A DNA stretch of 35,724 nt from a virus: IMG/VR virus record IMGVR_UViG_3300035670_000723, positions 1 to 35,724 of that record; one strand, written 5' to 3'. Below the pieces are notes generated by a model. The model worked only from the letters and a program-made list of their open reading frames with translations. It had not been told where the DNA came from and did not search any database. Shown here one piece after another: positions 1 through 35,724 of the stretch. The position numbers and the translations under genes are program-made. Within the stretch, counting starts at the first letter, position 1; every line of letters begins with the position of its first letter.

Positions 1-132
1 GACAGCGTGCAACTTGCCACCCGCATACGCATAAGTGATTTCGTTGCCGCCACCGGCTTTAGCGACGACGCCTTTGCCGCCGCCCATACGGTTCACATAC
101 TGGGAAACACGGGTACGTTGAGCGCGAGTCAT
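1..132 (-). CDS. partial tail-region protein (3' end outside window)
   Basis: Only the first 44 codons are present; the frame stays open to the window edge. The ATG overlaps the stop of the upstream glycine-rich gene by 4 nt (ATGA), so the two are translationally coupled. The N-terminus carries an RVSQYV motif after an AQR triplet, closely resembling the RVSEYV segment at residues 10-15 of the upstream gene. This suggests that both proteins share a short N-terminal attachment segment. The visible part then becomes glycine-rich. A tail or receptor-binding role is inferred from position only. Confidence 0.65.
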   Translation of the reverse strand, partial: MTRAQRTRVSQYVNRMGGGKGVVAKAGGGNEITYAYAGGKLHAV

Positions 133-1007
133 GCGACCACCAAACTACCTGTGTCATTGAACGTATGAATCGTCCAGTCACCTGACGTGGTGATCGTGCC
201 ACCAGAAATGCTCCGGCCTCGTGCAATGTCAGTGCGGTAACGAACGATCACAACACCTTTACCGCCAGCACCACCCGTACCGCTAGGTCCGTCAACACCG
301 CCACCACCAGAACCAGTGTTGACAGTTCCCGCACCGCCAGTTCCCTGACTTGCCAAACCATTACCACCACCGCCAGCGCCACCAGTTCCCGGTGTGCCGC
401 CAGCAGCAAGCGCACCACCGCCGCCGCCGCCAGCACGGGTAGTTGCTGAACCAGTAATTGAACTGCTTACACCAGCACCGCCGTTACCTGCCGTGTTGGA
501 TGAAGCATTTGCGCCAACAGCACCAGCGCCACCGCCACCACCGCCTGCGCCAGATGTTTCTTGACCGCCAGCGTAACCCTGGCTAGATGTTCCGGTACCA
601 GGGCTTGTCGCAGCATCACCGCCAGCACCACCGCCGGAACCACCGTTCAAGCCACTCTTTTGGTAACCACCGCCACCACCACCGCCTGACGCGGTAATAC
701 CAAACGCAGAACTGTCAGTGCCAGTAACACCGTTGCCGTCACCTGTCGTGTTACCAGTACCGCCACCACCAACAGTCACGGTGTAGGAACCGATGGTTAC
801 TGCGGCTTGATGTTCAGCGGAAGCGCCACCACCAGAGTTCTCGCCGCCAACAGAAGAACGGTATCCGCCCGCTCCGCCACCGCCAGCACGACCACAACCA
901 CCACCACCGCCGCCAGCGATAATCAAATACTCGACAGGGATGTTCACCGACAGCCAGTTAGCAACGTATTCGCTAACCCGTTCCCGCTGACCCCAACGCA
1001 ACGTCAC
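129..1007 (-). CDS. glycine-rich tail / receptor-binding-like protein
   Basis: A protein of 292 aa starting at a GTG preceded by GAGGTAACGC, a good ribosome site. After about 25 N-terminal residues (including RVSEYV) comes the segment VEYLIIAGGGGG, typical of phage glycine-rich domains, followed by about 220 residues dominated by Gly runs, Ala, Ser and Thr. The run ends in GVVIVRYRT and a short beta-rich tail. Glycine-rich domains of this type occur in phage tail fibres and adhesins, where polyglycine helices can pack into a host-recognition tip. Its place at the distal end of the virion cluster, coupled to another short-headed tail gene, supports a receptor-binding or fibre-tip role. No chaperone or enzymatic domain is visible. 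Confidence 0.72.
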   Translation of the reverse strand: MTLRWGQRERVSEYVANWLSVNIPVEYLIIAGGGGGGCGRAGGGGAGGYRSSVGGENSGGGASAEHQAAVTIGSYTVTVGGGGTGNTTGDGNGVTGTDSSAFGITASGGGGGGGYQKSGLNGGSGGGAGGDAATSPGTGTSSQGYAGGQETSGAGGGGGGAGAVGANASSNTAGNGGAGVSSSITGSATTRAGGGGGGALAAGGTPGTGGAGGGGNGLASQGTGGAGTVNTGSGGGGVDGPSGTGGAGGKGVVIVRYRTDIARGRSISGGTITTSGDWTIHTFNDTGSLVVA

Positions 1008-1015
1008 GCGTTACC

Positions 1016-1381
1016 TCAGGCAGAGATTCTATTGACAAAGCCCGTGATGGTAAGAACGTCAGCAGTCGCAGCAAACGCTTTCACAACCAGCGCCGCAGAC
1101 GAATTACCTTTGATAACCAACCCCGGCACCACCAGCACTAAACCCGACTCCGCCGCAACCGTCAGTTCAAGCAAGTCATCAGGTGCGCTCGTGCCACCAA
1201 ACTCAATCGTCAACTTGCGGGCCGTCGTATCCGTGTTCTGACAGTAAAGCCAAATCTCGTCGTAGGTGGTAGCAACCGACGAACCCGTGTGAATCGTCGT
1301 ACCAGGGGTAGCCGTAGCCGCAACCTTGATCGGACGACCATCCGTCGAACCGCTGAGCGTGATCTTGTTGTACGTTGCCAT
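1016..1381 (-). CDS. small structural protein, beta-rich
   Basis: A 121-aa protein beginning MATYNKITLSGSTDG, rich in Thr, Ser, Val and Ala with alternating hydrophobic residues, as expected for a compact beta-sandwich. It lies 8 nt upstream of the glycine-rich gene and 12 nt downstream of another structural gene, in the virion cluster. I recognise the general style of small conserved phage virion proteins but cannot name a family. A tail-associated or decoration role is inference from position and composition. Confidence 0.7.
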   Translation of the reverse strand: MATYNKITLSGSTDGRPIKVAATATPGTTIHTGSSVATTYDEIWLYCQNTDTTARKLTIEFGGTSAPDDLLELTVAAESGLVLVVPGLVIKGNSSAALVVKAFAATADVLTITGFVNRISA

Positions 1382-1393
1382 TGCTGTCCTTTA

Positions 1394-1936
1394 CTAACTG
1401 AAAATCTGAATCTGAAGAACGTCCACCGACGGCGGAATCGCCGCCCACTTTAGCCCAGTCGCCTCGCCAGAATCAGCCGTGAGCACATAGTCGTTCGTGC
1501 CAGCCGTCAACCACGACGGATCAGTCCCATCCGAAACAACAATCGTTCCCTTGCCGCCGACAGCGAGACGCGCAAAGTCAGGACCGCTACCCATAGTGAG
1601 CAAGTCACCACGCGTAGTGAGAGTCGCGGCCAACTTGTTCGCTTCATTAGCCTCAGTAGCAGTGAAGACAGGGTAGATGGTCGCGCCCGAAGAATGCGAC
1701 TGGGCGGTCGTGTCATCCTGTGCACGGGTCAGGGTGAGCGTTGAACCGGAGATGGTTGCGGAGCACTTTTCTTCCTGAGCGGTCCCAGGGCTGATAACAA
1801 CAAAGAACGGTTCTGTGCTGGTAGGCCAGCCCGTTGTAGCAGCAATCGTGATAGACGTGTCACCGGACGCAAGTGCGTTAGTGATGGTGGTCTGGGCTGC
1901 TGCGCCCTTGTACTGTCGACGTGTAACTGCGGCCAT
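1394..1936 (-). CDS. tail-associated structural protein
   Basis: This 180-aa protein has an N-terminal beta-rich domain (about residues 15-95) with patterns such as DTSITIAATTGWP and GSTLTLTRAQDDTTAQSHSSGATI. Such segments are common in phage tail and baseplate-like proteins, where short repeats of this type form small beta domains. The region around residues 100-175 (GDLLTMGSGP, GKGTIVVSDGTDPSWL) resembles phage fibre shaft segments. A similar motif, ERGYAGTTATSHSAGAIITL, is found in the connector-like protein encoded at 3799-4683, so the two may share a domain. Function is assigned by context. Confidence 0.65.
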   Translation of the reverse strand: MAAVTRRQYKGAAAQTTITNALASGDTSITIAATTGWPTSTEPFFVVISPGTAQEEKCSATISGSTLTLTRAQDDTTAQSHSSGATIYPVFTATEANEANKLAATLTTRGDLLTMGSGPDFARLAVGGKGTIVVSDGTDPSWLTAGTNDYVLTADSGEATGLKWAAIPPSVDVLQIQIFS

Positions 1937-1944
1937 TTGGTCTC

Positions 1945-3795
1945 CTACCTTACACTACGCATGAGCACAATAACAGTCCCCTCAGGGTCGTTGGGGGTGT
2001 GCACGTCCCTCAATGCCTGTGCCTGGAACTGGACGTTCTCGACGATCACCGCGAACGTGTCCTCGTTCTCTTGGTAGGAGACGACCTTCGGGTTTTCGAC
2101 TAGGTCGCGGAGTAGCCGCAGTTCGCTGTCGACGTCTTGCCAGTATTCGCGGCCGTGGATCTGCAGTTTGTGGTGCATCAGCAACGGTACTGAGAACACT
2201 TGGGAGCGGAGCGGGGCGGCGTAGGCGCGGGCCATCCAACGGGTGAGGGTAGGGCCTGTGGTTGCGCCAGCAGAACGGTTGAGGGTGACTTTGACTTCGG
2301 CTTCGAAAACACGGCTTTCAAGGCCGTCAATGGTTTTCTCTTTAGCCCCGGCAGTGTTGAAGATGGGAAAGTCGAAAAACGCTCCGTCATCTGAAGCAAC
2401 TGAAACTGTGACTGAGCCGACGAGGGGCAGGCAGCGTAGGTCAAGTTTGGGGATGAACTTGGCGTCTGGGATACCCCACCGGTAGATGCCTGATCGGAGG
2501 TAGCCGGAGGAGACCAGGTTGGTTGCGTGAGGGGTGAACACACCCACCCCGGACACGGTGAACAGCGGATCGCCGTTGAACTCGTGGATTGCCTGCACCG
2601 TCCCTTGGGTGGTTGCCATCAGGTCGGAGGCGTAGGCGGGCTGGTTGGTGGAGATGAACACTGAGATGTCCATGCGTCCGATGCCGGTGGATGTGGAGTC
2701 AAAATTGGTCCATGCGAAGTAGACGTATTGTCCGATGCCAGCGAACGCACCAACATTCCCGATCTCGATGAGTGGTCCGATGACAAGGTTGCCTTCGTTA
2801 TCGGATGAACAGAAACGGAACCCTGTTTCTGTGCCGATGATGACGTAGCCCAAATACCCGTAGATAGCGGTAACAATTTCGCCCTGTGGGAGTTCGGCCG
2901 CGACGAGCGGAACATCCAACCCTGAACCATCAGTTTTGATACCGATCTTGTAAACGATGCTGACGTTGCCTGCGTAGCCTGCCGCATAGATGTGGGTTTG
3001 GCCGCCAGCAAAACCAACCCAGTTGAACTGGCTATTCGGATGCGTGTAAAGAGCAGACGGGTTATTCGCTGACGAACCTGGGGTTGTGGTGATGTTCCAA
3101 ATCTTTTGTTTGTCCGCACCCTGACCTGCGACCATGAGGCGGCCTTTGACGTAAGCCATGTGCCCGGCTTCGATACCGGTTATGTATGCCGATGAGGTGC
3201 TTACGCCTGCGTTGGTTTGGTCGATGTCACCGTTGGCGTACGAGTAGAACACGTTGTAGCCATCGGAGGTGATGCTGTAAATCGCTGACGCCGCAGTACC
3301 AGTGACGGTGGTAACCGATGCGAAATCTGTGGTGTATTTGACAGACTGCCCATCTGTGCCATACAGGCGGTCAGAGGCAGTCGTCGCATACAGATTGGTA
3401 CCTGACGTTGGGTACACGTTGGTGGTGTCACGCAGCAACGACAAACGGCCCTTTGTCCACGAGTCCACACCTTTGCTTGTGTAGAAACGGTACGGCTCAG
3501 CGTCGGCTGTGTCTGCGTACTGTTGCCCTGCCCCGTAATGCCATGAAGATTGCGAGCGGCGCCACAGCCCTTGGAGGTTGAGTGCGCCTTCTCCTGGTTC
3601 GTTTGACTGGTCAACCGAGTCACGGACACGGGCATCGAACTGGCGGCTGAACTGTCCAGACTTCATGTCCAGCATGTATGGGCGGCCGTTGATCGCAACA
3701 GGGAAAACGTCAGGTACAAGTTCTGTTGCGCCTGTTCCTGTGTAGAACGATGTTGCTGGACGGTAGGCGTCGGTGAAACGCGTGAGCGTAGCCAT
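1945..3795 (-). CDS. large virion structural protein (tail-tube-like, inferred)
   Basis: A 616-aa soluble protein with many short Gly/Ser/Thr/Tyr-rich segments and repeated blocks such as LYGTDGQSVKYTTDF and HIYAAGYAGNVSIVYKIG, suggesting a beta-propeller or repeated beta-sheet body. It has no signal peptide and no membrane segment. It sits 3 nt downstream of the connector-like gene and upstream of the fibre-type genes, a position used in podovirus-like genomes for tail-tube or nozzle components. No named family is recognised. The C-terminal about 90 residues (HHKLQIHGREYWQDVDSEL onward) look like a separate alpha/beta module. Confidence 0.65.
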   Translation of the reverse strand: MATLTRFTDAYRPATSFYTGTGATELVPDVFPVAINGRPYMLDMKSGQFSRQFDARVRDSVDQSNEPGEGALNLQGLWRRSQSSWHYGAGQQYADTADAEPYRFYTSKGVDSWTKGRLSLLRDTTNVYPTSGTNLYATTASDRLYGTDGQSVKYTTDFASVTTVTGTAASAIYSITSDGYNVFYSYANGDIDQTNAGVSTSSAYITGIEAGHMAYVKGRLMVAGQGADKQKIWNITTTPGSSANNPSALYTHPNSQFNWVGFAGGQTHIYAAGYAGNVSIVYKIGIKTDGSGLDVPLVAAELPQGEIVTAIYGYLGYVIIGTETGFRFCSSDNEGNLVIGPLIEIGNVGAFAGIGQYVYFAWTNFDSTSTGIGRMDISVFISTNQPAYASDLMATTQGTVQAIHEFNGDPLFTVSGVGVFTPHATNLVSSGYLRSGIYRWGIPDAKFIPKLDLRCLPLVGSVTVSVASDDGAFFDFPIFNTAGAKEKTIDGLESRVFEAEVKVTLNRSAGATTGPTLTRWMARAYAAPLRSQVFSVPLLMHHKLQIHGREYWQDVDSELRLLRDLVENPKVVSYQENEDTFAVIVENVQFQAQALRDVHTPNDPEGTVIVLMRSVR

Positions 3796-3798
3796 CGG

Positions 3799-4683
3799 CT
3801 ACTTCCTGAACTTGATCGGGAACTGTGCCTTGAGTCGTCCTGATTCAGCGATGATCCGTTCGCGGCGCAAACGCTGGATGTTCGCAATCGAGTCGCGCAC
3901 AGCGCTGGGCGGCACTTCGTCTGGGCGGCGAGTGTCCCCTTGTGATTCGATGAAGTTCCGTTTGATTTCGCGGCCTGCCATCATTCGCAGGATGACGCCC
4001 ATTTCGATGATGTCTTCGCAAGTGGCGGGCACAAAGCAGTCGGTGGTGAGATCGGATGACTCTGACGCGGCGCGAGTAAACGGTGCCTTGTAACGGACAC
4101 GGACCGTACCGGCCATAACTGGTTCGTCAAACACGAGCGTGTTCCCTGAAGCAAAATCCGCGGTTGGCAGTCCTGTTTGCAAACGGACGTCGCGCAGCAC
4201 AGGGAAGTCGTCCTGTTCGTAGCGGAAGCGGACGTCGATCAAATCGAGTATGGTGCCAGAGTTTGTGATGTTGATTTGGCGGTCTGAGCCGTTGTAGGTC
4301 AGGTCAACGGTTGCGATACGGAACAGGCCGTTGGTGGTTGAGGATAGGTCGTCTATGTCGCTGTTGAGGGCATCCAGCATTTGCTGGCGCGGGAACCGCG
4401 GGTTCAGGGTGATGATCGCACCCGCGCTGTGGGATGTCGCAGTCGTGCCTGCATAACCGCGCTCAACCGTAAGCGTTTTCGATGAAGGCGTCGAGTCCCA
4501 AACGTAGAAAAGTTCTGACCCGATCTCGAATACAGAACCAGTACGAAGACCGCCAACGTCGTAAGTGCATACAACAGCGGTGTCATCGCTGTCGATGCTC
4601 GTCGCCAACTTGTTGCGTTCTTCAACGACCCCTGCCAACATCTGACGCGACGCCCGATTGAGGACCGTCGCAACCGTAGTCAT
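3799..4683 (-). CDS. connector / head-to-tail adaptor-like protein
   Basis: This 294-aa protein has a helical N-terminus, a beta-rich segment near residues 40-100 (including ERGYAGTTATSHSAG), a central alpha/beta part and a helical, basic C-terminus (RLRRERIIAESGRLKAQFP). Phage proteins with this layout, helix plus Ig-like insert plus helical tail, are often head-tail connectors. Its place between the tiny basic genes and the 616-aa structural protein fits an adaptor. It starts with ATG, two codons after the previous gene's TAA region. The role is inferred; no catalytic motif is present. Confidence 0.55.
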   Translation of the reverse strand: MTTVATVLNRASRQMLAGVVEERNKLATSIDSDDTAVVCTYDVGGLRTGSVFEIGSELFYVWDSTPSSKTLTVERGYAGTTATSHSAGAIITLNPRFPRQQMLDALNSDIDDLSSTTNGLFRIATVDLTYNGSDRQINITNSGTILDLIDVRFRYEQDDFPVLRDVRLQTGLPTADFASGNTLVFDEPVMAGTVRVRYKAPFTRAASESSDLTTDCFVPATCEDIIEMGVILRMMAGREIKRNFIESQGDTRRPDEVPPSAVRDSIANIQRLRRERIIAESGRLKAQFPIKFRK

Positions 4684-4836
4684 TTAGCCTGCGTAACTCC
4701 CGTATGCCGCCTTGACAGCCTTCTTCGCCCGCTTGTTCGACTTGGGCTTAGGGGCGTTCATCTTCTTGACAGACGCCTTCTTCTTGCCACGCATCGGCAT
4801 GTTCGGGTCACCCTTCTTCATCTTCGGGAGAGGCAT
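4684..4836 (-). CDS. tiny Lys-rich basic protein, 50 aa
   Basis: Begins MPLPKMKKGDPNMPMRGKKK and is about one third Lys/Arg, with no hydrophobic core. Its ATG overlaps the stop of the upstream basic gene (TGATG), and its TAA abuts the start of the connector-like gene, so it sits in a continuous coupled string. It follows three other Lys-rich mini-proteins (57, 86 and 51 aa) in the same string. Such proteins could bind packaged DNA or fill the capsid interior, but that is inference. Confidence 0.6.
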   Translation of the reverse strand: MPLPKMKKGDPNMPMRGKKKASVKKMNAPKPKSNKRAKKAVKAAYGSYAG

Positions 4837-5009
4837 CACTTCGCTCGCTTTCTGCCCTTAGCGGCCATCGAAGCCATCTTCTTGGCACCGTACTTCTTGC
4901 GACCAATCGAAGCAGCAACAGCGGCAGGGTCCTTGACCTTGCCCTTCAGCGACTTCTCAAGTTTCGCAAAGCGGCCACCGCCACCAAGTTTCATCGACTT
5001 CTTAGCCAT
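4836..5009 (-). CDS. tiny Lys-rich basic protein, 57 aa
   Basis: Begins MAKKSMKLGGGGRFAKLEKS and ends in a run of Lys, Arg and Ala. The ATG is preceded by AAGGAGTCCGT on the minus strand, a clear ribosome site. Its TGA overlaps the next ATG. It resembles small phage proteins whose names contain no function. DNA or nucleic-acid binding is suggested by charge alone. Confidence 0.62.
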   Translation of the reverse strand: MAKKSMKLGGGGRFAKLEKSLKGKVKDPAAVAASIGRKKYGAKKMASMAAKGRKRAK

Positions 5010-5040
5010 ACGGACTCCTTGTCAACTGGACTTTATCAGG

Positions 5041-5301
5041 TTAGCAATCCCACTTGCGCAAAGCCAATGCCTTACGAGTGGGACGGCCCTTACTGTCCTT
5101 CATCGGACCAGGCATGCCGGACATGCGGGCACAGAAAGACTTACGACGAGCAGCCGCTTTCGGGCTACGCTTCGCCTGCTTCGCTGACACAGGTGGCTTC
5201 AGGTTCATGCCCTGCGCACGAGCAGACGCACGACCCTTCGCATTCAAGCCACCCTTCGGATCTTTCCCCTCTTTGCGTTGCCAAGCAGGGGTCTTAGCCA
5301 T
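5041..5301 (-). CDS. conserved small phage protein (DUF6321-like)
   Basis: An 86-aa protein when started at MAKTPAWQRKEG. An upstream ATG would add nine residues that belong to the overlapping gene's region. The pattern W-Q-R-K-E-G-K-x-P-K-G-G-L-N-x-K-G-R, followed by RRKSFCARMSGMPGPMKD and a terminal ALALRKWDC, is a small conserved protein seen in many tailed phages. I believe it corresponds to DUF6321, from memory and unverified. Two Cys and many basic residues are present. The gene overlaps its upstream neighbour by 8 nt. Its function is not known. Confidence 0.72.
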   Translation of the reverse strand: MAKTPAWQRKEGKDPKGGLNAKGRASARAQGMNLKPPVSAKQAKRSPKAAARRKSFCARMSGMPGPMKDSKGRPTRKALALRKWDC

Positions 5302-5449
5302 TGCGCTTCGCCCAAGCATTGTCAACAAGATTCGGGTACGGGCGGCCAGCCGCGGCAGCGCGACGCTTAGCCGCAGTCTTCTGCCCCTTGCTCAGAGGCT
5401 TCGACTTCTTGTTGGGGTTCTTCTTGTCCCAAAACGCCTTCTTCTTCAC
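5294..5449 (-). CDS. tiny Lys-rich basic protein, 51 aa
   Basis: Starts at a GTG overlapping the stop of the glycosyltransferase gene (GTGA), with the ribosome site AAGGAG inside that gene's last codons. It begins with three Lys after the start and reads MKKKAFWDKKNPNKKSKPLS, then an Arg/Ala stretch. A longer upstream start would run deep into the glycosyltransferase gene and is rejected. It has the same style as the three basic mini-proteins that follow. No function is recognised. Confidence 0.58.
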   Translation of the reverse strand: MKKKAFWDKKNPNKKSKPLSKGQKTAAKRRAAAAGRPYPNLVDNAWAKRNG

Positions 5450-6543
5450 AACGACTCCTTCAGCACATACCCTGCGTCCCACAATACCTGAAAGACGCCC
5501 TCAGGAACCATGTAGTCCCTACCTGGCTCAAAGGTGTAGGTGGTGGAGTTGACGCTTGAGACGACCTTGCGGTTGACCTGCAACTTCATTTGGATTGTGA
5601 TCGGCACAAACTTTTCGTCAGTCAACAATTTGCCCTTGGGTACGGCATCAGCCAAAGCGGCAGACGCTTTTGTCCATGAGAACTCGTCCACGATCTTTGT
5701 AGCGTTTTCGGCGGCTTTGACCCTATGGGCGACCAGTCTGTCGTGGTGGTCAATAATCGCAGCACGGATGTCAGCGGGGTCGGCTTCATCCCATTTGCCG
5801 GGGCCGCCAGATCGGACAGCCCGATGCGGTACGACCGCGGTAGCAAGATGGGCGAACTCGGCTTGCCCTGAAGTTGCGGTAATGATGGTGGGGATACCGC
5901 AGGCGATGGCTTGGGCTGGCATCAGCCCGAACCCTTCGCCTCGGGCTGGGGCAACCCACACGTCCGCTTGGTTGAACCATTCGACCTGTTCGTCCAGGGT
6001 CATCCATTCACGGTGGAACGTGACGTTAGGTATGCCTGACAGGTCTGGATGGTCTCTAGCGTGTGGTGCAAGTTTGATGTGGAGTTCATGCTCGAACGGC
6101 AGACGCTTGCATGCCTCGATCACCAGGTCCAGCCCTTTACGTTTCCACAATGACCCGCCCGCATGGATGCGGAACTTCAGGTTCTCTGGGCGGGCAATCT
6201 TGCGCCACACTTTGCCGTCCACCCCGAGCGGTACTCTTTTGACATCCCTGTGGTAGCGGGAGAACAGTTCGACGTTGTGGTAGCACGGGACGAGGATCTG
6301 GTCGTACTGCTTCAGCCAGGGGATGAACCGCGGGTGCATCTCATCTGTTTCCCACATCGTGAAGTTCACCTTGTGGACGCCCTCGTAAAAGCCTTTGATG
6401 GCGAACGGGACACCCATGTGAACGGCAACCGAAGCACGGTCTGAGAGGCGGACACCTTTGGGGACGTTGTTTAGGAATCCGTTGACCATAGCCCCGTAGC
6501 CAAATCTGCCGTCGGTGATCCCGAACCAGTGCTGGTAGTTCAC
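5446..6543 (-). CDS. glycosyltransferase, GT4-like (GT-B fold)
   Basis: A protein of 365 aa when started at the GTG that overlaps the preceding stop (GTGA); a longer start would overlap the cytidylyltransferase gene by 88 nt. The C-terminal half contains the GT-B donor-binding pattern ADVWVAPARGEGFGLMPAQA followed by CGIPTIIT, typical of retaining GT4 enzymes that use nucleotide-sugars. The usual E-x7-E pair reads E...Q here, because the second Glu of the LPxLEA block is Gln, so activity could be altered. It ends a three-gene cassette with a TagD-like cytidylyltransferase and a GT2 enzyme. The cassette probably glycosylates a virion or host surface component; the acceptor is unknown. Confidence 0.85.
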   Translation of the reverse strand: MNYQHWFGITDGRFGYGAMVNGFLNNVPKGVRLSDRASVAVHMGVPFAIKGFYEGVHKVNFTMWETDEMHPRFIPWLKQYDQILVPCYHNVELFSRYHRDVKRVPLGVDGKVWRKIARPENLKFRIHAGGSLWKRKGLDLVIEACKRLPFEHELHIKLAPHARDHPDLSGIPNVTFHREWMTLDEQVEWFNQADVWVAPARGEGFGLMPAQAIACGIPTIITATSGQAEFAHLATAVVPHRAVRSGGPGKWDEADPADIRAAIIDHHDRLVAHRVKAAENATKIVDEFSWTKASAALADAVPKGKLLTDEKFVPITIQMKLQVNRKVVSSVNSTTYTFEPGRDYMVPEGVFQVLWDAGYVLKESL

Positions 6544-7001
6544 TTCAGTCTCTCCCTCAAAGCGGTCGTTGAAATCGTGGCAGTGTATGGGACGTAGACG
6601 ACGTGCATGTTGTGGCGTACCAGCCACTCGTCTGTGAAGCCCATCTGGGTGTTGTAGTCCTTGTCTTTCCAGTCGGACCCGATCACGATGAGGGTGGGCA
6701 TGACCGAGAGAATCGCGGGCTTGCTGTCTACCCCACCCCAGTTGACGATCACTTCATCGACGTACCGGCAGGATTGAACAACAGCCATGCGTTCCTCGAG
6801 CGAGCAGACGGGTGGTTGTTTGTAAGAGGCGACAAATTTGTCTGTGTTCAGCGCGACGGTGACTTTCCCGCCGTTGGCTATCTCACGGCATTGGCGCAGC
6901 AGATTGACATGCCCGTAGTGGAACAGGTCAAACGTGCCGCCCGTGTAAACGTCAAACCCTGGCTTGACGCGCCAGCCTCCCGAATGAAAGATCTCGCTCA
7001 T
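6540..7001 (-). CDS. cytidylyltransferase-like nucleotidyltransferase (TagD/GCT type)
   Basis: A 153-aa protein with the nucleotidyltransferase signature GTFDLFHYGHVNLL near residues 22-35 (the HxGH motif as HYGH) and the C-terminal ISTTALRERL block that corresponds to the ISTT motif of glycerol-3-phosphate cytidylyltransferases. Enzymes of this family join CTP (or another NTP) to a phosphorylated alcohol or sugar and release pyrophosphate. It overlaps the GT2 gene by 4 nt (ATGA) and the GT4 gene by 4 nt. The coupling implies that it provides an activated donor to the two glycosyltransferases. The length matches TagD (about 130-150 aa). The exact substrate cannot be read from the sequence. 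Confidence 0.87.
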   Translation of the reverse strand: MSEIFHSGGWRVKPGFDVYTGGTFDLFHYGHVNLLRQCREIANGGKVTVALNTDKFVASYKQPPVCSLEERMAVVQSCRYVDEVIVNWGGVDSKPAILSVMPTLIVIGSDWKDKDYNTQMGFTDEWLVRHNMHVVYVPYTATISTTALRERLK

Positions 7002-7702
7002 ACGTTGTTGTAGTTCCAGTGCAACGCGGAGGTGAGCGAGAACTGTTCTTCTGGCCCCATGAGGAAGAACAGGGTTTCAAGGTATTCGGTCATTGCCCGC
7101 TCAAAGTGCGGGAAAAAGGTTTGGTTTTCGCGGCCAACTTTGATGTACGGCTGGTCCATGACGGTGACTGATTGGCAGCCGACGCCTGACCATGCGAGCA
7201 CGTTACGGGTGTCCATGGACCTGACTCCTGCGAGCAGGTCCATCGCGTCACGACGCCACACGTTCATGCTGCATAGGGTCGATGCGACCATGAATGACTT
7301 GTCGTCAAGTTTGTCGAGCATTTGTGCGATGTCGCCGTTGAATCCGAAGGGTGCTTCGCCGTGGCGTTCACCGACGTGGATGATGCGGTCCTGGTCGTTT
7401 ATCGCGTCAAGGGTGGCTTTGATCGCGCAGGGCATCATGATGTCGTCGTCACCGAACACCCAGACGTATTCGCCGTTCCCTGTAGTTAGGCCGACGAGGC
7501 AGTTGCCGTCTGCGCCGATGTTGAGATAGTTCCACAGGTATTTGACTTGCGGATACTCCTGGCAAATCGAGTAGGCGGATTGTTCTGGGTCGTTGTCAGA
7601 GACGTAAAGTTCTACACCATCTTGCATCTGGGGTGTGATGGAGTCCAGACAGGCGCGCAGTTCATGGCGTCTGTATGTGGGGATGTAGATGGTGAGGATC
7701 AT
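6998..7702 (-). CDS. glycosyltransferase family 2 (GT-A fold)
   Basis: This 234-aa protein opens with LTIYIPTYRRHELRACLDSI, the classical GT2 nucleotide-binding start, followed by VELYVSDNDPEQSA and the metal-binding FGDDD motif (residues about 83-87) with the upstream GNGEYVWV strand. It lacks membrane segments, so it is cytoplasmic. It is first in the cassette and is coupled by 4-nt overlaps on both sides. A cassette of two transferases plus a nucleotidyltransferase inside the virion cluster suggests modification of a phage structural protein. Host surface modification is the alternative. Confidence 0.88.
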   Translation of the reverse strand: MILTIYIPTYRRHELRACLDSITPQMQDGVELYVSDNDPEQSAYSICQEYPQVKYLWNYLNIGADGNCLVGLTTGNGEYVWVFGDDDIMMPCAIKATLDAINDQDRIIHVGERHGEAPFGFNGDIAQMLDKLDDKSFMVASTLCSMNVWRRDAMDLLAGVRSMDTRNVLAWSGVGCQSVTVMDQPYIKVGRENQTFFPHFERAMTEYLETLFFLMGPEEQFSLTSALHWNYNNV

Positions 7703-7956
7703 CCTTTGCCTAACTGTTCTTTGTGGTCCGCCGTTTTCTCCAAGCGGGCTGATCCATCGATCTTGTCAGGTTGGCCACCGGATTTACGAATCCGCTTGTA
7801 GGCGTCCAAGTCTTTGTCTAGGACTTTTTCTTTAGCGTTCATTTCGCTGACGTTTTGGCGTGTCGGCATCGCGGCACCGGACATACGCACATGTGAAATG
7901 CGGCAGGCGAAGCAGCCCTCTACGTCGAGGTTCGGGTGTGTCTCTCGATGTTTCAT
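7699..7956 (-). CDS. conserved small phage protein, 85 aa
   Basis: Starts MKHRETHPNLDVEGCFACRI. The first 25 residues contain two His and a CFAC pair, consistent with a small metal site. The rest is a helical, charged segment (AKEKVLDKDLDAYKRIRK). I have seen this N-terminal pattern in other actinobacterial phage proteins located in the structural cluster, but no function is known to me. It is coupled to the GT2 gene by a 4-nt overlap. Confidence 0.68.
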   Translation of the reverse strand: MKHRETHPNLDVEGCFACRISHVRMSGAAMPTRQNVSEMNAKEKVLDKDLDAYKRIRKSGGQPDKIDGSARLEKTADHKEQLGKG

Positions 7957-7963
7957 GTATCCC

Positions 7964-8248
7964 CTAGGTTATGTACGCGCCGTATCCTGCCGCTGTTAGT
8001 TCTGCCGCTTCTGCGTCGGTGATTACATTATCTGACCCACCCCAATAGGTTTTAGCGATCAGGGTGTTGTCGTTGGGTTCGTTTTCTGTGATTGTGCCGT
8101 CAAGCAGTTTGAATACGTTACGGCCGCGCGGGTCGTTCTCAAAGTGGCTAAACAGGGCAAATGCGAGCCTGGCTTCTTGGGATGACTCGGGCTTGGGTGG
8201 GAGCGCGAGTGGGACGAAGTCGTCGGTGGGTGGTCTGAAGATGCTCAT
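7964..8248 (-). CDS. 94-aa virion-region protein sharing a domain with its neighbour
   Basis: The last about 55 residues align residue by residue with the C-terminal end of the upstream 359-aa repeat protein. Both contain RGxNVxKLxDGTxTE, then IAKxYxGG or VAKxYxGG, then a terminal AAGYGxYIT. The gene overlaps the repeat gene by 4 nt (ATGA). It therefore looks like a free-standing duplicate of that C-terminal domain with a short Pro-rich N-terminus. A structural role is inferred from position. Confidence 0.66.
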   Translation of the reverse strand: MSIFRPPTDDFVPLALPPKPESSQEARLAFALFSHFENDPRGRNVFKLLDGTITENEPNDNTLIAKTYWGGSDNVITDAEAAELTAAGYGAYIT

Positions 8249-9324
8249 GTGATGTAACTACCGTACCCTGCCGCGATCAGGTCGTCTTTCTCGGCTTGGC
8301 TGACAAAGTTCTTGGTGCCGCCGTAGTAAATCTTGGCGACACGGTCGATGTTGCGTTGCTCGATTTCGGTGAATGTGCCGTCCACGAGTTTGTACACGTT
8401 TTTGCCCCGGTTGGTGCGTTCGGCGTATTTGAACAGGCTGCCCGCAACGGATGTGTCGCGGAACTCGGCGGGCGAGATGGTGTCTGACGGGGTGATAAAG
8501 AGCAGAAGTTTGACGACTGTGTTGACTTCTGTACTGAGTCCAGATCCTGACGCAGTCCGGAATGCGATTCGTACGCCAACACAGGTTTGTGCGCTTTGCC
8601 CTGTTGCTGTGGCGGTACGGAACAGGGTGGCGAACGATGTTGTGGTGGCTTGACCACTGCCAGTGGCGGTAGCGGTACGGGGTGCAATGTGCAGTTGTGA
8701 AACAGCAGATGTGCCCGTCCCAGTTGCAGTAGCGGTGCGGGCGCGCGTAGATTCCTGGGTGGTGACTGAGGCACTGGTGCCAGAGCCAGTTGCGGTTCGT
8801 GGGATGATCCGCTCCCATGTGGCCGTGCTGGTTCCGGTGCCAGTGCCCGTCGCAGTGAACGCACGAATTGTTGTGTCAAGCGCAACCGATGTTCCAACAC
8901 CTGAAGCGCTCGCAGTGCGCGGCGCAATGTGCAAGCCTGTCGCACCTGCACCAGTAGTGCCCTGACCTGACGCTGTAGCGGTACGGTCAACGATCCGCTC
9001 ACCATCAGCGGTCTGTGTGCCAGCACCTGTGGCAGACGCTGTGCGCAGCGAGATGACAAGCCTGACCGCTGTCTCTGTCCCAGAACCAGATGCTGTCGCG
9101 GTGCGTGGGACGATGTGCAGTTCAGATGTTGACGAACTGCCAGTGCCGCTGGCTGCAGCGGTCCGTTCAACAGGAACTAGGCCACGGTAGAACCCCTGCG
9201 TAGTTTTGTAAGGGGACGCAAAGTGGATGACCTTGCGGTACTCGTAGTTGGGTACCTCGGCATACTCCCTGAAACCAGGGGTGTCGGTAAAACCGAACGT
9301 GAAGTCGGTGACGCCAGTAGCCAT
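8245..9324 (-). CDS. Thr/Ala/Gly repeat structural protein
   Basis: A 359-aa protein in three parts: about 60 N-terminal residues; a central array from about residue 55 to 275 of roughly ten imperfect repeats of 20-25 aa; and an 80-aa C-terminal domain duplicated in the next gene. Each repeat contains R-T-A-(S/T)-A-(S/T)-G-x-G-T plus a short hydrophobic strand such as LHIAPR or ERIIPR. Such Thr/Gly/Ala repeats probably form a beta-helical or fibrous stalk. Placed just after the capsid genes, it could be a head fibre, decoration or tail-fibre component. The repeat DNA is diverged, so this is not a recent tandem expansion. Confidence 0.7.
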   Translation of the reverse strand: MATGVTDFTFGFTDTPGFREYAEVPNYEYRKVIHFASPYKTTQGFYRGLVPVERTAAASGTGSSSTSELHIVPRTATASGSGTETAVRLVISLRTASATGAGTQTADGERIVDRTATASGQGTTGAGATGLHIAPRTASASGVGTSVALDTTIRAFTATGTGTGTSTATWERIIPRTATGSGTSASVTTQESTRARTATATGTGTSAVSQLHIAPRTATATGSGQATTTSFATLFRTATATGQSAQTCVGVRIAFRTASGSGLSTEVNTVVKLLLFITPSDTISPAEFRDTSVAGSLFKYAERTNRGKNVYKLVDGTFTEIEQRNIDRVAKIYYGGTKNFVSQAEKDDLIAAGYGSYIT

Positions 9325-9338
9325 CAGGCTACGTCACC

Positions 9339-9701
9339 TCAATCGAGGCTGAGGGTGAGAGCGGTGATCTGGAAAGTGTCGCCAGCAGTAACAGAAGCCG
9401 ATGAGGACAGGGCTCCAGTCCACAGACAGTTGCCTGCGCTCGCGTTATCCCACAGCGAGAAATGGCTATAAGTCTCGGTCGTGGACACGTTCGTCCACTC
9501 AACGGTTGCGGACGCTTCCAGCGAACCTGAGGCGGCAGCGTTCCACGTCACTTCCTCACGGGTCGTTTCGGTTGCGGCGTTGCTCGTTCCGTCCTCGCCG
9601 GGGTCGCCGGTATGGAGTTTGACGTAGACGTTGCTCACCGAAAACGACTGTGCACGGAGAGCGTCAAGGAACTTGTTTTCGGCGTAGTTGGAAATCGACA
9701 T
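9339..9701 (-). CDS. small structural protein (LHTGDPG family, tail-fibre/decoration-like)
   Basis: This 120-aa protein has the pattern ISNYAENKFLDALR, then VYVKLHTGDPGEDGTSNAA, then ETTREEVTWNAA and YSHFSLWD. It is a widespread small phage protein often annotated as a minor structural or tail-fibre protein. The LHTGDPG block and the downstream beta-rich half (TWNAAASGSLEASATVEW) are the recognisable features. It follows the major capsid gene, separated by a terminator-like hairpin, so it may be expressed at a lower level. No enzymatic motif is present. Confidence 0.72.
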   Translation of the reverse strand: MSISNYAENKFLDALRAQSFSVSNVYVKLHTGDPGEDGTSNAATETTREEVTWNAAASGSLEASATVEWTNVSTTETYSHFSLWDNASAGNCLWTGALSSSASVTAGDTFQITALTLSLD

Positions 9702-9730
9702 CAGTTACCTCGCGTGAATCGTAGCATGAG

Positions 9731-9775
9731 AAAGGGGGCTGGACGAGGGGAGTGCGCCCAGCCCCCCAATCTCAT
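9731..9775 (-). terminator. terminator-like hairpin after the major capsid gene
   Basis: Perfect 9-bp arms (9734-9742 and 9758-9766, GGGGGCTGG/CCAGCCCCC) with outer flanking pairing GAGA/TCTC. On the minus strand the stem is followed by CTTTCT, a short T-rich tail. It lies between the capsid stop (9794) and the next start (9701), which is where a partial terminator would set capsid output above downstream genes. Confidence 0.55.
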
Positions 9776-9793
9776 TTATCTGAACTAATCAGT

Positions 9794-10768
9794 TCAGTTT
9801 GCGCCAATGCTCGACGCCGACTCGACACGACGCAGCGATGCCTCACGGAATCGTGCGTAGCCACCGAGCCAGTACCAGCCGACAGGCTGGAAGCGCTGCA
9901 GCGCGTCAACCACCGGACCGCGAACGACACGCGGGAACGCGCTGTTGCCGTCGGTGATGCTGTGGGCCTTGGCGAGTGCCTGACGTCCAGCGATGTGCGT
10001 GCAGTACACGTCCACCGTGGCCGACGAACCCGTCGACGAACCCGATCCATCCGACGCGTCGGTGAAGATCTTGGCACGCGGCGTCTCAATGAAACGCACG
10101 CCCTCGAAGGCTCCGACTTCGCCGTTGTAGATGTTCGCCGTGTCGACGTACACATGCGGGTCACGCCACGCAGCCACACCGGTCTCCTTGCGGAGGTCGT
10201 ACGACACGTCAGGGTGGATGTAACCCATGTACATGCCGTTGAACGACACCGAGTTGGCCTTGCGGAGGGCAGCGACAACCTTGCGGATGTCGTTCGCCTT
10301 GATGATGTCATCCGAACCGACCGTGGCACGGCTGGTCGGGAGGTCTGCGCCACCCGAACCGTAGATGACGTTGGTGCCAGCCGAGAGGACGTCACGGATG
10401 ACGCCGTCAATGCTGATACCAGCGTTGTAGCCGACGAGGTTGGCAGCGGCCGAGTCCACGTCGAGGAACGACGTACCGCGCAACTTGGCGGTCGTGTTCA
10501 CGGCATTGCCGTATTCCTCGAGGGTGACTTCAACCTGGCTGTCGCCCATCACCACGGGGGTGACGTCGGTGTCCTCGGTGAGGGTGCTGGTCTTCTCTGC
10601 GAGATCGTTGAAGATCGTGAACTTGACCGACGATCCAGGCATCGCCTGGGCGGTCGGCATCACGTCTGCAACTGCATCGAAGAGCAGTTCCGAACGGAGA
10701 GCGAAATACGCAATCCGATCAAATGCAACCTGGTCTGTGAGCAGGCTGCTCGTCTGTGTCTTAGTCAT
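9794..10768 (-). CDS. major capsid protein, N4-gp56 type
   Basis: A 324-aa protein with an HK97-fold-like layout: an N-terminal helix region (FDRIAYFALRSELLFDAVAD), then PGSSVKFTIFNDLAEKTSTL, the EYGNAVNTTAKLRG block, a central VAALRKANSVSFNGMYMGYIHPDVSYDLR segment, and YCTHIAGRQALAKA near the end. This set is typical of the N4 gp56 family of major capsid proteins. The scaffold gene lies immediately upstream, separated by 40 nt containing a GC-rich hairpin. The start is an ATG preceded by AACAGGTA, a modest ribosome site. Confidence 0.88.
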   Translation of the reverse strand: MTKTQTSSLLTDQVAFDRIAYFALRSELLFDAVADVMPTAQAMPGSSVKFTIFNDLAEKTSTLTEDTDVTPVVMGDSQVEVTLEEYGNAVNTTAKLRGTSFLDVDSAAANLVGYNAGISIDGVIRDVLSAGTNVIYGSGGADLPTSRATVGSDDIIKANDIRKVVAALRKANSVSFNGMYMGYIHPDVSYDLRKETGVAAWRDPHVYVDTANIYNGEVGAFEGVRFIETPRAKIFTDASDGSGSSTGSSATVDVYCTHIAGRQALAKAHSITDGNSAFPRVVRGPVVDALQRFQPVGWYWLGGYARFREASLRRVESASSIGAN

Positions 10769-10785
10769 TACCTGTTATTTCTTTC

Positions 10786-10808
10786 CCCCACAGGCCGGGG
10801 GCCTGGGG
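10786..10808 (-). other. GC-rich hairpin between scaffold and capsid genes
   Basis: CCCC-A-CAGGCC / GGCCTG-GGG with a GGG loop, about 9 bp with one bulge, located 18 nt before the capsid ATG. On the minus strand it is followed by GAAAGAAATAA rather than T residues, so it is not a good terminator. It may protect the 5' end of a processed capsid mRNA. Confidence 0.4.
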
Positions 10809-11255
10809 CTAGATGTTTTCTGCTTCTTGTCTCATCTGGGCCAGGATCGTCATCACTTCTTGTTCGTTGCGGGCGTTGTTGATTTTGGTTTCCCAATCAA
10901 CCACAGGTTCGCTGCGCTCACCTGCGCGGGAAGCCTTCTGAAGCCTGTTCCATGCGTCCTGCTCTGGGGCCCGCTGATCCTGCTGCTTAGCGATCAGGTT
11001 CGCCTCCTCAAGAGCCGCCCGAATTGCCTCGGGTGTCATCTCTCCGTCGTATCCCTTGATGAAATACTTGGAGGCGGGGTGGTCCATCGGAACTCCCGCT
11101 TTGACGAAGGCCAACTCTTTCTTGGCTGCTTCGGCTTCTGCGGCAAGTTGTCGAAGTTGCTTGTTTTCTTCTTCGACCTTCCGAAGGTGCGCACGGACCG
11201 GATTCTTTTCGGCCGTACCGTTGACGTCATCATCGAAATCGTTGATGTCTGTCAT
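10809..11255 (-). CDS. capsid scaffold-like protein
   Basis: This acidic 148-aa protein is mostly helical. Residues about 18-50 (AHLRKVEEENKQLRQLAAEAEAAKKEL) form a strong coiled coil, followed by a segment with GVPMDHPASKYFIKGYDGEMTPEAIRAAL that is common in phage scaffold proteins, and a helical C-terminus. It sits immediately before the major capsid gene, the standard scaffold position. The ATG is preceded by AAAGGAGTGGGTC. It is the first gene after the promoter at 11369-11398. Confidence 0.78.
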   Translation of the reverse strand: MTDINDFDDDVNGTAEKNPVRAHLRKVEEENKQLRQLAAEAEAAKKELAFVKAGVPMDHPASKYFIKGYDGEMTPEAIRAALEEANLIAKQQDQRAPEQDAWNRLQKASRAGERSEPVVDWETKINNARNEQEVMTILAQMRQEAENI

Positions 11256-11368
11256 GACCCACTCCTTTGACCCACATCAGTGCTGGAGGTGCGCTGATGG
11301 CTGTTACACCCTTGTTTTACTATCAAAGTCGGGGCTTCTCCGATAGGCATCCCTAATGGGATGAGATC

Positions 11369-11398
11369 ATGTTAGGTGAACCTAATAGGTTCTGTCAA
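11369..11398 (-). promoter_or_regulatory. promoter with internal palindromic operator, scaffold/capsid unit
   Basis: On the minus strand: TTGACA (11398-11393), an 18-nt spacer, then TAACAT (11374-11369). The spacer contains overlapping inverted repeats: TTAGGTGAACCTAA at 11372-11385 and AACCTAATAGGTT at 11379-11391. The TTAGGT arms resemble half-sites of actinobacterial DtxR/IdeR iron boxes. A nearly identical block precedes the portal gene. About 105 nt of leader follow before the scaffold ATG, including a CATCAG/CTGATG hairpin at 11275-11299. Confidence 0.62.
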
Positions 11399-11401
11399 CA
11401 C

Positions 11402-12550
11402 TTATTGGGCTTCGCCCAAACCGGTCTCAACGGTGCCACCAGCGCCCTGAGTGCGCGCAAACTGTCCGCCCTGCTGGAACTCGGCAAGACGTTGACGCTG
11501 GCGACGGATCAACACATCCTGCGAAGCGACGTCGTAACCGAGTGCTGCACCAAACTTTTGTTCCATAGTCAGGGCTTCCTCGCCAGCCATCTCCTGATAC
11601 AGGCCAGTCAACTGACCCATCTGGGTGAAGCCTGCCTGAGCCTGCTGTTCAGTGATACCGCGGTCCACCAAGCCCTCGAAGAAGGCTGCGCCTGTGGTGC
11701 CGATCTGTTCGCGTGGGATCATGCCCTGTTCAACGGCTCGTGCCGCGATCTGGGCTGCCTTCGCCTGACGGACCAAACCGCGAGCCGAGAGGATCGGGCG
11801 GGTGCGTTCAGGGTCAATGAAGTAAGCGGCAAGTTCACCCTCAGTCACGCCAAACAGGTCTTCCATCTGGCGGCGCACCTCGGGGTCAGCGTCACGGACA
11901 GCGGCGTAACCCTGCTCCACACGCTGCTGGACCTCTGCGGGTGACACATCACCCTCGATCCAGCGGACGAAGTCGTCTGGGCTGTCATAGAAGTTGCCAG
12001 GCAGGTCGTTCGCTCGGAGAGTGTCACGGTACTGGTTCTCAAGTGCGATGTAAGAGGCGGGGTCCAGTTCGGGTAGCCCTGCGCGCAGTCTTGCCGCATT
12101 GCCCTTGAAACGCTCCTGGAACTCTGGCCTGTCTCTGATCGCCGCGACAATGGCGTCAGGGTTGGCCATGTTGATCTCGTCTTTGGCGATGAGTTCATAC
12201 AGGTATGGGGCAAGGCTGGAAAGTTGGTAGCGCTCAAGCGCTGCGGTGACTGTGACGCGGGCGTCGCGGCGACGGGCCTCTGCTGCCTCCAGTTCACGCT
12301 GCTTTAGGAACGCGAGGTAGGCGTCGTAAGCAGGGTTTTCTGGGGACTGGACAGAACCAGCGCCGGATTCAGAACCGCCAGCAGGTACAGGAGGCGCTAC
12401 GGGGGCGGTTGTGCCAGAAGGCAGGACGGTGCTGATGTCCAGCATCCCTGCTTCGCCAGCCTGCTGGTAGACACCTTGATCTGATGGTGCCTGTGGGGTT
12501 GGCTCAGGGAGCGTTACACCGCCAAAGAAATCGACGTTTGCGTCACTCAT
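11402..12550 (-). CDS. presumed internal virion protein, 382 aa
   Basis: The start is coupled to the preceding gene (TAATG). Residues 1-80 are Pro/Gly/Ala-rich and probably disordered (EPTPQAPSDQGVYQQAGEAG). Residues about 80-360 are helical and charged, with many Glu, Arg, Gln and Ala. The protein ends in a glycine-rich tail. It is the last of four consecutive large, helical, motif-free proteins between portal and scaffold. In podovirus-like genomes this is where ejection (internal core) proteins are found. No domain is recognised; the role is inferred from order and composition. Confidence 0.6.
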   Translation of the reverse strand: MSDANVDFFGGVTLPEPTPQAPSDQGVYQQAGEAGMLDISTVLPSGTTAPVAPPVPAGGSESGAGSVQSPENPAYDAYLAFLKQRELEAAEARRRDARVTVTAALERYQLSSLAPYLYELIAKDEINMANPDAIVAAIRDRPEFQERFKGNAARLRAGLPELDPASYIALENQYRDTLRANDLPGNFYDSPDDFVRWIEGDVSPAEVQQRVEQGYAAVRDADPEVRRQMEDLFGVTEGELAAYFIDPERTRPILSARGLVRQAKAAQIAARAVEQGMIPREQIGTTGAAFFEGLVDRGITEQQAQAGFTQMGQLTGLYQEMAGEEALTMEQKFGAALGYDVASQDVLIRRQRQRLAEFQQGGQFARTQGAGGTVETGLGEAQ

Positions 12551-14187
12551 TAGACAACCTTCCCGAAGGTTCTAGCAATGGTGGTGGCGATGTCCAGAGC
12601 CTGCTTGTTGGCCTGCTTGGTGTACTGCCAACCGTAGTTGGGGTCAGTCTTGAGCAGGGTTGTGAACTCGCCAAAGGACATGGGGCGAGACCCTTGCTCG
12701 TCACGGAAGTCCAACGCAGCCAAGAACTTGGGATCGTTCATGTCGATGCCAGTGGAAGGCATCTCGAGGATCGTGGCTGCTTGTGCACGGTACTGGTCCG
12801 CAATTGACTTGACGTTCAAGCCCTGGTCAATGAAATCTGAGAGGCCGGGGAAACGCTGCTTTGCAAGGACGCGAGCCTGGCGGCGGACGTCTTCCAACGT
12901 GATTTCTCCGCGAGCGTAGGACTCAAGGTACTCAGATCCTGGCTGGGCAAGCAGGAACTCGTTTTGGAAAACGCCGTTCACATCCTGTGCGAGTTTGCCC
13001 TGCTCGACCTGTTTGACAGCGTTCTCAAACGCGAACTGGCCCGTGTTCGGGTCGCGGCGGTAAACCGTGGAGTAGATCTCGGACTTGACCTGGTTGTCGT
13101 TTAGGCCGCTGCGGACAGCGTTGCGTGAGATGTTGAACCACTCGTTGTCATCCAAACCAAGCCCACCATAAACGCCCTTGAGCCTGGACATTTTGTCCTC
13201 GATCAGATCCATCTGGTCCTGCATCCGCTTTGAGTCAAACGTGCGCTGTGTCTCTGTCGCGGTACGCCCATACGGAGTGTTAGCGATTTCTCGGCTGAGG
13301 ATTGACAGCGCCTGTTCAGGATAACGGAACCATTCTTCATTGACCGCACGTTCAGCGATGGCAGCAATCTCTGGGTCAAGGTTGATGAGGTTCGCTAGGT
13401 CTGGGTAGCGCTGTTCGAACTCTGCCTTCCAGTCGGCTGATGCGGCAGGACGTTTGCGGTATTCGCTGCGCAACATCTTGCGGTTCTCAGGAGTGTCGGG
13501 CAAGTTGCGCAGTTCAAGTTGGGTGGCAACCCACTGGTTCGCTCCAGCGCCAGCGGGTGCCGCGGGTGCCTCTGTCGGGGTAACAACAGTTGGCGTTCCC
13601 CCGGTTGGGGTTCGTCCAGTTGGTGCTGTTGGTGTTACTTCTTCTGGTGCTTCTTTGATGGCGGGTCCGCTGATCGTTTGGCGGCCGATGCGGCGAGTCT
13701 CCTCAGCAGGTGCCCCAGCAGGTGCCTGCGTTGGGGCTGCGGTAACACCTTCTCGGGTTCGTACATACAAACCGTTACGCAAAGAGACAGATGGCGTGAT
13801 TTGGATGCCGTTGGCTACAGCGCTGTTTTCTGCACGGAACAGATTTGTCAATGCGCTTTGCAAACTGTTGAAGGCATCCTGGCTTTCAGGATTGGCCCTG
13901 AGTGCTTTCTCTGCCTGGTCAGCGTTGCGGACAAGGTTGTCAAGCGTGTTCTTCAGTGTGCTTGCAGCCAAACCGACTTCGGTGCCACCAAGAGCGCGGG
14001 GTGTGGCCATAGCAGCCGTGGACAACTGACGTTTCTTTGCGCTGATTTGTTCGTTCAGAGTGTCAATCTGCCCGCGGATAGCGGTGCGATCTTTAGTATT
14101 TGGGGTGACAGGAAGACGCAGTTGCAGCGCCTCAACGCGCGCCTCAAGGTCGTCGATCTCGTTTTGGATTTCGTCTCTGGTAGCCAT
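12550..14187 (-). CDS. presumed internal virion protein, 545 aa
   Basis: An N-terminal coiled coil (about residues 5-60, IDDLEARVEALQLRLP and DTLNEQISAKKRQL), a helical part, a Thr/Pro/Ala-rich linker near residues 185-220 (TPTAPTGRTPTGGTPTVVTP), and a helical C-terminal half. It overlaps its neighbours by TGATG and TAATG junctions. It has no membrane segment and no catalytic motif. The combination of coiled coil, low-complexity linker and helical body suits a protein packed inside the capsid and ejected with DNA. This is inference. Confidence 0.6.
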   Translation of the reverse strand: MATRDEIQNEIDDLEARVEALQLRLPVTPNTKDRTAIRGQIDTLNEQISAKKRQLSTAAMATPRALGGTEVGLAASTLKNTLDNLVRNADQAEKALRANPESQDAFNSLQSALTNLFRAENSAVANGIQITPSVSLRNGLYVRTREGVTAAPTQAPAGAPAEETRRIGRQTISGPAIKEAPEEVTPTAPTGRTPTGGTPTVVTPTEAPAAPAGAGANQWVATQLELRNLPDTPENRKMLRSEYRKRPAASADWKAEFEQRYPDLANLINLDPEIAAIAERAVNEEWFRYPEQALSILSREIANTPYGRTATETQRTFDSKRMQDQMDLIEDKMSRLKGVYGGLGLDDNEWFNISRNAVRSGLNDNQVKSEIYSTVYRRDPNTGQFAFENAVKQVEQGKLAQDVNGVFQNEFLLAQPGSEYLESYARGEITLEDVRRQARVLAKQRFPGLSDFIDQGLNVKSIADQYRAQAATILEMPSTGIDMNDPKFLAALDFRDEQGSRPMSFGEFTTLLKTDPNYGWQYTKQANKQALDIATTIARTFGKVV

Positions 14188-14972
14188 CAGCCGACAATCG
14201 CCTTCTTGATGATCTCAGCAATAGTCGCAGCGCCCTGCACTTTCGCTTCCTGCGGATTGGTCGCCATCAGTTCGTTCACAGCCTGCAGGCTCACAGAAGC
14301 AGACTGCTCATAGTTCGTACCAGTACCAGCCTGGGCGCTGATCTGTTCTTCTTGGATGTTGCGCACCAGCCGGTTCAATACTTTTGCGTCGGGGATGTAC
14401 CCGAGCAGGCTGAGACTGGTTTCTTTGAGAATGTCTTTGATGTCGTCCGACGAGGACACCGAATAGCGGCGGCCACCAAGATCAACAGGCGCGATCTTTG
14501 AGACGTTCGTCGCCATGTAGGACAACGCGACGTCATACGTTCGACCCATGTTGTTTGCGGTGCGCAGAACGTATTGTCCGAACGCTTCGTAGTCGCGGTC
14601 CTGCAATCCGTTACCGGTCAGGTCAGGCTTGTAGCGGCCGTTCGTGGCAGTGGAGATGTCCTTGAGAAGTGCGTAACGGTCAGCATCATCAAGGCCGTCA
14701 ATAATTTTTTTGGCGTCCTTGACCTCGTCGTACAAAGGACGAGCAATCATGTCGTTCGCGTCGGTCAACTGGTTACCCGTGTAGTTCGGGATAACCTGCG
14801 TCATCTGGACGCCGGTAGCGCCAGTACGCGATGGTGCTACTGCGCGACGAACCGGCAACGGAAGGCTTGGGTCGCGTTGGAACCTATTGGTTGACCCGCC
14901 GCTAATGCTTAGGTTGCCAGCCTGCTCCTCAAGTTTCTTGAGGTCCTGGTCCTGTTCGTCGCCGTTAGCCAT
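14187..14972 (-). CDS. presumed internal virion protein, 261 aa
   Basis: The ATG overlaps the stop of the 1715-aa gene (TGATG); an alternative GTG one codon earlier would add one residue. The N-terminal about 60 residues are polar and likely flexible (GDEQDQDLKKLEEQAGNLS). The remainder is helical with no known motif. It sits in the run of large helical proteins between portal and scaffold. A role in the internal core or ejectosome is an inference. Confidence 0.58.
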   Translation of the reverse strand: MANGDEQDQDLKKLEEQAGNLSISGGSTNRFQRDPSLPLPVRRAVAPSRTGATGVQMTQVIPNYTGNQLTDANDMIARPLYDEVKDAKKIIDGLDDADRYALLKDISTATNGRYKPDLTGNGLQDRDYEAFGQYVLRTANNMGRTYDVALSYMATNVSKIAPVDLGGRRYSVSSSDDIKDILKETSLSLLGYIPDAKVLNRLVRNIQEEQISAQAGTGTNYEQSASVSLQAVNELMATNPQEAKVQGAATIAEIIKKAIVG

Positions 14973-17900
14973 CACTGCTCGTCATACTGTAGAAGTTCTG
15001 CCTGAAGTTCCTGTTCGAATAGACGCTTGAAGTCTGGGTATTTCTCGATGAGTACATCGGCCACACTAGCAAGGTAGTTGCGCAGCGGCTCGACCTGCTT
15101 TGACTTGAGACTTGCCAAGCCAGCCTCGCCAGCGAGCGCAAGCATCTGGTCACGCTTGTTGAGGTACAACTTGGTTGCTTTGACGATGTCGTTGTTCTGC
15201 AGCGACGGCTCCTCAACAATCGCCTTCAGGTTCCCGATCAGGGTTGGGAAGACTGAAGGGTCGAACGACGGCATTTCTGGGAAGCCTGGGTACTTGGCAT
15301 GGAGCGCTTTGCGGTACTCGCGCAGCCACTCCTGCTGTGCGGCGTTGGGGTATGCGCCGAACTTGAGACGCTGGCGGCGGAACAGCGACGAGCCAACCAT
15401 CAGTTCTGCCTGCTCAACAACCTGTTCCGCGGTAAGGCGTTCACGCTGGCCGCGGTCAACCTGAGCCTTCCAGGCGGTGAACGAGAAATCGTCCTGGCCT
15501 GGGGCGAAGAAACCTGCCACGCCCTCATAGCGCTTCATGATCTTTTCGTTGTCCCTAGCCCATGCCTCGAACTTCTCGGTTGGCTGGACACCGCCGACAA
15601 GGGACTTCGACTTGCCGGAAACGTAGAGCAGCATGTCGTCGCCAAAGGTTTCAAGGAAGTCGGGGACTGCCGACTCGTAGTCCTTTTCCTGCATGTCCTG
15701 AAACGCTTTGATGAGTTGCGACATGTAGACGTCGCCCTCTTTAGTGTCAATCTCAAACTTGGTTGCGCCTGAGGCCGGGCCAACAAACTGGTTGAGAGCA
15801 CGGAAGATCGTGAGGATACGGGCCTTGCCGACAGCGTCGTCAAAAAGGGCTTCGCGTTGTTCGGTGTCTGACAGGTCGTAGTTGCCTGACGCCTGCAGGG
15901 CGCGGACCGTCTCGACATAGGTCTGTCCGAACACGCCGTCCAACTGGCTCGGATCTGCCTTGAGCGCTGAGATCATCTTGCGCATGTAGCCAGGGGTGAA
16001 ATCCAAGATGCTGGTGCCGGGGGAGCCGTATGGGAGCAGGAACTTGCGGAAGTCGTTTTCTTTTGGTACGAACTTGAACATGGCGTTGGTGGCGATCTGG
16101 GCTACCGGGCCAAGCGAAGGGTTGAACTGGAAACCCATCGACAAGCCTTTGACAGGGGCTGCGAGAGGGGCGGTGAGGCCGGTGAACAACTGGCTTGCCT
16201 TGTCGGAGAGCGGATAGTTGAAGACAAATTGTCCTGACTGTGGGTCCTTGTAGAAGAAGCCAGTTCCGTCGCCTTCGAGGTCCATGTTGGTCATTCCGAC
16301 GAAGGCGCGCTGGACACGGCGGTAGTTAGCCGGGTCATCAGCAAACTGTGTAACGTACTTCGTTAGCACTTCACGCCATGCGGCTGCGAACGGCGCCATC
16401 ACGCGCAGTACATCTTCGGCATTGCTGCGCTTCGCCGCGTCGTACAGGACGTCTTTCATGCGGGATGTGGCACGGTTGCCAGCGAACTCTGAAAGTTGTT
16501 CAACGGTGCCGACGCCTTTGGCCTTTGGTTCGAGGGCTACGAGTTCGTCGAACAGTTTGCTGCCGCGTCCGCCACCGATGAACTGGTTTGGGGTCATTCC
16601 AACCTTTTCGGCATCACGGCGGATGTTGGCGATCAGTCGGTTGAACTCTGTCTTGGACAGAAGTTCGGCGTTTTCGCGGACGTTGCGGTAGTAGTACTGC
16701 TGCCAGATCGGTGACTTTTCGAGGTAGTTGGTGCCAGCGCCGACGAGTCCGTTGAAGAAGAAGTCGCTGAACTCGCGCCACTTGCCCAACCACTTTTCCG
16801 TGTACTTGGCGGGGTCTTCTTTGTGCCGCATGGCAAAGCCAGTTACGGCTGGGATGAGTTCGTTGTTGGCGTTGTCGGCGCTGTTGTAGATCGTGTCGAC
16901 AACGCGCATCAACTCGTCGTCGTACATCTTGCCCTTTTGGCCTGGGGTAAGCGGAGTCTTCATGAAGGCGCGGCCCTTGTCGAGGACGCCAGGCTTGAGG
17001 GTGGTGCTTTCAAGCGGGTAGACGGGGATTGCTTTCCAAACGTCTCGAACGACTGTTTGTCCAGGGTTGTTGATCTCGTCAACTGGCACCCTTTTGCGTT
17101 GTACGTCGATGACAACGAAGTCTCGGTCGGCGTATTGGCCTTTGCCGCGGAACACGGTGCCAACACCTTGCTTGCCTTCGACGTAGTAGACGTCAGCGTC
17201 AGCAACATCGAATCCCTTGACGAAGTCTTCGACGATTGCGCGCTGGTTGCCTGGCTCGATAATCGGCACACGATTGTTTGCCGCGATAACACGGAGTTCT
17301 GGGACGTTGTACCACTTGTCTACGCGACCGAATACTTCGGTTTGGATGAGGACGCGCAGCAGTTCGTCAGGGTCATCGGAAAGCGTAGGTGGGAGTTTGA
17401 TTCGTGTGGCTCTACCGTTTTCGACGCCGTAAACAAAGCCGCTGCGGGCAAGGTCAAGGAGGCTTTCTTTTACATCTGGGACCGTTTCAAGGTACTCCAT
17501 CAGTTCGTCGACGTTCTTGGTGGTGCCTTCGCGGGCCATAGCGCGACGTACAAGAGGGTCTTTGTTGAGCATGCGCAACTGGTCGAGGATGCCCATTGTG
17601 TGCAGTTGGGGGTTGTCGACACGGGTTGTGAAGCCGTATTCGCCACTCATAATCATGCGCTCCATAGCGTCAACAGGATCGCCAACGTGCTTCATGGCTT
17701 TGTTCTGTTGCGCACGGAAGAACGCTTCTTCGGCAGGGAGAAGTTCGTCGCCGTAACGCTCAAGTGCCTCGCGCGCTGCAGGGGTGAATGCTTCGCCTGC
17801 GATTCCTGCCCCACCACGCTTACCGAGAACCCACGAGAAGTAGGCAAACGGCTTGTTCAGCATCGAGGCAAGCGAGCCGTCGTTCTCCAGATAGATGTGC

Positions 17901-20119
17901 ATCTGTCCGTCGAAGATGTTTCGCAGGAAGTAGCCGGGGTTCATCAACGTAAACGGCTTCCAGATTTCGTTTTGGAAGAACTCAACAGCGTCGAGGATTG
18001 CGCGCTGTTCACCGTCGCCAGTTTTTGTGGCGCGCTGGACTGTCTTGCGCCAGAATGGGTTGGTTGCCAAAGCGCGCATCTTGCGTACGTCAGGCAAAAC
18101 GACGACATTGTTCAATAGTTCAGAGAAGATTGTTGGGCTGAGGATTTTGCCGTTCAAGTCGTCGACGCTGTTGACATTCACGCCTGCGCCAGCAAGGGTC
18201 TTGATGAGGTTGGCTTCGTCCACGCCGTAGTTGTCGATCAGGGTGCGAACAAGATTGTGGCCTGGGTTCTTGCCGATTTCGGTTGCGATGCGCTGACGCA
18301 TTTTGGCAACTGCCTGGTCCTGCTGCTCAATGAGTTTTGCAATCGCCTTTTCGGGGACGTCGTAGTTGTGGCGCAGAACCTCAGCCACAGCCTCTTTGAT
18401 GACGTTGCGGGCCTCATAGACACCGGTCGGGCTGCCAGTGCCAGTGTTGAATGCTTTGGCAGTCTTGCCAATCACATACGCACGAACATCTGCTGGCACC
18501 TTTGAGCCCAGCGTGTTCATGAAGTTTTTGATGTTCAGAACCGCGTCGTAACGCTGCTCAGGGTTGCCCTTGACGAGCATCACGTTGTCGGGGACTGCTG
18601 ATCCCCACTTGCGTACGAACTTGTTGACCTGCGGGATGCGCATGTAGGTTGCGTTCGCAAGTTGGCTAAGTGGCTTGGCTCTGGCGGCGGCAAGGTCGCG
18701 GATGTCTTCAACGAACTGGCCGGGACGCTGATCCGTTGTGGTGCGCAGTTTGGCTGCAGCCTCCGCGAACACGCGCTGCACTCCACCGTTTTCAGCGGTA
18801 TCCAAAAGTTTGAGTGCCTGCTGGCCAGTGATTTTTCCTTCAAAGATTTCGTCTTGGATGCGGAATGCGTGGTAGTTGCGACGGACCTCAATGGTTTCGG
18901 TCAGTTCGTCTACCTGCTTTTTGGTGGCCTTGATGCTCTCGCGCCACGCTTTGCGGGCCTCATCAGCGTTGATGACGTTGGGGAACATCGCGGTGATTGC
19001 ACCAGGGCGGCGCGCCGCGTTGTACAGGGTGTCGAGTTCTTGCTGCGCATCAGCGAGGTTGTTGCGCAAACGGATCGAGTCGTCGGTGTACTCGGCTACA
19101 AGTTTGTTTGCAGCCTTTTCGAGGCGTCGGGCGCCACGGTTGGTACCCCACCATTTGCCGAAGTCGCTGGCGTCCAGCGCTTCACGGGCCTGGCTGATGA
19201 CGCCAGCCTCTGCCAGTTCGCCTGAGCGTTGCACTGTGCGTGTTGGTGAGAACACTTTAGGTGCTTGTGCGCCGAGTTGTGCTGCTTCTTCTGCAGAGTC
19301 GAGTGTTTCACGGAGCGCCTGCTTGGCTGCGTTGGCGCGAACAACGTCGCCTGCTTTCTCAAGTTCGTCAATGTGTGCGAGAACAGCGGTGGTGTCAGGG
19401 ATTAGCGCTCCAGATGCGATGCGAACACCGCCGATCTGACCTGTGAGCCGAGCCGTTTTGGCGACTTTTCCAAGCGCAATGGTGGGGTCTACGAACTGGA
19501 TTGCGGCGTCTACAGCACCGGAGAGAAGGCGGTAGGCAAGGCTTTTTTCTGGCAGTAGCAGGCTTGCTGATGCGCGTCCGATGGTGAATGCTTTGCCGTC
19601 TTCCATGACGCCACGGAACTTGCGGGCACGTTCGGATTGTGCCTTTGCGATGTCGTCGGAAACGAAGAATCCTTCACCCTGAGCGTCAGGATCTGCGAGC
19701 AGAGAGCCGAGTGTGGTCGATTTGAAGATGCCCGACATGCTCGGATCGGGGTTTACGGTTTTGGACGCGATGTTCTGGATCAGTTCAGGGGTCAAGTTGA
19801 GGGTTGCGTTGATGTAACGCGACGCTTTCTTGACTGGTTCATAGAAGAACCGCTGAATGAAACCCTTTGCGTCCTCTTGTTCGGTGAGTTGGCTACGAGC
19901 CGAGATGTTGTTGGCAAGATCTACCGCTTGGTCTGACGCGTTTGCCTTCGCGAGCGACAATGCGGTCGACGGTTTGATGTATTGGCCGCGCTGATAGATG
20001 TTGCTGACCGCTGCAGCGACCTCGGGGCGAATAGTTTTCTGGACACGTTCACGAAACTTCTGTTTTGAGGAGATTTCGTTGTACGCAGCCTCTTGAACAA
20101 GAGGGTTGAACAGTTCCAC
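14972..20119 (-). CDS. giant internal virion / ejection-type protein, 1715 aa
   Basis: The largest gene of the window, starting at a GTG 5 nt after the previous stop. The protein is largely helical and soluble, with long charged segments, a central stretch of aromatic/Gly-rich sequence (FTLMNPGYFLRNIFDGQMHI), and later blocks such as RVMAPFAAAWREVLTKYVTQ and LAAPVKGLSMGFQFNPSLGP. No lysozyme, protease or transglycosylase catalytic motif was spotted. Giant proteins next to the portal in podovirus-like phages usually serve as internal core or DNA-ejection proteins, which is the inferred role. A polyvalent protein carrying enzyme domains is the main alternative. Reading frame continuity over 5.1 kb is perfect. 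Confidence 0.68.
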   Translation of the reverse strand: MELFNPLVQEAAYNEISSKQKFRERVQKTIRPEVAAAVSNIYQRGQYIKPSTALSLAKANASDQAVDLANNISARSQLTEQEDAKGFIQRFFYEPVKKASRYINATLNLTPELIQNIASKTVNPDPSMSGIFKSTTLGSLLADPDAQGEGFFVSDDIAKAQSERARKFRGVMEDGKAFTIGRASASLLLPEKSLAYRLLSGAVDAAIQFVDPTIALGKVAKTARLTGQIGGVRIASGALIPDTTAVLAHIDELEKAGDVVRANAAKQALRETLDSAEEAAQLGAQAPKVFSPTRTVQRSGELAEAGVISQAREALDASDFGKWWGTNRGARRLEKAANKLVAEYTDDSIRLRNNLADAQQELDTLYNAARRPGAITAMFPNVINADEARKAWRESIKATKKQVDELTETIEVRRNYHAFRIQDEIFEGKITGQQALKLLDTAENGGVQRVFAEAAAKLRTTTDQRPGQFVEDIRDLAAARAKPLSQLANATYMRIPQVNKFVRKWGSAVPDNVMLVKGNPEQRYDAVLNIKNFMNTLGSKVPADVRAYVIGKTAKAFNTGTGSPTGVYEARNVIKEAVAEVLRHNYDVPEKAIAKLIEQQDQAVAKMRQRIATEIGKNPGHNLVRTLIDNYGVDEANLIKTLAGAGVNVNSVDDLNGKILSPTIFSELLNNVVVLPDVRKMRALATNPFWRKTVQRATKTGDGEQRAILDAVEFFQNEIWKPFTLMNPGYFLRNIFDGQMHIYLENDGSLASMLNKPFAYFSWVLGKRGGAGIAGEAFTPAAREALERYGDELLPAEEAFFRAQQNKAMKHVGDPVDAMERMIMSGEYGFTTRVDNPQLHTMGILDQLRMLNKDPLVRRAMAREGTTKNVDELMEYLETVPDVKESLLDLARSGFVYGVENGRATRIKLPPTLSDDPDELLRVLIQTEVFGRVDKWYNVPELRVIAANNRVPIIEPGNQRAIVEDFVKGFDVADADVYYVEGKQGVGTVFRGKGQYADRDFVVIDVQRKRVPVDEINNPGQTVVRDVWKAIPVYPLESTTLKPGVLDKGRAFMKTPLTPGQKGKMYDDELMRVVDTIYNSADNANNELIPAVTGFAMRHKEDPAKYTEKWLGKWREFSDFFFNGLVGAGTNYLEKSPIWQQYYYRNVRENAELLSKTEFNRLIANIRRDAEKVGMTPNQFIGGGRGSKLFDELVALEPKAKGVGTVEQLSEFAGNRATSRMKDVLYDAAKRSNAEDVLRVMAPFAAAWREVLTKYVTQFADDPANYRRVQRAFVGMTNMDLEGDGTGFFYKDPQSGQFVFNYPLSDKASQLFTGLTAPLAAPVKGLSMGFQFNPSLGPVAQIATNAMFKFVPKENDFRKFLLPYGSPGTSILDFTPGYMRKMISALKADPSQLDGVFGQTYVETVRALQASGNYDLSDTEQREALFDDAVGKARILTIFRALNQFVGPASGATKFEIDTKEGDVYMSQLIKAFQDMQEKDYESAVPDFLETFGDDMLLYVSGKSKSLVGGVQPTEKFEAWARDNEKIMKRYEGVAGFFAPGQDDFSFTAWKAQVDRGQRERLTAEQVVEQAELMVGSSLFRRQRLKFGAYPNAAQQEWLREYRKALHAKYPGFPEMPSFDPSVFPTLIGNLKAIVEEPSLQNNDIVKATKLYLNKRDQMLALAGEAGLASLKSKQVEPLRNYLASVADVLIEKYPDFKRLFEQELQAELLQYDEQ

Positions 20120-20124
20120 GGTGG

Positions 20125-20526
20125 TTACACCATGTCTTCTGTGAAGGCACCTAGCAAATCTCCCAAGTCTTCAGTTGGGAAAAGTTCGTAAATGGCGCGA
20201 AGTTCCTCGATTGCGCGCTGATCGTTGGTCATCAACAGCGGAATACCTGCCTGAGCAGCGTTCATCCCTGGCCCGAAGTTCGCTCCAGCGGTGATCGGCT
20301 CGTTCGGTCGTGCGGTGGGTGCACCAAACTGGACTACCTGACCGGGAACTGGGCGCTGAACGGGTTGCGGCACGTTCTCGGTGGGCGGTGCGGCCATCGG
20401 AACGGCGCGCTGTGCAGCCATCTGTGCACCAGCCTGACCGTATGTTTGTCCTGTTGCGGCTTGTGCGCGTACGGCACGGCCGGTTCCCATCAAATCTGTG
20501 CGGTTGCTGTAGTTGACGTCTGACAT
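20125..20526 (-). CDS. small protein next to portal, 133 aa
   Basis: The ATG overlaps the portal stop (TAATG). Residues 15-95 are rich in Ala, Gln, Pro and Gly and probably disordered. The last about 35 residues form an acidic helix (NDQRAIEELRAIYELFP, then EDLGDLLGAF). A Pro-rich linker with an acidic terminal helix may serve as a tether to portal or capsid. No family is recognised. Confidence 0.62.
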   Translation of the reverse strand: MSDVNYSNRTDLMGTGRAVRAQAATGQTYGQAGAQMAAQRAVPMAAPPTENVPQPVQRPVPGQVVQFGAPTARPNEPITAGANFGPGMNAAQAGIPLLMTNDQRAIEELRAIYELFPTEDLGDLLGAFTEDMV

Positions 20527-22280
20527 TAGGCCCCCAGTTGTGCGAGTAGTGCGTCAATGTTCGGCGGTCCCTGCGGTGCCTGCACTGGAGCCTCCGCTCC
20601 CATGCCTGGCATTGCGAGTCCTGGCATCGTTTCAGGTGCTCCAGCGGGCATCGCGGTTGCTTGACGGTCCTGCGCGCGCTGGTTGGTGCGACGCACAGCC
20701 TCATACAGGCTGACGTCCTGCTCCACAACAAGTTTGGTGAGATACGCGAGGTCGTCTGGCTGGTACGGTCCCTGCGGATTCGCAGCCTGCTGCTGGATTG
20801 ACGACAGCAATGCGGCTTCGACACCTTCAGCGATGATCTGATCGTGCTCAAAATCAGGATCGGAGATCAGCGGGTCGGCTTCACGCGCAGACTCTTTCGA
20901 CATGAGACCAACACCGAGACGCTGGCCGAGGCCGATGATGAGGTTGTTGACGTCGGAACCTGATGCCGAATACGAAACGTAGTGGAAGTCTGTCTGCCAC
21001 ACCTTGTTCGGCGTATAGGTTTCCTGTCCGACGGTGCGCTTGCCGGGCATGAAGAACGTCTTGGGTGTGTCACCCCAGTACGCCTTCTCAACTGCGATGG
21101 CGATCTTGTCTTCGTGGAGCAGGCTGTTTGCGAAGATGTCTTGTGCTTCTTGGACGCGGTAGTCGACGGTGGCTGCGAGGACGGCTTCGCCGCGGCGGCC
21201 GGTACGAATGTTGGTGGCTGATTCGCCACCGAACTCTGCGGGGATGGCACCCTCGAGACGTTCTTGGCGTTCGAGGCGGTCCAGCGCGGTGTCGGTTTTG
21301 TAGCCGGGGTTGATTTGGTTTTGGCGGATGTCGCCACCCTTGACGATTCCGAGGATGCCTGCTTTGCCGTCAGCCAACTGAACGACCTCAGGGTTCTCAC
21401 CGGGGCGGGCAACGAGGTATTCCTCGGGGAAGATGCCGCGTTCGATAGCGATCTCGGTTAGCGCTTGGAGGCGGGCGCGGGTGTAGTACATGCCGAGTAC
21501 GCCGTCGAACTGTCCGCGCGGTGCATCGAGGGTGATGCGCTGGGGGACGACTGCGAGTGGCATGCCTGCACGGTTGGGGATTGCTTCAAGGCGGAGGTAG
21601 TCGAGTCCTGCGCGTTCCGCGGCGTTGAGTTCAGGGTTGTCTTCTGCGCCAAGGACGATCATTTGGATGCTGTCAGCGCAAACGTATTCGAGCATCGTGT
21701 AGCGGGAGTCGGCTCCGATGCGTCCGAAGCGGAGTTGTCCGGCGACGATGTCACCGTAGTTCTGCATCAGGAATGATGCGGTGACACGCGAAGTGAAGAT
21801 GCAGTTCTCGGGGATGAGTTCGTCTTCTTCAACGGGTGCCGAGAACGTGTCGAGTGGGCTGCGGATTTCCCAGCGCGGTGTCAGTTTGTTGAAGTCCGGT
21901 TTGATGTAGACGGGTGAGGTGCTGTAGGCGAGGAGGTGGCGGGCGCGGCGACGCAGTTTCATCTGCATCTTGTTTTCGTCCCAGATGCCGAGCATCGCCT
22001 TCTTGCGCATTCGTGCGTACTTCTTGGACTGCTCCGAACCTTCCTTGATTGGCGGGAAGTATGGGGATGGCATTGTGGATGAGACACGCATGGACATTTG
22101 GTCCAAGCCTTGAACCAGCAAATTGGCGACGTTTGATTTCGCGTTCTTGTCGAGTTCGTTCAACGGAACGACAACGTCTCCGTTTGCGAGATCGCGTACG
22201 CGGCGCATCTGTTCATGCAGCGGGCCAGCGGCGAGTCGACGCTGGTGGTACAACTCAACGATTTCGTCTACTGATCGCAC
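20526..22280 (-). CDS. portal protein (podovirus-like)
   Basis: A 584-aa protein starting with GTG after ATTGGAGTGAC. It contains a helical N-terminus, LANLLVQGLDQMSMRVS-type packing (here NVANLLVQGLDQMSMRV), the block PVYIKPDFNKLTPRWEIRSPLDTF, a central PNRAGMPLAVVPQRITLD, and QEAQDIFANSLLHEDKIA. The C-terminal 60 residues are Pro/Ala/Met-rich. Size, order (terminase then portal) and the capsid type support the call. It forms the dodecameric DNA channel at the capsid vertex. A shared regulatory palindrome lies immediately upstream. Confidence 0.85.
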   Translation of the reverse strand: MRSVDEIVELYHQRRLAAGPLHEQMRRVRDLANGDVVVPLNELDKNAKSNVANLLVQGLDQMSMRVSSTMPSPYFPPIKEGSEQSKKYARMRKKAMLGIWDENKMQMKLRRRARHLLAYSTSPVYIKPDFNKLTPRWEIRSPLDTFSAPVEEDELIPENCIFTSRVTASFLMQNYGDIVAGQLRFGRIGADSRYTMLEYVCADSIQMIVLGAEDNPELNAAERAGLDYLRLEAIPNRAGMPLAVVPQRITLDAPRGQFDGVLGMYYTRARLQALTEIAIERGIFPEEYLVARPGENPEVVQLADGKAGILGIVKGGDIRQNQINPGYKTDTALDRLERQERLEGAIPAEFGGESATNIRTGRRGEAVLAATVDYRVQEAQDIFANSLLHEDKIAIAVEKAYWGDTPKTFFMPGKRTVGQETYTPNKVWQTDFHYVSYSASGSDVNNLIIGLGQRLGVGLMSKESAREADPLISDPDFEHDQIIAEGVEAALLSSIQQQAANPQGPYQPDDLAYLTKLVVEQDVSLYEAVRRTNQRAQDRQATAMPAGAPETMPGLAMPGMGAEAPVQAPQGPPNIDALLAQLGA

Positions 22281-22286
22281 GTCACT

Positions 22287-22310
22287 CCAATGTTAGGCAA
22301 ACCTATCAGG
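22287..22310 (-). promoter_or_regulatory. palindromic element upstream of portal, matching the capsid promoter block
   Basis: TTAGGCAAACCTAT at 22293-22306 on the plus strand; read on the minus strand it gives ATAGGTTTGCCTAACAT. The capsid promoter has the equivalent TTAGGTTCACCTAACAT. The shared CCTAACAT keeps the same TAACAT -10-like hexamer. The -35 position is weak here. The element fills most of the 36-nt gap between terminase stop and portal start. Confidence 0.55.
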
Positions 22311-22316
22311 AGATTA

Positions 22317-24287
22317 TCATGCCGTCAGCCATGATGGGCGCCAGAGTCGTGGCGGCTTCTTGACTGGTGACAGTTGCGGCATGTGCAACTCTGCGAACCA
22401 GTGAGCCATCACAAGGTCGGTGCCGTTCTTTTTGTCTTTCGTCCACGACGTCATCTCGTCAACGAACGCGAGTGTTCCCCAGTTCTCTCGCATTGACGGG
22501 AGCCGTACCTGGCCGGTGCGCCACAGCGGTGGCAGCAAAGCCTCAACACCGAGGTTTTCGTCGAGTTTGTTTCGTGAGGTGGTGTGGGGGACGACGTTGA
22601 CGCCGTGGAGTGCCTGCCATTTGCGGACGAAGTCGTGGGCAAGAAGGAAGCGTTGGGCGGCGTTGATTTCGACGATCCAGTGGGAGATTGGGTAGCCGAG
22701 TTCGAAGGACTGTGACTGCCAGTCTTCCATGATGCCGGAGTATTCGCGGGTACCGGTGTCGTAGCCCAGCAACTGTTCCGCGGTGAGTTTGACCCGTTCC
22801 AGGTTGATGAGGTAGCGGAGGTTGGTGGATGGCTGGTAGAGCCACCATTGGATTGCCCAAAACTGGGTGGGTGACGGGTCGACTGAGGCGATGGAGATGA
22901 TCGGGGGTTCGAGCCCGTATGGGATGTGGCCTGGGCGTCGGTCGTTGTCAATGCAGCCGGGGTACATGACGCCGTCTGGTCCCATGCCGCCTGTCGCCCA
23001 CACGCGTTCGATCAGGTATGACCCGGCCTCCAAGTCTTCCTGCTGGTAGACGACTTTGAACTTAGAGGGTGTGTTGTAGCGGATGTAGGAGAGGTCTTTC
23101 CACGGGATGCGTTGTGGTTCAAGCAGCGGGCCTGCGGGCCAGGGTGGTGCAGTCTTTTTGAGGCTGGCGGGGCCTGTATCTAGTTCTTCGTAATAGGCTT
23201 TGTAGACGATGTGATGGTATTTGGACCGTTTGACAGGTTCAGCCAAAGCCTCCTCAGTTTCGTCGTCGAACTCGTCGTAGGTGATTTTGGACAGGCAGTG
23301 GGCGTACAGGTCTTGGGGTCCTAGCCGCTGCCCGATGACCGCCAACACGCCGCCCGGTTCGACGCGGGCTTCAGCCATCGAGTCCCAGCGTTCCAACAGT
23401 TTGTCGCGGGCCACCGACTCCTTCGAGTTCTCAGGGGAGGCCACGTCGTCAAACAGGACCAGGTCGGCGCGGTGGCCGATGAACTCTGACTCGATACCGT
23501 ACGCCGACACGGTCGGCTCCTTGTTGTCCAACCCCGACACCCCATACTGCTCAACGATGAACTCCTCAGCCCGCCACAGGGCACCCACGTTGTTGGGTTT
23601 GAACCGTCCGTAGTCCACAGCCAGGCAGGCTTCAGCGTTGAGGGCCAAACCACGTTTTACCATCTCAGGATCAGGCTGAATCGGGACCGTGCGCTCGAGG
23701 GTTTCGCGGATGCGGCGTGAATACATCTTGGCAAGGGTTTGGGACACCGACCCGATCATCACTCGGATAGCCCGGTTACGGACAATCGACCAGACGGCGA
23801 CGTCATGGAACAGGGTGGACTTACCGGCACCTGGCGGACAGTTCAGGACAAGGAACTCCTTTTCGGGGGATTCCAGGTAGCCCACCAACTTGTATGCGGC
23901 ATCCACCTGCCAGTTCGACGGCACACGCCCCAGATAGACCCGCCGGAAATAATCGAAATCCTCCAACCCCCTCTTAGCCCGCTCATTCAACCTCGAGGTA
24001 GGCCGGACCAGAGGCAGCGAATCATCGTTCACAATTTCACGAACGATCTTCCGTTTCGACTCCGACCCAGAAGCCGTAACAGCCTTCCCCTCCAAAAGGT
24101 TGACACGATCAGACTCAACCTTCAACCGCTCCGCCTTCGCAGACCAATTCAACGCCGTCCGATACGACACCCCCGCCACCCGGGCAGCCTCACGCAACGA
24201 CACACCAGAATTCACCGCCTGCCAAAACAGGGCACGATCCTCAGCCGAAATACTACGCTTCCCCTTCGCCACACTGATACCATACAC
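22317..24287 (-). CDS. terL: terminase large subunit with N-terminal HTH
   Basis: The motor that packages DNA. Walker A appears as PPGAGKST near residue 140 and Walker B as LVLFDD near residue 255. The C-terminal nuclease-type half contains IASVDPSPTQFWAIQWW and a WIVEINAAQ segment. Before the ATPase core, residues about 8-40 (FWQAVNSGVSLREAARVAG, then YRTALNWSAKAE) form a clear helix-turn-helix, of the kind usually found in small terminase subunits. No separate small subunit was identified nearby. The start is uncertain: GTG at 24287 is used, GTG at 24272 is equally possible, and neither has a ribosome site at normal spacing (see the hairpin at 24291-24330). Confidence 0.9.
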   Translation of the reverse strand: MYGISVAKGKRSISAEDRALFWQAVNSGVSLREAARVAGVSYRTALNWSAKAERLKVESDRVNLLEGKAVTASGSESKRKIVREIVNDDSLPLVRPTSRLNERAKRGLEDFDYFRRVYLGRVPSNWQVDAAYKLVGYLESPEKEFLVLNCPPGAGKSTLFHDVAVWSIVRNRAIRVMIGSVSQTLAKMYSRRIRETLERTVPIQPDPEMVKRGLALNAEACLAVDYGRFKPNNVGALWRAEEFIVEQYGVSGLDNKEPTVSAYGIESEFIGHRADLVLFDDVASPENSKESVARDKLLERWDSMAEARVEPGGVLAVIGQRLGPQDLYAHCLSKITYDEFDDETEEALAEPVKRSKYHHIVYKAYYEELDTGPASLKKTAPPWPAGPLLEPQRIPWKDLSYIRYNTPSKFKVVYQQEDLEAGSYLIERVWATGGMGPDGVMYPGCIDNDRRPGHIPYGLEPPIISIASVDPSPTQFWAIQWWLYQPSTNLRYLINLERVKLTAEQLLGYDTGTREYSGIMEDWQSQSFELGYPISHWIVEINAAQRFLLAHDFVRKWQALHGVNVVPHTTSRNKLDENLGVEALLPPLWRTGQVRLPSMRENWGTLAFVDEMTSWTKDKKNGTDLVMAHWFAELHMPQLSPVKKPPRLWRPSWLTA

Positions 24288-24290
24288 CAG

Positions 24291-24330
24291 TCGGCTACAG
24301 GACCTCCAGGTTCCTCCTTCCTGTAGCCGA
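24291..24330 (-). promoter_or_regulatory. 12-bp hairpin presenting the Shine-Dalgarno in its loop
   Basis: Perfect arms 24291-24302 and 24319-24330 (TCGGCTACAGGA/TCCTGTAGCCGA). On the minus strand the 16-nt loop is AGGAGGAACCTGGAGG, which holds two purine-rich ribosome sites, and the stem ends 3 nt before the GTG start of terminase. This may regulate terminase translation. Confidence 0.5.
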
Positions 24331-24342
24331 CACACAAACGTC

Positions 24343-24399
24343 CCACCCCGATGACAAGAGCCCCAGGACTCTGCAACAAAAAATTGCTAGTCGGGGTGG
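24343..24399. other. two-hairpin structured element closed by a 9-bp stem
   Basis: The closing arms CCACCCCGA (24343-24351) and TCGGGGTGG (24391-24399) enclose an AGAGCC/GG-A-CTCT hairpin and a GCAA/TTGC hairpin with an A-rich 7-nt loop. No wobble pairs are present, so the strand cannot be decided. It could be part of the terminase leader on the minus strand or the 5' side of the plus-strand RNA. Confidence 0.4.
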
Positions 24400-24425
24400 T
24401 CAACACACAAACCATCTGCTACATT
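24397..24425 (+). promoter_or_regulatory. possible plus-strand promoter for the structured RNA
   Basis: TGGTCA (24397-24402), a 17-nt spacer, and TACATT (24420-24425) preceded by an extended-10 TGC. Each hexamer matches consensus at four of six positions. The predicted start, near 24432, falls 2 nt before the 5' arm of the long helix. Confidence 0.33.
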
Positions 24426-24431
24426 GCAGCC

Positions 24432-25087
24432 ACCAGTTTCTTTGGGAGGACAGGAGGCCACGCTTGGGCGGCAGCCCATAAAACTAGACAGCAATGTTTA
24501 GTCGAGAGCCTGTGAGGGTTGGACAACAAAACCACAAAGACGGTTTGTGGCAACACCCTAATCCTCCTGTTTTTCCAAAGAAACTGAACACAACACCCCA
24601 AAAACACCGGACCCTAAACGATTAGATTCCTCCTCGCGAACAACCGCCAGGGCAGCATCGACAGATCGCACGGGATAATGGCCTGAAAAGGGGACCGTAG
24701 ATTGTCGTCTTCTTTCGGTATACAGACAGACGGGTTCAGACGTAAAACAGAACTTGGGGGGGCTAAAAACCCGTACGCCAAATAACCACTAGCAGGGGAT
24801 AAAAAAAAATGTACAACCCCTACCCCATAGCAAAGGGGCGCAAGCCCCCCAAATGCACACACGGACTGTCCCGATAATAGATACCCACTAGACCCGTAGC
24901 CTCGGCATACCCCGGGTGTGACTTGGACTGTGATAGCGGTCTCGTGAAGTCCTGGAGTTGTAGTGACGGTCTGGTGCGTCGTAAACGTGTCGCTCGTCGC
25001 GCATGCGACGGCGACACCTTAGAAACGCGCACGAATGTGCGCGTGGGGCCCCGCCGCGCAACGCGCGGTGGGGCGCGCGATTTTTTT
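24432..25087 (+). ncRNA. putative large structured noncoding RNA (plus strand)
   Basis: The stretch from terminase start to 25450 has no convincing gene. It contains a 24-bp helix (24434-24457 with 24563-24586) that is continuous only if read as plus-strand RNA, because 24446, 24448 and 24449 pair with U as G-U. Inside it are hairpins at 24466-24477, 24483-24502 (loop GCAA, one G-U), a 5-bp helix 24515-24519/24555-24559, and 24532-24550 (7 bp). Further along: 24730-24736/24768-24774 (7 bp), 24794-24798/24817-24821, 24835-24848 (GGGGC-GCAA-GCCCC), 24856-24864/24912-24920 (one mismatch), 24925-24929/24948-24952, a 13-bp hairpin with one bulged T at 24987-25017, an 8-bp hairpin at 25025-25044, then the terminal hairpin and T7. 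GNRA loops and wobble pairs point to the plus strand. It may be related to the large ornate phage RNAs (GOLLD, ROOL), which is unproven. Its start is an estimate. Confidence 0.5.
25048..25087 (+). terminator. strong rho-independent terminator, plus strand
   Basis: A 12-bp stem (25048-25059/25063-25074) with one G-U pair and an AAC loop, then GCGCGA and seven T (25081-25087). It is preceded by two other GC-rich hairpins. It is oriented to stop plus-strand transcription, although all genes are on the minus strand. On the minus strand no T-run follows. Confidence 0.68.
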
Positions 25088-25450
25088 GGGGAAACGACCA
25101 CTCTAAGTGAGACTCGAGGGGGGTCGACGCAACTCGAGGGGGGCAGACTCGAGCACGAGTGACGGCCGCACACGGAACGCAGGCCGCGACGTCCTCATCG
25201 AGGACGACGCGCGGCCCCCGACCAACTCGAGCGAACTCGACGCAGGCCGCTGACATCAAGTCACCACCGACACGGCTCAAGGGCCGAACGACGACCTACG
25301 TCGACGGTAGCGGTAGCGCCTCCGGCGCTCCTCGAGCAGCCTCGAGCCTCCTCGAGGGGCCTCCACACGCGACAAGGCCCACCGCCGCCACCGGCTCGGC
25401 CACGACTCGCGTCGGGCCTTGTGTGTGTGGGGTGGGCTTGTGCCGGGGGT
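25088..25450. other. gene-free TCGA-rich spacer with repeats and hairpins
   Basis: There are 11 TCGA sites within 25081-25440. ACTCGAGGGGGG occurs twice, 20 nt apart (25112-25123 and 25132-25143). A hairpin of 6+7 bp lies at 25183-25215, and ACAAGGCCC/GGGCCTTGT arms lie about 40 nt apart just before 25440. Open frames here are composition-driven and lack start signals. This may be the 3' end of the accessory operon. Confidence 0.55.
25112..25143. repeat. direct repeat of ACTCGAGGGGGG
   Basis: Two exact 12-nt copies with a 20-nt period, followed by a partial third copy (ACTCGAG at 25147). Located at the left end of the TCGA-rich island. Confidence 0.7.
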
Positions 25451-26344
25451 TTAGTCGCGGTCTGCGGCGGCTCGTGCGATCACGAGGCGCTCGTAGAACG
25501 TGCGTGCGTTGGCTGCGATGTTCTCGATTTCGGGTTCGTGTTCGCGGTGTCGCCATTCTCCGGCGATGTGTTCGTGTTCGAGGTTGCCGTCGTTGTGCTC
25601 GATGTAGGCGGTCACTCCGAAGGGGTGCGCTGCGATCGAGGTGCGGACGTTTTCGATGCGGTCGTCGTGTTCGAGTCGGTCGGGTGTGGTGATGACGATC
25701 GCGAGCGCGGTGGTGTTCTCTCCGATCTGCTGGGCGAGGTCGAGGTCGCCGATGAGGTCGCCGGGGCGTGGTGCTGTTGCGACGCGCTCGATCGTGATAC
25801 CGACGACCATTCGGTCGCCGCGCTCTTGTGGTGCGTCGATGTCGACGGCGTAGATCGTTGCGGCGTCGTCTGCGGTGTCGTCGTGGTGGTGGATTTGGCT
25901 CACGATCGTGTCGAGGCTTTCCGCGATGATCGAGCGGAGTCCGGCGACGTTGCGCTCGGCCATTTGGTCGAACACGGCCGCGGCTTGCTCGAGGGCGTCG
26001 CCTTCGTCGATGTCGCGGCCTGTGTGCCGGGCGTCGATGCGTCGGACGGTGGCGCGGATGTCGCGCTTTGAGCGCTGAAGCCCGGCCACGATCGTGGGGT
26101 GTTGGCCGTCGAGCATCTCGACGAGTGCGTCGACTGCGTCGTCGTAGGTGTCGCTCATGCGGTGCGAGAGATCGACGAGGTCGTCGAGGATTTGCTCGCG
26201 GGTTTTGTGCTCGAGGACTTCGGGCCGGATGTTGCCGTCGATGTCGTCGAACGTGTCGAGCACTTGCGCGAGTGTGCTCGACGTGCGTCCGTAGGCGTCG
26301 CGAAGTTTCGCGAGGTCGTCGAACAGTTCGGGGTTGGTGGTCAT
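25451..26344 (-). CDS. 297-aa acidic protein, third component of the AAA+/vWA operon
   Basis: I do not recognise a family. The ATG is preceded by AGGAGAAACAACCC and overlaps the stop of the small membrane gene (ATGA), so it is translated with the AAA+/vWA genes. Residues 1-155 are helical and acidic (LAKLRDAYGRTSSTLAQVLD; ILDDLVDLSHRMSDTYDDAV). Residues about 160-250 look alpha/beta (IYAVDIDAP, MVVGITIERV, ALAIVITTP, GVTAYIEH). The last 45 residues are charged and helical. It has no signal peptide or membrane segment. In MoxR/vWA systems the third gene often encodes the client or effector, so this is the most likely substrate-facing component. Codons share the TCGA-rich bias of the island. 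Confidence 0.68.
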   Translation of the reverse strand: MTTNPELFDDLAKLRDAYGRTSSTLAQVLDTFDDIDGNIRPEVLEHKTREQILDDLVDLSHRMSDTYDDAVDALVEMLDGQHPTIVAGLQRSKRDIRATVRRIDARHTGRDIDEGDALEQAAAVFDQMAERNVAGLRSIIAESLDTIVSQIHHHDDTADDAATIYAVDIDAPQERGDRMVVGITIERVATAPRPGDLIGDLDLAQQIGENTTALAIVITTPDRLEHDDRIENVRTSIAAHPFGVTAYIEHNDGNLEHEHIAGEWRHREHEPEIENIAANARTFYERLVIARAAADRD

Positions 26345-26499
26345 GGGTTGTTTCTCCTGTTGTTGGTGGTTGTTTGGTGGTGGTGGGCGCGTCGACGCTC
26401 GAGGCGGCGGCGCTGTTCGTCGCGCTCGACTTCGCGGCCGAAGCGGTACGCGAGCACGACGAGCGCGGTCATGGCGAGGAACACGGCGAGGTCGATCAC
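26341..26499 (-). CDS. small single-TM protein, 52 aa
   Basis: It starts at a GTG 1 nt after the stop of the 24-aa gene and ends at a TGA overlapping the next ATG. A hydrophobic segment (residues 2-17, IDLAVFLAMTALVVLAY) is followed by an Arg/Glu-rich cytoplasmic-type tail and an HHH segment. The orientation is probably N-out, C-in. Coupling with the 297-aa protein and the ATPase suggests that the complex is anchored at the membrane. Confidence 0.6.
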   Translation of the reverse strand: MIDLAVFLAMTALVVLAYRFGREVERDEQRRRLERRRAHHHQTTTNNRRNNP

Positions 26500-26500
26500 G

Positions 26501-26575
26501 TCAGTCACCTCGCAGCCATTGGGCGGCGACGATGATCGAGACGACCACGAGAAGGGCTAGGTCGTTGGTCGGCAT
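26501..26575 (-). CDS. tiny hydrophobic peptide, 24 aa
   Basis: The ATG overlaps the vWA stop (TAATG), and the stop is directly followed by the next gene's GTG. Its core LALLVVVSIIVAA is a single membrane helix. The tight junctions on both sides are the main argument that it is a real gene; the small size leaves doubt. Confidence 0.5.
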   Translation of the reverse strand: MPTNDLALLVVVSIIVAAQWLRGD

Positions 26576-27966
26576 TATCTGTCGGCCGTCCTTGCGTACT
26601 CGCGGAGTCGTCGGTCGATGTGCGGCCGCGCTCGATGTCCTCGAGCGAGGCGCTGGCATAGGTCGATCGCCGCTTCAGCGTCGACGACCTGCGTCACTCG
26701 ATGCCGCTCGAGTCGGCCCACCATGTCAGCGGCGAGGCGTTGCGACGTCGTCGACGAGAGTCCCGTGACGGCTCCGTCACTCACCCACACGACGGGCATC
26801 CCGGCGCGCTTGCGGAATCGACGCACGGCGTAATCGAGTGCCGGGCCGTCGACGCCATTATCGCCGCACACTTCGGGCATTTCGCGAACACGTCGGCCGT
26901 GTTGCGCCAGTAGCCACACGTTCGGCGCTTTGATGTCGCGAGGGTTGCCGGAGTAGCCGACGACGATCGCACCTCGAGCGGCCTCGATGACTGCGTCAAG
27001 TTCGTCGGTGCTCCATGACATCGAGCCGGAGAGATCGAGCACGAGCAGCGCGTCGGTCGCGCGCTGCTTCGTCGAGAAAACTCGACGTTCGGGGTCGGTG
27101 AGTGCTCGACTCATCGAGCGGAGTCGCGAGCCTGTCGCGCTTGGTCGATGACGTGCGCCGATGCGGCCTCGATGCGCGACGACGAGCGACGTCGAGCCGA
27201 TGCGGAGCGGCTGCCATAGGTGGCCGTTGCCGGGTTGCGCTTGGCCGTTCTGACTGTCCTCGCGTTGCTCGCCGGGTTGCGCGTCGGTGTCGCGTGTTCC
27301 CTGCTTTACGTTCCCGATACCTGCGGCGGCGTTCTCGAGCACGTCGACGACGTCCTGCGCCATCGCCGCGACCCGATAGTGCTCGCAGTACTCGCGGTCG
27401 CGTCGACTCGACGACGGCGCGTAGTTCATCGAGTCACGGGTCGCTCGCTTCACCTTGCGGAGCGTGTCACGCAGGCCCGGCCACTTGGAGCCGATCGCGC
27501 GAAGTAGTGGCCTCGATGCGTCGGTGTGAAGGTGTGCCAGCGCCAGCGCGGCGGCCTGCTCCGGCTTCATCGAGTCGACGCGCGAGGCGTACACCTTCGC
27601 GATGTCGACGTCGTGTTCCGGCTCGAGTCCTCGAGCGCGGAGCGCGGCGTCGGTCATGCGTTGGTCATGCCAGCCCTTGACGATCTCGATCGCGGTCGGT
27701 GCGTAGTGACTGCGTCGACGTCGAGCACTCATGTGGCCGCGCACGTCCTCGATCTCACCCGGCACGAAGCCATACCGGGCGCGCACGAGTGCGAGAGTGC
27801 GGAGCGTCTCACCTAGCGGCGAGTCGAGCGTCGTCGCGTCGATGCGGCCGCGCTCGATGTCGACTCGCGTCGACGTCGAGATCGGCGGAGCGTCGACGAT
27901 CTGCCAGCGGTCGGGCGTCTGTCCGTCTGCTCGAGGCTTCAGCCATTCCGGCCGTACGGTCGTCAC
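26575..27966 (-). CDS. vWA-domain protein (CobT/ViaA-like partner of MoxR ATPase)
   Basis: A 463-aa protein starting at GTG, 2 nt after the ATPase stop. Residues 1-300 are helical and charged, with a Gln/Gly-rich linker near residues 230-250. The vWA domain follows: the MIDAS motif DLSGS at residues 311-315 (in LLVLDLSGSMSWS) and the second Asp in VSDG at about residue 397. The third MIDAS position, usually Thr, appears as Asp/Gly (NGVDGPAL), so metal binding may be altered. CobT, NorD and ViaA share this design, and act with a MoxR AAA+ partner as a chaperone-like remodelling or metal-insertion pair. The substrate here is unknown. Confidence 0.83.
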   Translation of the reverse strand: MTTVRPEWLKPRADGQTPDRWQIVDAPPISTSTRVDIERGRIDATTLDSPLGETLRTLALVRARYGFVPGEIEDVRGHMSARRRRSHYAPTAIEIVKGWHDQRMTDAALRARGLEPEHDVDIAKVYASRVDSMKPEQAAALALAHLHTDASRPLLRAIGSKWPGLRDTLRKVKRATRDSMNYAPSSSRRDREYCEHYRVAAMAQDVVDVLENAAAGIGNVKQGTRDTDAQPGEQREDSQNGQAQPGNGHLWQPLRIGSTSLVVAHRGRIGARHRPSATGSRLRSMSRALTDPERRVFSTKQRATDALLVLDLSGSMSWSTDELDAVIEAARGAIVVGYSGNPRDIKAPNVWLLAQHGRRVREMPEVCGDNGVDGPALDYAVRRFRKRAGMPVVWVSDGAVTGLSSTTSQRLAADMVGRLERHRVTQVVDAEAAIDLCQRLARGHRARPHIDRRLREYARTADR

Positions 27967-27968
27967 GT

Positions 27969-28685
27969 TCAGCCCTCAAGCGACGTGACAGAGGCGGCCG
28001 CGAGGATTTGCTCGCGATGACGTGGCAGCGCGATCTCGAGCGCCCGGTCGAGTGAGTGGACGCGCAGTAGTTCCGCGATCGCGTAGAACGTGCGAAGCGA
28101 CACGCGCTCGACGTCGTCGTCGATCATCGCCAGCGCTCGAGCAGGCTCACGCAGGAAGTCGGGCAGACGCTCGAGCGCGGTCGGGTGCGGTTCGTCGATC
28201 TTGATCGCCACCGGGAAGCGATCGCGGAGCGCTTCGGGAAGTAGCACCGGGTCGACGTTCGTCGTCGCGATCACTTGATACTCGCGCGACGGCTTCACGA
28301 TCTCGAGCGTGTCCGGGTTCTGCCATTCGCTCGACTCGAAGGAGTCAGCGGCGAGCAGCAGACTCGAGAGCGCTTCGCCGCCTGCTTTGTCGACTTCGTC
28401 GAAGACGACGCGAAACTCGCCGCGACGCCATGCTCGCGGTACTGCGCCTTCGTGGAATGACCACGAGCCACCGCTCGACGGCTTCCATTGTCCGAAGATC
28501 TGCGCGTCGGTCATGTCCTCGACGCATTGGACACGGAGCGACCCGTTGTTCGGCTTGTGGCCGTTCAGCGCGGCGTACGTCTTGCCTGTTCCGGGCGGCC
28601 CCCATAGCAGTACGCGCGAGAGTCCTGCGGCGAGAGTGTCCTCGAGTGCTTGCCAGCACCCGGGGAGCGTTTGGTTCGTGGTCAC
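27969..28685 (-). CDS. MoxR-type AAA+ ATPase
   Basis: A 238-aa protein starting at a GTG preceded by AAAGGAACCAAAC. Walker A GPPGTGKT is at residues 29-36, Walker B VVFDEVD near 93-99, sensor 1 ATTN near 141-144, and an arginine-containing LRDRFP block follows. The C-terminal lid is short; MoxR family members are usually about 300 aa or more, so this is a minimal version. With the vWA partner it probably forms a hexameric motor that remodels a protein complex. It is the first gene of the operon, about 340 nt downstream of two TetR-type operators. Confidence 0.88.
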   Translation of the reverse strand: MTTNQTLPGCWQALEDTLAAGLSRVLLWGPPGTGKTYAALNGHKPNNGSLRVQCVEDMTDAQIFGQWKPSSGGSWSFHEGAVPRAWRRGEFRVVFDEVDKAGGEALSSLLLAADSFESSEWQNPDTLEIVKPSREYQVIATTNVDPVLLPEALRDRFPVAIKIDEPHPTALERLPDFLREPARALAMIDDDVERVSLRTFYAIAELLRVHSLDRALEIALPRHREQILAAASVTSLEG

Positions 28686-29023
28686 GTTTGGTTCCTTTCG
28701 TTAGGTCGACGGTCGTCGACGTCCTCGAGGATACTCGATCGTGTCCGGGTTAGTGGTGGATTTCGGTTCCGGGTTCGTGACGTGCTCGAGCGGCGTCGAG
28801 TCGAGCGGCCCCGGCCCCGGCCCCATGATCGGCGCGGCCCGGCGTCGAGCGGCCTCGACGTCGACGTCGCGGCCTTTGATGTGGCACGTCCTCGACGACC
28901 CCGTCGCGGCCGGATCGCGACCCGTAGTTCGACGTCCTCGACGACCCCGTCGCGGCCGGATTTCTCCCGGCGTCGATCGTCCTCGACGTCGACGTTGCGG
29001 CCGTCGACCCGGTGCGCGTCACC
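28686..29023. other. TCGA-rich leader region with imperfect tandem repeats
   Basis: A low-complexity stretch carrying at least four related blocks of the form TCGACG...CGCGGCC. Two are identical over 30 nt (28886-28915 and 28932-28961). The 46-nt spacing is not a multiple of three, so the long minus-strand frame through it is unlikely to be coding. It lies between the operators and the ATPase start and may act in cis. Confidence 0.55.
28886..28961. repeat. 30-nt direct repeat
   Basis: Exact copies at 28886-28915 and 28932-28961, period 46 nt, core CTCGACGACCCCGTCGCGGC. Degenerate relatives lie at about 28854-28874 and 28979-29005. Confidence 0.75.
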
Positions 29024-29039
29024 TACTGACCGTTCAGTA
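29024..29039. promoter_or_regulatory. TetR-family-type operator palindrome 1
   Basis: TACTGACCGTTCAGTA: 6-bp arms around CCGT. It resembles known TetR-family operators. It lies upstream of the AAA+/vWA operon. Confidence 0.55.
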
Positions 29040-29065
29040 ACGGCCGTCACTCAGCGTGGTTTTTA

Positions 29066-29081
29066 CTTACCGTTCAGTAAG
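29066..29081. promoter_or_regulatory. TetR-family-type operator palindrome 2
   Basis: CTTACCGTTCAGTAAG: 5-bp arms. It shares ACCGTTCAGTAA with palindrome 1, the two 12-mers starting 40 nt apart (about four helical turns). No regulator gene was found in the window. Confidence 0.55.
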
Positions 29082-29138
29082 CGAACACACGTTCGCCCGG
29101 CGCGGCGGCGGCCGCGCGACCCCCCTTACCCCTGAGGT

Positions 29139-29318
29139 CTACACATCGGTAGCGGTAGGTTCACACATCGGTAGCGCCTCAGTCGCAATACCAGTGTTGA
29201 TGAAGAACGCGATGTCCTCGTCACTGATCGGTGCAGGGGTGATGTTGATGTGTGGGACGGGTTGGATTGCCATGATGGGCATCCGTTTCATGCGAGGGTG
29301 TCGCGGCATTGTGTTCAT
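29139..29318 (-). CDS. small hypothetical protein, 59 aa
   Basis: The ATG overlaps the preceding stop (ATGA), and GGAGGAACCAA precedes it. The sequence begins MNTMPRHPRMKRMPIM, is Pro/Ile-rich in the middle, and has an acidic helix (ISDEDIAFFINTG). The 3' end contains a 22-nt period duplication whose two copies are read in different frames, so the last about ten codons may be recent. No family is recognised. Confidence 0.6.
   Translation of the reverse strand: MNTMPRHPRMKRMPIMAIQPVPHINITPAPISDEDIAFFINTGIATEALPMCEPTATDV
29141..29176. repeat. direct repeat ACACATCGGTAGCG
   Basis: Two exact 14-nt copies (29141-29154 and 29163-29176), period 22 nt, covering the 3' end of the 59-aa gene. Confidence 0.75.
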
Positions 29319-29458
29319 TTGGTTCCTCCGTGTGGTTGCATCTCGATGATGCGTGTTGAGTGCTTGAGTGGGTTGGCGCAGGTCGGTGGGTGTGATGTCT
29401 TGACGTGGATTGTTATGCGTCGGCCACAGTTAGGGCAGATCCATGTGGTTTGTTTCAT
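29315..29458 (-). CDS. small Cys-containing protein, 47 aa
   Basis: MKQTTWICPNCGRRITIHVK gives a CPNC knuckle, and a third Cys lies about 15 residues later (PPTC) next to several His. This is a zinc-ribbon-like fold, possibly DNA- or RNA-binding. It is coupled by 4-nt overlaps on both sides. The function is unknown. Confidence 0.65.
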   Translation of the reverse strand: MKQTTWICPNCGRRITIHVKTSHPPTCANPLKHSTRIIEMQPHGGTK

Positions 29459-29631
29459 GGTGTTGTCCACTTGGCTAGTGACCAGCCGCGGATGTCTCCG
29501 TCACGGTTGATGTACACCCAGAACGGGGAGTCCGGGTCACAGTTGCAGCCCACGATTCTTTGTGGGTCGTGTGTGATTGTGGCTCCGCAGTTACCGCATC
29601 TTGCGCTTGCGACGTTTGGTTGATTTGTCAT
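29455..29631 (-). CDS. small zinc-ribbon-like protein, 58 aa
   Basis: Starting at MTNQPNVASA it has CGNCGATI, then CNCDPDSPFWVYINRDGD, so two paired Cys sites. It overlaps the upstream gene by 41 nt, unusually long compared with the 4-nt overlaps nearby; no later start is available. No family is recognised. Confidence 0.6.
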   Translation of the reverse strand: MTNQPNVASARCGNCGATITHDPQRIVGCNCDPDSPFWVYINRDGDIRGWSLAKWTTP

Positions 29632-29770
29632 TGAACCATTCCCCTTTGCGGTAGAGGTGGCACCAACACCCACAGTTATCTATGACCTCTTGTGGCCATG
29701 TTGCGAGTATTAGTGACACCTCTCCGCAGTGGTCGCAGATTGTTTTAGACGATTGCCCAGAGTTCGGCAT
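29591..29770 (-). CDS. small Cys-rich protein, 59 aa
   Basis: Starting at MPNSGQSSKT it contains CDHCGEV and, about 25 residues on, CGCWCH, then a basic Lys/Arg tail. This is a plausible zinc site with a nucleic-acid-binding tail. The start lies inside the upstream gene (26-nt overlap). A start farther upstream would lie deeper in that gene. Confidence 0.58.
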   Translation of the reverse strand: MPNSGQSSKTICDHCGEVSLILATWPQEVIDNCGCWCHLYRKGEWFNDKSTKRRKRKMR

Positions 29771-29918
29771 CGTCGAACTTGGCTGCGCGTCGTGCGAGTG
29801 TGACCGTTTTGGTTTCACCTTTGCTGTTGGTGACTTCGACGGTGTCGCCGGGCTGGCCTTCGTGTCGAATCTTGATGCCCCAGGTCTCGTCCTTCAACTT
29901 GTACCAGGTTGCGCTCAT
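29745..29918 (-). CDS. small beta-rich protein, 57 aa
   Basis: Starts MSATWYKLKDETWGIKIRHE after a strong AGGAGGAACAGC ribosome site. It continues GQPGDTVEVTNSKGETKTVTL, an SH3-like small beta barrel pattern found in many actinobacterial phages. The ATG overlaps the previous stop. The role is unknown; nucleic-acid binding is possible. Confidence 0.7.
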   Translation of the reverse strand: MSATWYKLKDETWGIKIRHEGQPGDTVEVTNSKGETKTVTLARRAAKFDDAELWAIV

Positions 29919-30103
29919 GCTGTTCCTCCTTGTGATAGTGCTACTTGTAGTCGCTCGACCATACTCGTGAGTGTGGCGAGTTGTGTTTCTAACTGTGTGA
30001 CACGCTTCTGCAGTTCTTGTTTGTCTGCGTGAAGTGTGTCGATCACACCTTGCTGCTCTGAACACCAAGCCTGATAGACAAACAGATCGGAGTTCTCGGA
30101 CAT
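29915..30103 (-). CDS. small coiled-coil protein, 62 aa
   Basis: Residues about 18-56 form a strong leucine-rich coiled coil (VIDTLHADKQELQKRVTQLE). The N-terminus is short and the end is glycine-rich. The ribosome site is weak. It is the first gene after whiB and coupled to the next. It is perhaps an oligomerisation or adaptor protein. Confidence 0.65.
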   Translation of the reverse strand: MSENSDLFVYQAWCSEQQGVIDTLHADKQELQKRVTQLETQLATLTSMVERLQVALSQGGTA

Positions 30104-30126
30104 GACGTCAGTTTAGTAAGTCTTTT

Positions 30127-30381
30127 CTAATAACGCCAGTATTGTCGGCGTTGGTTGGGGGTGAGTCCGCCCCAGATTCCGTAGGTGATCTCGTTCGTAA
30201 CGGCCCAGTCGCGGCATCGTTCCCGCACCGGGCACCGGTTACAGATCTCTACGACCCCTTTGATTTGCTGGCGGCCCGCATGGTGGAAGAAGAATGTTTC
30301 CGTATCCATGCCTTTGCAGGCGGCCAGATCCATCCAGTCGGTCTCTTTGTCTGCGAGTTGGAAGTCGGTCAGCAGGTCCAT
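30127..30381 (-). CDS. whiB: WhiB-family iron-sulfur regulator
   Basis: An 84-aa protein when started at the ATG at 30381. This start has GGAGG 10 nt upstream, formed by the last codons of the lysozyme-like gene, and follows that gene's stop. A longer version would overlap by 53 nt. Four Cys (22, 47, 50, 56) are arranged C-x24-C-x2-C-x5-C and bind a [4Fe-4S] cluster. The beta-turn motif GIWGG is at residues 68-72, followed by a basic tail. WhiB proteins bind sigma factor region 4 and retune host transcription. They are restricted to actinobacteria and their phages, so this gene is the best host marker in the window. Confidence 0.93.
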   Translation of the reverse strand: MDLLTDFQLADKETDWMDLAACKGMDTETFFFHHAGRQQIKGVVEICNRCPVRERCRDWAVTNEITYGIWGGLTPNQRRQYWRY

Positions 30382-30385
30382 GTAG

Positions 30386-30907
30386 TCATAGCCTCCACGG
30401 CGCGAAACCGTTGCCTTGCGCTTCTTGCGAGTAGTCATACAGGGCCTTTGCGGCTTTCAGATTCGTGAGCGGATCGAACAGTTGTTCGCATCCCACGGTA
30501 TCCAAAACGCCGATGGTTTGCAGGTATCCGTTCGGGTAGTACCGGGTGGGTAGGCACCATGAGCGGTCGTTGATCTGGGTGAGGCCGATGTCTTTGGACT
30601 TGTCCCTGTTGAGGGTGGTGTTGTAGGCACCGGGCTGGCATCGGGACTCACGCCAGATGACGTAGTCCAGGGTCGGCATGCTGTCGGCATGCCAGCCAGC
30701 CTCCACAGCCAGTCCCCACCACTGTGGACAGTGGGCGGTGGCTGGGACGGTGGTTGTGGGGGCCACGGAGAGGCGTCTGGGAGCCTCTACAAGGGCCGTA
30801 AACGACCGGGGTGGGGGTGTGTGGGGGGTCGGTTCGTTACCCCCCCTTACACCCCAGACGAGAAAGAGGCTCGACACGACAGCCAGCCCCCGAACAATGA
30901 AATCCAT
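30386..30907 (-). CDS. secreted lysozyme-like / transglycosylase protein
   Basis: A 173-aa protein with a signal peptide or membrane anchor (residues 4-22, IVRGLAVVSSLFLVWGVRG), a Pro-rich spacer, and a lysozyme-like domain with WRESRCQPGAYN (Glu as candidate catalytic acid), DIGLTQIND and LFDPLTNLKAAKALYD. These are typical of small lysozyme/SLT folds that cleave peptidoglycan glycan strands. The ribosome site is GGAGGACCTG. The secretion signal suggests a periplasmic or wall-facing role. It could be part of lysis, alongside the M15 peptidase, or a wall-entry enzyme. Confidence 0.8.
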   Translation of the reverse strand: MDFIVRGLAVVSSLFLVWGVRGGNEPTPHTPPPRSFTALVEAPRRLSVAPTTTVPATAHCPQWWGLAVEAGWHADSMPTLDYVIWRESRCQPGAYNTTLNRDKSKDIGLTQINDRSWCLPTRYYPNGYLQTIGVLDTVGCEQLFDPLTNLKAAKALYDYSQEAQGNGFAPWRL

Positions 30908-30939
30908 CAGGTCCTCCTAACCCTAGTAGATGGCCAGCC

Positions 30940-31391
30940 CTAAGGCTGGTTGATGATGACGCTAACGAGATCTGAGAACTCATCCAAATCCATGAGCACG
31001 ATCCCCTTGCTGGTGCCGTCAGGCATGGCGACCATTACGAACGGGCGTATGTCACCAAGTGCCTTAGCCGCGTCGCTTTGACTCTTTGCGAGTAGGTACC
31101 GTGTCGCAATCGGACCAACCTGTGCGCCAGCCTTGATCTCGGTACGAAAAGCACCACCCCAGTTTTCCTCGTGACGGGTAAGGTGACCACCCAGCCCAAG
31201 TTTTTTACGCGCCCGACGGGCTTTCGAATCACCTTTCGCTCGATTCCGTTTGCCACGAGCCGAAGGATCACCACATCCCCTGACCCTTCGTCGTCCCTGT
31301 CGATCGGCTCGACCAAGAGTTCCGTACCGGGGACACTGTTCCCCCAAAGAACATTTGGTCCTATCGCCCTGGCATTCCCCTTTGCGCTCAT
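30940..31391 (-). CDS. nuclease-like phage protein joined by a -1 frameshift (about 150 aa)
   Basis: The ATG at 31391 has GGGAGGAAGCGTGG and overlaps the previous stop. The first frame gives a sensible acidic N-terminus (LLVEPIDRDDEGSGDVVILR) but becomes unlikely after codon 64. The -1 frame from there gives LGLGGHLTRHEENWGG, then TEIKAGAQVGPIATRY and RPFVMVAMPDG, a conserved actinobacterial-phage protein resembling a small PD-(D/E)xK-type nuclease by its E-x-K pair. The switch lies at a canonical slippery heptamer. Either a programmed frameshift or an assembly indel explains this. The in-frame continuation (118 aa) is less likely. Confidence 0.62.
31200..31206 (-). promoter_or_regulatory. 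A AAA AAC slippery heptamer
   Basis: The minus-strand heptamer AAAAAAC is in the X XXY YYZ phase of the first frame (codons AAA and AAC, residues 63-64). It is followed within about 15 nt by possible GGGT/ACCC and GGTG/CACC pairings. Confidence 0.55.
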
Positions 31392-31546
31392 CCACGCTTC
31401 CTCCCTGTCTTTCGGTTGACGTACGCATACACAGCCTCACGAATCAGTTGCGAACGTGGCACCCGCATCCTGTCCTTCATGAGGTCAAGCATCTCAGCCA
31501 ATTCCTCATCGACACGGAACGCCACGACAATGTGCTTCTCGCTCAC
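31388..31546 (-). CDS. ribbon-helix-helix protein, 52 aa
   Basis: It starts at a GTG overlapping the previous stop (GTGA) and ends overlapping the next ATG. The strand HIVVAFRVDEE is followed by two helices (LAEMLDLMKDRM; PRSQLIREAVYAYV), the typical CopG/Arc-type RHH fold. It is probably a DNA-binding regulator or an antitoxin-like protein. No toxin partner is seen; its neighbours are recombination genes. Confidence 0.75.
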   Translation of the reverse strand: MSEKHIVVAFRVDEELAEMLDLMKDRMRVPRSQLIREAVYAYVNRKTGRKRG

Positions 31547-32193
31547 GGCTGGCCAGCGCTCAACAACTGGATGACCTCAGACGCTTCGCTCATCGTCAAC
31601 TGGCCAAGGTCAGAGATGTTCCGGCCAGCCACATCGGACGCGATCTTGAGACGCTCCTCCTTCGGATAGTTCTGTGCCATCGACAGGGCCACGATCTTGC
31701 CAACCTGCGCCTTCGACGCTGGCTGCTTCGCGTTCTGTGCCGACACCTGACGGCGCGGTTGCGGACGGTCCATCTCCTTCGCGTTCGGGAACACCTTGTT
31801 GATGGCGTTCATCGCAATCACCTGCTCAGACTTCGGCATCGTCGGCTGTTGTGCCTGCTCGGCACGGGCAACCTTTTCCATCTCCTCACGCGACGGCCGT
31901 GGCGCGGTCTTCGACTGGAAGATGAAGTTGGCCAAAGCCCGGCCAATCGCGGACGTCTCTGCATTTTCGACGTGAGATGTTTTATTGACAGGGCTGGCGT
32001 CACGCAACTCCTCGGCGTAGCCAGTGGCCACAGGCCGCGGGTCAGAGATGTCTTTGTAGATCTCTGCGCGGAACACGACCTTGTTGTCGTCGTAGTGGTG
32101 GATCTGGGTGAACACTTGCCCGTTCGGGTACTGCTCCCAGAACTTTGCGAGCCGTGTCTCAACGGTCTCGTAGTTGTCAAGGTTGAATCTCAT
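31543..32193 (-). CDS. candidate single-strand annealing / recombination accessory protein
   Basis: This 216-aa protein begins MRFNLDNYETVETRLAKFWE. Its N-terminal domain continues GQVFTQIHHYDDNKVVFRAE, then NAETSAIGRALANFIF, a pattern common in actinobacterial-phage proteins encoded beside YqaJ-type exonucleases. I consider it an ERF/Rad52-like annealing protein or its partner, from context. A polar Gln/Pro-rich linker follows and a helical C-terminus resembles a small DNA-binding module. It precedes the RHH gene with a 4-nt overlap. Confidence 0.6.
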   Translation of the reverse strand: MRFNLDNYETVETRLAKFWEQYPNGQVFTQIHHYDDNKVVFRAEIYKDISDPRPVATGYAEELRDASPVNKTSHVENAETSAIGRALANFIFQSKTAPRPSREEMEKVARAEQAQQPTMPKSEQVIAMNAINKVFPNAKEMDRPQPRRQVSAQNAKQPASKAQVGKIVALSMAQNYPKEERLKIASDVAGRNISDLGQLTMSEASEVIQLLSAGQP

Positions 32194-32204
32194 TGCTGTC
32201 CTCC

Positions 32205-33131
32205 TCAGGCCAGACGGAATGTACGGAACTTGGATTCTTTGCGGTACTTCTCGGCAAGGGCAGGATGATCCTGCTCAAACCGCTTCGTGTCAAACGACGT
32301 GCGCTTGCTGGTCTTCCATGTGACCACCTCAGCGCCGTCAACTAACCCGATCTCATTCTCACCCAACGCGTTGCAGATCTGCGCCTTGACGAAGTCCTCA
32401 CGCTTACCCAACACTTCGAGTTCTTTCTTGATGTTGTGCAGGTTCGCAACGTACTGTGCGATCTCACTATCGAGTTCGACGCCGGACTTCACGCTGTCAG
32501 GGAACCGTTGCGAGACGTGCTCGTAGTCGTCCTGCACGTTGTCCGGCAGCATGCCCTCGTTGATCGCAGTCAGAAAGTGACGGGCCGCCTGCATGTGGAT
32601 GCCCTTCTCGTCCGATGAAACGAACTGGTCGTAGATGTGGATGCTCAACGACGAGTCGAAGATGATCCACTTGATCGTGTCGACGTTCGCGCAGATCGCC
32701 TGCTGGACACCCTGCCAATACCAGTAGCGAGGCAGTTCGCCATCCCAGCGGCGGCGGATCGTCTTGACCTCGTACACGTTGCCGTCGTTGTCGACAGCGT
32801 CAAGTGTGGCGATCAGGCTGAGGTCGCCCTCTTTGTAGGTGTACATGACGACAGGCTCAGTGAGTTCGATACCCATCATCTCGGCCGCCCAGTCACGGAT
32901 CGGTGCCTCAAGCCGGGTGCCGCGGCGCATCGCCTCGTTCTGCTCCTTGGGCTTCGGTGCATCGTCGGCCAACAGTTCGGTGGCCAAATCCAGACTGGTG
33001 GTGTACTCGTGTTCGTTGTGAACGGCTGCGGCGACAGAGGCGCTGAGTCGCGCCTTGCCATCCGCGTCACGCCAGCGAAGGCGCAACCATTCCTCGGAGC
33101 CGTGTAACGGCTTGTTTACTGTGCTGTGCAT
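32205..33131 (-). CDS. YqaJ/RecB-like phage exonuclease
   Basis: A 308-aa protein starting at the ATG with AAAGGAGGACCCA upstream; the longer in-frame version lacks a ribosome site. Motifs: GSEEWLRLRW at the start, MRRGTRLEAPIRDWAAE (the Glu of motif I), SLIATLDAV with Asp and YEVKTIRR (the E-x-K pair), and a C-terminal helical part. This is the PD-(D/E)xK fold of YqaJ viral recombinases, which digest one DNA strand for annealing. The gene for its likely annealing partner follows 11 nt later. Confidence 0.85.
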   Translation of the reverse strand: MHSTVNKPLHGSEEWLRLRWRDADGKARLSASVAAAVHNEHEYTTSLDLATELLADDAPKPKEQNEAMRRGTRLEAPIRDWAAEMMGIELTEPVVMYTYKEGDLSLIATLDAVDNDGNVYEVKTIRRRWDGELPRYWYWQGVQQAICANVDTIKWIIFDSSLSIHIYDQFVSSDEKGIHMQAARHFLTAINEGMLPDNVQDDYEHVSQRFPDSVKSGVELDSEIAQYVANLHNIKKELEVLGKREDFVKAQICNALGENEIGLVDGAEVVTWKTSKRTSFDTKRFEQDHPALAEKYRKESKFRTFRLA

Positions 33132-33156
33132 TGGGTCCTCCTTTGACCTGTATGAC

Positions 33157-33185
33157 AATGTAATACGTCGAGAGGCTGTTTGCAA
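33157..33185 (-). promoter_or_regulatory. possible promoter of the recombination genes
   Basis: TTGCAA (33185-33180), a 17-nt spacer, TACATT (33162-33157), each matching consensus at four of six positions. It lies in the 73-nt gap before the exonuclease start at 33131. Confidence 0.4.
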
Positions 33186-33204
33186 CCTCAGCGACGATTT
33201 GGAC

Positions 33205-33477
33205 TCAGTCCAGAACTTGCATGCCCGTGACCATGCGGGCGAGGATGTGGACCACCATGCCTACGGTTTCGTAATCAGGTGCCTCATCAGGGTCAATGGT
33301 TGAAGTAACCGAAACGTACCCGTCGAGAAGGTCAGGTATCAGGTACCCAACCGTCTCGAAGCGGGCAGTCTCAGGCTTGTAATCGGACAGGTGTATCCAC
33401 CCGTTCTCTGAATCAAAGGCATCCTCCCAGAAGACCTTGACGAGAGTGAACTTGGGGCTAGTCGAGCCAGATGACAT
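33205..33477 (-). CDS. conserved small phage protein, 90 aa
   Basis: Contains VFWEDAFDSENGWIHLSDYK and FETVGYLIPDLLDGYVSVTS, a short beta-rich pattern found in many phages with no assigned function. It overlaps the metallophosphoesterase gene by 20 nt, and the start is supported by no other ATG nearby. Confidence 0.65.
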   Translation of the reverse strand: MSSGSTSPKFTLVKVFWEDAFDSENGWIHLSDYKPETARFETVGYLIPDLLDGYVSVTSTIDPDEAPDYETVGMVVHILARMVTGMQVLD

Positions 33478-34459
33478 GCTCGGAGGTTACCCGGCCCTTC
33501 TCAGGGTCCACGAAATGCAGGCGCTGAGAGGGTTTCCCGACCGCGGCCACAAAGGTTTTCGCATACTGGTTGTCGGACTCCGGCGACCCGGTGACCCAGA
33601 TCCTGCCCCCGTTGGCCATCGTCAGGCTCATCGGGGTATGGAAGTGGCCCATCAGGGCGTCGTTGAAATCCATGAACGTGGCCCATGCGTTGACCTTGCG
33701 CAGGATCGAGTAACTCGGGGTCTGCCCACCGAACGACGGGATCTCGTCACCGTGCACAACAAGCAGTTTGTAGTTACCGATCGCTGCAATCTGATACCAA
33801 TCGGCTGACGTCTGCCAAGTCACATGCTTCAGCGATACCGTCCTGTCACGGGCGATCTCGTACGCCATGCGGTCGACGTTGTCTGATCCCGGCATGTCAC
33901 CTTTGCGTCCGATGCGGCCGTGGTTGCCGTACTCGCAAACCACATGCACCTTCTCGAACTGTGACGCCAACGTGTAGACGCACTGCTCGATGATGGATGC
34001 GACGGTGAACATCTGCTCAAACAGGTGTGCCTCGACCTCATAGATTTGGCCGGGGAATACCGTCAAGCCCTCGACCATGTCACCACCCAGCACAAGCACA
34101 CACTCTTTGACAGGGTGATGTGCGCGCTGGATCTCGGTGATCTGGATGGTCTTGGTCAGCATCTGCATCATGCGTTCACGCAGAACGTCCATGTTGTAGG
34201 ACACCGACACCTTGCCTGCCTGCCAGTCGGTCAAGTGGACAAGGGCAACCTCGGCTTTTTTGGAGCGGCGATCCTTCTTGAAAGTCGGGATCTTGATTCT
34301 GGGCTGCGCCAGCATCGCGTCCTTTGCGGCCTTGTAGACGGCCTCAACGAGGTCGTCGTTCTTCCGCTTGGCTCGTGACTCTGCGCGCTGTGCGTTAGCG
34401 AGTGCGCGTTTGAGTTCCGCGATCTCGCTCTCGAGTGAGGCTTCGTCGTGGATGCTCAT
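33458..34459 (-). CDS. metallophosphoesterase
   Basis: A 333-aa protein starting at an ATG that overlaps the upstream stop (ATGA). It has an N-terminal coiled coil, then the calcineurin-like motifs LTDWQAG, GGDMVEG, GNHGR, VVHGDE and MGHFHTP in order. The first motif has Gln where His is usual (D-x-H becomes DWQ), as in several phage homologues. Phosphodiesterase or SbcD-like nuclease activity is likely. It lies among replication and recombination genes, suggesting a role in DNA metabolism. Confidence 0.84.
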   Translation of the reverse strand: MSIHDEASLESEIAELKRALANAQRAESRAKRKNDDLVEAVYKAAKDAMLAQPRIKIPTFKKDRRSKKAEVALVHLTDWQAGKVSVSYNMDVLRERMMQMLTKTIQITEIQRAHHPVKECVLVLGGDMVEGLTVFPGQIYEVEAHLFEQMFTVASIIEQCVYTLASQFEKVHVVCEYGNHGRIGRKGDMPGSDNVDRMAYEIARDRTVSLKHVTWQTSADWYQIAAIGNYKLLVVHGDEIPSFGGQTPSYSILRKVNAWATFMDFNDALMGHFHTPMSLTMANGGRIWVTGSPESDNQYAKTFVAAVGKPSQRLHFVDPEKGRVTSEHVIWLD

Positions 34460-34683
34460 TCTGCTTCCCCGTTCCTCACCTTGCGAAGCCACAACGTCGA
34501 GGCGTTGAGGTCACGCTTCTGCAGCACCTTCTGGATTGCCGACAGTGAAATCGACGGGTCCTTGAGTGCTGACATGAACTCGCGGAACTCTTTGGCGCCA
34601 AGCGCTTTCTTGATTTCCTCGAGTTTGTAGGACGGACGTCCGATCTTTACTTCGACGGACTTGACGTCATTCAGGAATGACAT
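34456..34683 (-). CDS. small helical DNA-binding-like protein, 75 aa
   Basis: Contains GRPSYKLEEIKKALGAKEFR, then LKDPSISLSAIQKVLQKR and STLWLRKVRN. The layout matches small helix-turn-helix-like phage proteins with an RPS motif. The ribosome site is GGGAGAACCGTT. It is coupled to the metallophosphoesterase. The function is unknown; it may be a regulator. Confidence 0.6.
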   Translation of the reverse strand: MSFLNDVKSVEVKIGRPSYKLEEIKKALGAKEFREFMSALKDPSISLSAIQKVLQKRDLNASTLWLRKVRNGEAE

Positions 34684-34975
34684 AACGGTTCTCCCTTACC
34701 ATTTGTAGGCAGCCGAGGTATCCGGCTGCGTCGGTTGCGTTGTCTGGTAACCATTGCTTTGTATTCATTTCGTTCACGAGCCGCGACATTTTGACGCAGA
34801 TCATGAACATGATTGCTTCCTCAACGGACAGGTCATGTCCTGTTACCGCTTTGAAGATTGCTGCTGTCCGCCCGTAATCTTCGGACGGATGCGCGTATGC
34901 GTTGTGCCTGTCACCTGTGATGAGGTCGTATGCCTTCAGCAGGATTTCAGCGCCGTGTGTTTGGCTGCCTGTCAT
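34667..34975 (-). CDS. DUF6378-like protein, 102 aa
   Basis: Contains ILLKAYDLITGDRHNAYAHP, GRTAAIFKAVTGH, EEAIMFMICVKMSRLVNE and DNATDAAGYLGCLQMV. This pattern of a short helical protein beginning with ITGDR is what I know as DUF6378 in phages (from memory). It may be distantly related to MazG-type nucleotide-binding folds. It overlaps the next gene by 17 nt. A strong GGGGAAGA ribosome site precedes the ATG. Confidence 0.72.
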   Translation of the reverse strand: MTGSQTHGAEILLKAYDLITGDRHNAYAHPSEDYGRTAAIFKAVTGHDLSVEEAIMFMICVKMSRLVNEMNTKQWLPDNATDAAGYLGCLQMVRENRYVIPE

Positions 34976-35108
34976 TCTTCCCCTTTGTGAGTTGATCGAG
35001 GCGCTCCATAACCTTCATAAACTCCTCCTGTTCGGAAGGGCCTACAAAGACTTTACTTAGCCACCTTCGGATTGCGTTCAACTCCATTTTTGTCAATCCG
35101 TTTACCAT
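34947..35108 (-). CDS. small helical protein (start uncertain)
   Basis: The frame is open from 35129. The ATG at 35108 is preferred because GGGG lies about 11 nt upstream. The sequence MVNGLTKMELNAIRRWLSKV is followed by an amphipathic helix (EQEEFMKVMERLDQL). It overlaps the membrane gene by about 55 nt, so it may start at the later ATG at 35087. No family is recognised. Confidence 0.5.
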   Translation of the reverse strand: MVNGLTKMELNAIRRWLSKVFVGPSEQEEFMKVMERLDQLTKGKNDRQPNTRR

Positions 35109-35340
35109 TGTCAAGCATCCCCTTTTCATGGTGGGAGGCTAGGTGTTCGGTAAGCCGTTCGTCAACCTTGTCGACTTTGTCCTCGGTCCGCTGCTGGGAC
35201 TTGTGCATGATCCGCAACATCCCCAACACGACTTCGTGATCCCGACTGTTTTCTTTGCGGAACTTGTCGAGGATGGCGACAATGATCGCCCCTACCGCTG
35301 TGACTACAGCGGCGACGATCAGTGCCCACCCACCATCCAT
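35053..35340 (-). CDS. single-TM membrane protein (holin-like or DUF2746-like)
   Basis: A 95-aa protein starting at MDGGWALIVA. One membrane helix spans residues 4-22 (GWALIVAAVVTAVGAIIVAI), followed by a long charged coiled coil (MHKSQQRTEDKVDKVDERLT). It lies next to the M15 endolysin gene, so a holin or lysis-related role is plausible. Actinobacterial-phage DUF2746 proteins have a similar layout. The longer frame from 35385 is disfavoured because it overlaps the endolysin gene. Confidence 0.68.
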   Translation of the reverse strand: MDGGWALIVAAVVTAVGAIIVAILDKFRKENSRDHEVVLGMLRIMHKSQQRTEDKVDKVDERLTEHLASHHEKGMLDNGKRIDKNGVERNPKVAK

Positions 35341-35341
35341 G

Positions 35342-35724
35342 TCAGAAAGGCCGCCCGCACTCACGGCAAGCGGTCGGCTCACCACTCGGAGTGACGCCCT
35401 TTCTTGCCTTCCATTCCTTCACCGCCTGCGGAACATCGTCGCCTTCGGTGTAGCGGATGTGCCACGGCTCAGAGTCCAGTTCATGCGAGAACCCGAACTT
35501 GTGTTCGTTGGCGAGCAGCCATTCCAGCCGCTTACCGCTCGCGTTGGCGATGTCGATAGCGATACCGAGGTTGTGGTTGGAGGTACCGGGCACCGCCATC
35601 GGTGCATAGCCCTTCTTCAGGTACCAGGCTTTGCCTTTGTAGATGCGCGGCTTTTGCTTGGCTTGCTTCCCTTTCGGGGTGAGGGTGTGCCTTTGGAAGA
35701 ACCCGTACTCTTGGACCGCGAGCG
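35342..35724 (-). CDS. M15-family peptidase (endolysin), 5'-truncated
   Basis: The frame enters from the right edge, so its start is outside the window. The visible 127 residues contain the M15 zinc-site motif SNHNLGIAID (His and Asp ligands), and the third His and catalytic Glu in EPWHIRY, the layout of VanY/LdcB-type D,D- or L,D-carboxypeptidases used as phage endolysins. The C-terminus ends in CRECGRPF, a CxxC pair that may form a small knuckle or wall-binding tail. It is the first of the lysis-type genes in transcription order seen here. Confidence 0.85.
   Translation of the reverse strand, partial: LAVQEYGFFQRHTLTPKGKQAKQKPRIYKGKAWYLKKGYAPMAVPGTSNHNLGIAIDIANASGKRLEWLLANEHKFGFSHELDSEPWHIRYTEGDDVPQAVKEWKARKGVTPSGEPTACRECGRPF

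Follow-up and report, generated by a model that had tools for sequence, protein, structure and literature searches.

The window analysed here is the whole of a 35.7-kb virus record (IMG/VR record IMGVR_UViG_3300035670_000723, positions 1 to 35,724), whose genes lie on the minus strand. They include the gene for the terminase large subunit (22317–24335, minus strand; phrog_38, E 6e-62), which served as synteny anchor, and a gene for a WhiB-like regulator (30127–30438, minus strand; PF02467, E 2e-21). WhiB is a marker of actinophages (PMC10202952), and this gene content points to a tailed phage of Actinobacteria as the source of the window. Neither an exact scan of bacterial GTDB genomes with the core RNA pattern described below nor a host search of GTDB genomes via the terminase returned a genome. 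ARAGORN detected no tRNA or tmRNA gene in the window, and Rfam gave no match to one either.

Between the terminase gene and the next gene is a block that the first-pass annotation had proposed to encode a large structured plus-strand RNA, antiparallel to the genes. A candidate promoter at its upstream end, read from the sequence, consists of a −35-like element, TGGTCA (24397–24402), a 17-nt spacer and an extended −10 element, TGCTACATT (24417–24425), in which TGC precedes TACATT. Transcription would be expected to start near 24432, in agreement with the earlier placement of the start 2 nt before a long helix. That helix (24434–24457/24563–24586) is present as described, with 24 contiguous pairs on the plus strand (21 Watson–Crick, and three G-U at its centre) and no mismatch. 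It closes a 5′ domain (24434–24586) with inner hairpins, including ACTAGACA-GCAA-TGTTTAGT at 24483–24502, and the predicted folding energy of 24430–24590 was far below that of shuffled sequences (z −7.08; 0 of 200). Over 24430–25086, the plus strand (z −6.9) and the minus strand (z −5.2) both folded well, so that fold energy alone cannot choose the strand. The variable 3′ region (24771–24902, plus strand) includes the second GCAA hairpin noted earlier, GGGGC-GCAA-GCCCC (24835–24848).

The block ends in a putative intrinsic terminator (24987–25087, plus strand) of GC-rich hairpins at 24987–25017, 25025–25044 and about 25047–25079, followed by T7. It had been called the best terminator of the window; its three hairpins, T run and orientation stand, and its rank is that of the first-listed among 11 terminator-like sites in a scan of 20000–30000. 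The closest relative, L077, has the same three hairpins and T run with compensatory changes. As a feature of the whole family, an intrinsic terminator was not adopted, since such sites were not enriched on the RNA strand (23/143, against 28/143 on the other strand). Past the terminator, the intergenic sequence 25100–25420 contains many CTCGAG repeats.

On the other side of the RNA promoter, two strong inverted repeats (24289–24331 and 24342–24398) lie between it and the start of the terminase gene; the loop of the first contains AGGAAGGAGG on the terminase strand. Similar leaders with different arms were seen in relatives, arms of at least 9 nt occurring in 40 of 157 loci versus 8 in shuffled sequences. 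The repeats at 24289–24398 may possibly form a structured leader of the late mRNA.

The conserved core and its strand

The comparison drew on 80 loci whose terminase is related to that of the window. Sampling was by sequence patterns and terminase similarity, so that all counts given here are biased lower bounds and some contigs may represent the same phage. The long helix was not found among the relatives: blastn with the 5′ domain over the collected loci returned nothing convincing, an exact 21-nt scan gave 0 matches, and L077 lacks the helix. In the sequences compared, both the long helix and the GCAA loops, which had been offered as evidence for an RNA, are thus private to the window genome and lie outside the conserved part. 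The comparison with relatives instead moved attention to a core at about 24605–24770, between the helix and the terminator, which the first-pass annotation had not mentioned. With blastn, up to about 185 nt (window 24589–24770) could be aligned in 30 of the 80 loci, mostly at 82–93% identity, and in all 30 the core was antiparallel to the terminase. The core is 79–93% identical among relatives at the DNA level, as against 68–85% for the terminase at the protein level, and exact pattern scans retrieved it from 51 and 53 viral contigs. Judged by this conservation, the core, and not the 24-bp helix, is the part under selection, and this despite a predicted folding energy at the centre of the block no better than that of shuffled sequence (z +0.41).

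Alignment A1 contains 43 core sequences (42 distinct rows) and supports three structural elements. P1 is an irregular hairpin (24612–24674, plus strand) made of four segments, 24612–24614/24672–24674, 24619–24622/24665–24668, 24625–24627/24657–24659 and 24631–24638/24645–24652. Compensatory changes were found in all four, and seven pairs exceeded the phylogenetic null. P2 is a GAAA hairpin, GGCCUGAAAAGGGGACCG (24680–24697, plus strand), in which CCU (24682–24684) pairs with AGG (24689–24691) around a loop (24685–24688) that is GAAA in 43/43 sequences. Its stem reads CUC-GAAA-GAG in L133 and L134 and CCU-GAAA-AGG elsewhere; because the former two sequences support the hairpin, it replaced the pairing proposed by RNAalifold. 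The third element is a pseudoknot helix (24706–24710/24738–24742, plus strand), CGYC(U) with (A)GRCG, which crosses a putative helix, ACCG/CGGU (24694–24697/24716–24719). The variable pair of the pseudoknot is C-G in 28 sequences and U-A in 14 (E 1.7e-4 in the phylogenetic null), and changes in the crossed helix were of one kind only, from G-C to G-U (11 sequences). The core closes with a nearly invariant 3′ end, AAAACAGAACUUGGGGGGGCUAA (24743–24770, plus strand), seen in alignment A1 and in the pattern matches.

In P1, the internal loop CCUAAA/CACGG (24613–24618 with 24669–24673) resembles the 11-nt GAAA tetraloop receptor, which is CCUAAG/UAUGG. By this resemblance, the loop might serve as the docking site of the P2 GAAA hairpin.

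Covariation in related phages, on which the earlier proposal had been staked, was found. Among the 43 core sequences, 97.2% of the cells were paired, compared with 26–48% when the partners were slid, and 13 of the 30 core pairs, including the pseudoknot, showed compensatory changes. In a tree-based null, in which the observed substitutions are re-enacted along the tree (an in-house implementation in the style of R-scape), eight core pairs were significant, the pseudoknot pair among them, and none was significant outside the structure. The structures were partly read from the same alignments that were tested, a circularity that the slid, shuffled and tree controls reduce, leaving a residue. Pairing of a G-run in the core with the C-run of a 3′ motif (24903–24913) was dropped, since the C-run is frequently interrupted with no compensating change. 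Three matches of a P1 pattern scan (L136, L137 and L139) were attributed to chance, and an RNase P-like ACAGAA motif was noticed to which no model match corresponded.

Several signs agree on the plus strand as the RNA strand. In addition to the covariation, G-U cells outnumbered A-C cells by 55:13 in the 43 clade-1 sequences and by 36:5 in clade 3 (clades are defined below), and the GNRA loop was present in 43/43 and 32/32 sequences, respectively. Of 43 distinct clade-1 loci, 38 had the promoter pattern TTGNNN-N16-18-TANNNT no more than 150 nt from the core on the RNA strand, where 1.35 were expected, and 3 had it on the other strand. The RNA strand also carried an extended −10 element in 39 of these 43 relatives versus 3.75 expected (27/43 on the other strand). 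The promoter of the window, TGGTCA-17-TACATT, does not satisfy the strict TTG pattern of the relatives and is weaker than theirs. Reading frames through the core were interrupted, any plus-strand frame being open in at most three of 43 sequences and any minus-strand frame in at most 15. These comparisons confirmed the prediction that the block 24397–25087 encodes an independently promoted, structured, noncoding plus-strand RNA that is divergent from the terminase gene.

In the 3′ region of many clade-1 loci (for example L083, L112 and L116), AAAAATG[AC]ACACA is followed at a fixed 48 nt by CGGCA. The two are in frame in many of these loci, and other relatives have stops in this frame. A small ORF starting at AAAAATG was not adopted, since that frame contains stops in some relatives.

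Clades and genomic contexts

Covariance models were built for the core of clade 1, to which the window belongs (R1), and for clade 3 (R2). R1 matched the window with 199.8 bits (E 4e-57), the window being part of its training set, and gave seven further weak matches in the terminase set, all antiparallel to and 220–390 nt upstream of the terminase. These seven belong to clade 2, which retains P1 and the P2 hairpin, GUGGCCGGAAACGGGGACCG, and has a different 3′ half (GGUGUCGGCUAAAA...GUGGGGGGAG), shared with clade 3. A pattern for this half retrieved at least 120 contigs. In clade 3, 95.1% of cells were paired, 16 of 20 pairs showed compensatory changes and 11 were significant under the tree null. 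A variable hairpin loop of clade 3 contains an invariant palindromic UGCA, which might make kissing contacts; the clade-1 loop has no palindrome of this type. Besides the 30 strong matches of R1, R2 matched 46 terminase loci, so that the two models together cover 76 of the 80; in three of the four loci missed, the sequence upstream of the terminase is no longer than 102 nt. R2 failed to match the window, also when its filters were switched off. Clade 2 was matched by both models (weakly by R1, E 2e-4 to 0.2), and the unity of the three clades therefore rests on it. With kinship between clades 1 and 3 taken as transitive in this way, the RNA would represent a superfamily of three clades in well over a hundred uncultured actinobacteriophages. 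The window qualifies as a member through its conserved core, in which P1, the GNRA hairpin and the pseudoknot show covariation.

A blastn search with the three clades found no isolated phage at E < 0.01 or with more than 13% query coverage, and no plasmid. The Nanopelagicales phages E7 and F5 (OX376640 and OX376641) are cultured actinophages from fresh water, with 39-kb genomes that encode WhiB and glycosyltransferases (PMC10202952). Their terminase is distantly related to that of the window (25% identity), and neither R1 nor R2 gave a significant match in E7/F5 or in Streptomyces phage Immanuel3.

Of 188 RNA loci, 156 had a terminase of the window type and 14 an unrelated one (phrog_979/phrog_2), and the RNA was divergent from the terminase in all 170. 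The phages with the unrelated terminase include L140, L149, L194, L264, L265, L268, L269 and L274, the first three with a WhiB gene nearby. No terminase was nearby in two other loci: in L175 the RNA lies beside SSB and exonuclease genes, and in L250 (4601–4698) it lies among, and is codirectional with, DNA methyltransferase and RecE genes. The RNA thus accompanies two unrelated terminases, occurs in these two further contexts as well, and is not specific to a single packaging enzyme. The distance between RNA and terminase varied from 130 to 2850 nt. Downstream genes were convergent in 61 cases and co-directional in 37, and this mixture indicates that the RNA is not the leader of one gene.

The sole motif that tracked the terminase type was the separate 3′ motif, CGGCATACCCC in the window (24903–24913), conserved beside the window-type terminase. 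This CGGCAKACCCCC motif was found in 78 of 101 loci with a window-type terminase, in 40 of 1066 control windows and in 0 of 4 loci with other contexts. It may be part of the RNA or itself a DNA site, and is a candidate cos/pac packaging site. A further intergenic signal is an SOS-box-like sequence, CGAACNNNNGTTCG, which 33 of 125 loci had near the RNA and none of 65 control stretches contained. In relatives such as L169, L186 and L226 it lies up to 1.5 kb downstream of the RNA; the window has it at 29082, 30475 and 35494. Its distribution suggests that operators of LexA type or of a repressor share this intergenic region.

Mode of action and comparison with known RNAs

The reading that we consider probable is that of a free-standing, trans-acting phage RNA. 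A gene of about 650 nt on the plus strand, from about 24432 to the terminator at 25087, would be transcribed from its own sigma-70-like promoter, divergently from the terminase/late operon, presumably by host RNA polymerase during infection. The product would fold into a compact tertiary structure and act in trans, either as a stable RNA or within a stable ribonucleoprotein. Its likeliest way of working would be to bind a protein of the host or the phage while the cell is being taken over; base-pairing with a single target seems less likely. Trans action is argued by the varied contexts of the RNA, which occurs with an unrelated terminase and, in L175 and L250, near SSB and exonuclease genes and within a group of methyltransferase genes, respectively. 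A mild argument against base-pairing regulation of the phage's own genes is that a search of both strands of the remaining genome found no significant sequence match to the RNA, the longest exact match, 14 nt, being at chance level (11–17 in shuffles). Three observations weigh against the reading as a whole: the strong tie to the terminase neighbourhood would fit a packaging or cis role as well, the folding energy of the core is no better than that of shuffled sequence, and clade 1 is linked to clade 3 only by way of clade 2. It is conceivable, if somewhat doubtful, that the RNA is of a new class with a biochemical activity of its own, as a ribozyme, in an RNA-only assembly or through capture of a host machine (such as RNA polymerase or the ribosome), and that this class has spread among uncultured actinobacteriophages independently of any single packaging system.

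Self-assembly into an RNA-only particle, as an abundant RNA made in lytic growth in the manner of GOLLD and ROOL, is in our view unlikely. The general type is the same, a structured phage-borne RNA with a variable 5′ part, a conserved part and no apparent protein partner, and the UGCA loop of clade 3 might allow kissing contacts; set against this are the lack of a match to the Rfam models of GOLLD and ROOL in any clade, a conserved core of about 170 nt, which is far smaller, the lack of a nearby tRNA in the window and the clade-1 loop without a palindrome. We regard as improbable a cis element, in which divergent transcription or RNA structure would control the terminase operon or the downstream gene. 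The constant divergent placement and the second hairpin-rich leader, between the promoter and the terminase, would suit such an element; the variable terminase distance and mixed downstream orientation would not, and the long invariant unpaired stretches and the pseudoknot exceed the needs of promoter interference. The odds are poorer still for a packaging RNA serving the adjoining terminase, analogous to the phi29 pRNA: invariable divergence beside the terminase speaks for it, and the two unrelated terminase families, the two loci without a terminase nearby, the tracking of terminase type by the separate 3′ motif only and the unmatched Rfam model of phi29 pRNA speak against it. A DNA-level site (cos/pac, origin or recombination site), with inverted repeats that only look like RNA structure, would suit the inter-module position and the packaging-site-like behaviour of the nearby CGGCAKACCCCC motif. 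It is very improbable given GNRA loops in one orientation, the G-U bias, bulged irregular helices, the pseudoknot and the conservation of a promoter that serves this strand.

Whatever its role, the RNA is near-universal in one phage group (76 of the 80 loci sampled) and common to a second group with a different terminase, and is conserved down to single nucleotides. Its presence in well over a hundred uncultured viruses implies that evolution has kept it for a job. It also lends itself to study: the core is 170 nt long, its pseudoknot can be tested, the promoter is defined and the covariance models can be applied to metatranscriptomes. Were the RNA to target a host machine, a takeover strategy of largely uncultured actinobacterial viruses would come to light.

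To our knowledge, few large structured RNAs have been described from phages (GOLLD and ROOL), none with a settled function. GOLLD was first seen in lake metagenomes. GOLLD and ROOL, large structured phage RNAs of unknown function, form multimeric nanocages (PMC12286853). The first-pass annotation had suggested a relative of these RNAs or a new class, and had proposed an Rfam search with GOLLD, ROOL, OLE and pRNA. None of the 4227 models of Rfam 15 matched the window at the gathering threshold or 24000–25500 at E up to 10, and searches of 12 related loci and of single clades, at gathering and permissive thresholds, gave no match to any family in any of the three clades. The four proposed models are included in this result, as are those of RNase P RNA, 6S-type and other bacterial RNAs. 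We found no description of the family in open-access papers, which is not proof of absence. These searches support assignment of the RNA to a new class, a further family absent from Rfam 15 and unrelated to GOLLD and ROOL; the suggested kinship with those two was not borne out.

GOLLD (RF01998) resembles the RNA of the window in being phage-borne, large and ornate, with a conserved and a variable part and a function that is unknown. It differs in that its covariance model matched no clade, in its size (more than 800 nt for many GOLLD RNAs, against a conserved core of about 170 nt here) and in its neighbourhood, since GOLLD adjoins tRNA islands and the RNA described here adjoins the terminase/late operon. 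ROOL is similarly phage-borne and structured, with pseudoknots and no known partner, and is set apart by the lack of a model match, another size and another neighbourhood. The phi29 pRNA is, like the present RNA, a small structured phage RNA with a terminase nearby; its Rfam model gave no match, and the RNA described here accompanies two unrelated terminases and also occurs away from terminases.
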